Source of the DNA: Methanococcoides seepicolus
GTDB lineage: Archaea; Halobacteriota; Methanosarcinia; Methanosarcinales; Methanosarcinaceae
DNA length: 36,264 nucleotides
Assembly: GCF_023684405.1 (NCBI RefSeq)
Contig: NZ_JAGSOI010000023.1
Location: 1 to 36,264 of the forward strand
Reading direction: 5' to 3'
In this document: positions 1 through 36,264 of the stretch, in pieces
How the letters are laid out: the number at the start of each line of letters is the position of its first letter
How positions within the stretch are numbered: the first letter of the stretch is position 1
Notes under the pieces: model-generated
What the model saw: the letters and a program-made list of their open reading frames with translations, nothing else
The model's database searches: none
What the model was told of the DNA's origin: nothing
Translations under genes and position numbers: made by a program

Positions 1-1
1 A

Positions 2-361
2 AAAAAATATTGTTGGATCTGGATTGCTGTTGATAGAGATGGAAAAAGGTTCATCGACTGCTCTTTTGGTGGCAGGGGGACGGAAACAGGACTAAATCTC
101 TGGAAAAAGTTAAAGGGGAAGGAGATTGGAGAAGTGATGACTGATCACTGGAGGGCATATGCAGAGTTTCTTCCAGAAAAAATTCATACTCAATCCAAAG
201 CTGAAACATATACTGTTGAAGGATATAACAGCATAATTAGGCACTTTCTGGCAAGATTGAGAAGAAAGTCAAAGTGTTATACTAAGAGTCTTGAAATGCT
301 GAAGTACTCTGTTCTTCTTTTGATGAAGTACAGAAATAAAGAGTTAGCTATGTTTAGTTAA
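2..361 (+). mobile_element. IS1-family transposase, 3' part (N-terminus outside window)
   Basis: The frame is open from the first bases of the window to a TAA at 359-361 and gives the last 119 residues of a DDE transposase. It begins KYCWIWIAVDRDGK, continues with MTDHWRAYAEFLP, and ends with the VEGYNSIIRHFLARLRRKSK block followed by a CYTKSLEM stretch. This C-terminal block (a Glu followed by N..IR..LARLRRK..C..KS) is characteristic of the IS1-family InsB catalytic end. The zinc-ribbon N-terminus would lie to the left of the window. Reading from base 2 rather than from the internal ATG at 134 restores conserved catalytic-domain sequence, so the ATG at 134 is not the start. It probably marks the border of an accessory region with the two glycosyltransferase genes to its right. 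Family assignment is by motif recall, not by search. Confidence 0.85.
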
Positions 362-387
362 CAATACCTTAATTTTAACTGTCAAAC

Positions 388-403
388 TTGGGTCATAATA
401 GAA
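388..403. repeat. Possible terminal inverted repeat of the left IS1-family element
   Basis: The reverse complement of this stretch (TTCTATTATGACCCAA) resembles the stretch at 36165-36180 (TGTTATTAGGACCTAT) with 11 of 16 identical bases. One lies 27 bases after a transposase stop and the other 8 bases before a transposase start, where IS1-type ends are expected. The match is short, so this is tentative. Confidence 0.3.
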
Positions 404-449
404 ATCTGGTGGAAACGATGTTCTCTGTCTTGAAAAAAATATGGTGAAG

Positions 450-483
450 AACCTTGACAGGTATGCCAAGGTTATTTTTATTA
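450..483. terminator. Hairpin with flanking A-run and T-run, possibly bidirectional terminator
   Basis: AACCTTG at 450-456 pairs with CAAGGTT at 467-473. It is followed by an ATTTTTATTA run on the right and preceded by GAAAAAAAT on the left (a T-run on the minus strand). It could therefore end transcripts of both the IS element (+) and the glycosyltransferase gene (-), whose stop codon is at 526. Confidence 0.5.
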
Positions 484-525
484 TCCAAATGAGGATTTCT
501 ACAGAGCCAATTTATTAAAACCAAA

Positions 526-1503
526 TCAATTATAGCCTTTCAGCAATAATTTTGTATAAGATCTGAGGTCACCTTTTTTAAGACTTTTGATATGTTTTAG
601 ACAATATGCATAAGCATAAATTATATATATAATTGTCCAAAAATTCTTCATAGAAGGTTTTAATATAAATTCTCCACATTTAATAATTAAATGTCCAATT
701 TTGCTCCATATAAATATAAGTTTATTTTTTAGAATTTGATCAACATTTTTATAAAACAAATATGTATGATATATATGCGATGTAAATATAGCTTCTTTTT
801 TTGGAGCTCTACCAGAATCTGATACTTTATGTATCAACTTTGCAAAAGGTGTTTGATAAAGTGTTCTAGGATATTTTTGTGAAATTCGGTAAGAAAAATC
901 TACGTCATCTCCAGAGCAGTATTTATACATGTTTTCATCAAATTTTATTTCACTAACTATGTCTTTTTTGTAACAAGTGCATCCTGACATTAACCATTCA
1001 CAATTTATTATTTTGGTTAAGGGGTCTGCATAGATACTTTGTATGGATGGAAGCAATTTGTTTGTATCTTTTTTCGAATGAGTCAAAAAGAATAATTTCC
1101 TTATTGAATTAATATTATAAAGTGATCTATTTGTGATATAGCCTTGTACACCAATTGCATTTGGATGCTTCTTATATACATATAGAATTTCTTCAACAAA
1201 ATTTTCATCCAATATCACGTCATCATCTAAGAGCAATAATATATCACCAATAGCTTTTTTTGCCCCTATATTTCGAGCTATTGTCGCGCTATTTAGATCA
1301 CCATTTTTTATATATTTAAGATTTATGCCAGCCTCACCGCATATGTTTGCTTTACATTCCATATATCTTTCAGTTTCGAAATCATTTGCATTATCAATAA
1401 CAATTATTTCTATAGGCATTTTTGTTTGGACAAAAATTGAATCAAGACACTCACTTAAATCATTTACTCTCTTGTATGTGGGAATAATTACCGAAACTTG
1501 CAT
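526..1503 (-). CDS. Family 2 glycosyltransferase (soluble, GT-A fold)
   Basis: Probable sugar transferase using a nucleotide-activated sugar, working on a surface glycan or glycoprotein; donor and acceptor cannot be read from sequence. The 325-residue protein opens with VSVIIPTYKR (residues 3-12), the classic GT2 start, has an IIVIDNAN strand near 33-40 and a DDD metal-binding motif at 93-95 within ILLLLDDDVIL. A later EWLMSG segment and a GDDVDFSYRI motif match the acceptor-side and catalytic acidic region of GT2 enzymes. No transmembrane segment is evident. The gene is clearly AT-richer than the housekeeping genes further right and sits between an IS1-family remnant and a second glycosyltransferase on the opposite strand, which suggests a laterally acquired or variable surface-polysaccharide region. 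The start ATG at 1503 is followed at once by the conserved strand, so little can be missing. Confidence 0.85.
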   Translation of the reverse strand: MQVSVIIPTYKRVNDLSECLDSIFVQTKMPIEIIVIDNANDFETERYMECKANICGEAGINLKYIKNGDLNSATIARNIGAKKAIGDILLLLDDDVILDENFVEEILYVYKKHPNAIGVQGYITNRSLYNINSIRKLFFLTHSKKDTNKLLPSIQSIYADPLTKIINCEWLMSGCTCYKKDIVSEIKFDENMYKYCSGDDVDFSYRISQKYPRTLYQTPFAKLIHKVSDSGRAPKKEAIFTSHIYHTYLFYKNVDQILKNKLIFIWSKIGHLIIKCGEFILKPSMKNFWTIIYIIYAYAYCLKHIKSLKKGDLRSYTKLLLKGYN

Positions 1504-1936
1504 AAATACACCATGAGCTATATTTCACTACACTTTATGTTTTTATCAATGGCTTATGTGGAAAGCTCTACTAGTTTAACGTTACCCATGACTTTGTTTA
1601 AAAATTAATGTTTCAATTTACTTAAGCCACAAAAAAAGCAACAAATCTATCGTCTGCAGACAAGTATAGCAACTTTATCTACAAAACTCCAGGAATAATC
1701 TTACTTCCCACAGATTTCTTTTGATATCACTTCAAAGTGCTAGCGCAACAAATGTCTACAACTCTTTTTGTTAAACCCTGATAATACATGCTAGTTTACG
1801 AATTTTTGATGCGTGTTAAAATCAGCATACAAAATGAGTATCTTTGAGATACATCTGTGGAAAGTAAAATCCATACCTTATCTTTTTTGATTTATCAATA
1901 AAAAATATATTCAATTAAGACATCAAGTTCTATATT
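1504..1936. other. Gene-free AT-rich spacer between divergent glycosyltransferase genes
   Basis: About 430 bases with no credible coding frame on either strand. It must hold the two divergent promoters. A TATA-like AAAAAATATATTC lies near 1900-1912, about 25-35 bases before the ATG at 1937. A small hairpin GTATCT-TTG-AGATAC lies near 1840-1854. Nothing else stands out. Confidence 0.5.
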
Positions 1937-3064
1937 ATGACTTTATTATTCAAATTAACCTTATTAGCAACTATCATCCCTATATCAATTTATATTATCT
2001 ATGTGGTTGCTATATTTTCTACAAGGCAAAATACTCAACTATTGCCCAAAAGCCAACCAAAGACAACTGTTGTAATTCCTACATACAATGAAGAAGAAGT
2101 GATTGATCATAAAATAAAAAATATAAAGGATATTAACTACCCCACAGAAAATATCCATGCCATCGTTGTGGATGACAAATCTTCTGACAATACCGTGGAA
2201 CTTGCAAACCAAGCATTCAAAAAATACGGCATATCCGGCGAAGTAATTGTCAAAGAGAAACGTACAGGGACAAACGCATCGGTTAATCTGGGAGTTTCAA
2301 AAGCCAACACAGACATAGTTGTGACAACCGATGCTGACGTGACCTTTGAAGAGAATGCCCTTAATTATGCTATCGGAAGATTGCTGAGTGACGAAAATAT
2401 CGGAGCAGTGTGTGGAGAACTTGAACCCATAATAAAAGAAAAATCCTTCACTACCAGCTCAGAAAAAGCATATCGCTCAGTCTATGGAAAAATGTGTACA
2501 TGGGAAAGCAACATCCATTCAACATACTGTTTCAATGGACCACTAATTGTCCTTAAGAAAAAAGCATTTTCACCAATCCCTGAGACCCACGGAGCATCAG
2601 ATGCAGGAATGGCCCTCAAGATCATTCATAATGGTTACCGATGTATTTACGAAGCAAATGCAAGATTCTATGAATACATCACAGGCGATCTCAGCCAACA
2701 ACGTCGTCAGAAACTGCGCCGTTCAGCAAGACTTCTTGAGGCAACACTATACAATTTAGATCTAATATCTCCAAAGTATGGGAAATTCGGGATGTTCATT
2801 TTCCCCTTGAGATTTTTGATGTTCTTTATAGCTCCGGCTGCCTTTTTCACAAGTGTGATATTGTGGTCATACTTACTTGGACAGATTAATTTGTTTAATG
2901 GCATATTGGTATGGATTGGTTTTTTCCTGGCGTTGCTTTCAGGAAATGTGCGCTCTAATCTGGTATCATCTTTTATATGGCATCAGATATACTTGCTTGT
3001 TAGCCTGACACGCATGTTTAGGGGAATGCATGTATGGAAAGCAGTTGAAAGGGAAAAAGTTTGA
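1937..3064 (+). CDS. Membrane-bound family 2 glycosyltransferase
   Basis: A 375-residue processive-type GT2 enzyme, resembling the cellulose/hyaluronan synthase-like group, that probably transfers or polymerises sugars at the inner face of the cell membrane. Residues 1-28 form a transmembrane helix. The catalytic domain starts with VVIPTYNEEE (45-54), has VVDD at 77-80 and the DXD-type motif TDADV at 131-135, then a GASDAGMALKI segment and QQRRQKLRRS, which sits where the Q-x-x-R-W motif lies in processive enzymes. From about residue 285 to 365 there are two or three more hydrophobic helices. It is divergent from the soluble glycosyltransferase at 526-1503, and the two may share a surface-glycan role. 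A hairpin terminator follows the stop directly. Substrate unknown. Confidence 0.85.
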   Translation: MTLLFKLTLLATIIPISIYIIYVVAIFSTRQNTQLLPKSQPKTTVVIPTYNEEEVIDHKIKNIKDINYPTENIHAIVVDDKSSDNTVELANQAFKKYGISGEVIVKEKRTGTNASVNLGVSKANTDIVVTTDADVTFEENALNYAIGRLLSDENIGAVCGELEPIIKEKSFTTSSEKAYRSVYGKMCTWESNIHSTYCFNGPLIVLKKKAFSPIPETHGASDAGMALKIIHNGYRCIYEANARFYEYITGDLSQQRRQKLRRSARLLEATLYNLDLISPKYGKFGMFIFPLRFLMFFIAPAAFFTSVILWSYLLGQINLFNGILVWIGFFLALLSGNVRSNLVSSFIWHQIYLLVSLTRMFRGMHVWKAVEREKV

Positions 3065-3082
3065 TTTTCATAAAAAGAGATG

Positions 3083-3109
3083 AATAGGTGAGTTACACCT
3101 ATTTTTCTT
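3083..3109 (+). terminator. Hairpin terminator after the membrane glycosyltransferase
   Basis: A perfect 8-bp stem, AATAGGTG (3083-3090) with CACCTATT (3096-3103), has a five-base loop and runs straight into a T-rich tract (TTTTTCTTATT). It begins 19 bases after the TGA at 3062-3064. Confidence 0.7.
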
Positions 3110-3221
3110 ATTGTCTCCCATAATTATTATCAAACCGCTCACAAGATCATAGATATAATATTTGGAGTCTGATCCCTTTTCATTTAAGGCGTTGTATCCT
3201 CTAAATAAAAAGGTATGCAGC

Positions 3222-3616
3222 TCACAATGGAACTATCCCAAGCAACTGCAAAAGGCTGAAAGACCCCCATATGACCAGAAGATTGTTGATCACAAGAAAA
3301 ACACCAACAAATGTGATCAAACCCTTCATCATTGGCCAGAGATCTGTCTTTTGCTTTTCGGAGGACGAAAATGCGCCCTTATAGATCCAATGCACTGTAA
3401 GGACAAAAACCAATTTTAAAGCAAAAAGCGCCCACACTCCGAACTCTGCCATTACCAAAGCCATAAACCCATTTGCCTCAACCCCATAATTAAGAGCTTT
3501 AGCTGTGGTTATGAAGTCGCCCAGCACATAGAATACAAGGATTACCGGATATCGTAAAGGAAATCATTGAATTCTTTTACAGATTCCAGATTATGTGTGG
3601 AAAACACTTGTTGCAT
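3222..3616 (-). pseudogene. Small membrane protein resembling DUF5658, apparently frameshifted
   Basis: The long frame (3527 down to 3222) encodes a three- to four-helix membrane protein with LGDFITTAKALNYG and VEANGFMALVMAEFG, resembling the D-x-x-TT...EAN-(P/G) signature of DUF5658-type archaeal membrane proteins. In that frame the first helix (YPVILVFYVLGDF) has no start codon except an internal GTG at 3527. In the neighbouring frame an ATG at 3616 gives MQQVFSTHNLESVKEFNDFL before a TAA at 3542-3544. Joining the two with one extra base in the CTTTA run near 3550-3556 gives a complete N-terminus (NDFLLRYPVILVFY). I infer a one-base deletion, either real or a homopolymer error. Function of the family is unknown to me. 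The gene diverges from the M24 peptidase gene at 3782. Confidence 0.55.
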
Positions 3617-3781
3617 AGTGATAATATCCCATGTTCATTGTTATGTACCGTATGCCCACATATCTAATGCTGATGTCCACACAGTTTTCAATGATAGCTT
3701 TTGAAAGTGGTATTGAAAAATATAAGCCCCCTGAATGACAAAAACTGCAAGCTTATGTACTAGTACAACAATCCCAATAAT

Positions 3782-4957
3782 ATGGAACAGAAAGAAAACA
3801 ACATAGACATAACCTCTCAGCTTACAGAAAAGGGATGTGATGCTTTCCTGATAATGGGGAACTCGAATAATGCAGATGTGTATTACACAACACATTTTCT
3901 GGCAGCGGACCCATTCACATATATACAGACAAAAAATGGAGAAGAGACCCTTATCGTTTCCAGCATGGAACTGGGCAGGGCAAAGATAGAGGCCCGGGTC
4001 GAGACCGTACAAACAATGCAGGAATATGGATTTAGTGAGAAGATGAAAGAGAGGAAGGATGGCGAACTCGCATACTGTGATTGTCTGGCAGCGGTCTTCC
4101 AGAGAATGGGTGCTAAACACATCATGGTACCGCGCGATTTTCCCCTTTTTACTGCCCAGACACTGAAAGAGCTGGGGTTCACTATCATTCCTGCAAAGAG
4201 CCCTTTCAAGGAACTGAGGACAAGGAAGGACAAGGAACAGATCGAGAAGATAAAAGAGGCACAATTTGCTTGTGAGAAAGCAATGGAAACTGCCATTAAT
4301 ATAATTGCAAGGTCTGAGGTCAAAGAAGGTGTCCTATACAGTGATGAAGTGCCCATAACCTCTGAGACCATACGTATAGCCATCGAACACACCCTTCTGG
4401 ACCATGGCTGTGAAGCAGAAAGCACGATTGTTGCCTGCGGTAAGAATTCCGCAAACCCCCATTGGGAGGGAGAGGGAGATATCAAGGCCAACCAACCCAT
4501 AGTCATTGATATATTCCCCCGCAACAAAAGAAGTCGCTATTTTGCAGATATGACACGGACGGTCCTTAAAGGGGAAGCTCCTGAAAAACTAAAGGAAATG
4601 TATGAAGCAGTCCATGCAGCACAGGAAGCAGCATTTGCAGTATTAAGACCAGGGATCCTTTATAGTGATGTGCATAATGCCGTCTGTGACGAGTTCGAAA
4701 AGAGAGGGTATGGCACCATAAGAAGTGATTCGAAGGTAGGTTTCATTCACTCGACCGGGCATGGTGTAGGATTGGACATACATGAATTACCTTCTGTTTC
4801 CCTGCAGGAAGTAGAGGTTAAGCAAGGCCATGTCGTTACGATAGAACCGGGACTCTACTATCCGGAGCTTGGCGGGATAAGGATCGAAGATATGGTAGTC
4901 ATAACCGCAGATGGTTTTGAGAATCTGACAAAAATGGAAAAGGAATTTGTAGTTTGA
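3782..4957 (+). CDS. pepQ: M24-family Xaa-Pro dipeptidase/aminopeptidase
   Basis: Cytoplasmic metallopeptidase that removes an N-terminal residue before proline or splits X-Pro dipeptides. The 391 residues divide into a creatinase-like N-terminal domain (about 1-150) and the pita-bread catalytic domain. All five metal ligands of the M24 family can be placed: D243 in VIDIFPR, D256 in FADMTRT, H327 in STGHGVG, E355 in TIEPGLYY and E369 in IRIEDM. The sequence does not tell prolidase from aminopeptidase P with certainty. No clear ribosome binding site precedes the ATG; a TATA-like AAAATATAAG lies near 3716-3725. The stop overlaps the reading space of the next M24 gene (methionine aminopeptidase), so the two are probably co-transcribed. 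Several long antisense frames over this gene are shadows. Confidence 0.88.
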   Translation: MEQKENNIDITSQLTEKGCDAFLIMGNSNNADVYYTTHFLAADPFTYIQTKNGEETLIVSSMELGRAKIEARVETVQTMQEYGFSEKMKERKDGELAYCDCLAAVFQRMGAKHIMVPRDFPLFTAQTLKELGFTIIPAKSPFKELRTRKDKEQIEKIKEAQFACEKAMETAINIIARSEVKEGVLYSDEVPITSETIRIAIEHTLLDHGCEAESTIVACGKNSANPHWEGEGDIKANQPIVIDIFPRNKRSRYFADMTRTVLKGEAPEKLKEMYEAVHAAQEAAFAVLRPGILYSDVHNAVCDEFEKRGYGTIRSDSKVGFIHSTGHGVGLDIHELPSVSLQEVEVKQGHVVTIEPGLYYPELGGIRIEDMVVITADGFENLTKMEKEFVV

Positions 4958-4992
4958 ACATTTACCCTATTATCAAAGGCTGGTGTACACAT

Positions 4993-5886
4993 ATGGATGA
5001 GAAAATTGAGGATATTGAAGAGATTATCGGCAAATACATGCATGCAGGAGAGATCCTCTCAACTGTGAGAAGTGAGGCAAAAGAGAAGGTAAAGATAGGC
5101 ACGACCCTTCTGGAAGTCGCTGATTTTGTCGAGCAGAGAACCATCGAACTTGGAGGATTGCCTGCATTCCCATGTAACATTTCAAGAAATGATGAGGCTG
5201 CCCATGCCACCCCACTGATAGGAGATGAAACGGTCTTTGCAGAGGATGTGGTGAAACTTGACCTCGGCGTGCATATTGACGGTTTCATTGCAGATTCGGC
5301 CATTACGGTCGACCTTACGAATGAGAACTCCGATCTTGTAAAGGCTTCCGAAGATGCGCTGTATGCAGCCATTGATATAATCAAGAACGGGATCAATACT
5401 GCAGAGATAGGGGCTGTCATCGAGGATACGATCACAGGACATGGCTTCAAGCCTATTGCAAACCTTACAGGTCATGGTGTCGCCCAATATCTCGCACATG
5501 TACCACCCAGCATCCCAAATCGCCATATTGGCCAAGGGGTGACGATCAAAACAGGAGATATCTTTGCGATAGAACCTTTTGCCACCGATGGTGCAGGAAA
5601 AGTGGCAGATGGGTCCCTGACAGAGATATTCCAGGTAATTGGACACAAACCAATACGATTGCCTGCGGTCAGAAAAGTTCTCAAGGAACTGGAGCAGTAC
5701 AGAACTTTGCCTTTTGCCAAAAGGTGGCTCAAGTCGGATAAGCTCGATTATTCATTGATGCAACTTGAGAAAGCAGGCATTCTCACATCCTACCCGGTCC
5801 TAAAGGATGTTGGTGGCGGGTTGGTATCACAAGCAGAACATACGGTCATCGTCACTGACGATGGTTGTAAAGTGATAACCAAGTAA
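4993..5886 (+). CDS. map: Methionine aminopeptidase, type II (archaeal)
   Basis: Removes the initiator methionine from nascent proteins. With the ATG at 4993 the protein has 297 residues. H71 (EAAHATP), D90 (KLDLGVH), D101 (FIADSAIT), H161 (LTGHGVAQY), E194 (FAIEPFATDG) and a late Glu in SQAEHTVIV match the substrate-binding His and the metal ligands of M24A enzymes. The insert between H161 and E194 and the later helical segment (about 225-260) fit the type II (eukaryote/archaea) form. A TTG at 4954 would overlap the previous stop and add 13 residues (NIYPIIKGWCTH...) that look unlike the family. The ATG at 4993, preceded by GGTG at 4982-4985, is the better start. Probably in one operon with the upstream Xaa-Pro peptidase and perhaps the downstream secreted protein, 12 bases away. 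Confidence 0.93.
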   Translation: MDEKIEDIEEIIGKYMHAGEILSTVRSEAKEKVKIGTTLLEVADFVEQRTIELGGLPAFPCNISRNDEAAHATPLIGDETVFAEDVVKLDLGVHIDGFIADSAITVDLTNENSDLVKASEDALYAAIDIIKNGINTAEIGAVIEDTITGHGFKPIANLTGHGVAQYLAHVPPSIPNRHIGQGVTIKTGDIFAIEPFATDGAGKVADGSLTEIFQVIGHKPIRLPAVRKVLKELEQYRTLPFAKRWLKSDKLDYSLMQLEKAGILTSYPVLKDVGGGLVSQAEHTVIVTDDGCKVITK

Positions 5887-5898
5887 GGATAGGATAGA

Positions 5899-6516
5899 AT
5901 GCGGTATATTCCGACATTGTTGCTGGCATTGCTCACCGTAGCCATGATAGCATCCCCCTCATCTGCCTTCGAATGGAAGAACACAATTATCTTGGAAGAA
6001 GATGGGATGTCATGGAGCTATGAAGAGAGCTATTCCGGTGAAGATGTCGGAGCATTTCGTTCTTATGCGGACAAGAACGTTGGGAATGGGGATGGATATA
6101 TCAGTGCATGGGAACTCATGAAGCTGGACCACCGTATACGTAGTAGGCTTTATGGTTCACTTGGAAAGGAACTGGATGTGATGTTCGACAATTCTGCAAA
6201 GAATGTAAACGTTTTTGAGGTGGATGCCGAAATATCCAGAAGTGTTCTGGGAAGTACTGACAAGACCGATATTATCAATAACAGATATTTTGTCACATAC
6301 ACTTTTGAGAAGGATATTTTCGAGCTGGGAGATAGTGTGAGCTTTGATGGAGAAGCAAATACCGGTCTGACCATCACAATGCCTGAAGGAATGGAAGTAA
6401 TTGCCACCGAAGGCATTGATAGTCGATTTGTTGAAACAATTGACAATCGTACAGTGATCAGTGGTCATTTTGGAATTGAGGGTTTGGCAACGGTTGAGTT
6501 TAGCAGGAAAGACTAA
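5899..6516 (+). CDS. Predicted secreted protein of unknown function with an EF-hand-like loop
   Basis: A 205-residue protein with a clear Sec signal peptide (RYIPTLLLALLTVAMIASPSSA, cleavage expected after residue 23, before FEWKN). The mature part carries DKNVGNGDGYISAWELMKLD at about 53-72, an acidic Asp/Asn/Gly loop followed by a helix that looks like a degenerate EF-hand or dockerin-type calcium loop. The rest is beta-rich with no cysteines, and no C-terminal membrane anchor is seen. I do not recognise the family. It follows the methionine aminopeptidase stop by 12 bases on the same strand, so it may share the transcript, although the function looks unrelated. The start is supported by the signal peptide; a GGATAGG stretch lies just upstream. 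Confidence 0.75.
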   Translation: MRYIPTLLLALLTVAMIASPSSAFEWKNTIILEEDGMSWSYEESYSGEDVGAFRSYADKNVGNGDGYISAWELMKLDHRIRSRLYGSLGKELDVMFDNSAKNVNVFEVDAEISRSVLGSTDKTDIINNRYFVTYTFEKDIFELGDSVSFDGEANTGLTITMPEGMEVIATEGIDSRFVETIDNRTVISGHFGIEGLATVEFSRKD

Positions 6517-6611
6517 TGAACGGATGCATTCGGACATCTTCCACCATCAGCTCTTGTTAATGCGACTATCCTATCAAAACATTAATCTAAATTGAAATTG
6601 TTTTTTCAATC

Positions 6612-6899
6612 ATGATCATAGAACAGATACCACTTGAAAATGGTACGGCCATTGGCCTTAAGTTCGACATGGGGAACGCACCACTGCTTGTTATAAAGGC
6701 TGACAAGGGATTTGTGATGTGCGGATACCTTGACACTGAGATAGCAGAAAGGTTAGGCGATGTTGCCGCCAAGGTAAGGGGCGTTGACGAGTTTGAAGAC
6801 GTACTGCATGCCGAAGTGATCGATGTCACAGGGCATGCGAAGGCACTTGGCGTTAAACCCGGCATGAAGGGACATGAAGCCCTTGAGCTGATGTTCTGA
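6612..6899 (+). CDS. DUF1805 (YunC-type) family protein
   Basis: A 95-residue single-domain protein whose length and pattern fit DUF1805: LENGTAIGLKFDMGNAPLLV near 9-28, KGFVMCGYLDTEIAERLGD near 32-50, then a VRGVDEFEDVLHAEV segment and a final VKPGMKGHEALE. Members are small alpha/beta proteins common in archaea and Bacillus, with no established biochemical role. The stop lies 8 bases before the start of the tRNA methyltransferase gene, so the two are very likely co-transcribed. An AT-rich stretch near 6570-6600 may hold the promoter. Confident on family, unsure on function. Confidence 0.8.
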   Translation: MIIEQIPLENGTAIGLKFDMGNAPLLVIKADKGFVMCGYLDTEIAERLGDVAAKVRGVDEFEDVLHAEVIDVTGHAKALGVKPGMKGHEALELMF

Positions 6900-6907
6900 A
6901 AGTTCTC

Positions 6908-7942
6908 ATGTTATACGCTTTTGAACTGTCAGGGGAACACGAGGACCTGCCACGCGCAGAGGTTCTCGCCTGCCTTGACCTTGTAGAGTTGGAATATAGA
7001 GAGAGTGAATACTTTGAGCACTGCCTTGTTGTGGATATTGAAGGTGAACCACAGGAAGTATTACATAAGCTGAGGGAGGTGGCAAAAAGGATAGCAATGA
7101 CACACCACATCCTGAAGGTCATAGATGTCTGCCCCACAGAGATAGAAAGCATAGTTGAGGTCGCGGAAGGATGTGATATTTCTGAGCACCTCAATGAAGG
7201 GCAGAAGTATGTGGTGCGGGCAAAACGTGTCAGGCACAATACGACCATCAAATGTGTTGATATCGAAAGACGTGTCGGAGGAGCCATATACAGGAAGGGA
7301 TTCAATGCAGACCTAAAGGACCCTGATGTGGAATTCCGAGCCATCCTTTCTGAAAAATGTGTTTTAGGCAGTGTTATCGCTTCAGTGGACAGAAGTGCTT
7401 ACGAAGAACGGGCACCGCATAAGAAGCCATTCTTTTACCCGGGGGTCTTGCGTCCACGTGTTGCACGGGCTCTTGTGAACATGGCATTGATAAAAGAGGG
7501 AGATGTGGTATTTGACCCGTTCTGCGGAACAGCGGGGATACTCGTTGAAGCAGGCCTTGTGGGAGCTACTGTGCTCGGGCTGGAAGTTCGTTACAAGATA
7601 GCCGTTGGGGCAGACATGAACCTTCGACACTTCAATGCAGACCAGACCATGATGATGGGAGATGCCTGTAAAGTCCCCCTTGTGGATGAGTCAGTAGATG
7701 CTGTCATTGCCGACCCGCCATACGGAAGGTCGGCAAGGGTAGAGGCAGAATCCTTGCATCACCTTTACGAACACTCGTTTGCTGAGATGTTCAGGGTTTT
7801 GAAACCGGGAAAACTGGCGATAATCGTTTCAGAGATAGATGTCACTGAGCTTGTAGAGAAGGCAGGCTTTACCATAAAGGACAGATACTTGCAAAGAGTA
7901 CACAAAAGCCTCACACGCAAGATAACGGTACTGCAAAAGTAA
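6908..7942 (+). CDS. tRNA (guanine(10)-N2)-dimethyltransferase, Trm-G10 type
   Basis: S-adenosylmethionine-dependent enzyme expected to methylate N2 of G10 in tRNA, the archaeal counterpart of Trm11. The 344-residue protein has a THUMP-type RNA-binding region at about 50-160 and a Rossmann methyltransferase domain. Residues 203-210 (DPFCGTAG) form the SAM-binding motif I, ADMN near 235-238 the acidic loop, and DPPYG (269-273) the N-methyltransferase motif IV that contacts the target base. The order THUMP then methyltransferase and the length fit the archaeal family. It follows the DUF1805 gene by 8 bases. The ATG at 6908 is kept because the first strand (LYAFELSG) is the usual start of the family. 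Confidence 0.9.
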   Translation: MLYAFELSGEHEDLPRAEVLACLDLVELEYRESEYFEHCLVVDIEGEPQEVLHKLREVAKRIAMTHHILKVIDVCPTEIESIVEVAEGCDISEHLNEGQKYVVRAKRVRHNTTIKCVDIERRVGGAIYRKGFNADLKDPDVEFRAILSEKCVLGSVIASVDRSAYEERAPHKKPFFYPGVLRPRVARALVNMALIKEGDVVFDPFCGTAGILVEAGLVGATVLGLEVRYKIAVGADMNLRHFNADQTMMMGDACKVPLVDESVDAVIADPPYGRSARVEAESLHHLYEHSFAEMFRVLKPGKLAIIVSEIDVTELVEKAGFTIKDRYLQRVHKSLTRKITVLQK

Positions 7943-7968
7943 AGGGAATTCCAACCGGTGTTTCAGCA

Positions 7969-8532
7969 TCAATTGGTCTCTTGTATCAGATGCCAGTATG
8001 CTGAAAGCTGACGGTCATATTCTTTCCGATCTGCATATCTTGAATCAATGACATTCCAGAAACGGAGGCTGTGATTTAGTTCGATCAAATGTGCCATCTC
8101 GTGGAAGACCACATATTCAATGAAAGATTCGGGGAGATGTATTAAATGCATGTTGAGGTTCACCCTTTTCTTTGAGCTGCAACTGCCCCATTTGGTCTTC
8201 ATTTTACGAAAGGTCACTTTTTCAGGTATTACCCCAAGTTCATCAGAGATGTTTTTGACATGATACATCACAATTCCCTTAAATTCTTCCTCCGACCTAT
8301 TCAGAAGTTCCTTTGAGGAAGATTCATGAATAGTATTTGTATATTCCACATGTCTCCTGTAGATCCACAATTTATGTTTATGGAGGAGCTCTTCGGATTT
8401 TTTGAAATTTAGAGGGACCGATACCTCCAATTTGCCAGAACCATATTTCAGTTTTGGACTCTTCACCCTACCATAGTTAAGACTATAAGGAATATCCAGC
8501 CCTTTGAGATTGATAGAATTTTCCGCACTCAT
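7969..8532 (-). CDS. YgjP-like metallopeptidase domain protein (DUF45/M48-like)
   Basis: Predicted zinc metalloprotein of the YgjP/WLM-related group. In its 187 residues the KTKWGSCS motif (112-119) and the HEMAHLIELNHS stretch (144-155) are diagnostic; H144 and H148 with E145 form the HExxH-type site, and H154 is a likely third ligand. Physiological substrate is not established for the family. In some bacteria relatives accompany type I restriction genes, but nothing like that is nearby. The start codon shares ATGA (8529-8532) with the stop of truA, so the two genes are translationally coupled. This conserved-looking overlap hints that the peptidase is read from the truA transcript. Confidence 0.87.
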   Translation of the reverse strand: MSAENSINLKGLDIPYSLNYGRVKSPKLKYGSGKLEVSVPLNFKKSEELLHKHKLWIYRRHVEYTNTIHESSSKELLNRSEEEFKGIVMYHVKNISDELGVIPEKVTFRKMKTKWGSCSSKKRVNLNMHLIHLPESFIEYVVFHEMAHLIELNHSLRFWNVIDSRYADRKEYDRQLSAYWHLIQETN

Positions 8533-9356
8533 AGTAGTTCATCGGAAGATTCCGAAGGGAACAGATGACTGAGTATATCTGCCATGACCCGGTAGCGAAC
8601 AAGATGGTCGTGCACACGTTCATGTGCCCTTCGTATCGCATAGCCATCTTCCACCCATTCGAGAGGGATAGGATACTTCACATCCATAAGGACCAGACCA
8701 TAAGCATGTGCCGGTTCAAGCCCTTCTTCGTATGATTCCGGATCTAGCATCTGAGCAAGCCACTCTTCGTCACGAACCCCGCTTCCCACCATCATCAAAG
8801 CAGCCACTATCTTGCGAACCATGTTCCAGAGGAAACTGTTAGCTTCGACATCTATGCGGGTTAGATTGCCACTGACCCTTATGTCAATACGTTCAACGAT
8901 CCTAACGGTTCTGTTAACTCCTCTGGAAGTACAAAAGTTAGCAAAATCGTGAGAACCAAGAAGGAGCTTTGATGCGGAACGGATCTTGGAAATGTCGAAC
9001 TGTTCGCCATACAGTATATAACGATAGCTGCGACTCAAGGCATGTCTTCGGGGATCAAAATTATCAGGAACTATCGCATGGGCCCATGCCCAGACCGTGC
9101 CTGGAAGTATGGAGTTTATAACACGGGGCATTGCAAGGTTTGGTGCATCCGTGTCGAAGGCCACCACCTGCCCCATTGCATGTACACCTGAATCAGTCCT
9201 TCCTGAACTTATAAAATTAGCCGATCGTGGATCTTCTATGATCCCAAGTTCTTTCAATGCTTTGAAAAGTTCGCCTTCCACGGTCGGATCATTAAGCTGG
9301 ACCTGGGACCCGTGGAAATTCGACCCTATGTATGCGATTTTAAGTGCAACTCTCAT
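8529..9356 (-). CDS. truA: tRNA pseudouridine synthase A
   Basis: Isomerises uridines 38-40 in the anticodon arm of tRNA to pseudouridine. The 275-residue protein carries SGRTDSGVHA at 51-60, in which D55 is the invariant catalytic aspartate, and the second conserved block FLWNMVRKIVAALM. Length and N-terminus (ALKIAYIGSNFHGSQ) are normal for an archaeal TruA. Its 3' end overlaps the start of the YgjP-like gene by four bases. The gene diverges from purP across a 187-bp AT-rich spacer that must hold both promoters. Confidence 0.93.
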   Translation of the reverse strand: MRVALKIAYIGSNFHGSQVQLNDPTVEGELFKALKELGIIEDPRSANFISSGRTDSGVHAMGQVVAFDTDAPNLAMPRVINSILPGTVWAWAHAIVPDNFDPRRHALSRSYRYILYGEQFDISKIRSASKLLLGSHDFANFCTSRGVNRTVRIVERIDIRVSGNLTRIDVEANSFLWNMVRKIVAALMMVGSGVRDEEWLAQMLDPESYEEGLEPAHAYGLVLMDVKYPIPLEWVEDGYAIRRAHERVHDHLVRYRVMADILSHLFPSESSDELL

Positions 9357-9543
9357 GGAATCACTTATGAGGTTTATGGAACTTTCACTATAATAGAGTT
9401 CCGATTTAAATTAGTAATTTCTTTGTAAATGGCGGACAGTTGAAAGATCCTAATTAAACATGATATTTCTATCCATTGTTTATTTATGCCGTAAAGTTAA
9501 ATAACAGATAATACAATTTGTTGTAAATTTTTGAGGCGAAACT

Positions 9544-10611
9544 ATGATATCAAAACAACAAATCTCTGAGATAATCAGCAAATATGATCTAAATGATCTT
9601 GCTATTGCAACTGTTTGCTCACACTCAAGCCTCCAGATATTCGATGGAGCACGAAAAGAGGGACTAAGAACAATAGGGATTTGTGTAGGTCAGCCACCAC
9701 GTTTTTATGATGCATTTCCAAAAGCAAAACCTGATGAGTATATTGTCGTAGAAAGCTATTCCGACATACCAAAGATAGCGGAAGAACTTGTCAGCAAGAA
9801 CGCTATTATAATACCTCACGGTTCCTTTGTTGAATATATGGGTACAAAGAGTTTCGCCGAGTTAGCCGTACCAACCTTTGGGAACAGGGCAGTGCTTGAA
9901 TGGGAGTCTGACAGGGACAAGGAAAGAGAATGGCTTGAAGGCGCAGGTATACACATGCCAAAGATCGTCGATCCTGAAAAGATCGAAAGCCCGGTAATGG
10001 TCAAGTACCATGGTGCAAAAGGTGGCAGGGGTTTCTTTATTGCCAAAGACTATGAAGAGTTCAAGGAATATATTGACCCTAACGAGAAACACACTGTACA
10101 GGAGTTCATTGTCGGTACACGTTATTATCTCCACTTCTTCTACTCCCCAATAAGAGAAGAAGGATACAAGTTAAGCGAAGGAATACTTGAGATGCTCAGC
10201 ATGGACCGCAGGGTCGAGTCGAACGCTGACGAGATATTCAGGCTCGGTTCCCCGAAGGAACTTGAAGACGCAGGCATTCACCCTACATATGTAGTTACAG
10301 GAAATGTCCCCCTTGTCGCAAGAGAATCCCTTTTGCCACGCATATTCGCACTTGGAGAGAAGGTTGTTGAGGAGTCCCTCGGTCTGTTTGGCGGTATGAT
10401 CGGACCGTTCTGTCTCGAGACCGTGTTCACCGACAAACTTGAGATCAAGGTCTTTGAGATATCCGCCCGTATAGTTGCAGGCACCAATCTCTACACATCA
10501 GGCTCTCCCTACTCAGACATGATCGAGGAAAATCTTTCCACAGGAAAGAGGATCGCACAGGAAATTAAGTTGGGAGCCAAGACAGGCAAGCTGGACCTTA
10601 TTTTGTCATAA
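9544..10611 (+). CDS. purP: Formate-dependent FAICAR synthetase PurP
   Basis: ATP-grasp ligase that formylates AICAR with free formate to make FAICAR in archaeal purine synthesis. The 355-residue protein opens with a PurP-typical N-terminal domain (IATVCSHSSLQIFDGARKEG, then GQPPRFYDAF), followed by an ATP-grasp fold with PVMVKYHGAKGGRGFF as the nucleotide loop and a late EIKVFEISARIVAGTNLY segment holding metal and phosphate ligands. Length matches the archaeal family. The start ATG is preceded by GAGGCG, and a TATA-like GTTAAATAAC lies near 9495-9505. The gene is monocistronic by appearance: a divergent truA to the left and a convergent lipoprotein gene to the right. Confidence 0.93.
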   Translation: MISKQQISEIISKYDLNDLAIATVCSHSSLQIFDGARKEGLRTIGICVGQPPRFYDAFPKAKPDEYIVVESYSDIPKIAEELVSKNAIIIPHGSFVEYMGTKSFAELAVPTFGNRAVLEWESDRDKEREWLEGAGIHMPKIVDPEKIESPVMVKYHGAKGGRGFFIAKDYEEFKEYIDPNEKHTVQEFIVGTRYYLHFFYSPIREEGYKLSEGILEMLSMDRRVESNADEIFRLGSPKELEDAGIHPTYVVTGNVPLVARESLLPRIFALGEKVVEESLGLFGGMIGPFCLETVFTDKLEIKVFEISARIVAGTNLYTSGSPYSDMIEENLSTGKRIAQEIKLGAKTGKLDLILS

Positions 10612-10634
10612 ATGCCCTTGTATTTTTCATAAGC

Positions 10635-10669
10635 GCCATTGATGCGGCACTCGGCCGGAACTCAATGGC
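10635..10669. terminator. Inverted repeat between convergent purP and lipoprotein genes
   Basis: GCCATTGA (10635-10642) pairs with TCAATGGC (10662-10669) around a GC-rich 19-base loop. It lies 24 bases beyond the purP stop and 85 bases from the end of the convergent gene. An AT-rich ATACTTTATATTTTA follows. Likely a transcript-end structure; the T-run is interrupted. Confidence 0.4.
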
Positions 10670-10754
10670 ATACTTTATATTTTATCATTGTAACGATGAA
10701 GGATGTGTTACAAAAATGCAGTATTGCAACCATTCGTGTACCACTTCAAAGAGC

Positions 10755-11243
10755 TTAATTTCTTTGTTCGACCATCTCTGAGATCTCACTGAACAGGTCT
10801 GAAGTTTCATTTATCATCTCAAGGGTCTTTTCCAGTGCTTCAAGATCTAAGGTCTGAGAGTTGGTTTCTACGAAATCCCCACAATTGTAGGACCGTTGCA
10901 GAAAATCCCTGTATTCGGCCACTACATCTTGAAGGGAAGGAGAAACTGAAAAGCTGTCCAGCTCAGTGAGAGCTTTCTCTGAATCTTCTTTTAAAGTTCT
11001 GCCAGATCCTTCCATCAAAACAGTGTTTCGCTCAGACGTTGCATTCTTGATGTTGCTATAATCATCGAGAATGACCCCAGTGGAATTGGCTGCCCATTGT
11101 AAGAACTGAAGGTCTGTTCTAGCCTGGGATATCGATTCCCCAAGCTCATCCACATCATTGCCAATATCCACACATCCAGAGGCTGCAATGGACAGAATGA
11201 GGCATGAAATAACCAAAAGATACTGATAGGGGATTATTTTCAC
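10755..11243 (-). CDS. Predicted lipoprotein, helical, unknown function
   Basis: A 162-residue exported protein with an N-terminal hydrophobic stretch (YLLVISCLILSIAA) ending in the lipobox-like ASGC, so C24 or its neighbour may be lipid-modified. The mature part is rich in Glu, Ser and Leu and predicted to be all-helical, probably coiled coils (DVDELGESISQARTD; LDLEALEKTLEMINE). One extra cysteine lies in SYNCGDF. I do not recognise a domain. It is followed in genome order by the dolichol-kinase-like gene, transcribed in the same direction and 38 bases upstream of it, but the AT-rich gap could hold its own promoter. Confidence 0.65.
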   Translation of the reverse strand: MKIIPYQYLLVISCLILSIAASGCVDIGNDVDELGESISQARTDLQFLQWAANSTGVILDDYSNIKNATSERNTVLMEGSGRTLKEDSEKALTELDSFSVSPSLQDVVAEYRDFLQRSYNCGDFVETNSQTLDLEALEKTLEMINETSDLFSEISEMVEQRN

Positions 11244-11281
11244 AACTCCATTTGTAATAACTTGCCAATATATTAAACCAT

Positions 11282-11887
11282 TTATATATAAACATTTACC
11301 AATCCCTGTACAATAAGCATAGTGATCAGGGCTGAAAAGGGAACTGTTATATTATCCAGCTTTTTGGACCTCAATTCAAGATACATTCCCGCAAGCCCAC
11401 CGACTATCGACAGATACCCTACAAGCGGATAGCTGAAAATGATAGCACCGATCAGCCCTGCAAGAGTGCCTTCCACCGTTTTAGAAGAACCCCTATAGCA
11501 CATTTTCCCATGTACTCCGAAGATTGTTGAAAGCCCATCCCCCATGCCAAGCACAATTATAGATGCATAACAAATACCTTCGTTCAACCTAAAGGAAAGA
11601 AGCAGGAGGGCAAGGATCGAGATCAGATATAAAAAAGGTGCCAATGCAAAGCCCTCTGATTCGCTTTCACGCCAGAGGGAAGGGAAGAAAGAATATTCTT
11701 TTAATACCGGTTTGACGAGCTCGGTCACTAAAAAAAGAATGAGAAGAGCACTTACCATCCCTAATGCAACATTCTTGCCAAAATAGATAGCTATCAATGG
11801 AAAAAGAGACCCGCTGATATGCACTGCTTTTCTTATTGGCAAATAAGACCGGACCTTTTGCACACTACATATGAAATATTCTGACAT
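11282..11887 (-). CDS. Polyprenol/phytol/dolichol kinase-like membrane protein
   Basis: A 201-residue integral membrane protein with about six helices, in the SEC59/VTE5/DGK1 group of CTP-dependent lipid kinases related to CDP-diglyceride synthase. The signature is visible: an N-terminal R-K-x-x-H segment (PIRKAVHISGSLFP), an ESEGFALAPFLYL loop, GMGDGLSTIFG and KTVEGTLAGLIGA. In archaea such proteins are candidates for phosphorylating polyprenols or geranylgeraniol in lipid recycling or glycan-carrier synthesis; the substrate here is inferred only from the family. It diverges from the frameshifted small gene at 11937 with only 49 bases between them. Confidence 0.78.
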   Translation of the reverse strand: MSEYFICSVQKVRSYLPIRKAVHISGSLFPLIAIYFGKNVALGMVSALLILFLVTELVKPVLKEYSFFPSLWRESESEGFALAPFLYLISILALLLLSFRLNEGICYASIIVLGMGDGLSTIFGVHGKMCYRGSSKTVEGTLAGLIGAIIFSYPLVGYLSIVGGLAGMYLELRSKKLDNITVPFSALITMLIVQGLVNVYI

Positions 11888-11936
11888 GAGCTCACCAAAG
11901 AAAAATGATATATGTTTAGTTATTGATTAGAACTAA

Positions 11937-12205
11937 ATGATAAAACCGAAGGATGCCATTAATGCCGGTGTTGTGAAGAAGCAATACATACTCGGCAGGA
12001 GAGATGATAGCGAGGCCATGGAAGCCATGCGTCCGACATATATGAAAGAGAACATAGGAGATTCCATAACAAAAAGGGAGCCGAGCGAGGTATTGCTTTT
12101 GTTGTTGATGATACATCAGAGAGCACGCATCTTGTAAAAGTGAGACCAAGATACAGCTGGCATGGCGGCAATGAGCCAAATGCATTGAACCGGAGGGATA
12201 TTTAA
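11937..12205 (+). pseudogene. Small conserved-looking gene with a -1 frameshift at an A-run
   Basis: An ATG at 11937 opens a frame reading IKPKDAINAGVVKKQYILG and on to GDSITK, then loses sense and stops at 12135-12137. In the -1 frame from the A5 run at 12071-12075 the sequence becomes KKGAERGIAFVVDDTSEST, then a VRPRYSWHGGNEPNALNRRDI end with TAA at 12203-12205. That stop overlaps the ATG of the aminopeptidase gene (TAATG), with GGAGGG at 12192-12197 serving it. The joined product is 89 residues. Both halves look coding and the second ends in perfect register for coupling, so one A has probably been lost. The run (ACAAAAAGGG) would also allow -1 slippage. I do not recognise the protein. A TATA-like GATATATG lies near 11908. 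Confidence 0.6.
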
Positions 12206-13146
12206 TGGAACTTAAGAAAAGCGCAGACATGGTAATTAACACCTGCATGGGTGCGAAGAAGGGTGAGACAGTGCTTATTGTCACCGATACATGCACCGAT
12301 GAGATGATCTCAAAGGCACTCTATGATTCCGCAGTGGATGCGGGTTGTGAGGCCATATTGCTTACAATGGAACCCAGAGAGCAGCACGGTGCTGAACCGC
12401 CTGCCCTTGTGGAGGAGGCCATGAAAAACGCAGATGTAGTTCTGGCCCCTGCTTCAAAGTCACTGACCCATACACAGGCACGTAAGAAAGCTTCTGATAA
12501 CGGTACCCGGACAGCTACGATGCCAGGGATCAATCTGACCATGATGCAGGAAGGTGGTTTGAATGCAGATTATGAGGAAATCGGAAAGCTTGCGGACGAA
12601 CTTCTGGAGACGCTTAAAGGATCGAAAGAGGTTCGTATCACTACTGAGAAGGGAACAGACCTTATCCTTGATGTGGAAGGCTGTGAATGGATGGCCGATA
12701 CAGGAATGTGCCATGAGAAAGGTACGACATCCAACCTTCCGGCAGGAGAGATGTACATTGCCCCGAAGAATGTGAACGGCAGGGCTGTCATTGATGGCTC
12801 CATGGGAGGTATCGGGTTACTGGATAAGCCATTGATCGTTGACATAAAAGACCGTTCAGCAGTAAGCTTTGAAGGGGAAGGTGCGGAGAAACTCGAGGCA
12901 ATGGTGGAGAGCGTGGGTACTGACGGGCGTAATATTGCAGAACTCGGCATAGGCATAAATCCTGCAGCACGCCTTATCGGAGTCATCCTAGAGGATGAAA
13001 AAGTGGGAGGAACGATACATATTGCATTGGGAGATAATTCCACCTTTGGAGGCGATGTGAAAGTTGACCTGCACCTTGATGGCATAATTACTGGCCCAAC
13101 GGTCCTTGTCGATGGAATTGACCTGAATGTCAAGCGTTTTGCTTAA
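12205..13146 (+). CDS. Aminopeptidase of the M29/leucyl aminopeptidase type
   Basis: A 313-residue cytoplasmic metallo-aminopeptidase. An N-terminal Rossmann-like domain (VLIVTDTCTDE; PASKSLTHTQARK; GTRTATMPGIN) is followed by the metal-binding C-terminal half, where NLPAGEMYIAP, ELGIGINPAAR, GTIHIALGDN and KVDLHLDGI supply the two Glu, two His and Asp expected of M29-type enzymes. Residue specificity cannot be read from the sequence. Translation is probably coupled to the small gene upstream through a TAATG overlap, with a strong GGAGGG ribosome binding site seven bases before the ATG. The antisense frame at 12570-13133 is a shadow. Confidence 0.85.
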   Translation: MELKKSADMVINTCMGAKKGETVLIVTDTCTDEMISKALYDSAVDAGCEAILLTMEPREQHGAEPPALVEEAMKNADVVLAPASKSLTHTQARKKASDNGTRTATMPGINLTMMQEGGLNADYEEIGKLADELLETLKGSKEVRITTEKGTDLILDVEGCEWMADTGMCHEKGTTSNLPAGEMYIAPKNVNGRAVIDGSMGGIGLLDKPLIVDIKDRSAVSFEGEGAEKLEAMVESVGTDGRNIAELGIGINPAARLIGVILEDEKVGGTIHIALGDNSTFGGDVKVDLHLDGIITGPTVLVDGIDLNVKRFA

Positions 13147-13167
13147 GAGAACTGCACCAACTTTTTA

Positions 13168-13189
13168 TACCGGCAGTGCTATGCCGGTA
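13168..13189. promoter_or_regulatory. Perfect 22-bp inverted repeat just upstream of the leuD TATA box
   Basis: TACCGGCA (13168-13175) and TGCCGGTA (13182-13189) are perfect arms around six bases. The repeat lies 22 bases after the aminopeptidase stop. It has no T-run after it on the plus strand, but is followed at once by a purine-rich GAAAG and TTAAATAA at 13198-13205, which looks like the BRE/TATA of leuD. It is better placed as an operator than as a terminator. Confidence 0.45.
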
Positions 13190-13197
13190 GAAAGTAC

Positions 13198-13205
13198 TTA
13201 AATAA
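13198..13205 (+). promoter_or_regulatory. Putative leuD TATA box
   Basis: TTAAATAA about 62 bases before the chosen leuD start would place transcription initiation near 13225-13230 and leave a leader of roughly 40 bases. Confidence 0.4.
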
Positions 13206-13266
13206 CTAAACGTTATAATCAGAGCATAGGATATCGCATTTATTTAGAATATCACCGGTGATCATA

Positions 13267-13749
13267 ATGAAAGGAAGAGTTTGGAAATTCGGAGATGACG
13301 TGGACACTGATGCAGTCATCCCGGGCAGATACCTCGTGATGAACACACCAGAGGAACTTGCCCCATATACTTTTATCGGCGTACGCCCTGATTTTGCAGG
13401 GAATGTGAAGGAAAACGACATCGTTGTTGCAGGTAACAATTTTGGCTGTGGTTCTTCAAGGGAACATGCACCTATTGCCCTTAAGGGATCAAAGGTAGGT
13501 TGCGTCATCGCAAAGTCGTTCGCAAGGATCTTTTTCAGGAATGCGATCAATATCGGTGTTGCGCTTCTGGAATGCCCTGATACCGACAAGATCGACGATG
13601 GAGACGAGCTTACCGTTGATATTGCATCCGGTATTATTGAGAACATTACAAAAGGTGAGAAATACCAGGCTACACCTTTACCTGATTTTGTCCGCGGGAT
13701 CGTAGATGCCGGCGGTTTAAAGGAATACACAAGGCAGATCATTAACTGA
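13267..13749 (+). CDS. leuD: 3-isopropylmalate dehydratase small subunit
   Basis: The small (swivel) subunit that with LeuC isomerises 2-isopropylmalate to 3-isopropylmalate in leucine synthesis. With the ATG at 13267 it has 160 residues: KGRVWKFGDDVDTDAVIPGRY, the NNFGCGSSREHAP loop that closes on the substrate, and FARIFFRNAINIGV. The specificity loop reads YLVM, which is closer to isopropylmalate isomerase (YLVx) than to the homoaconitase form (YLRT), supporting LeuD over HacB; this rule is recalled from methanogen studies. A GTG at 13258 is in frame, but GGTGAT there is better read as the ribosome binding site for the ATG at 13267. The next gene is leuB, 101 bases away with its own promoter-like sequence. 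LeuC is not in the window. Confidence 0.88.
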   Translation: MKGRVWKFGDDVDTDAVIPGRYLVMNTPEELAPYTFIGVRPDFAGNVKENDIVVAGNNFGCGSSREHAPIALKGSKVGCVIAKSFARIFFRNAINIGVALLECPDTDKIDDGDELTVDIASGIIENITKGEKYQATPLPDFVRGIVDAGGLKEYTRQIIN

Positions 13750-13803
13750 TCTTCCTTCCTTGTTTTTGATTTGATATTTTGTTGAGTTTTTTGCTGACCG
13801 ACT

Positions 13804-13844
13804 AAAATATAAAAAAAATAGATTTCACATAATTAATAAGGAGG
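13804..13844 (+). promoter_or_regulatory. leuB promoter and ribosome binding site
   Basis: AAAATATAAAA at 13804-13814 is a good TATA box, 37 bases before a strong AAGGAGG site (13838-13844), which precedes the leuB ATG (13851) by six bases. leuB can therefore be transcribed separately from leuD. Confidence 0.6.
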
Positions 13845-13850
13845 AAAAAT

Positions 13851-14978
13851 ATGGCACAATATAAAATTCCGGTCCTGCCGGGTGACGGTATAGGCCCTGA
13901 GATCATTACCGAGGGTAAGAAGGTAATCGATGCAGCTGGAGAGAAATTTGGATTCGATGTTGACTGGATAGAGTACCCCCAGGGTGCTGACCACTACCTT
14001 GAGACAGGAGAACTGATCTCCGAAGATACGCTCAAAGAGCTTTCAGCATATGATGCGATCTACCTTGGTTCCATAGGGGACGACAGGATAGCACCAGGTG
14101 TGCTTGAGAAAGGCATCCTGCTAGCTGCAAGGTTCTACTTCGACCAGTACATCAACCTGCGGCCTATCAAGCTTCTGGAAGGCGTCTGGTGCCCGCTTAA
14201 AGACAAGACCCCAGCAGACATCGACTTCACTGTTGTAAGGGAAAACACCGAGGATTTCTACATCGGCATTGGCGGACGTGCAAAGACCGGAGTTAGCAAG
14301 GACGTGCTCGAGGTCTCAAGGACACTGTACTCTGCAAGGTTCGGACTCGACATTGAGACCGACAGCGAAGAGATCGCATACCAGATAGGCATGATCTCAA
14401 AGGAAGGTACCCAGAGAGTCATCGACTACTCCTTCGACCTTGCTGAGAAGAGCGACAAGCACGTTTCATCCGTTGACAAGGCGAACGTCCTTTCAGACAT
14501 CTACGGATTCTGGAGAGAGGAGTTCAACACAATAGCAGCTAAGCACCCTGATGTTAAGACAGACTTCAACTATGTCGACGCTATCACAATGTGGTTCGTC
14601 AAGAACCCTGAATGGTTCGATATCGTGGTCACACCTAACATGTTCGGTGACATCATCACTGACCTTGGCGCAATGGTACAGGGTGGTCTCGGACTCGCAC
14701 CTGGCGGGAACATCAACCCTAACGGTACCAGCATGTTCGAGCCTATCCACGGTTCAGCACCAAAGTACAAGGGACAGAACAAGGTCAATCCTATCGCAAC
14801 CATTTGGGCAGGTTCAATGCTTATTGAACAGCTCGGTGAGAAAGAAGCAGCAGATGCCATCGTCTCAGCTATCGAGAAGAACATTCTCGAAGCAAAGGTC
14901 CAGACCTACGATATGGGCGGCTCAAACACTACCACCGATGTTGGTAGCGACATCGCAAGAATTCTGCTCGAGATGTAA
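13851..14978 (+). CDS. leuB: 3-isopropylmalate dehydrogenase (isocitrate/isopropylmalate dehydrogenase family)
   Basis: NAD-dependent beta-decarboxylating dehydrogenase, most likely oxidising 3-isopropylmalate in leucine synthesis. The 375-residue protein has the family start [13 protein letters not shown], a substrate segment around [12 protein letters not shown], the [15 protein letters not shown] region, the conserved [12 protein letters not shown] helix and a [19 protein letters not shown] metal-binding block with the paired aspartates. [14 protein letters not shown] is the nucleotide-contact loop. Sequence alone does not exclude a homoisocitrate-type role (AksF) or broader substrate use. 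Pairing with LeuD next door is the reason for choosing LeuB. Codon use looks biased toward highly expressed genes (many GAC, AAG, CTC). A hairpin terminator follows. Confidence 0.85.
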
Positions 14979-15004
14979 CATAGCATCTCACTTTTTCATT
15001 TTTG

Positions 15005-15046
15005 CCTTCACACTAGGATCGGCGTGAAGGAACTTTCGTTTTTTAT
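15005..15046 (+). terminator. leuB terminator
   Basis: CCTTCAC (15005-15011) pairs with GTGAAGG (15024-15030) and is followed by a T-rich tail ending in TTTTTT near 15040-15045. It lies 26 bases after the leuB stop. Confidence 0.6.
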
Positions 15047-15099
15047 GATCATATGGTAGAAATGAAGATATTTTGCCAAAACAACGTTCTTCGGTAAAT

Positions 15100-15111
15100 T
15101 TTTAATATATA
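15100..15111 (+). promoter_or_regulatory. TATA box of the 57-residue membrane protein gene
   Basis: TTTAATATATAA ends 17 bases before the ATG at 15129. Archaeal initiation usually lies about 25 bases from the TATA centre, so the transcript would start almost at the ATG, suggesting a leaderless mRNA. Confidence 0.5.
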
Positions 15112-15128
15112 ACACTCATTTTGATAGT

Positions 15129-15302
15129 ATGTCATATTCAACCTTACATCCCCTCGTCTGGGGACTTATCACATTCGTAATGGGAATCCCTATAGCCTAT
15201 CTCATGAGTGAAGAACGCCAATGGAAATCAGCGATCAAACCTGCATTTTTGATCGCAATTGGTGCAACCATCGCTGCAACTATTGGCTATTTTTATCCGT
15301 GA
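15129..15302 (+). CDS. Small two-helix membrane protein (57 aa), unknown function
   Basis: ATG at 15129 to TGA at 15300-15302 encodes 57 residues with two hydrophobic helices, HPLVWGLITFVMGIPIAYLM (7-26) and AFLIAIGATIAATIGYFY, separated by the charged linker SEERQWKSAIKP. A strong TATA box lies immediately upstream, and the gene has a normal third-position pattern, so I believe it is real even though it is short. No ribosome binding site is visible, in keeping with a leaderless transcript. It lies between leuB and the repeat block at 15347, at the left edge of the accessory island. Function unknown. Confidence 0.6.
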   Translation: MSYSTLHPLVWGLITFVMGIPIAYLMSEERQWKSAIKPAFLIAIGATIAATIGYFYP

Positions 15303-15346
15303 CCAATGTTCTCCACATTAAACGCTTTGTCCAAAAAATAGGCTAT

Positions 15347-15420
15347 TTATCGGCCAACGACACCATTTTCCAGTCAAAATCGTGAATATTCGGACAAATT
15401 GATTTTTCGTTCATATAGAC
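15347..15420. repeat. Four-unit phased intergenic repeat, copy A
   Basis: Four degenerate units start at 15347, 15367, 15387 and 15406 (spacing 20, 20 and 19). Units resemble TTTTCGGNCAAATNNNCGAA. A second block with the same number of units and the same spacing lies at 15973-16044. Over the 38 bases aligned from 15373, 29 are identical between the copies. It lies just upstream of a TATA-like GGTATAAAG (15453-15461). Confidence 0.65.
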
Positions 15421-15489
15421 TTTTGGGAAAAATAACAATATCATCAAATTTAGGTATAAAGAATAACTCAGAATATAGCTGAGACGGAT

Positions 15490-15923
15490 GTGAGATTATC
15501 GAAACAAAAGACAAAATAATTCTTGTAACAGTATTTGGCACATTCATTTTGTTGACTGCAGCCATCCTGTTCATGCCATTTATAGTCTCTGGACCTGCTT
15601 CTCCTTTTTTTGTAGTCCACAACCATGATGTAAATGACCACTCTGTAGTTATCGACGTATTAGATTCGCGCAACATTTCCATAATAACAGAAACTTATGA
15701 ATTAGGACCTAAGAGCGACATCTCCCGAAAAAGACCTTTGAGATTAAGATTACCACTATCAAAAGGCGAGTTTACGTTTAATGTCACTGTGGATAACAAA
15801 ACCATGGGAACATATAGTGCAGAATTACCACATCCACATACAATGGTCAATATAAGGCTATATTATGAAGATTATACGGGAAACGTAACTCCAATCTCTG
15901 TGGAAGTAGCTGCAGTTGTATAA
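15490..15923 (+). CDS. Membrane-anchored small protein, N-terminus probably frameshifted
   Basis: The open frame reads through LTAAILFMPFIVSGPASP to a C-terminal beta-rich domain with HNHDVNDHSVVIDVLDSRN and ends at 15923. Its only recognised in-frame start is TTG at 15549, which cuts into the transmembrane helix. The frame stays open upstream (IIETKDKIILVTVFGTFILL) to about 15483 with no ATG, GTG or TTG. A GTG at 15490 in the +1-shifted frame reads VRLSKQKTK then TAA. One extra A in the A4 run at 15513-15516 would join them into a charged N-terminus plus helix plus outside domain. I therefore give 15490 as the likely true start. No family recognised. TATA-like GGTATAAAG lies at 15453. Flanked by the two copies of the intergenic repeat. 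Confidence 0.5.
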
Positions 15924-15972
15924 TTATCTTAACTAGATCTGCCTGAAAAATGTATCAGATAATTCAATATAA

Positions 15973-16044
15973 TTTTCGGTCAAATACACGAATTTCTAGT
16001 CAAATTACCGAATTATCGGCCATATTGATTTTTCGGGCAAAGCC
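15973..16044. repeat. Four-unit phased intergenic repeat, copy B
   Basis: Units start at 15973, 15993, 16013 and 16032: TTTTCGGTCAAATACACGAA, TTTCTAGTCAAATTACCGAA, TTATCGGCCATATTGATTT, then TTCGGGCAAAG. Spacing (20, 20, 19) equals copy A at 15347. It lies about 100 bases upstream of the ATPase gene start, with an ACTATATAC TATA-like sequence at about 16058-16066 in between. Confidence 0.65.
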
Positions 16045-16147
16045 CACATTAAAGCAAACTATATACAACAAAAACGAGATATTATTAATCATCGGGACTA
16101 ATGTTGTAGTATCATATTTGTTTTGAGAGATACTTTGGGGAGCCTTC

Positions 16148-17503
16148 ATGAAGATAAAGAGGATCGTTGTTAAGAACCTATTTGGAACGTTCGACCATGA
16201 TGTTCCGTTGAACATAGAAGAACATATCACCATTCTTCACGGCCCGAACGGTATTGGTAAGACTGTCCTACTTAAGATATTGAACTCGCTGTTCCGTTCT
16301 AACTATTATGAGCTTTACCGCATTCCTTTCAGCAGGCTCGAGATAGAATTCAGTGACCGGAGCAGACTTTTAGTAAGAAAGAAACTGCATCTGGATGAAC
16401 TTAGCCCCATCAACGCCGAAAACAGTAGTTATCGTGAGCTGGCATTCGAATGGCTCAAACCCACAAAGAAGAAGGTCCGTTACACGGTCAAACCCATTGA
16501 TATTGAAGAAGTTTTCTCGACACCTAAGGTCGAGCACATGATACCTGAGCTTGAGAAGATAGATGATAACACCTGGGTCCATTTTACCACGCAGGAAAAG
16601 CTCACATCCGAGGAGGTCATGAGCCTTTTCAGTGACAAGCTCCCACAAAAGAGAAAGGACGAACCTGCATGGCTCAGGGAAGTGCTGGCTTCCATCAACA
16701 TCTGTTTCATTAAGACACAACGACTGCTGAGTATTTCGTTCTCCCAATCCGTAGAGACAGAAAGAAGGACCTCCGTCATACCTTCCGTGATAAGCTATTC
16801 CGATGAACTTGCAGCCTCCATGCAGAAGAAACTTGCAGAATATGCAGCACTTTCGCAATCCCTTGATCGTACATTCCCTTCGAGACTACTAAAGACGGAC
16901 AGTAAACAGTTGGATATATCCATAGAAGAACTAAAGGTCGAACTTACCGAACTGGAAGATAAAAGAAAACAACTGATCGAGGCAGGATTTATTGAGGCAG
17001 AAGGCGGTCTCGACATTGAAGAGATCACAGATATCGATGATAGCAACAGGAATTTTCTCCAGCTTTACATAGAAGATGTCAAACAAAAGCTCAGCGTATT
17101 CAATGATCTTACTCAAAGGATAGACCTTCTTATAAAAATAATCAATTGCCGATTCCTTTACAAGAAGCTCTCGGTCAGCAAAAAAAATGGTTTTGTTTTT
17201 ACAACGGCAGAAAACATGCCCCTTTCACCGACCAAGCTCTCATCCGGAGAACAGCAGGAACTGGTACTGTTCTACGAGCTGTTGTTCCATGTAGAACCTG
17301 AAGCTTTGATACTTATTGATGAACCCGAAATATCACTACATGTCCTATGGCAACAACAGTTCCTAAGAGACTTACAGGCAATAACCCAGCTCGCAGGTTT
17401 TGATGTCCTGATAGCCACACATTCGCCACAGATAATTCATGACCGCTGGGACCTTACCGTTGAGCTTAGAGGACGCGATAATGAAGAGATACTTGACAGC
17501 TGA
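16148..17503 (+). CDS. ABC-type AAA ATPase, AriA-like subunit of a PARIS-type defence pair
   Basis: A 451-residue RecF/SMC/OLD-like ATPase. It begins with the usual strand (KIKRIVVKNLFGTFDHDV), has Walker A GPNGIGKT at 32-39, a central helical region rich in Glu, Lys and Leu (about 220-330) likely to form coiled coils, the ABC signature LSSGEQQE at 364-371, Walker B ILIDEPE with D391 and E392, and a switch histidine H425 in ATHSPQII. The short, single-polypeptide form without a fused TOPRIM domain, followed at once by a DUF4435/TOPRIM gene, matches AriA of the PARIS anti-phage system (roughly 450 plus 300 residues). In PARIS the ATPase assembles as a sensor scaffold that holds AriB until a phage trigger appears. 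The role here is inferred from architecture. The 3' end overlaps the next gene by 23 bases. Confidence 0.8.
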   Translation: MKIKRIVVKNLFGTFDHDVPLNIEEHITILHGPNGIGKTVLLKILNSLFRSNYYELYRIPFSRLEIEFSDRSRLLVRKKLHLDELSPINAENSSYRELAFEWLKPTKKKVRYTVKPIDIEEVFSTPKVEHMIPELEKIDDNTWVHFTTQEKLTSEEVMSLFSDKLPQKRKDEPAWLREVLASINICFIKTQRLLSISFSQSVETERRTSVIPSVISYSDELAASMQKKLAEYAALSQSLDRTFPSRLLKTDSKQLDISIEELKVELTELEDKRKQLIEAGFIEAEGGLDIEEITDIDDSNRNFLQLYIEDVKQKLSVFNDLTQRIDLLIKIINCRFLYKKLSVSKKNGFVFTTAENMPLSPTKLSSGEQQELVLFYELLFHVEPEALILIDEPEISLHVLWQQQFLRDLQAITQLAGFDVLIATHSPQIIHDRWDLTVELRGRDNEEILDS

Positions 17504-18338
17504 CGATATCGCGAACAACGTTCGAATGATGCGAACCCAGTTCAGGGGTAGTGTATTGATAATCGAAGGCAGCACCGACATGAGGCTCTACCAGCGATTT
17601 GTGGATGATAAAAGATGCAAGGTCATCCCCGCCAATGGCAAGGAGAATGCTATCAAGGTCATACAGATCCTTAAACGTTCAAAGATGGAAGGTGTTCTGA
17701 CCATCGTAGATGCTGATTTCTGGCGGGCTGACGGAATAAGGAACAAGAATGATAATGTACTTGTCACCGACACCCATGATCTTGAGACAATGCTTATTGC
17801 ATCAGAAGCACTGAATCGTCTTCTTGAAGAATTCACATCACCGTACAAAGTTGAAGCGCTTCATATGCCCATAAGACAACTCTTGCTCTATACAGCAATG
17901 CCATTGGGACTTTTCAGATGGCTTTCCTCCTCTGGCAAAGATAAACTGTCACTCAGGTTCAAGGACATAGATTTTGATCATTTCATGGAAGTACAGCCAC
18001 TATCGATAAACATCAAACGTCTCATACGAGAGGTGAAGGTCAACTCACACGGACATTCCCTGAACGAAAGAGTCATACGCAAAAAGATCATGAAAATGCT
18101 TGATGAGGATCACGACCCCTGGCAGATATGTTCCGGCCACGATGTTGTAGAGATACTGGCATTCGGACTACGTGAGATCTTTGGCAATTTGGATGCACAT
18201 CATACTAACGAAGGAATAATAGACAGAAGCCTGCGGCTTGCCTATGATATAACAATGTTCAAGAAGACCGAGCTATATAGCTCGATACTGAATTGGGAAG
18301 AAGAGAATGTACCTTACATCGTCCTCAGTGAAGCTTGA
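17481..18338 (+). CDS. DUF4435 TOPRIM protein, AriB-like effector of a PARIS-type defence pair
   Basis: The 285-residue protein has a TOPRIM-type acidic core: E29 in VLIIEGSTDMRLY and the D77-A-D79 pair in TIVDADFW, then the DUF4435-type TDTHDLETML segment at 96-105. In PARIS, AriB of this family is a toxin nuclease, reported to cut tRNA, kept inactive by AriA; the conserved Glu equivalent to E29 is essential. All core acidic residues are present, so the protein looks active. The ATG at 17481, preceded by AGAGGA, starts inside the ATPase gene and is preferred over upstream in-frame starts. The 23-bp overlap implies coupled translation and a fixed ratio. The stop lies six bases from the convergent nrpR stop. 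An alternative is a related OLD-like ATPase/TOPRIM system with a different trigger. Confidence 0.8.
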   Translation: MKRYLTADDIANNVRMMRTQFRGSVLIIEGSTDMRLYQRFVDDKRCKVIPANGKENAIKVIQILKRSKMEGVLTIVDADFWRADGIRNKNDNVLVTDTHDLETMLIASEALNRLLEEFTSPYKVEALHMPIRQLLLYTAMPLGLFRWLSSSGKDKLSLRFKDIDFDHFMEVQPLSINIKRLIREVKVNSHGHSLNERVIRKKIMKMLDEDHDPWQICSGHDVVEILAFGLREIFGNLDAHHTNEGIIDRSLRLAYDITMFKKTELYSSILNWEEENVPYIVLSEA

Positions 18339-18344
18339 CCAACA

Positions 18345-19319
18345 TCAGAGCTTTGACATCTTCTTGTAATCCAGCACTTTTGAGACAGGGCTTGTTGAGA
18401 CCAGAATTCCTGCCTCCTCTACAGCAGAGATCATGTTCACTCCAACGCCCACAAGGATACCGGATAACCCCTCTTCCACCGGAGCACCACATAGATCATA
18501 AGCTGAAGAGCCAATGTTCATTACATTGCCTATGCCGGAAGCCTCGAGCTGATGTAAGACATCCTTTGCTTTTTCAACTGCGGAAGATGGAATTGTGCGT
18601 ATGTTGGCAAGGATGCGACCGTTGCCCGTATCAAGCACGTCCAGAACTGAAGTTGCATGTCTTATCATGAATATCTTTACCGGATCAATGGAAGTACCGG
18701 AATACGAGATCAGGTCCCTGAATTGTACGGGATCGTTATGCTCCATTTCCAATATGCCGCCATATGCCGGTTTCACAGGAATGCCGTTTCTGAGAAGCAC
18801 ACCGTCATATGTAATACTGCAAACCGTTGCTATACCCACACTGCCTTCAGGCACATATACCCCGGAATCCGAATCCTCTTCGAAGATCTTAATATTAGGA
18901 CTTATGCACATGCCACCTGATGCAGCATATTTCATGACATCGAGGGCATTATCGAAGTCGTCCTTGTCGAGAGTAGAAAGGTTGACTATCACGTTGCCTT
19001 CTTTGGAAAGGGGGTCGTAATCGGTATTATAGATGAGCTCTTCGATCTTTGTGATAACAAAGCCCAAGCGGTCACCTATAAGAGCATCATCGAGTTCTTT
19101 CCTGCCGAAAGTGGTGATAGTACGCCCGCTGTAACCGTGTTTTTCAGTAAATCCCCTTTCATCAAGTATCCTTAAATGATAGCGTACGGCACGTTCGCCT
19201 AAATTATAACCACGGCTTTGAAGCTCATCGGCAATGTTCCTTGCGCCTATGGGTTTATCGCTTTCGCTGATAACACGCATGATCTCAATTAATTTACGCT
19301 GAATCTGTGGATCGGTCAT
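18345..19319 (-). CDS. nrpR: NrpR-type transcriptional repressor of nitrogen assimilation
   Basis: Global nitrogen regulator of methanogens; it represses nitrogen-assimilation genes and is released by 2-oxoglutarate. The 324-residue protein has an N-terminal winged helix (about 1-70; IGARNIADELQSRG, then ERAVRYHLRILDERG) and one DUF128/NrpR effector domain (about 75-320; VGIATVCSITYDGVLLRNGIPVKP region). HTH plus one NRD domain corresponds to the NrpRI protein of Methanosarcina, where a separate NRD-only NrpRII is also used. AGGTG precedes the ATG. The gene runs convergent to the AriB-like gene with only six bases between the stops, which shows the defence pair was inserted flush against a core gene. 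Confidence 0.9.
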   Translation of the reverse strand: MTDPQIQRKLIEIMRVISESDKPIGARNIADELQSRGYNLGERAVRYHLRILDERGFTEKHGYSGRTITTFGRKELDDALIGDRLGFVITKIEELIYNTDYDPLSKEGNVIVNLSTLDKDDFDNALDVMKYAASGGMCISPNIKIFEEDSDSGVYVPEGSVGIATVCSITYDGVLLRNGIPVKPAYGGILEMEHNDPVQFRDLISYSGTSIDPVKIFMIRHATSVLDVLDTGNGRILANIRTIPSSAVEKAKDVLHQLEASGIGNVMNIGSSAYDLCGAPVEEGLSGILVGVGVNMISAVEEAGILVSTSPVSKVLDYKKMSKL

Positions 19320-19430
19320 TTATAGGCACCTGATGTGGATTATAGCTCACAGCAATTTCCATTGGCATTGCTCATTTAATTAAAGCAACGGGTATATACC
19401 GGACATCAACTTAAAATTAACTATTGCCGG

Positions 19431-21110
19431 TTATATCTTTCCTGTTTTTAGTATATAAATCATAAGCCATATGCCCATAAAAGCGGCCACTGAAAATCCC
19501 ATTAAGCCAAAAAAAGGAACACCCCAAATATATGGTTCCATCCCGGTCTGAATAATAAGGGAGGAACCGACGATAATGGCAGATATGATGAAACTGAATG
19601 CAAGGCGATTGCTCGAGGAACTTATTTCCGCAACTATACGATCCATCTCATGAGGATCGAATTTGAGATTGAGATATCCTTTTTCTGCTGTTGCAAGTAT
19701 ATGAGATATCTGTAATGGCGCTTTATGCAACATCCTTGCCGTCTGCCAGAGATCACTGTAAAGCGATTCTGCCATCTGCTTTGGTTTCAGACGATTCCGC
19801 ATGATCGCCTTCGCGTAAGGTTCAGCAACAACGGTCACATTGAAATCAGGTACCATCTGTAATGCGAAACCGCTGACCGTCATCACACCTTTAAAGAGCA
19901 ATGCAATATTTGGAGGGATACGGATCCTGAATTTTCGCAGCAGGGTCATCATTTCAGCGATCATTTCAGGAGTGTCAAGTTGTTTTAAGGACCTTCCATA
20001 ATATTTGCTCAGGATATAACCGTATTCTATCTTAAAGGAATGGATGTCCAGTTCGTCCGGAACCATTCCAAAGTCCCTCATAACTTCAAGATATTGTGTA
20101 ACATCCTCCCTCGTAATGGCAAGAAGAGCGTCTACAAGGAGGTTCTTCACCTCATTGGATATACTGCCCACCATTCCAAAATCAAGGAGACATATACGGC
20201 CATCTTCCAGTATAAGAACATTCCCAGAATGCATGTCCGCATGGAAGAAGCCATCCTCGAATATCTGTTTCATGAAAGCCTTGGTTCCGTTCTCCGCTAT
20301 CTTGTAACGGTCCAGACCCATTTCTTCGAGGGTCTTGAAATTGTCACATTTGACACCATCGATATACTCCATTGTGAGCACACGACGAGTGCTGTATTCC
20401 CAATAGACATTTGGAATTACAATGTCAGGATCATTCTCAAAATTTCTGCGGAAACGTTCAATGTTCCGGGCTTCCTGCGTATAGTCCATTTCAGCATGTA
20501 TGGAGTGGTAGACCTCATCTACAACTTCCACAGGACTGTAAAGTTTCGCTTCTTCCACATGTTCTTCTGCAAAACCCGCCATGCTGTAAAGGATGTCAAG
20601 GTCAGACCTTATGACCTTACGGATACCCGGTCTTTGGACCTTAACAACGACCTCCGTCCCATCAAGGAGTTTAGCACGGTGAACCTGACCGATGGAAGCC
20701 GCAGCAATAGAACTACTGTCAAATGAAAGAAAAATGTCCTCGATCTTTTTACCAAATTCTTCTTCGACGACCCTTTCGACCTCATCAAAACTAAAAGGCG
20801 GCACTTCGTTCTGGAGTTTAGCAAATTCCTCAGCATACTCCTTAGGAATAAGGTCCTGACGCATGCTCATGAGCTGACCGAATTTTACATAGGTAGGACC
20901 GAGTTCTTCCAGTACTTTACGTACTCTTTCAGGCCCGGAACACGGACGAGGAGGAGGAGCGAAGCGACCTTTGAATCTCGAACTGAAAGAACCAAGGGAC
21001 CTGATGCCCATCTGGTCTACAAAATAACCGAACCCATACTTTATCAGGGTATCAATGATGATCCCATAGCGTTTTACCATGGAATACCTGCGTACCAGTT
21101 TGGTGGGCAT
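19431..21110 (-). CDS. UbiB/ABC1/ADCK-family atypical kinase
   Basis: A 559-residue protein-kinase-like membrane protein. The diagnostic KxGQ motif is at 76-79 (VKFGQLMSMRQDL), followed by the alanine-rich nucleotide loop (AAASIGQVHRA), VVKVQRPG with the ion-pair lysine, HADMHSGNVLI as the catalytic loop and LLDFGMVG as the metal-binding motif. Two C-terminal helices (FSFIISAIIVGSSLII and GLMGFSVAAFMGIWLMIYIL) anchor it. In bacteria and mitochondria UbiB/ADCK proteins support quinone-lipid synthesis. This lineage uses methanophenazine, so a role in prenyl-lipid handling is a reasonable inference but unproven. An in-frame ATG 11 codons downstream (YSMVKRYG) is an alternative start. The small coiled-coil gene lies 90 bases upstream in the same orientation. 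Confidence 0.88.
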   Translation of the reverse strand: MPTKLVRRYSMVKRYGIIIDTLIKYGFGYFVDQMGIRSLGSFSSRFKGRFAPPPRPCSGPERVRKVLEELGPTYVKFGQLMSMRQDLIPKEYAEEFAKLQNEVPPFSFDEVERVVEEEFGKKIEDIFLSFDSSSIAAASIGQVHRAKLLDGTEVVVKVQRPGIRKVIRSDLDILYSMAGFAEEHVEEAKLYSPVEVVDEVYHSIHAEMDYTQEARNIERFRRNFENDPDIVIPNVYWEYSTRRVLTMEYIDGVKCDNFKTLEEMGLDRYKIAENGTKAFMKQIFEDGFFHADMHSGNVLILEDGRICLLDFGMVGSISNEVKNLLVDALLAITREDVTQYLEVMRDFGMVPDELDIHSFKIEYGYILSKYYGRSLKQLDTPEMIAEMMTLLRKFRIRIPPNIALLFKGVMTVSGFALQMVPDFNVTVVAEPYAKAIMRNRLKPKQMAESLYSDLWQTARMLHKAPLQISHILATAEKGYLNLKFDPHEMDRIVAEISSSSNRLAFSFIISAIIVGSSLIIQTGMEPYIWGVPFFGLMGFSVAAFMGIWLMIYILKTGKI

Positions 21111-21200
21111 TCGCGATCCGGCCTGCTATCAGATTCTATATGGTAACCTACTGCGAAGTTGCTAATGTATTAAAAAGTAATTAAATGAGTGAAGACGAAT

Positions 21201-21512
21201 TTATTCGTCTTTCACCTTTTCCTTTAACAGGGTTTCAAGATCTTCGATCTTCTTATGGAGAGCATCGATCTCTTCTTTTGTAGCAAGGTCGGACTTACCA
21301 AAGATATCCTGCACCTTTTCAGAAACCGCATCTTCGAAGTCTTTCTGCTGTTGTTTTTGCTTTTCGATCAGATCCTCTACGAACTTCTTACCTTCTTCCT
21401 TGTTAAACTCCCCCTCCTCAACAAGGTTCTTTACAAGCTCATCGACCTTCTCTTGAGTAATAGCGTACATCCCTAAACCAAAAAGTCCCAATTTCTTTAT
21501 GCTATCGATCAT
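21201..21512 (-). CDS. Small coiled-coil protein (phasin/PhaI-like), upstream of ubiB-type gene
   Basis: A 103-residue protein with a short hydrophobic N-terminus (IKKLGLFGLGMYAITQEKV) and a long charged helix full of Glu and Lys, including VKNLVEEGEFNKEEGKKFVE, and ending in a heptad-like ALHKKIEDLETLLKEKVKDE coiled coil. The pattern of a YAITQEKVDELVKNLVEEGEF start and a trailing coiled coil is typical of small phasin-like proteins often found beside UbiB/ABC1 genes in bacteria and archaea; their role is not established. ATG at 21512 is chosen over the TTG one codon earlier; GGGAGG lies ten bases upstream, and ACTATATATC near 21551-21560 is a likely TATA box. Confidence 0.7.
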   Translation of the reverse strand: MIDSIKKLGLFGLGMYAITQEKVDELVKNLVEEGEFNKEEGKKFVEDLIEKQKQQQKDFEDAVSEKVQDIFGKSDLATKEEIDALHKKIEDLETLLKEKVKDE

Positions 21513-21619
21513 CAAATTATAACCTCCCGTATAGAGTTTAACTTTTTTATGATATATAGTTTGTTAATAAACAAAAAGAGAGAAAGGAAGAAAGGATGCT
21601 CAAAGCAATAAAAGGAACG

Positions 21620-23341
21620 TTATTGTTCTGCAATACTTTCAAGGGTGTTCTCAAGATAGGTTGCACCACACATCTCAATGAACTTCCCGCAAACATCCCT
21701 CGCATCGCCATCCATAATGATCGAGCCATTTTCAAAAAGCACTGCACGGTGTGCCACTTCTTTGACAAAGTCCATGTGATGACTGACAAGTACGATGGTA
21801 GTTCCAAAACGTGCGTTTATTCTTTTCAGGGAGTTTGTCACATCCCTTAATGTCACAGGATCAAGGTCTCCAAAAGGCTCATCGAGCATGAGGAACTCGG
21901 GTTCTGTTGCAAGAGCAAGGGCAATGTAAGCTCTTACATGTTCACCGCCACTTATCTGGTAAGGGGTCTTGTCAAGAATATCCAGTGGAAGGTCAAGGGC
22001 TTCAAATACCGGAACTGCATATTTATCAACATCAGTGTTTGGTATAACAGGGAACAATTTGGAATAAACATCCATTGAAAGACGCATACTATTCAATGTA
22101 TTCGTTCTTTCAATCTCACCCATGTCTGGAAGGATGTAGATCTTATCAAGCATCTCATCGGAGATACCCATCTCTGCGGCTTTTTGACGTGCAAACTCAA
22201 GTGCACCATGCATCTTCATGCTTAGTCTGAAACCAATCTGCTGGCGTACTGTGGAATGCGGAGAAAGTGAGAATTCCTGATGCATTATACTGATCTTTTT
22301 CCAAAGTTCCAGACGCTGTCTGGTAAAACTGGATATGTTAACCCACTCATCTTCATGCAAGTAGGAAACTGAGCCTTCCTTTGGCTCTTTCAGGCCTTCC
22401 ATTATTTTCAAAAATGTAGTTTTGCCTGCACCGGAAGAACCGATGAAACTTACGATCTCGCCTTTATTTATCGCAAGTGATTGGTCTTTTATGTTAAGGA
22501 CCTCACCCACACGCATCAGGACCAGTCTTTTAGAGATGTTCTCTGCTTTTATGCAGGGACTCTTCTCAGACAATTCAGAGAGCATTTCCTTTGGAGAAAG
22601 GTCCTTTAAGAAGTTCTTTAGCACAGTGGCCGGTTTCCCATCAGCAACGACCTTACCATCTTCGATGTATATGACCCGGTCTGCAAGATAAGCATGTACT
22701 TCCGGAAGATGTGAGACTACGATAATAGGAATGTTCAGCCTGTCCTTAAGCTGAAGAATAACATCCATGATCTCCTGTTTGGTATCTGGTCCTGTCATGG
22801 TGACAGGTTCATCCAGTAACAGAAGACGAGGCTGTGCCGCAAGCTGACGGGCAATTATCAAACGCTGTTTTTCGCCGCCACTTAGCAGACTTGAGGAATG
22901 AAGGGCTTTATGGTCAAGGCCTACCAGCCTTAAGTATGCCATCGCCCTCTCATACAGTTCATCGTAAAAAGGTGCATCCGGTTCCGGCATGCCTTCATAG
23001 CCTTCATATTGGACATTCAGCCTGCGGATTATATTTTCAATGGCAGGGCCCGCCCATAATCCAAAATTGCGCTGAAAATGAATAGCTGTACTTCTTCCGA
23101 GTAATTTTATCCCTTCTGCGCCCGAAAGTTCAGTTATTACAGAACCATCAATTTCAATGCTACCACTGTCGAATGGTTCGGCCCCCCTCAATATCTTGAG
23201 GAGAGTGGTCTTTCCACTGCCGCTCTTTCCTGTTATGCCAAGGATCTCGCCATCTGCCACATCAAAACTTATTCCGTTAAGGATGCAGAGTTTGTTTTCG
23301 CCAACTTCATAATTCTTTACAATATCAGAAACTCTGAGCAT
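21620..23341 (-). CDS. atwA: Methyl-coenzyme M reductase activation component A2 (AtwA), tandem ABC ATPase
   Basis: A 573-residue soluble protein with two ABC nucleotide-binding domains, the arrangement of component A2, which supplies ATP-driven reductive activation of methyl-coenzyme M reductase. First domain: Walker A GKSGSGKTT, signature LLSGGEKQR, Walker B LLLLDEPVT. Second: GSSGAGKTT, ISGGEHVRAYIALA and FLMLDEPFGDLD. No membrane segments are present, which separates it from transporter ATPases. The length is close to known AtwA proteins; paralogues exist in Methanosarcinaceae, so this may be one of two. It sits 29 bases downstream of the GGGP synthase gene in the same direction and may be co-transcribed with it. 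Confidence 0.85.
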   Translation of the reverse strand: MLRVSDIVKNYEVGENKLCILNGISFDVADGEILGITGKSGSGKTTLLKILRGAEPFDSGSIEIDGSVITELSGAEGIKLLGRSTAIHFQRNFGLWAGPAIENIIRRLNVQYEGYEGMPEPDAPFYDELYERAMAYLRLVGLDHKALHSSSLLSGGEKQRLIIARQLAAQPRLLLLDEPVTMTGPDTKQEIMDVILQLKDRLNIPIIVVSHLPEVHAYLADRVIYIEDGKVVADGKPATVLKNFLKDLSPKEMLSELSEKSPCIKAENISKRLVLMRVGEVLNIKDQSLAINKGEIVSFIGSSGAGKTTFLKIMEGLKEPKEGSVSYLHEDEWVNISSFTRQRLELWKKISIMHQEFSLSPHSTVRQQIGFRLSMKMHGALEFARQKAAEMGISDEMLDKIYILPDMGEIERTNTLNSMRLSMDVYSKLFPVIPNTDVDKYAVPVFEALDLPLDILDKTPYQISGGEHVRAYIALALATEPEFLMLDEPFGDLDPVTLRDVTNSLKRINARFGTTIVLVSHHMDFVKEVAHRAVLFENGSIIMDGDARDVCGKFIEMCGATYLENTLESIAEQ

Positions 23342-23370
23342 GAGTGAAAACCCCGTTAGAATTCAGGAGA

Positions 23371-24114
23371 TCATTTCTTGATAGCAGAAACAATTTCTTC
23401 TATCTTTTTCTTGACATCGTCCGTCTCTTCGACAATAGTACCGGTTACGATCATATCGGCACCGGCATCAGCACATATCTTTGCTGTTCTGCCGTCACGG
23501 ATACCGCCACCAACGATAAGTTTGTTGTCACCAAGAACGTGTTTTACCGCACCTATGGTTTCAGGAGTGATCGGTTGGTCTGCACCTGAACCCGCTTCAA
23601 GATAAGTGTAATGCATCCCCAGATATTTGCCTGCAAGAGAATAAGCAGCTGCGAGCTCTGGTTTGTTGCGTGGAATGAGTTTCGCATCGCCTACCCAGCC
23701 AACGGTACCACCGGGCTCGGTTATTATGTAGGCCATGGAAATAGGCTCTATTCCAGATTTATAAACAATAGGGGCGCCCATCACCTGATTCGTTGTGATA
23801 TAATTGATATCACGTGAATTAAGAAGGCTCATAAAAAAGATAGCATCGGCATGAGTGCTCACGCCGCCGGCATTACCCGGAAAAAGAATAGTAGGAACAT
23901 CTACCTCTTCCTTTATTTTGATCAGTGTCTGATCCAATGCTACGCCACCGGCTCCTGTAGAGCCACCGATCAGTATGGCATCTGTACCTCCAGCTACAGC
24001 CGCTTTTGCAATCTCTGCAGCGGCTTCCGGAGATTGTGATGCTGGATCGATAAGCGTTAAGTGAACTGTACCTTCGCGTTCTGCGATATCGTTGAGGTAC
24101 TCTTCCACTTGCAT
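23371..24114 (-). CDS. Geranylgeranylglyceryl phosphate synthase
   Basis: Joins geranylgeranyl diphosphate to sn-glycerol-1-phosphate, the first committed step of archaeal ether lipids. The 247-residue TIM barrel shows the PcrB/GGGPS signatures: HLTLIDPASQS near 17-27 with the metal-binding Asp, LIGGSTGAGG, LFPGNAGGVS, YTYLEAGSGADQPI and IVGGGIRDGRTA with the phosphate-binding glycine loops. An upstream in-frame start at 24183 would add 23 residues unlike the family. The ATG at 24114 is chosen, as it begins right at the normal N-terminus (QVEEYLNDI). It follows rpl40e by eight bases and precedes atwA, so three core genes form one minus-strand unit. Confidence 0.92.
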   Translation of the reverse strand: MQVEEYLNDIAEREGTVHLTLIDPASQSPEAAAEIAKAAVAGGTDAILIGGSTGAGGVALDQTLIKIKEEVDVPTILFPGNAGGVSTHADAIFFMSLLNSRDINYITTNQVMGAPIVYKSGIEPISMAYIITEPGGTVGWVGDAKLIPRNKPELAAAYSLAGKYLGMHYTYLEAGSGADQPITPETIGAVKHVLGDNKLIVGGGIRDGRTAKICADAGADMIVTGTIVEETDDVKKKIEEIVSAIKK

Positions 24115-24122
24115 AGTTAGGA

Positions 24123-24272
24123 TCAGCCTCTTCTGACTTCCTTGGATTTTACACGTAGATTTTTGTAACCGCACTTTCTGCATCTTGTTGCCCTAACAGC
24201 ATTGCGGGCACTGCACTTCATACAGATCTTCTTATTGAGGATCCTTTCTTCTGCTTCTGGGAATCTTGCCAT
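24123..24272 (-). CDS. rpl40e: 50S ribosomal protein L40e
   Basis: A 49-residue zinc-ribbon protein of the archaeal large ribosomal subunit. It reads [19 protein letters not shown], then ten residues, then [15 protein letters not shown]; the C-x2-C-x10-C-x2-C ribbon and the basic tail fit L40e. The ATG at 24272 has a GGTGAG site four bases before it. The open frame that extends to 24401 is only run-through of the leader. A TATA-like element probably lies in the AT-rich leader near 24300-24330. It is the first gene of the rpl40e - GGGP synthase - atwA unit. Confidence 0.92.
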
Positions 24273-24453
24273 GTTCTCACCTTGATTAGTATTATTGAAT
24301 ATGTATGATAATATGTTAGCTTGAATTTGATATACATAAGTATACCGGCTGGCTACATACATTTCAAAACATATAACTGTTTTGGGATAGACAAAGCGCA
24401 TCCTTAAAACAGATTATAGACGATCTCAACTAAATGCAACAATAATAAAGAGC
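24273..24453. other. AT-rich leader of rpl40e
   Basis: No gene seen. The stretch is AT-rich and should hold the rpl40e promoter; ATGTATGATAATATG and ATATACATAAGTATACC are candidates. It is bounded on the right by the T-run of the candidate ncRNA. Confidence 0.3.
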
Positions 24454-24600
24454 AAAAAAGGAGATGAATGGCAGCGACCAGACTCCGGCAGACCGGAGTG
24501 AAAGCGACTTCCCCAATAGACGACTCCCCAAAGCCACTCTGAAAGCGATTGCGGTGATACCTTGTATGGTTATGGGATCTTACATCCAATACGCACATCA
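24454..24600 (-). ncRNA. Candidate structured non-coding RNA
   Basis: A GC-rich island in an otherwise AT-rich 520-bp spacer between rpl40e and gatB. On the minus strand it contains CGCTTTCA twice, a repeated TTGGGGA(A)GTCG element, a perfect 7-bp hairpin with a four-base loop (ACTCCGG at 24482-24488 with CCGGAGT at 24493-24499) and then CTCC followed by six T (24459-24454), like an archaeal terminator. A frame of 66 codons across it has no protein-like character. Ends are approximate, and strand is inferred from the T-run. Confidence 0.4.
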
Positions 24601-24619
24601 CCATCTGATCTACTGCCTC

Positions 24620-24641
24620 ACCATATCATTAAGGATATGGT
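24620..24641. repeat. Perfect inverted repeat upstream of the candidate ncRNA
   Basis: ACCATATC (24620-24627) and GATATGGT (24634-24641) are perfect arms around six bases. It lies between the GC-rich island and the gatB 3' end; it could be an operator for the RNA or part of its leader. Confidence 0.35.
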
Positions 24642-24796
24642 AATATTAAGTCTGACTCCATCATATTAATACTTACTCCAAATTTACAGAATGTACAAAT
24701 ATATTTTACATTGTTATTAACTGTTGAGATAAAATAATTAAAATTTGATCAAAAAAAGAAAGAAGGGGGAAAAAGAGAAGGAAAGACCACATAGTC

Positions 24797-26218
24797 TTAA
24801 TCTTTGAGTGCCTCAACAAGTAACTCGCGTGCCTGACGTGCATCTGCACGTCCTTTCGTCTTTTTCATGACCTGCCCAACAAGGAAATTGAGGGATTTTT
24901 CCGCCCCACCAAGATAATCCTGAACAGCAGCTTCGTTCTCCGCAATCGTTTCAGAAACGGCCTCTGTTACGACATCGCCTTTCACCTTAAGGAGACCTTT
25001 TTCAGTAACGACCTCCATTGGAGTGCCGCCATTATCAAGGATAGTCCTTATGACATCAACTGCGCTCTGCTCTGTGACCTTATCCTCGCCCACAAGCTTG
25101 ATGATCTCAATGATATCGTCAGTTGTGAACGAATCGACACTCAGGTCCCTGTAGTTCAGCTCACCCTTGAGCACATCTGCAACCCAGGTACCTGCCACAC
25201 GAGGGTCTATCGCCGCTGCAACCACCTCATAGAAATCCGCCACACGAATATCAGATGTCAGTGCCTTTGCGTGCATCTCGGTAATATCGTACTCTGAGAT
25301 CAGCCTGGCACGTTTTGCATCAGGCAGTTCAGGCAGCTCCTCGCGGATAGCAGGAGCCCAGTCAGAAACCCTCATAGGAACGAGGTCAGGTTCAGGGAAA
25401 TAGCGATAGTCATGTTCGCCTTCCTTGGTCCTCATGGAGATAGTAACTCCCCTTGCCTCATCGAAGTGACGGGTTTCCATTACGACCTCGCCACCCCTTC
25501 TCAAAAGATTCTTCTGGCGCATGATCTCGTAGAGGATAGCACGTTCTGCACCCTTATGGGATGAGATGTTCTTGACCTCTGCCCTCTGGCCACCCATGAC
25601 AGAAACATTGGCATCCACCCTCATGGAACCTTCGAGGTCGCCATTGAACACATCAAGGTAATCAAGGATATTTCTCAACTTATCGAGGTATCTGCGTGCC
25701 TCTTTAGGACTTCTCATATCCGGCTCTGAAACGATCTCTATAAGGGCCATTCCTGAACGATTATAATCAATAAGGGTTCCCTTCGATTTCTCAATACTGC
25801 CCATGTGAATGAGCTTACCCGGGTCTTCCTCCATATGTGCACGTGTGATCCTCACCACATGCTCCCCATCCTCACCCTCGATAACGACCTTGCCGTTCCC
25901 GACTATAGGGAAATCGTACTGGGTCGTCTGGAAACCTTTTGGAAGGTCAGGGTAGTAATAGTTCTTCCTGTGGAACTGGGTCTGCTCCACAACTTCGCAG
26001 TTAAGGGCCATCCCTATCTTAATAGCAGATTCAACCGCTCTCTTGTTGATAACAGGAAGTGCCCCGGGAAGCCCCATACAGACCGGACAGACATGGGTGT
26101 TCGGCTCAGCATCATGATATTGCGTGGAACAACCACAGAACATCTTGGTATTGAGATTGTTCAACTGAACGTGGACCTCCAGCCCTACCATAACGCCATC
26201 CGGATTCTCATATACCAT
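24797..26218 (-). CDS. gatB: Asp-tRNA(Asn)/Glu-tRNA(Gln) amidotransferase subunit B
   Basis: The tRNA-binding and kinase subunit of GatCAB, which corrects mischarged Asp-tRNA(Asn) (and Glu-tRNA(Gln) where GatDE is absent). The 473-residue protein begins with VGLEVHVQLN, has paired cysteines for zinc (CGCS and CPVCMG), the LPKGFQTTQYDFPI region, EDPGKLIH and the GSMRVDANVS block, then the C-terminal helical and YqeY-like tail (NFLVGQVMKKTKGRADARQARELL). The start lies directly after the gatA stop, with GGAGGTGG as its ribosome binding site. In archaea that also carry GatDE the main job is expected to be Asn-tRNA synthesis. Confidence 0.95.
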   Translation of the reverse strand: MVYENPDGVMVGLEVHVQLNNLNTKMFCGCSTQYHDAEPNTHVCPVCMGLPGALPVINKRAVESAIKIGMALNCEVVEQTQFHRKNYYYPDLPKGFQTTQYDFPIVGNGKVVIEGEDGEHVVRITRAHMEEDPGKLIHMGSIEKSKGTLIDYNRSGMALIEIVSEPDMRSPKEARRYLDKLRNILDYLDVFNGDLEGSMRVDANVSVMGGQRAEVKNISSHKGAERAILYEIMRQKNLLRRGGEVVMETRHFDEARGVTISMRTKEGEHDYRYFPEPDLVPMRVSDWAPAIREELPELPDAKRARLISEYDITEMHAKALTSDIRVADFYEVVAAAIDPRVAGTWVADVLKGELNYRDLSVDSFTTDDIIEIIKLVGEDKVTEQSAVDVIRTILDNGGTPMEVVTEKGLLKVKGDVVTEAVSETIAENEAAVQDYLGGAEKSLNFLVGQVMKKTKGRADARQARELLVEALKD

Positions 26219-27646
26219 TTAAGCCACCTCCCCAGGTCTTGCTTTATTATGATCGGTATTCTTCTCGAAAGAATATGCCGCACGAATAAGGGTTGCTTCA
26301 TCGAAATGATTTCCTATGATCTGTAAACCTACAGGCAGACCATCAGAAGAACCACATGGAACCGAGATACACGGAACTCCGGCAAGGTTCATCGGAACAG
26401 TGTTCACATCGGTCAGGTATTGGGACAATGGGTCCTCCACCTTCTCACCGATCTTGAATGCAGGCAACGGCATCGTAGGAGCCATTAGAACATCGAAATT
26501 TGCAAATGCCCTTTCAAAGTCCTGCTTTACGAGGGTTCGCACTTGCAGTGCCTTAAGGTAATACTTATCCTGATATCCTGCAGACAACGCATACGTTCCA
26601 AGAAGGATCCTGCGCTGCACTTCTTTGCCAAAGTTCTCTGCGCGTGTCCTTGATGCCATAACATGCCAGTTCTCACCATCGTTCCTCGGACCGTAGCGAG
26701 TACCATCGAAACGTGCAAGATTGGATGAAGCTTCGCTCATGGCTATGGTATAGTAAGCTGCAAGTGCATACTTCGTGTTCGGCATAGAGACATTCTCCCA
26801 GGAAGCGCCCATTTCCTCGTACTTGTTGATCGCATCCCACACAGCCTTCTCGGTACCGCTGTCAACGCCTTCGCCGAAATATTCATCCGGCACACCGATC
26901 TTAAGACCCTTCACATCATCGACCAGTGCAGCCTGATGATCGATCTTTTTATCAATGGAAGTACTGTCACGGGCATCATACCCGCCGATCACATCCATGA
27001 CGGCTGCGATATCCCCCACACAGGTCGCCATGGGACCTATCTGTTCGAGGGAATTCGCATATGAGATCAGGCCATAACGTGAAACTGCACCATAGGTCGG
27101 TTTAAGACCTACAACGCCACAGAACGCAGCCGGACATCTTACAGAACCGCCTGTATCGGAACCAAGGGAAATAGGAGCTTCACCTGCTGCAACCACTGCG
27201 GCACTGCCACCGGAAGAACCTCCAGGAACTCTTTCATGGTCCCAGGGATTAAGAGTGACACCATAGCAGCTTGACTCGGTGGATGTACCCATGGCAAACT
27301 CGTCCATGTTAGTCTTGCCTAGGATAACCGCGCCAGCCTCTTTCAATCTCTCGATAACATGTGCATCATAAGGAGGAACATAACCTTCCAGTATCTTCGA
27401 ACTGCACGTTGTTGCAAGCCCTTTTGTAGAAATGTTATCCTTGATAGCAATAGGAACCCCGGCAAGAGGACCAGCGACTTCACCTTTATCGACCATCTTT
27501 GCAGTATCCAGTGCACCATCAGAGGTACAAGTGTATCCATTGATACTACTTTTTCCGATGAGCTCAAGGTATGAAGCGGTCACTTCTTCTGCGGAGGTCG
27601 CAGCAATTTTCTCTTTAACATCTGAAATGCTTAACCATTTAGTCAT
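26219..27646 (-). CDS. gatA: Asp-tRNA(Asn)/Glu-tRNA(Gln) amidotransferase subunit A
   Basis: The amidase subunit that releases ammonia from glutamine or asparagine for GatB. In the 475-residue protein the Ser-cisSer-Lys triad is in place: K69 in PIAIKDN, S144 in GGSSGGSAA and S168 in SDTGGSVR. The ATG at 27646 is chosen; a GAGGTGGAG ribosome binding site lies just upstream and the four codons before it (from 27658) overlap gatC for no reason. gatC, gatA and gatB follow each other tightly on the minus strand, in order of transcription C-A-B. Confidence 0.95.
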
Positions 27647-27654
27647 TCTCCACC

Positions 27655-27936
27655 TCAAATGATCCTAGGCGCTTTGATATAGCCGTCCTTTTCTTCAGCA
27701 GTGTTCGTCAGCACATCTTTCTGGTCAAGTGACGGTGTGACAACGTCCTCCCTGAATACGTTCATGATATCTGCCACATGGTATGTAGGTTCGACACCGT
27801 CAGTGTCCACTTCGTCAAGCTGACCAAAATAATCCAATACAGAACTTAACTTCACAGCGTAGTCTTCTGCCTCTGCATCATCTATCTCGATGCGAGCAAG
27901 CCATCCTACGTGTTCTACCTCGTCTTTTGTGATCAT
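27655..27936 (-). CDS. gatC: Asp-tRNA(Asn)/Glu-tRNA(Gln) amidotransferase subunit C
   Basis: The 93-residue stabilising subunit that wraps around GatA and GatB. It has the typical [20 protein letters not shown] start, the [21 protein letters not shown] helix and linker (Asp-Thr-Asp-x-Val-Glu-Pro) and an RED-V motif before the extended C-terminus. GAGGAA precedes the ATG. First gene of the gatCAB operon; its promoter must lie in the spacer to 28090, where a GGGGC-CAACT-GCCCC hairpin (28032-28046) is also seen. Confidence 0.93.
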
Positions 27937-28101
27937 AAGGAATTCCTCAGTAATTGGAATAATAAAACATAGTGTGTTCTAATATGACTGATAGAAATCA
28001 AGTACATAATATTAATATGTTGGGTTGATACGGGGCCAACTGCCCCATCAGGTCATGCCTATAATATGATGAGCATGCGCACCAAATCATTGATTAGATA
28101 A

Positions 28102-28109
28102 TATATAAG
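28102..28109 (+). promoter_or_regulatory. TATA box of a small plus-strand gene
   Basis: TATATAAG within ATAATATATAAGT predicts initiation near 28130 and a leader of about 30 bases to the ATG at 28163. Confidence 0.45.
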
Positions 28110-28162
28110 TAGTAGCATGACTGACTGTTAATTAGGAATGGAAAGAAAAGGTGGTACTTACC

Positions 28163-28264
28163 ATGAGAACATCGAACTTCAAACTGGAACTTGTGGATTC
28201 CATATGGGGAACCATTAAACTTTCTTTTGTGGAAGTTGAAGATAAGGACGAAAAGCCCCCTTGA
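28163..28264 (+). CDS. Candidate 33-residue small protein
   Basis: ATG at 28163 to TGA at 28262-28264 encodes RTSNFKLELVDSIWGTIKLS followed by an acidic FVEVEDKDEKPP tail. Support comes from a strong TATA box at 28102 and AGGTGG at 28149-28154 before the ATG. It has the look of a small beta-hairpin protein with a charged tail. A direct repeat TGACGCAG (two copies about 16 bases apart) follows the stop. No family recognised; the length alone makes this uncertain. Confidence 0.4.
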   Translation: MRTSNFKLELVDSIWGTIKLSFVEVEDKDEKPP

Positions 28265-28397
28265 CGCAGACTTGCTCTGACGCAGGCGCATAACAAAAGC
28301 ATAATGATATTGTGAAATAAGGACGAAATAAAAAAAATCCATTCAGGAAATTTCCCGAACAGATGGTCTCACAGGATGAGTTGTAACAAGATATCGA

Positions 28398-28538
28398 TCA
28401 CAGCATATCCTGCACCTTATCTATTTTAAAAAGACTACTGCGGTCCATTTTGCCATCTGTACTTATATTTATAGAAAACGCCAGTGTAGAATCACTGTTC
28501 TCGACCGGCTGTAAATATAGCAAGGTCATATCTTCCAT
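28398..28538 (-). CDS. Small protein, 46 aa, tandem paralogue of the 55-aa protein upstream
   Basis: Codes for EDMTLLYLQPVENSDSTLAF, then INISTDGKMDRSSLFKI and a KVQDML tail. GGTGAT lies three bases before the ATG and GAGGAGG a little further up. Its core aligns without gaps after FS to the neighbour at 28583-28750: LLY, then 11-12 residues, FS, five residues, DG, three residues, R, then L-(Y/F)-(R/K)-I. This agreement of two independent frames is the main evidence that both are genes. I do not recognise the family. It follows the paralogue by 44 bases on the same strand. Confidence 0.6.
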   Translation of the reverse strand: MEDMTLLYLQPVENSDSTLAFSINISTDGKMDRSSLFKIDKVQDML

Positions 28539-28582
28539 GTTATCACCATCTTTTCAAACCTCCTCATTTTATAATACCCCCA

Positions 28583-28750
28583 TTAATTGGACCTATTGTA
28601 GCCATGCCCGGAATAAATGCGATACAATCGATTTCTTTTGACGCTGCCATCCTCTTTCACTATAGACGAGAAGACAACCGCAGGATCAATTCCCTTTTGT
28701 GGACTATACAGCAAGACATTGTTCAAAAGATTTTCACATTTCTCAACCAT
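28583..28750 (-). CDS. Small protein, 55 aa, tandem paralogue of the 46-aa protein downstream
   Basis: The ATG at 28750 has a strong GGAGGGG site upstream and starts VEKCENLLNNVLLYSPQKGI, followed by DPAVVFSSIVKEDGSVKRNR and a LYRIYSGHGYNRSN tail. In-frame codons upstream to 28780 are run-through. The core (LLY...FS-x5-DG-x3-R-x2-LYRI) matches the 46-residue neighbour, which lacks the N-terminal helix and the long tail. A single cysteine and no membrane segment suggest a small cytoplasmic beta-rich protein. Function unknown. Confidence 0.6.
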   Translation of the reverse strand: MVEKCENLLNNVLLYSPQKGIDPAVVFSSIVKEDGSVKRNRLYRIYSGHGYNRSN

Positions 28751-28968
28751 AGTATTACCCCTCCAAATACTGAATTTCATCCCAGCTACTTTTAAAAGCA
28801 GTACAGGAAAACCTAAAAGGCAGGGAATATGGATTTACGCTTTGTAAGTATCCACAGACCCCCAAACTAACCTTAAAACTAAGTTAGCTATCTCAGTATA
28901 AATAGTATTGTAAATGGATAACTATTATTATCTATGAGAATAACATATCATGCAATATATTCAAACAA

Positions 28969-29814
28969 TTACAAAGAGATAAAGACGATAGCCACCAGAG
29001 CCAGAACCACACCCATCCATTGCTTCAGAGCAAGCCTTTCCTTCAGGAAGATCCATGCAAGCAACACAGTGCTGCCGGGATAAAGAGATGCAATGACCGT
29101 GGCGATATCGACCCTTCCTATCTGGGAGGCAAGTGCAAAGAAAAGATTTCCCCCTGCATCGAATATTCCTGCAAGGATGATCAACGGAAGGGCTCCACGA
29201 GTGGGGATGCCCCGGGATCTTGTGAGAATTGAGATCAGCAGTATAGTTATGACCGAAGATAACTTTGCAACAGTAAGAGGCCAGAATACAGCATCCTCAC
29301 TGAACATATCAACTGAAATAAAGAAGATACCAAAACCTACCCCTGCCAACAGAGGTAGCACAATGTCCTGCCTTCTTATGTCACCGTTGTCATCACTGCT
29401 GCTTATCAGCCACATTGCTACAAGGGCTACCATGAACCCCGCCATCTGATAGACCGAAGGCAACCCTTCCTTAATAGCACCATATATCACCGGCAAAGCT
29501 ACCGTGATGATCGCAGAGACAGGAGCAACCACTCCCATCTTTCCCTGCGAAAGGGCACGGTATAAAAAGACAAGACCAAGGCTTCCTGCCACACCTGCAA
29601 CAAAGCCCCAGAAGATACCACCACCCCGTGGGAACTGTTCTGAGAAAACGATGGCCAGTATTGGAAGCAGTATCAGACCTACAGCCTGCATTAGAATTAC
29701 AACAGAGTACTCACTGGTACGCTTTGAAGCAAAACCTCCTCCGAAATCAGCCGCACCCCATGCTGCAGCGGAAGCAAGACCTAAGAGAATGACAAGGAAT
29801 TCAGCGGGGATCAT
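28969..29814 (-). CDS. EamA/DMT-superfamily transporter
   Basis: A 281-residue integral membrane protein with about ten helices in two repeated EamA halves (about 1-140 and 145-281), the layout of drug/metabolite transporters. The first half has AAAWGAADFGGGFASKR, LVFLYRALSQGKMGVVAPVSAII, and the second LFFALASQIGRVDIATVIASLYPGSTVLLAWIFLKERLALKQ, with the conserved glycine/proline pair and the E-R just before the last helix. The substrate cannot be inferred; members export amino acids, sugars or drugs. It diverges from hcp across a 215-bp promoter region. Confidence 0.87.
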   Translation of the reverse strand: MIPAEFLVILLGLASAAAWGAADFGGGFASKRTSEYSVVILMQAVGLILLPILAIVFSEQFPRGGGIFWGFVAGVAGSLGLVFLYRALSQGKMGVVAPVSAIITVALPVIYGAIKEGLPSVYQMAGFMVALVAMWLISSSDDNGDIRRQDIVLPLLAGVGFGIFFISVDMFSEDAVFWPLTVAKLSSVITILLISILTRSRGIPTRGALPLIILAGIFDAGGNLFFALASQIGRVDIATVIASLYPGSTVLLAWIFLKERLALKQWMGVVLALVAIVFISL

Positions 29815-29954
29815 TTTAGTAACTCCTGATAAAGCATCGGGCCTTTCCGGCTAAATTCCCTCATTTCTATAAATAGATTCTCACAAGCGAAAAACAAAGA
29901 ATCGATACCAGTACATTGTTCATTGATAGCAGGTATCAAACAGGAAACTGGTCC

Positions 29955-30003
29955 TTTATATAGCAGTATCATTAATGTAGTTAATATCCTAATGATACTT
30001 AAC
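29955..30003 (+). promoter_or_regulatory. hcp promoter with an operator-like near-palindrome at the expected start site
   Basis: TTTATATAG at 29955-29963 is a good TATA box. GTTAATATC (29980-29988) and GATACTTAAC (29994-30003) are inverted arms with one extra base, centred about 30 bases downstream of the TATA, on the expected transcription start. GGAG precedes the ATG at 30030. A repressor bound here would block initiation. Confidence 0.45.
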
Positions 30004-30029
30004 TGATGCAGCAAAAAGGAGAGAACAAA

Positions 30030-31718
30030 ATGTATTGCTATCAATGCGAAGAAACCATAAACGGACAATCCTGTACCAAAGCCGGAGCATGTGGAAAGAC
30101 AGCGGATGTCGCAGACCTCCAGGACCAACTTATATACGTCCTCAAGGGGATCGCATATTATAATCAGAAAGCAAGAGAGAATGGGATCAAAGACAAAAAT
30201 GTCGATAGTTTCCTCATGAAAGGACTATTCTCAACTGTCACTAACACCAATTTCAGTTCAAGTGATTTTAATAAGTTCATCACGGAAGGCATCTCACTGA
30301 GAGAAAGCATCAAAAAGAACCTCACAACAAGGAACATCGACCTTGGAGAAACAAAGGACCTGTCCTTTGGTGAAAAGGTAAAAGCAACTCTTGGGGTAAG
30401 CCATCCGGAGACAAGGTTCACCATCCCGGAAGCTGCGATCATCAATACTGAAACATTGAAGACAGCAAGCGTGGGAGTTCTTACCACCCAGAACGAAGAC
30501 ATCAGGTCCCTCAGGGAGCTACTGGTCTATGGCCTGAAAGGTCTGGCTGCATATGCACACCACGCAGAAGTCCTTGGATACACCGATGAGACACTATCCG
30601 AATTCGCTGAAAAGGCACTTGCTTCAACCCTTGATGACAGCCTGAGCGTTGACGACCTTGTGGGACTTGTTCTCGAATGTGGCAAATATGGTGTCAATGT
30701 CATGGCACTTCTTGACAAAGCGAACACGTCCACCTACGGCAATCCTGAACCAACGGAAGTTTTCCTCGGCACAAGGGACAATCCGGGCATCCTCATCAGT
30801 GGACACGACCTTAAGGACATGGAGCAGTTGCTCAAACAGACCGAAGGCACAGGTGTCGATGTTTATACCCACGGCGAGATGCTTCCTGCAAACTACTATC
30901 CCGCATTCAAGAAATATGACCACTTTGTCGGAAACTATGGCGGTTCATGGTGGAGCCAGAAGAGCGAATTCGAAAAGTTCAATGGACCCATACTCATGAC
31001 AACCAACTGTCTTGTTCCTCCAAAGGCCAGTTACATCAACAAAGTTTACACCACAAGCGTAGTCGGTTTCGATGGGGTCAAACACATCGATGCTAAAGAG
31101 GATGGTACAAAGGACTTCTCCGCCATCGTGGACCAGGCAATTGCATGCCAGCCCCCTGAACAGCTTGAAGACGGTACTATCGTCGGAGGATTTGCACACG
31201 CTGCAGTTCTCTCTGTGGCAGATAAGGTCATCGAAGCTGTAAAGGGCGGAAAGATCACACGCTTTATTGTCATGGCGGGCTGTGACGGAAGGCATAAGGA
31301 AAGGGATTACTACACCAAATTTGCAGAAGCCCTTCCTGAAAGTGCGGTCATACTGACAGCAGGTTGTGCAAAATACCGTTACAACAAACTGAACCTTGGC
31401 GACATCGATGGGATCCCAAGGGTTCTGGACGCAGGACAGTGTAATGACTCGTATTCCCTTGTGGTCATTGCACAGAAGCTTGCCGAAGCTTTCGGTCTTG
31501 AGGACATAAACGACCTGCCGGTATCATACAACATCGCATGGTACGAACAAAAAGCAGTACTTGTATTGCTTGCACTGCTCCACCTCGGTGTCAAGAACAT
31601 AACCCTTGGACCTACACTGCCTGCATTTGTGTCCCCGAATGTCCTCAACGTCCTCGTTGAGAACTTTAACATCTCCCCCAACACAACAGTTGAAGAGGAT
31701 CTGAAGAGGCTGCTCTAA
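30030..31718 (+). CDS. hcp: Hydroxylamine reductase / hybrid-cluster protein
   Basis: A cytoplasmic iron-sulfur-oxygen protein tied to nitric oxide and hydroxylamine detoxification. The ATG at 30030 gives 562 residues. The N-terminal cysteines C3, C6, C14 and C20 (CYQC...SCTKAGAC) have C-x2-C-x7-C-x5-C spacing, typical of the [4Fe-4S] classes rather than the C-x2-C-x11-C form of facultative bacteria. Hybrid-cluster ligands lie in a GHDLKDME His/Glu segment, [29 protein letters not shown] and DAGQCNDSY. Full length with both helical bundles suggests class I rather than the shorter archaeal class III. GGAG at 30018 supports the ATG over an upstream one at 30006. Monocistronic, followed by a T-rich stretch. 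Confidence 0.93.
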
Positions 31719-31763
31719 GCCTTTTCTTCATTTTCACATCCCATTCATTTCATCCATCCATTA

Positions 31764-31783
31764 CTTCCTTTTTTATTTTTATA
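31764..31783 (+). terminator. T-rich terminator region after hcp
   Basis: A pyrimidine-rich stretch after the hcp stop ends in CTTCCTTTTTTATTTTTATA, about 45-65 bases downstream. There is no stable hairpin, in line with intrinsic U-tract termination in archaea. Confidence 0.45.
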
Positions 31784-31846
31784 GCATATCAGAAAGTTTC
31801 ACTAATTCTTTTATACTAACATCGACCAATTTATTAAAGTGAGAAA

Positions 31847-32197
31847 ATGTTCAACTTGACCAATTACAACAAAAACTTGATGATACTACTTCTTATTGTA
31901 GCCACACTGTTCACGATGATCGGAGCTGCAATGGTGCTGTTAGACTATAATTACTACAATGGTCTGCAATACCTTGTAACAGCAGTAGCTTTCTTTACAA
32001 CAGCGTATATTATCAAAGTCGGAAAACTGGATATAGAGATTGCTACGGACAGCAAACGCACCCAATTCATAGCAGGCCTTATGATCACAGTTGTTGCCCT
32101 GAACATTACATTTGTCGCCCTGAGCATTAAAGGGCTTTTTTGGGCGGTAGGAATTGCCGTATTCATAATAAGTATATATAACATCTACAAAAAGTGA
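31847..32197 (+). CDS. Four-helix membrane protein of unknown function
   Basis: A 116-residue protein with four evenly spaced hydrophobic helices (NLMILLLIVATLFTMIGAAM; YLVTAVAFFTTAYIIKVG; FIAGLMITVVALNITFVALS; FWAVGIAVFIISIYNIY) and short charged loops, ending in a basic IYKK tail. GTGAG lies four bases before the ATG. No domain recognised. Downstream, 90 bases away, is the radical SAM gene on the same strand. A similar, smaller two-helix protein that also ends in IYKK is found at 33652. Confidence 0.7.
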   Translation: MFNLTNYNKNLMILLLIVATLFTMIGAAMVLLDYNYYNGLQYLVTAVAFFTTAYIIKVGKLDIEIATDSKRTQFIAGLMITVVALNITFVALSIKGLFWAVGIAVFIISIYNIYKK

Positions 32198-32287
32198 AAT
32201 GCTTCAATTGACGATAACTTTCGAAAAACTGATATATCCCAGTGGCAATAGCCAGTGAAGCATAAAACATAAAAATGGCGATCAACG

Positions 32288-33271
32288 ATGAAACCTGAAA
32301 TAAAAGCTGAACTCCTTGCTATTGGAAGCCTTGACATAGAACAATCCCTTCTGGGTAAGATAACAGTACCTACTGCCGGTCCCGGAGCAGGGAAAACGGC
32401 TTTTTTCTTCCGTTCAGGCGACCAGAGGGTCAGACTTGCTTTGAACAAGGATTCCCCACTCAAAGCAGTTGAAGAAGGAAATGAGATAGTCATATTGAAA
32501 GATGGAAAAGAACTTGCAAGAGGGCAGATAGAGGATGAGCTTATTCACTGCCCTGACCAGGCATACATCAACATGACAGAGAAGTGCATCTACGATTGTA
32601 AGTTCTGTCCGGTCCCTAAACTTAACGGCAAAGTGAAGACAATAGAAGAGATAACAGAGCTTATAGGGAAGGCGAATGCCAGCGGTAAGATGAAAGCCAT
32701 TTCGATAACATCCGGAGTGGACGAATCAGCGGAAAAGGAACTCGAAAGAGCACTGGAAGTCATTGATGCTGTTAAGGAGTACAACGTACCCATAGGTGTT
32801 TGCATCTATGCAACCTCGGATTCTAACAAAAGATTGAAAGCTGCCGGCGTGGACGAAATAAAATATAATGTCGAAACAATGGACAGACCGATCTATAGGG
32901 AGGTCTGCGGGGACCAGGACCTTGAGCCGATACTGGATGCACTAAGGGAAGCTGTGGAAGTGTTCGGCAAGAACAAGGTCTGTGCGAATTTTCTAATCGG
33001 TCTTGGGGAAACCGATGAAAGTGTTGAAAGAGGAATACGTGAGCTGGCTGCAATCGGAGTTGTACCCATATTGAGACCTGCGAGCAAACATCCATTGCGT
33101 GAGGGAGAAGTGTTCATTGAAAGACCTTCAAAGGAAAGGTTGCTCAAGCTTACAAAGATGCTTCGGGAAGTACTGGACGAATACGGACTCCGTGCTGACA
33201 CTTTCAAAACAATGTGCCTTCCATGCACAGGCTGTGACCTGAATCCACACAGTGACCTCGTAGAAGAATAA
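32288..33271 (+). CDS. Radical SAM protein with an extra C-terminal cysteine motif, function unassigned
   Basis: A 327-residue radical SAM enzyme. The cluster-binding C-x3-C-x2-C is C100, C104, C107 (MTEKCIYDCKFCPVPK), followed by SITSGVDES as the glycine/SAM motif, VPIGVCIYATSD, KYNVETMDRPIY and FLIGLGETDESVERGI, which resemble the biotin synthase/lipoyl synthase group. The N-terminal 95 residues form an unusual extension (VRLALNKDSPLKAVEEGNEI) with no clear family. The C-terminus carries C310, C313 and C316 (MCLPCTGCD), a C-x2-C-x2-C that could bind a second cluster. It is not Mmp10, whose cysteine pattern differs, and I see no other biotin gene. The downstream 103-residue gene starts 14 bases after the stop and is probably co-transcribed. 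Confidence 0.82.
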   Translation: MKPEIKAELLAIGSLDIEQSLLGKITVPTAGPGAGKTAFFFRSGDQRVRLALNKDSPLKAVEEGNEIVILKDGKELARGQIEDELIHCPDQAYINMTEKCIYDCKFCPVPKLNGKVKTIEEITELIGKANASGKMKAISITSGVDESAEKELERALEVIDAVKEYNVPIGVCIYATSDSNKRLKAAGVDEIKYNVETMDRPIYREVCGDQDLEPILDALREAVEVFGKNKVCANFLIGLGETDESVERGIRELAAIGVVPILRPASKHPLREGEVFIERPSKERLLKLTKMLREVLDEYGLRADTFKTMCLPCTGCDLNPHSDLVEE

Positions 33272-33284
33272 CTTAAAGGGTGCC

Positions 33285-33596
33285 ATGACAAATGAACAAA
33301 ATGGTGCCACATTCGAGGCATCCATAGAAATGACCGAGAAGGACCTTGAATTTGCAAAACCTCCAATATCAGTGGAGACCATAGTTAGCACATTTAAGAA
33401 GTATGACCTTCGATACATTGTCATTTTTGCGGATAACATGTTCTATGTTGCTCAACAGGACCTGCAGCCATATCATCCCATGTATGTAGATGACTCATAT
33501 CCCGAAGACATTGAACTGATATTCGATCTTATGACCGTTGAGAGAATACGGAAAATTGAATACATCAACGGAGTGCTCAAAAGAAGAACATCCTGA
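33285..33596 (+). CDS. Small protein of unknown function downstream of the radical SAM gene
   Basis: A 103-residue soluble protein with a TIVSTFKKYDLRYIVIFADN strand-helix segment followed by an acidic, aromatic stretch (QPYHPMYVDDSYPEDIELIF) and a basic end (GVLKRR). GGGTG lies just before the ATG. The 14-base gap to the radical SAM stop suggests co-transcription, so it may be a partner or substrate of that enzyme; this is only an inference from position. No family recognised. Confidence 0.65.
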   Translation: MTNEQNGATFEASIEMTEKDLEFAKPPISVETIVSTFKKYDLRYIVIFADNMFYVAQQDLQPYHPMYVDDSYPEDIELIFDLMTVERIRKIEYINGVLKRRTS

Positions 33597-33651
33597 TGCT
33601 TGAGGACACGATAAGATATAATACCGATAAGTTACAAACATTAAGAACAAC

Positions 33652-33861
33652 ATGATCGAAAAATTATACAAGAGACCTACTACATACGTTGTTATAATCG
33701 GATTGATCTTAACAGTGTACCTATTCAGTACCTTATTGAATTTTGCGGATGAAGGTAACCTTGTAATGGTACTATTGACAAGTGTTTCCATAGGAATTGT
33801 AGCATTCTTCATTACAAGGACCTTAAGCCACCAGAAACAGATCGATATTTACAAAAAATGA
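33652..33861 (+). CDS. Two-helix small membrane protein (69 aa)
   Basis: ATG at 33652 encodes 69 residues with two helices, YVVIIGLILTVYLFSTLLNF and VMVLLTSVSIGIVAFFIT, and a charged C-terminus ending in QKQIDIYKK. A TATA-like AGATATAATAC lies near 33612-33622, about 30-40 bases upstream, which supports a separate short transcript. No ribosome binding site is clear. Same strand as the radical SAM cluster. Function unknown. Confidence 0.55.
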   Translation: MIEKLYKRPTTYVVIIGLILTVYLFSTLLNFADEGNLVMVLLTSVSIGIVAFFITRTLSHQKQIDIYKK

Positions 33862-34245
33862 TCATTTTATCTTGATCAGGTGGACAAAGGCCCTACAGTG
33901 AATCTTTCCACGGGTTGGCTCGATATCCACAGCTTTCTTTTATTTTGAGACCCCTTTGCTGTACACATCATCTTGAAGAAGTGTTCTTTATACTTGCTTT
34001 TTTACCACAGTGAGCTTTCATGTATTCACCCTTCTAGATTCTGGATCAGCACCTTTGGAAGGACCTAAATGCATGACAATGACCGGTTGTGTGTATTTTG
34101 TGGAAAACCATCCAAAACTTTAAATGTTTTAGTAACATTAATCTGTACCAACACAAGAGTACACATTATTTAATGTGATCACTTTAGTAACAATACGATC
34201 ATAAAATTGAAATTATGTCCTCACGAAAAGATACAGGTGAGCATT
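33862..34245. other. Gene-free spacer with repeats and palindromes upstream of thioredoxin
   Basis: No credible coding frame. Near the right end are two TTTAGTAACA copies (34128-34137 and 34184-34193), an inverted repeat CACATTATTTAATGTG (34162-34177) and the overlapping palindrome GTGATCAC (34175-34182). These sit 50-120 bases before the thioredoxin start and look regulatory. Confidence 0.4.
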
Positions 34246-34641
34246 ATGGATGATTTAGAGAAGATCAGACAACAACGATTGGAACAGATCAAAAAGGGCC
34301 TTGAAGCTAAAGCGTTCCCGGATGCACCCATACATGTTACGGATGCGGATTTCAATGAGTTCATATCAAAGTACCCCATCACTGTAATTGACTGCTGGGC
34401 AGAATGGTGTGGACCTTGCAGAAAACTTATTCCCATTATTGATGCCCTTGCAAGAGAATATCAGGGAAAGATAGTTTTCGGGAAATTGAACACTGATGAG
34501 AACCGGATGGTCGCAAGGAATTTTAATATAACAGCCATTCCAACACTTTTGGTCTTTAAAGACGGAAAAGCTGCTACCCAGATAGTAGGAGCACTCCAGA
34601 AAGAACAACTCGTTGAACGCCTTAACAGATTCATACAGTGA
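34246..34641 (+). CDS. trx: Thioredoxin with N-terminal helical extension
   Basis: A 131-residue thiol-disulfide oxidoreductase. Residues 1-30 form a charged helix (MDDLEKIRQQRLEQIKKG) not found in minimal thioredoxins; the thioredoxin fold follows with WCGPC at 54-58, the buried Asp region before it (ITVIDCWAEW) and the cis-proline in TAIPTLLVF. The extra Cys50 lies just before the active site. ATG at 34246 with AGGTGA five bases before it is preferred over TTG at 34207. Its stop overlaps the frame space of the methanogenesis marker 14 gene, whose start is 15 bases away, so the two are very likely one operon. That suggests a link to methanogen-specific metabolism or redox control. Confidence 0.9.
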   Translation: MDDLEKIRQQRLEQIKKGLEAKAFPDAPIHVTDADFNEFISKYPITVIDCWAEWCGPCRKLIPIIDALAREYQGKIVFGKLNTDENRMVARNFNITAIPTLLVFKDGKAATQIVGALQKEQLVERLNRFIQ

Positions 34642-34655
34642 CCGGAAGAGAAATA

Positions 34656-36092
34656 ATGTCCCACAAACCAAGAATTGCAGAAAATCCCGGTGTCCGACTC
34701 CTTGACCTAAAATCAAGCTCAAAACCATTTTTCATAGTTGCTTCTGTGGAAGTTGGTAACACCACTACGAAGTGTATACTCACAGCTACCAATATGGATG
34801 AAGGTAAGACATATCTTGTTACCAAGACCGTGAAGATGACAAGGGATGTCAGGCCTCCAAAGGAAGGAGAGACCATTTTTGGCAGAACTCTCAATGGAAT
34901 AGAGCTTACACGTGAGTCCGTGTCAGAACTTGTCAAGAACACATTGATAGAGGCAGTGAAAAAGGCAAACCTGGACATAAAGACCGATATAAATTTCGTT
35001 GTCCGCTCAACCGGAGTTGTTGCCGGGTTCGATACTCCCGAAGAAGTAGGAGAGTTCATTAAAGCGCTTGCTGATGGCTGTCTTCTTGCAGGGGTACCTC
35101 CTAAGAACATGACACCACCAATGGGAATTGATAACATACCCGACAAATTCCGAAAACACAGCAAACTTGACAAAGTGTTCTTTGACGGTGCTGTCGCTAG
35201 TGTACTGCCACCAACCGGAGCTACCGGAGTAGAAATAGTTGCAAACGAAATGGAGGGCGAACTTGCGACCGCGGGCATCAAAGAAGGTGCCAAGTGGGTG
35301 GATGTGGATTTCCGTAACCCCTGCATGTCAATGGACTTTGGTACGACCCTCGATGGCAGGATAATCAGCCCTGATGAACCCTATGCAAAGACCATTGGTA
35401 ATTTCTGTGGATTTGCAGGTGCTATCCCGGATGCCATGATAAAAGGAACCGGTTCAGTAGATAAGAAAGTTGGAACCGCCCTTGATGTTTTCAAGGATGT
35501 GCATACGGATAAGCTCACATTGCTTCTTAAAGGCAAAAAGATACATGAGTACGCAAAGAAAGCTCTTGAGTATATCATAATCGAGAAGGTTCCTGAAAAT
35601 AGGGACCGTTACGGGAGTGTACCGGTAAACCCTAAAGCTGCAAAAGAGATCAATGTCGTGCTTATCGGCTGTGACGTGGGAGTGAACGGTTCAGATTTCG
35701 ATAAATTATCAGGGATAGGCGGAGAGATATACGACAAATTTGGTCTGAAAGTGCTTTTTGCTGTCATTGATGAGGTAATGGCACAGGTGATCTACCAACT
35801 TGTCAGTGTCGCAAAGGAAAAAGGACTCGTTTTCCCGGAAACCACAATAGGCATCACCGGAAGAGCCGGTATCAGTGGCGACAAGTCTAAACTTGCACTG
35901 AAATATCTTGACAGGCTCGGCCTTCATGAGAAGATCGAAGAGAACGTTGTTTTCGTTGATGATGGCCTTGCAAGGGGTGCAGCGGTCATGGCAAGATGTA
36001 TGAACTCCCTTGGAACCACATTCAATCCACTCGGAGGGCATCGCGGTGGGAGATGTATTCTCGGGAATAGGATCAAACTTCAGAACAAATGA
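34656..36092 (+). CDS. Methanogenesis marker protein 14
   Basis: A 478-residue protein of the methanogen-specific marker 14 family. The N-terminal IVASVEVGNTTTKCILTATN (residues 26-45 region) is an ASKHA-like phosphate-binding motif, and NFVVRSTGVVAGF, GFAGAIPDAMIKGTGSVDKK and GITGRAGISGDKSKLALKYL are further conserved blocks, consistent with an actin/hexokinase/activase-like ATPase core. The biochemical role of the family is not established; its presence tracks with methanogenesis. ATG at 34656 after GGAAGAG is chosen over GTG at 34638, which overlaps the thioredoxin stop. Co-transcription with thioredoxin is likely. Long antisense frames across it are shadows. Confidence 0.9.
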   Translation: MSHKPRIAENPGVRLLDLKSSSKPFFIVASVEVGNTTTKCILTATNMDEGKTYLVTKTVKMTRDVRPPKEGETIFGRTLNGIELTRESVSELVKNTLIEAVKKANLDIKTDINFVVRSTGVVAGFDTPEEVGEFIKALADGCLLAGVPPKNMTPPMGIDNIPDKFRKHSKLDKVFFDGAVASVLPPTGATGVEIVANEMEGELATAGIKEGAKWVDVDFRNPCMSMDFGTTLDGRIISPDEPYAKTIGNFCGFAGAIPDAMIKGTGSVDKKVGTALDVFKDVHTDKLTLLLKGKKIHEYAKKALEYIIIEKVPENRDRYGSVPVNPKAAKEINVVLIGCDVGVNGSDFDKLSGIGGEIYDKFGLKVLFAVIDEVMAQVIYQLVSVAKEKGLVFPETTIGITGRAGISGDKSKLALKYLDRLGLHEKIEENVVFVDDGLARGAAVMARCMNSLGTTFNPLGGHRGGRCILGNRIKLQNK

Positions 36093-36101
36093 TCGAAACG
36101 A

Positions 36102-36134
36102 CAGACATGCAAATGTTTGTCTGCGATTCTTTTA
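36102..36134 (+). terminator. Hairpin terminator after marker protein 14
   Basis: CAGACA (36102-36107) pairs with TGTCTG (36118-36123) and is followed by a T-rich ATTCTTTTATTT. It lies ten bases after the stop. Confidence 0.55.
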
Positions 36135-36164
36135 TTTGGCATTGGTATTTAAGTAGAGTTTTTA

Positions 36165-36180
36165 TGTTATTAGGACCTAT
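36165..36180. repeat. Possible terminal inverted repeat of the right IS1-family element
   Basis: TGTTATTAGGACCTAT matches the reverse complement of 388-403 at 11 of 16 positions and lies 8 bases before a transposase start. Tentative. Confidence 0.3.
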
Positions 36181-36188
36181 ATTTATGC

Positions 36189-36264
36189 ATGAACTGTCCC
36201 AGGTGCAAGAGCTCCAATCATAAAAAGAACGGTAAAATCGATGGACGTCAACGCTACAAATGCC
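36189..36264 (+). mobile_element. IS1-family transposase, 5' end (continues beyond window)
   Basis: The ATG at 36189 opens a frame reading MNCPRCKSSNHKKNGKIDG followed by RQRYKC to the end of the window. The C-x2-C zinc-ribbon, the KNGK turn and the Q-R-Y-K-C block are the standard N-terminus of IS1-family transposases (InsA-type DNA-binding ribbon). It is preceded by a possible inverted repeat. The C-terminal half seen at 2-361 is of the same family, so at least two copies flank this segment in the same orientation. Confidence 0.8.

Follow-up and report, generated by a model that had tools for sequence, protein, structure and literature searches.

The window, a stretch of 36,264 nucleotides from Methanococcoides seepicolus, carries a gene pair, ariA and ariB, which sequence and predicted fold place fully, if distantly, within the PARIS family. 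The best explanation of the data, and in our judgement probably the right one, is that a complete PARIS was gained once beside nrpR before the genus Methanococcoides split and has since descended vertically as part of the core genome; by analogy, it would work much as PARIS does in E. coli. The features of the locus are collected in Table 1.

Table 1. The ariA-ariB pair and its surroundings (positions are those of the window)
Feature	Position	Strand	Remarks
leuB-type isopropylmalate/isocitrate dehydrogenase gene	13851..14978	+	Pfam Iso_dh; left flank, outside the system
Mobile element between leuB and ariA	15323..16043	.	721 bp; target duplication, terminal inverted repeats, orphan ORF
Promoter-like block with AAACTATATA	16054..16080	+	about 85-95 bp upstream of the ariA ATG
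ariA, ABC/AAA_15 ATPase	16148..17503	+	451 aa; predicted to act as sensor and to sequester AriB
Overlap of ariA end and ariB start	17481..17503	+	23 bp; 23 or 26 bp in 9/9 genus relatives
ariB, DUF4435/Toprim nuclease	17481..18338	+	285 aa; predicted tRNA-cleaving toxin
nrpR (nitrogen regulator)	18345..19319	-	Pfam NRD1_2, 299 bits; convergent neighbour, outside the system

Inspection of the two translations found the catalytic motifs of both proteins intact. AriA contains a Walker A motif (GPNGIGKT, residues 32-39), LSSGEQ at 364-369, D391/E392 and H425; G35, G37, K38, T39, residues 364-369, D391, E392 and H425 were invariant among 17 aligned AriA sequences. The Toprim acidic residues of AriB (E29, D77 and D79) were invariant among 19 aligned AriB sequences, and E29 is probably the counterpart of E26 in E. 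coli AriB. The reading frames, their overlap and all of the named residues were as an earlier note on this DNA had given them, and its spacing of 6 bp between the stops of ariB and the convergent nrpR was confirmed from the sequence. The start of ariB lies inside ariA, which suggests that the two genes are translationally coupled. An alternative in-frame ATG upstream, at 17439, would extend AriB to 299 aa; an ATG matching 17481 was found in all nine genus relatives, whose ariB starts were picked by a script as the candidate nearest to that position. When the 300 bp preceding ariA were aligned, AAACTATATA was present in 10/10 genus genomes, and the promoter-like block that contains it may represent a TATA box. 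Since AriA and AriB were 79-98% and 69-95% identical, respectively, to those of nine other genus genomes, the pair is not a product of chance.

An AriB match was found in 21 of the 149 genomes searched, namely in 10 of 11 Methanococcoides (including that of the window) and in 11 of 138 others. In all ten genus genomes in which the region could be read, the window included, ariAB faces nrpR, and in the nine relatives the order continues from nrpR to ubiB, a short gene and an ABC gene. On the other side, leuB lies left of ariAB in 9 of these 10 genomes (8 of the 9 relatives and the window), the exception being G006. The sole genus genome without an AriB match, G003, has contigs that break at positions corresponding to 14968 and 21268 of the window, leaving an assembly gap of ∼6.3 kb that spans ariA, ariB, nrpR and ubiB. 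A loss of ariAB from this genome is not demonstrated by the data, because the two contigs stop at this region and nrpR-I, too, is absent. A corresponding site lacking the pair was seen only outside the genus: in G017, which belongs to another genus of the same family, leuB, nrpR and the genes beyond it stand in the same order without ariAB, and the gene between leuB and nrpR is presumably radical-SAM-like. In three further genera (L050-L052), the nrpR stretches gave no ariAB match either.

None of the ten genus copies of ariA and ariB contained an in-frame stop. Inside each of the two genus clades dN/dS was low: 0.062 and 0.050 in ariA and 0.115 and 0.059 in ariB, where nrpR had 0.037 and 0.044 and ubiB had 0.091 and 0.061; these values come from 7 to 10 genomes per gene and were taken within clades only, as dS between the clades was high. 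The pair is under purifying selection that resembles that on its neighbours. When ariA was divided into six segments, the highest pN/pS was 0.16 (residues 61-105), followed by 0.15 (241-300), so that no segment had a non-synonymous excess; among five segments of ariB the highest value was 0.24 (61-120).

A combined AriA and AriB tree was made from 84 pairs by a quick method in which long branches meet, and the ten genus sequences formed one clade in it with an SH-aLRT support of 100. Of the loci from the contig scan and three annotated records, ten rows that repeated genomes already included were left out, as were eight with a short AriA or AriB (L103, L104, L106, L107, L116, L117, L130 and L181); of the loci from the genome search, L037 and L039 were left out. 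The genus clade lies near ANME-2/Methanosarcinales MAGs, Methanolobus and some bacteria, and the Methanosarcina pairs form a separate branch. ariAB and the flanking genes agree on the deep split of the genus (support 100) and on two sister pairs (100 and 70 in ariAB). In the shallow clade there is a conflict, with ariB joining L022 and L024 (93) and the flanking genes joining L023 and L024 (99), so some local recombination is possible. The simplest reading is that ariAB was gained once, before the genus diversified, and has descended vertically since.

Fixation and purifying selection of this kind are not usual in defence systems, and a host function would be compatible with them too. It is conceivable that a former defence pair has been taken over by the host, for instance as a switch that cuts tRNA under stress or starvation in response to a host-made trigger. 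Such a domesticated PARIS would explain why no readable genus genome has lost the pair, and it would accord with the single site in 10/10 genomes, with dN/dS values close to those of nrpR and ubiB, and with the low pN/pS of every AriA segment. It would accord as well with the contrast to the PF02384 N6-methyltransferases of the same 11 genomes, matches to which above 100 bits varied from 0 to 4 per genome (two with an internal stop), a count that mixes type I HsdM with other enzymes. We nevertheless consider domestication unlikely, given that the catalytic motifs of both proteins are all intact, that fold and pairing are those of PARIS, and that the faster parts of AriA (61-105 and 241-300) could be a surface facing viruses. 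In Neisseria meningitidis, PARIS is among only four anti-phage families reported and the defence content tracks phylogeny (Tesson et al. 2022, PMC9090908); a PARIS that follows descent, as it does there, need not be domesticated.

The assignment to PARIS was supported by profiles and by predicted structures. AriA matched Pfam AAA_15 at 70.2 bits and AAA_21 at 60.2 bits, and AriB matched DUF4435 at 51.7 bits. The detection rule given by Rousset et al. (2022, PMC9122126) asks for AAA_15 (at least 32 bits) or AAA_21 (at least 27 bits) adjacent to DUF4435 (at least 27 bits), and all three scores of ariA-ariB lie above these thresholds. In PADLOC, the best family for the first protein was AriA (1.9e-25, 87.9 bits), and the second protein matched AriB at 2.7e-42; among the aligned relatives, the window included, the AriB and AriA models matched 19/19 and 17/17 sequences, respectively. 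When AriA was compared by sequence with solved chains, E. coli AriA was nearest (1.1e-17), followed by PtuA (5.3e-8). For AriB, a single-sequence search of the PDB gave two weak matches (E ∼0.9) that were judged to be chance, and a profile search of PDB sequences gave no AriB chain and only designed TIM barrels, likewise judged to be chance.

The AlphaFold2 model of AriB had a mean pLDDT of 86.7; that of AriA was of middling quality, with a mean pLDDT of 75.8 and with residues 426-451 below 50. For the AriB model, the sole Foldseek match below 1e-3 was the PARIS chain 8ux9_A (7.6e-6, TM 0.52). Structural comparison with the PDB gave Z of 13.4 to 8v46_D (rmsd 4.4, 250 residues aligned) and 13.1 to 8ux9_A (rmsd 4.8, 257 aligned), and the next entry after the PARIS chains was the C-terminal region of an OLD protein with Z of 7.4. 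For the AriA model, the six PARIS AriA entries occupied ranks 1-6, with Z from 21.8 (rmsd 4.2, 329 aligned) down to 14.8 (rmsd 3.7, 247 aligned), ahead of the next row at 13.5. Grouping of the ATPase with SMC/RecF was rejected, the best such row having Z of 13.5 with an rmsd of 10.3 against 14.8-21.8 for the AriA entries. The earlier proposal of a PARIS-type AriA-AriB pair in a methanogen, for which the PADLOC models had been named as a check, was thus borne out by PADLOC, Pfam and both predicted folds; a DUF4435 protein scoring to an unrelated family and an ATPase siding with SMC/RecF, which had been named as counter-evidence, were seen in none of them.

It is highly improbable that a different ATPase-Toprim or ATPase-nuclease defence system, such as OLD, Septu or a retron effector, has been mistaken for PARIS. 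The PtuA (Septu) models of PADLOC did come a close second on AriA (79 bits vs 87.9), and the OLD model also matched AriB (1.2e-5). But the partner of the ATPase is a DUF4435/Toprim protein, neither an HNH protein nor a reverse transcriptase, and PARIS chains ranked first for both predicted folds. OLD is one polypeptide and Septu pairs PtuA with the HNH protein PtuB, whereas ariA and ariB are two separate genes encoding neither combination. Structure-based alignment with E. coli PARIS gave identities of only 12% for AriB and 18-21% for AriA, so that neither the trigger nor the tRNA specificity can be transferred from the E. coli system.

The left flank of ariA is variable. The 721-bp element in the window is bounded by a 10-bp target duplication, CCACATTAAA, at 15313-15322 and 16044-16053, and contains two subterminal direct repeats of 66 bp each and a single orphan ORF (15549-15923); the element has no space for a transposase. 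A copy of it, 89% identical over 720 bp, occurs elsewhere in G006 (L184:487-1204), and repeats related to it were found about 900 bp apart in G008 (L185). The distance from leuB to ariA is 302-437 bp in six relatives and 1169 bp in the window. In L028 (4967-7004) the gap is 2038 bp and contains a gene, which we take to resemble archaeal PEP carboxylase; in L026 (5274-7036) it is 1763 bp with two orphan ORFs. In G006 (L022:1-8154) the region left of ariA is rearranged and holds a large repeat protein, and a gene further upstream is presumably transposase-like. Further to the left in the window, two neighbouring genes (10755-11243 and 11282-11887) evolve fast, with dN/dS of 0.12-0.35 within clades; neither has a Pfam match, and they are present in 7 and 8, respectively, of the 10 genus stretches compared.

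What the earlier note had seen left of ariA, repeats and orphan genes, is thus present, but it does not belong to the pair, being a separate mobile element. Nor did its view of the pair as a local insertion hold: the nrpR junction is shared by all ten readable genus genomes and is hence old and fixed. The synteny and housekeeping-like conservation in related genomes that the note had named as counter-evidence were found throughout the readable genus, so the picture of a local insertion falls while the identification as PARIS stands. That the pair is a recent, mobile defence cassette inserted locally and specific to the window's genome has hardly any credibility left, for although there are repeats, an orphan gene and a target duplication ∼100 bp left of ariA, the left flank varies in several genomes and G017 offers a pair-free counterpart of the site, the junction with nrpR is identical throughout, the genus sequences are monophyletic with congruent deep splits, and the element is a separate insertion, two close relatives (L023 and L024) carrying ariAB with a gap of 436-437 bp. 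For the genus, synteny and tree agreement together ruled out a recent local insertion.

Beyond the genus, the DUF4435 profile matched at least 30 of 392 genomes sampled in the phylum, and missed G013, which was found by protein search. As for carriage by viruses, a scan of viral contigs gave 2 partial matches (25%) among 116 pattern stretches; phage records gave one Yersinia phage (two records, 27%), and plasmids gave 15 records (24-28%). One AAA ATPase and DUF4435 pair is carried by a Salmonella plasmid, with an AlpA regulator and a DUF927 gene nearby (L181:2640-4786), and another adjoins the integrase of a Yersinia phage (L182:1443-3592); the second genes of both match the PADLOC AriB model. 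In G011, a member of the same family, a diverged ariAB lies ∼4 kb from a block homologous to window positions 3782-9356 (L031:884-12000).

In E. coli PARIS, an AriA hexamer binds up to three AriB, an anti-restriction protein such as Ocr activates the system, and the cut that AriB makes in tRNA falls between positions 40 and 41, as described in PMC11455837 and PMC12409363. This scheme is the best guess for Methanococcoides, since the catalytic centres and folds of the two proteins are conserved there, as is their arrangement as a gene pair. By analogy, an oligomer of the AriA ATPase would keep the AriB nuclease inactive until a protein brought in by infection binds AriA and releases AriB; in bacteria this is an anti-restriction protein that is acidic and mimics DNA. 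The released AriB would dimerise and cleave particular tRNAs in the anticodon stem, halting translation, and the infected cell would yield no virus. The ArdA profile matched none of the 11 genus genomes, and the controls gave no match either. One genus genome, G004, contains ariAB without a PF02384 match above 100 bits, and the pair seems to be independent of an accompanying type I system. This agrees with what Rousset et al. (PMC9122126) report for PARIS of E. coli. That the trigger differs from the known bacteriophage protein, as the earlier note had supposed, is conceivable. As for what has made PARIS core and immovable in Methanococcoides, we tentatively suggest, as a possibility open to real doubt, an ancestral immune checkpoint in which AriA would sense a persistent virus lineage or a host signal of damage or failed restriction, and not a bacteriophage anti-restriction protein.

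The full E. coli AriB site, U36AAUCA41, was found in 2 of 40 distinct tRNA sequences of the same genome, those for Thr (CGU) and Thr (UGU). The shorter U36AAU39 was found in four of the 40, adding Lys (CUU) and Ser (GCU); the Lys (UUU) and Asn (GUU) tRNAs have C39 and lack the site. As a guess by analogy, with AriB only 12% identical to that of E. coli, tRNA-Thr (UGU) and tRNA-Thr (CGU) may be predicted as targets.

Archaeal PARIS in itself is not quite new. Archaeal genomes were included in the original census, and its available text names no archaeal hits (PMC9122126). In the literature searched, no text on PARIS in Methanococcoides was found, and the portions available gave no account of archaeal PARIS triggers or of the target choice of AriB on archaeal tRNAs. 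A 2026 survey of 7747 archaeal genomes concluded that defence genes evolve mainly via horizontal transfer, and the word PARIS is absent from the main text as available (PMC12988326). What is new is that PARIS occurs throughout a genus, in synteny and under purifying selection; this is unusual, but it does not make the pair a new kind of system. Defence genes would normally be gained and lost over time, and a suicide system kept at a single site across a genus is a test case for what fixes it. The pair also offers a route to the triggers of archaeal PARIS and to the choice of archaeal tRNAs by AriB.

Among known systems, the pairs of ANME-2/Methanosarcinales MAGs, Methanolobus and Methanosarcina-like genomes (L031-L039) are archaeal and of the same kind, with identities to the window of 35-49% for AriB (9 loci) and 33-56% for AriA (7 loci). 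Unlike in the genus, they are sporadic, with an AriB match in 11 of 138 non-genus relatives, and nrpR was not matched near them in the stretches compared, some of which are short contigs. Bacterial pairs from cyanobacteria, Aminicenantes, Chlorobi, Chloroflexi and others have an AriB that is 34-44% identical to that of the window; in 65 of 67 such loci an AriA frame can be recognised whose end is no more than 40 bp from the AriB start, and the genes overlap by 4 bp in 49 of these 65, compared with 23 or 26 bp in Methanococcoides. The OLD family nucleases share the logic of an ABC ATPase with a Toprim nuclease, but combine both in a single polypeptide and are a far weaker structural match to AriB. 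The closest characterised likeness is E. coli PARIS (PDB 8ux9, 8v45-8v49), which has the same two-gene layout of ABC ATPase and DUF4435 Toprim protein, chains of 464 and about 306 residues compared with 451 and 285 aa here, matching folds, and catalytic motifs that are present in the Methanococcoides pair too. The systems studied by Rousset et al. came from phage-satellite hotspots (PMC9122126). The Methanococcoides pair differs from E. coli PARIS in its 23-bp gene overlap and in its fixed chromosomal site in an archaeal genus.

Follow-up and report, generated by a model that had tools for sequence, protein, structure and literature searches.

A tandem pair of paralogous microprotein genes in Methanococcoides seepicolus, found in only three genera of Methanosarcinaceae

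Do two adjacent, very short frames on the minus strand of a Methanococcoides seepicolus contig encode proteins, are they copies of a single gene, and what might their products do? The window (hereafter, the whole stretch of 36,264 nucleotides analysed; nearest named relatives M. alaskense, a Methanococcoides MAG and M. vulcani) had been reported in a first-pass annotation to carry minus-strand frames of 55 and 46 codons, 44 bp apart, each preceded by a ribosome binding site and sharing the core LLY...FS-x5-DG-x3-R-x2-L(Y/F)(R/K)I. Both frames (hereafter referred to as A and B) were recovered with this spacing, together with GGAGGGG before A and GGTGAT before B, and the core is present in A and B, ungapped after FS (Table 1).

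Table 1. Features of the A/B locus, in window coordinates; those of A and B include the stop codon
Feature	Coordinates	Strand	Basis
Gene A, 55-aa basic microprotein	28583..28750	-	55 codons + stop; orthologues, pN/pS, omega=1 rejected
Gene B, 46-aa acidic paralogue of A without C-terminal tail	28398..28538	-	46 codons + stop; orthologues, pN/pS, omega=1 rejected, homology to A
Shine-Dalgarno GGAGGGG of A	28758..28764	-	Sequence; 7 nt before the ATG of A
Shine-Dalgarno-like GGTGAT of B	28542..28547	-	Sequence; 3 nt before the ATG of B
Conserved TATA-like box CAATACTATTTATACT, probable promoter of the unit	28895..28910	-	Near-invariant in ten aligned genomes; putative promoter role
Leader, ~120 nt, with predicted hairpins	28751..28875	-	Predicted folds; putative transcription start
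Terminator-like hairpin and T run after B	28327..28364	-	12-pair stem, 4-nt loop; conserved in ten genomes
Third conserved tiny gene, 33 aa MRTSNFKLELVDSIWGTIKLSFVEVEDKDEKPP	28163..28264	+	Convergent with B; GGTGGT before ATG

A and B are real coding genes. Pooled pN/pS values were 0.175 for A and 0.37 for B, and exceeded 1 in the two shifted sense frames. Under a codon model (kappa scanned under the null), omega=1 was rejected for both A (lnL -526.4 vs -574.3, 2dlnL 96) and B (lnL -516.9 vs -532.9, 2dlnL 32), and variable sites were distributed over the three codon positions as 11/7/35 in A (p 2e-6) and 14/13/29 in B (p 0.014). The first-pass annotation had named frame-breaking indels or a lack of purifying selection as grounds for rejecting its reading of the two frames; instead, codon-level selection proved to be purifying in both, and their lengths changed by whole codons. 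The clades of Methanococcoides differ by nine such codons in A (55 vs 64 aa) and by one in B, while other indels occur in the spacer and flanks. An antisense frame over A, which shares its third positions, also had a low pN/pS (0.235), but is interrupted by stops in relatives and was rejected as a gene.

The open reading frame list contained a longer version of A (65 aa), from an upstream ATG at 28780, the start of which is not conserved. The start at 28750 is supported because GGAGGGG precedes it and relatives conserve the same start; GGAGGG or GGGGAC was found at the corresponding place in all ten aligned genomes. In clade 2, B is preceded by GAGG, about 7-8 nt before its start, instead of GGTGAT.

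The flanking signals make A and B look like a self-contained unit, with a TATA-like box, a leader, A, B and a terminator hairpin, the promoter and terminator being predictions. In the alignment of ten genomes, the TATA-like box lies about 150 bp before A, within a poorly conserved stretch. Terminator hairpins argue for separate transcription of the unit in other genera too: between B and a peptidase gene in G022, a genome of a third genus, lies a hairpin (stem CCATTCAG/CTGAATGG) with a T run, and another hairpin with a T run follows A in the Methanohalophilus genome G017. In the four clade-1 genomes, predicted folds of the leader sequester the ribosome binding site of A by pairing, and such masking could provide translational control. 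The leader folds otherwise in the six clade-2 genomes, for which a different long hairpin was predicted. Covariation support was slight and the folds differ between the two clades, and we make no claim of a conserved leader structure. The stretch TCATCCTGTG (28370-28379, minus strand), between the end of B and the terminator, is identical in all 10 aligned Methanococcoides genomes, a degree of conservation exceeding what a spacer should need. This stretch and the predicted leader structure would fit a function conserved at the RNA level, as a regulatory transcript with leader and terminator, the peptides being by-products of translation. Such a reading is highly improbable: third positions vary most while amino acids are kept, even across genera with saturated DNA, and the leader itself differs between clades.

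The first-pass annotation had judged the agreement between the two frames hard to obtain by chance and had taken it as evidence of a duplicated family. A comparison of the single A and B sequences of this genome was not significant (E 0.74), so that homology can be demonstrated only through orthologue profiles. A profile-profile comparison (hhalign) aligned A and B over 33 columns with P 4.5e-6. Likewise, the A profile recovered B at E 2.2e-4 (G006) and 5.0e-4 (G009), and the B profile recovered the Methanohalophilus A of G112 (E 2.4e-5) and A of G005 (E 1.5e-3). F, S and G are invariant in the joint alignment. The profiles thus indicate that A and B are paralogues, copies of one ancestral gene, and, with both frames under purifying selection, chance agreement no longer accounts for their likeness. 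A further match in this genome (C72:4295-4417, E 0.47) was not recovered by the A profile and was taken as chance.

The two products differ in charge and at their C-termini. A is basic in all three genera in which it was found (pI 9.3-10.2), with 16 residues invariant across them, ten of which lie in the tail from R39 to R53. This basic and aromatic tail, R-x-R-x-Y-R-x-Y-x-G-H-x-Y-N-R, is the most conserved part of the protein. In B, which is acidic (pI 4.1-4.5), this tail is missing. AlphaFold predicted a three-stranded antiparallel beta meander for both, with good confidence for B (pLDDT 87) and low confidence for A (pLDDT 63).

The search of Methanosarcinales genomes proposed in the first-pass annotation recovered a genuine family, confined to three genera of one family. 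A was present in 9 of the 10 other Methanococcoides genomes (71-95% identity), and B in the same nine (51-85% identity), adjoining A in the same order. The exception, G003, is split into about 230 contigs and also yielded no match for gatC or the M24 peptidase, so the absence of A and B from it means little. A was also found in seven Methanohalophilus genomes and in G022; outside Methanococcoides, B was present in G022, and Methanohalophilus has A alone. No relatives beyond these three genera were detected among 186 genomes of the order or in a 393-genome sample of the phylum, and a scan with the A motifs of one genome from each of 84,980 species matched only Methanococcoides and Methanohalophilus. 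By these searches, the family is restricted to three genera of Methanosarcinaceae.

The genes lie between an EamA transporter gene and gatC in Methanococcoides, the M24 gene being elsewhere (3782-4957 in the window). In G022, G110 and G112, they (or A alone) are directly upstream of the gene for an M24 Xaa-Pro peptidase, on the same strand, and in G017 and G111, some 5.5 kb separates A from the M24 gene. In G017, the intervening DNA carries a long surface-protein gene (about 1830 codons, opposite strand; L120 747-6248); close relatives of this genome have A and the M24 gene next to each other. The M24 protein tree weakly joined G022 with Methanohalophilus (support 63); if this topology represents species history, B would, tentatively, have been lost in Methanohalophilus. 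Where A is absent, including in G116, which groups with Methanohalophilus, the region upstream of the M24 gene showed no remnant of it.

Two tiny adjacent genes, the first basic and the second acidic, with a genome position that differs between genera, might suggest that A and B work like a toxin and its antitoxin, or belong to a mobile or defence element, with acidic B neutralising basic A. We consider this very unlikely: A persists without B in seven Methanohalophilus genomes, contrary to the expectation that a toxin is always accompanied by its antitoxin; the pair occupies a single fixed location in Methanococcoides; and there was no PADLOC, phage, plasmid or viral match.

Neither the single proteins nor their alignments matched Pfam, NCBIfam, PHROGs or PADLOC at the curated cut-off or E <= 1e-3, and there was no significant match to RNA-binding families. 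Phages and plasmids queried with Methanohalophilus A likewise gave no match; in viral contigs, patterns matched, but no relative was confirmed. In the PDB, sequence searches gave no significant match: the chains hit included uL22, CARD9 and bL19, with best E-values of 0.025-0.47 for uL22 and bL19. The non-significant best profile matches included ribosomal hairpins (uL22, E 0.07; bL19, E 0.26), which we treat as a pointer only. A weakly resembles a stretch of uL22, and its segment AVVFSSIVKEDGSVKRNRLYRI weakly resembles a 23-residue stretch of bL19; A, uL22 and bL19 are all basic, but neither resemblance is significant. By sequence, membership of either ribosomal protein family is not supported at these E-values, no member having a Pfam ribosomal match, and Methanohalophilus A as a PDB query gave no match to uL22. 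Structure comparisons with the B model returned numerous unrelated proteins (no better than E 0.07 in Foldseek or Z 4.4 in VIA-align) and are uninformative because the model is a three-strand meander. No literature on these genes, including expression data, was found in the open-access papers searched; within those papers and libraries, the description of the family as undescribed holds. Small proteins have been found by Ribo-seq in a related methanogen, Methanosarcina mazei, MtrR being an example (PMC11456600, PMC13370731). Like A and B, they have fewer than 70 aa, are encoded by small intergenic frames and are conserved in few genera, whereas A and B form a tandem paralogous pair with opposite charges. 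The two seem unlikely to be orthologues of these proteins, because homologues of A and B were found in only 3 of the 14 genera of the family.

We propose that an ancestral gene of about 47 codons was duplicated in tandem within Methanosarcinaceae, giving rise to A and B, which would both be made from one small transcription unit. A would have kept the basic aromatic tail and would most likely bind an anionic surface, namely RNA and probably the ribosome. B would have lost the tail and become acidic, and would most likely pair edge to edge with A, capping or adjusting its binding. We infer binding to RNA or the ribosome, and tuning by B, because A is basic with a conserved tail and B is acidic without one. 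Coding capacity, homology, restricted distribution, opposite charges and tail conservation are established, but the proposal as a whole is tentative, at rather less than even confidence: there was no significant match to an RNA-binding family, and confidence in the A model is low. Methanohalophilus has A on its own, so that B is dispensable for A there. A more specific scheme appears unlikely: the copy that is acidic and lacks the tail would have evolved as an antagonist or tuner of a basic copy binding RNA or the ribosome, and the leader hairpin covering the ribosome binding site of A would also control its synthesis.

On this evidence, an equally likely role for A and B is to serve a larger protein complex, as small accessory subunits or as modulators, with the tail of A docking on protein rather than RNA; this, too, we regard as possible but doubtful. 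Several characterised small proteins of methanogens act in this way, such as MtrR and MtrI of the Mtr complex of Methanosarcina mazei (PMC13370731), the invariant aromatic tail could dock equally well on a protein, and the occurrence of A without B in Methanohalophilus would be expected of a stand-alone modulator. Nevertheless, no partner is suggested by a conserved neighbour (the genes adjoin EamA and gatC in Methanococcoides, but the M24 peptidase gene in Methanohalophilus and G022), and in G022 a terminator precedes the peptidase gene.

A third conserved tiny gene faces B (Table 1). It was found in all the Methanococcoides genomes examined except G003, and omega=1 was rejected for it (lnL -323.8 vs -333.0, six sequences). 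There was no match at a convincing E-value in other genera, and none in Pfam. Rfam gave a sub-threshold match to sR11, a C/D box sRNA, at 28062-28121 on the plus strand (25.2 bits vs a cut-off of 39). This match is probably due to chance, because it overlaps a TATA-like stretch before the third gene and its C box is not conserved in every relative.

A and B constitute a well-supported, lineage-restricted microprotein family, marked by a tandem duplication and unmatched in any library searched. The apparent split in role between a basic copy with a tail and an acidic copy without one allows the divergence of a very small gene to be traced across three genera, Methanohalophilus retaining a one-gene state for comparison. 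In this genome, one short intergenic region of Methanococcoides harbours three conserved genes of fewer than 60 codons, of a kind that automatic annotation may miss.
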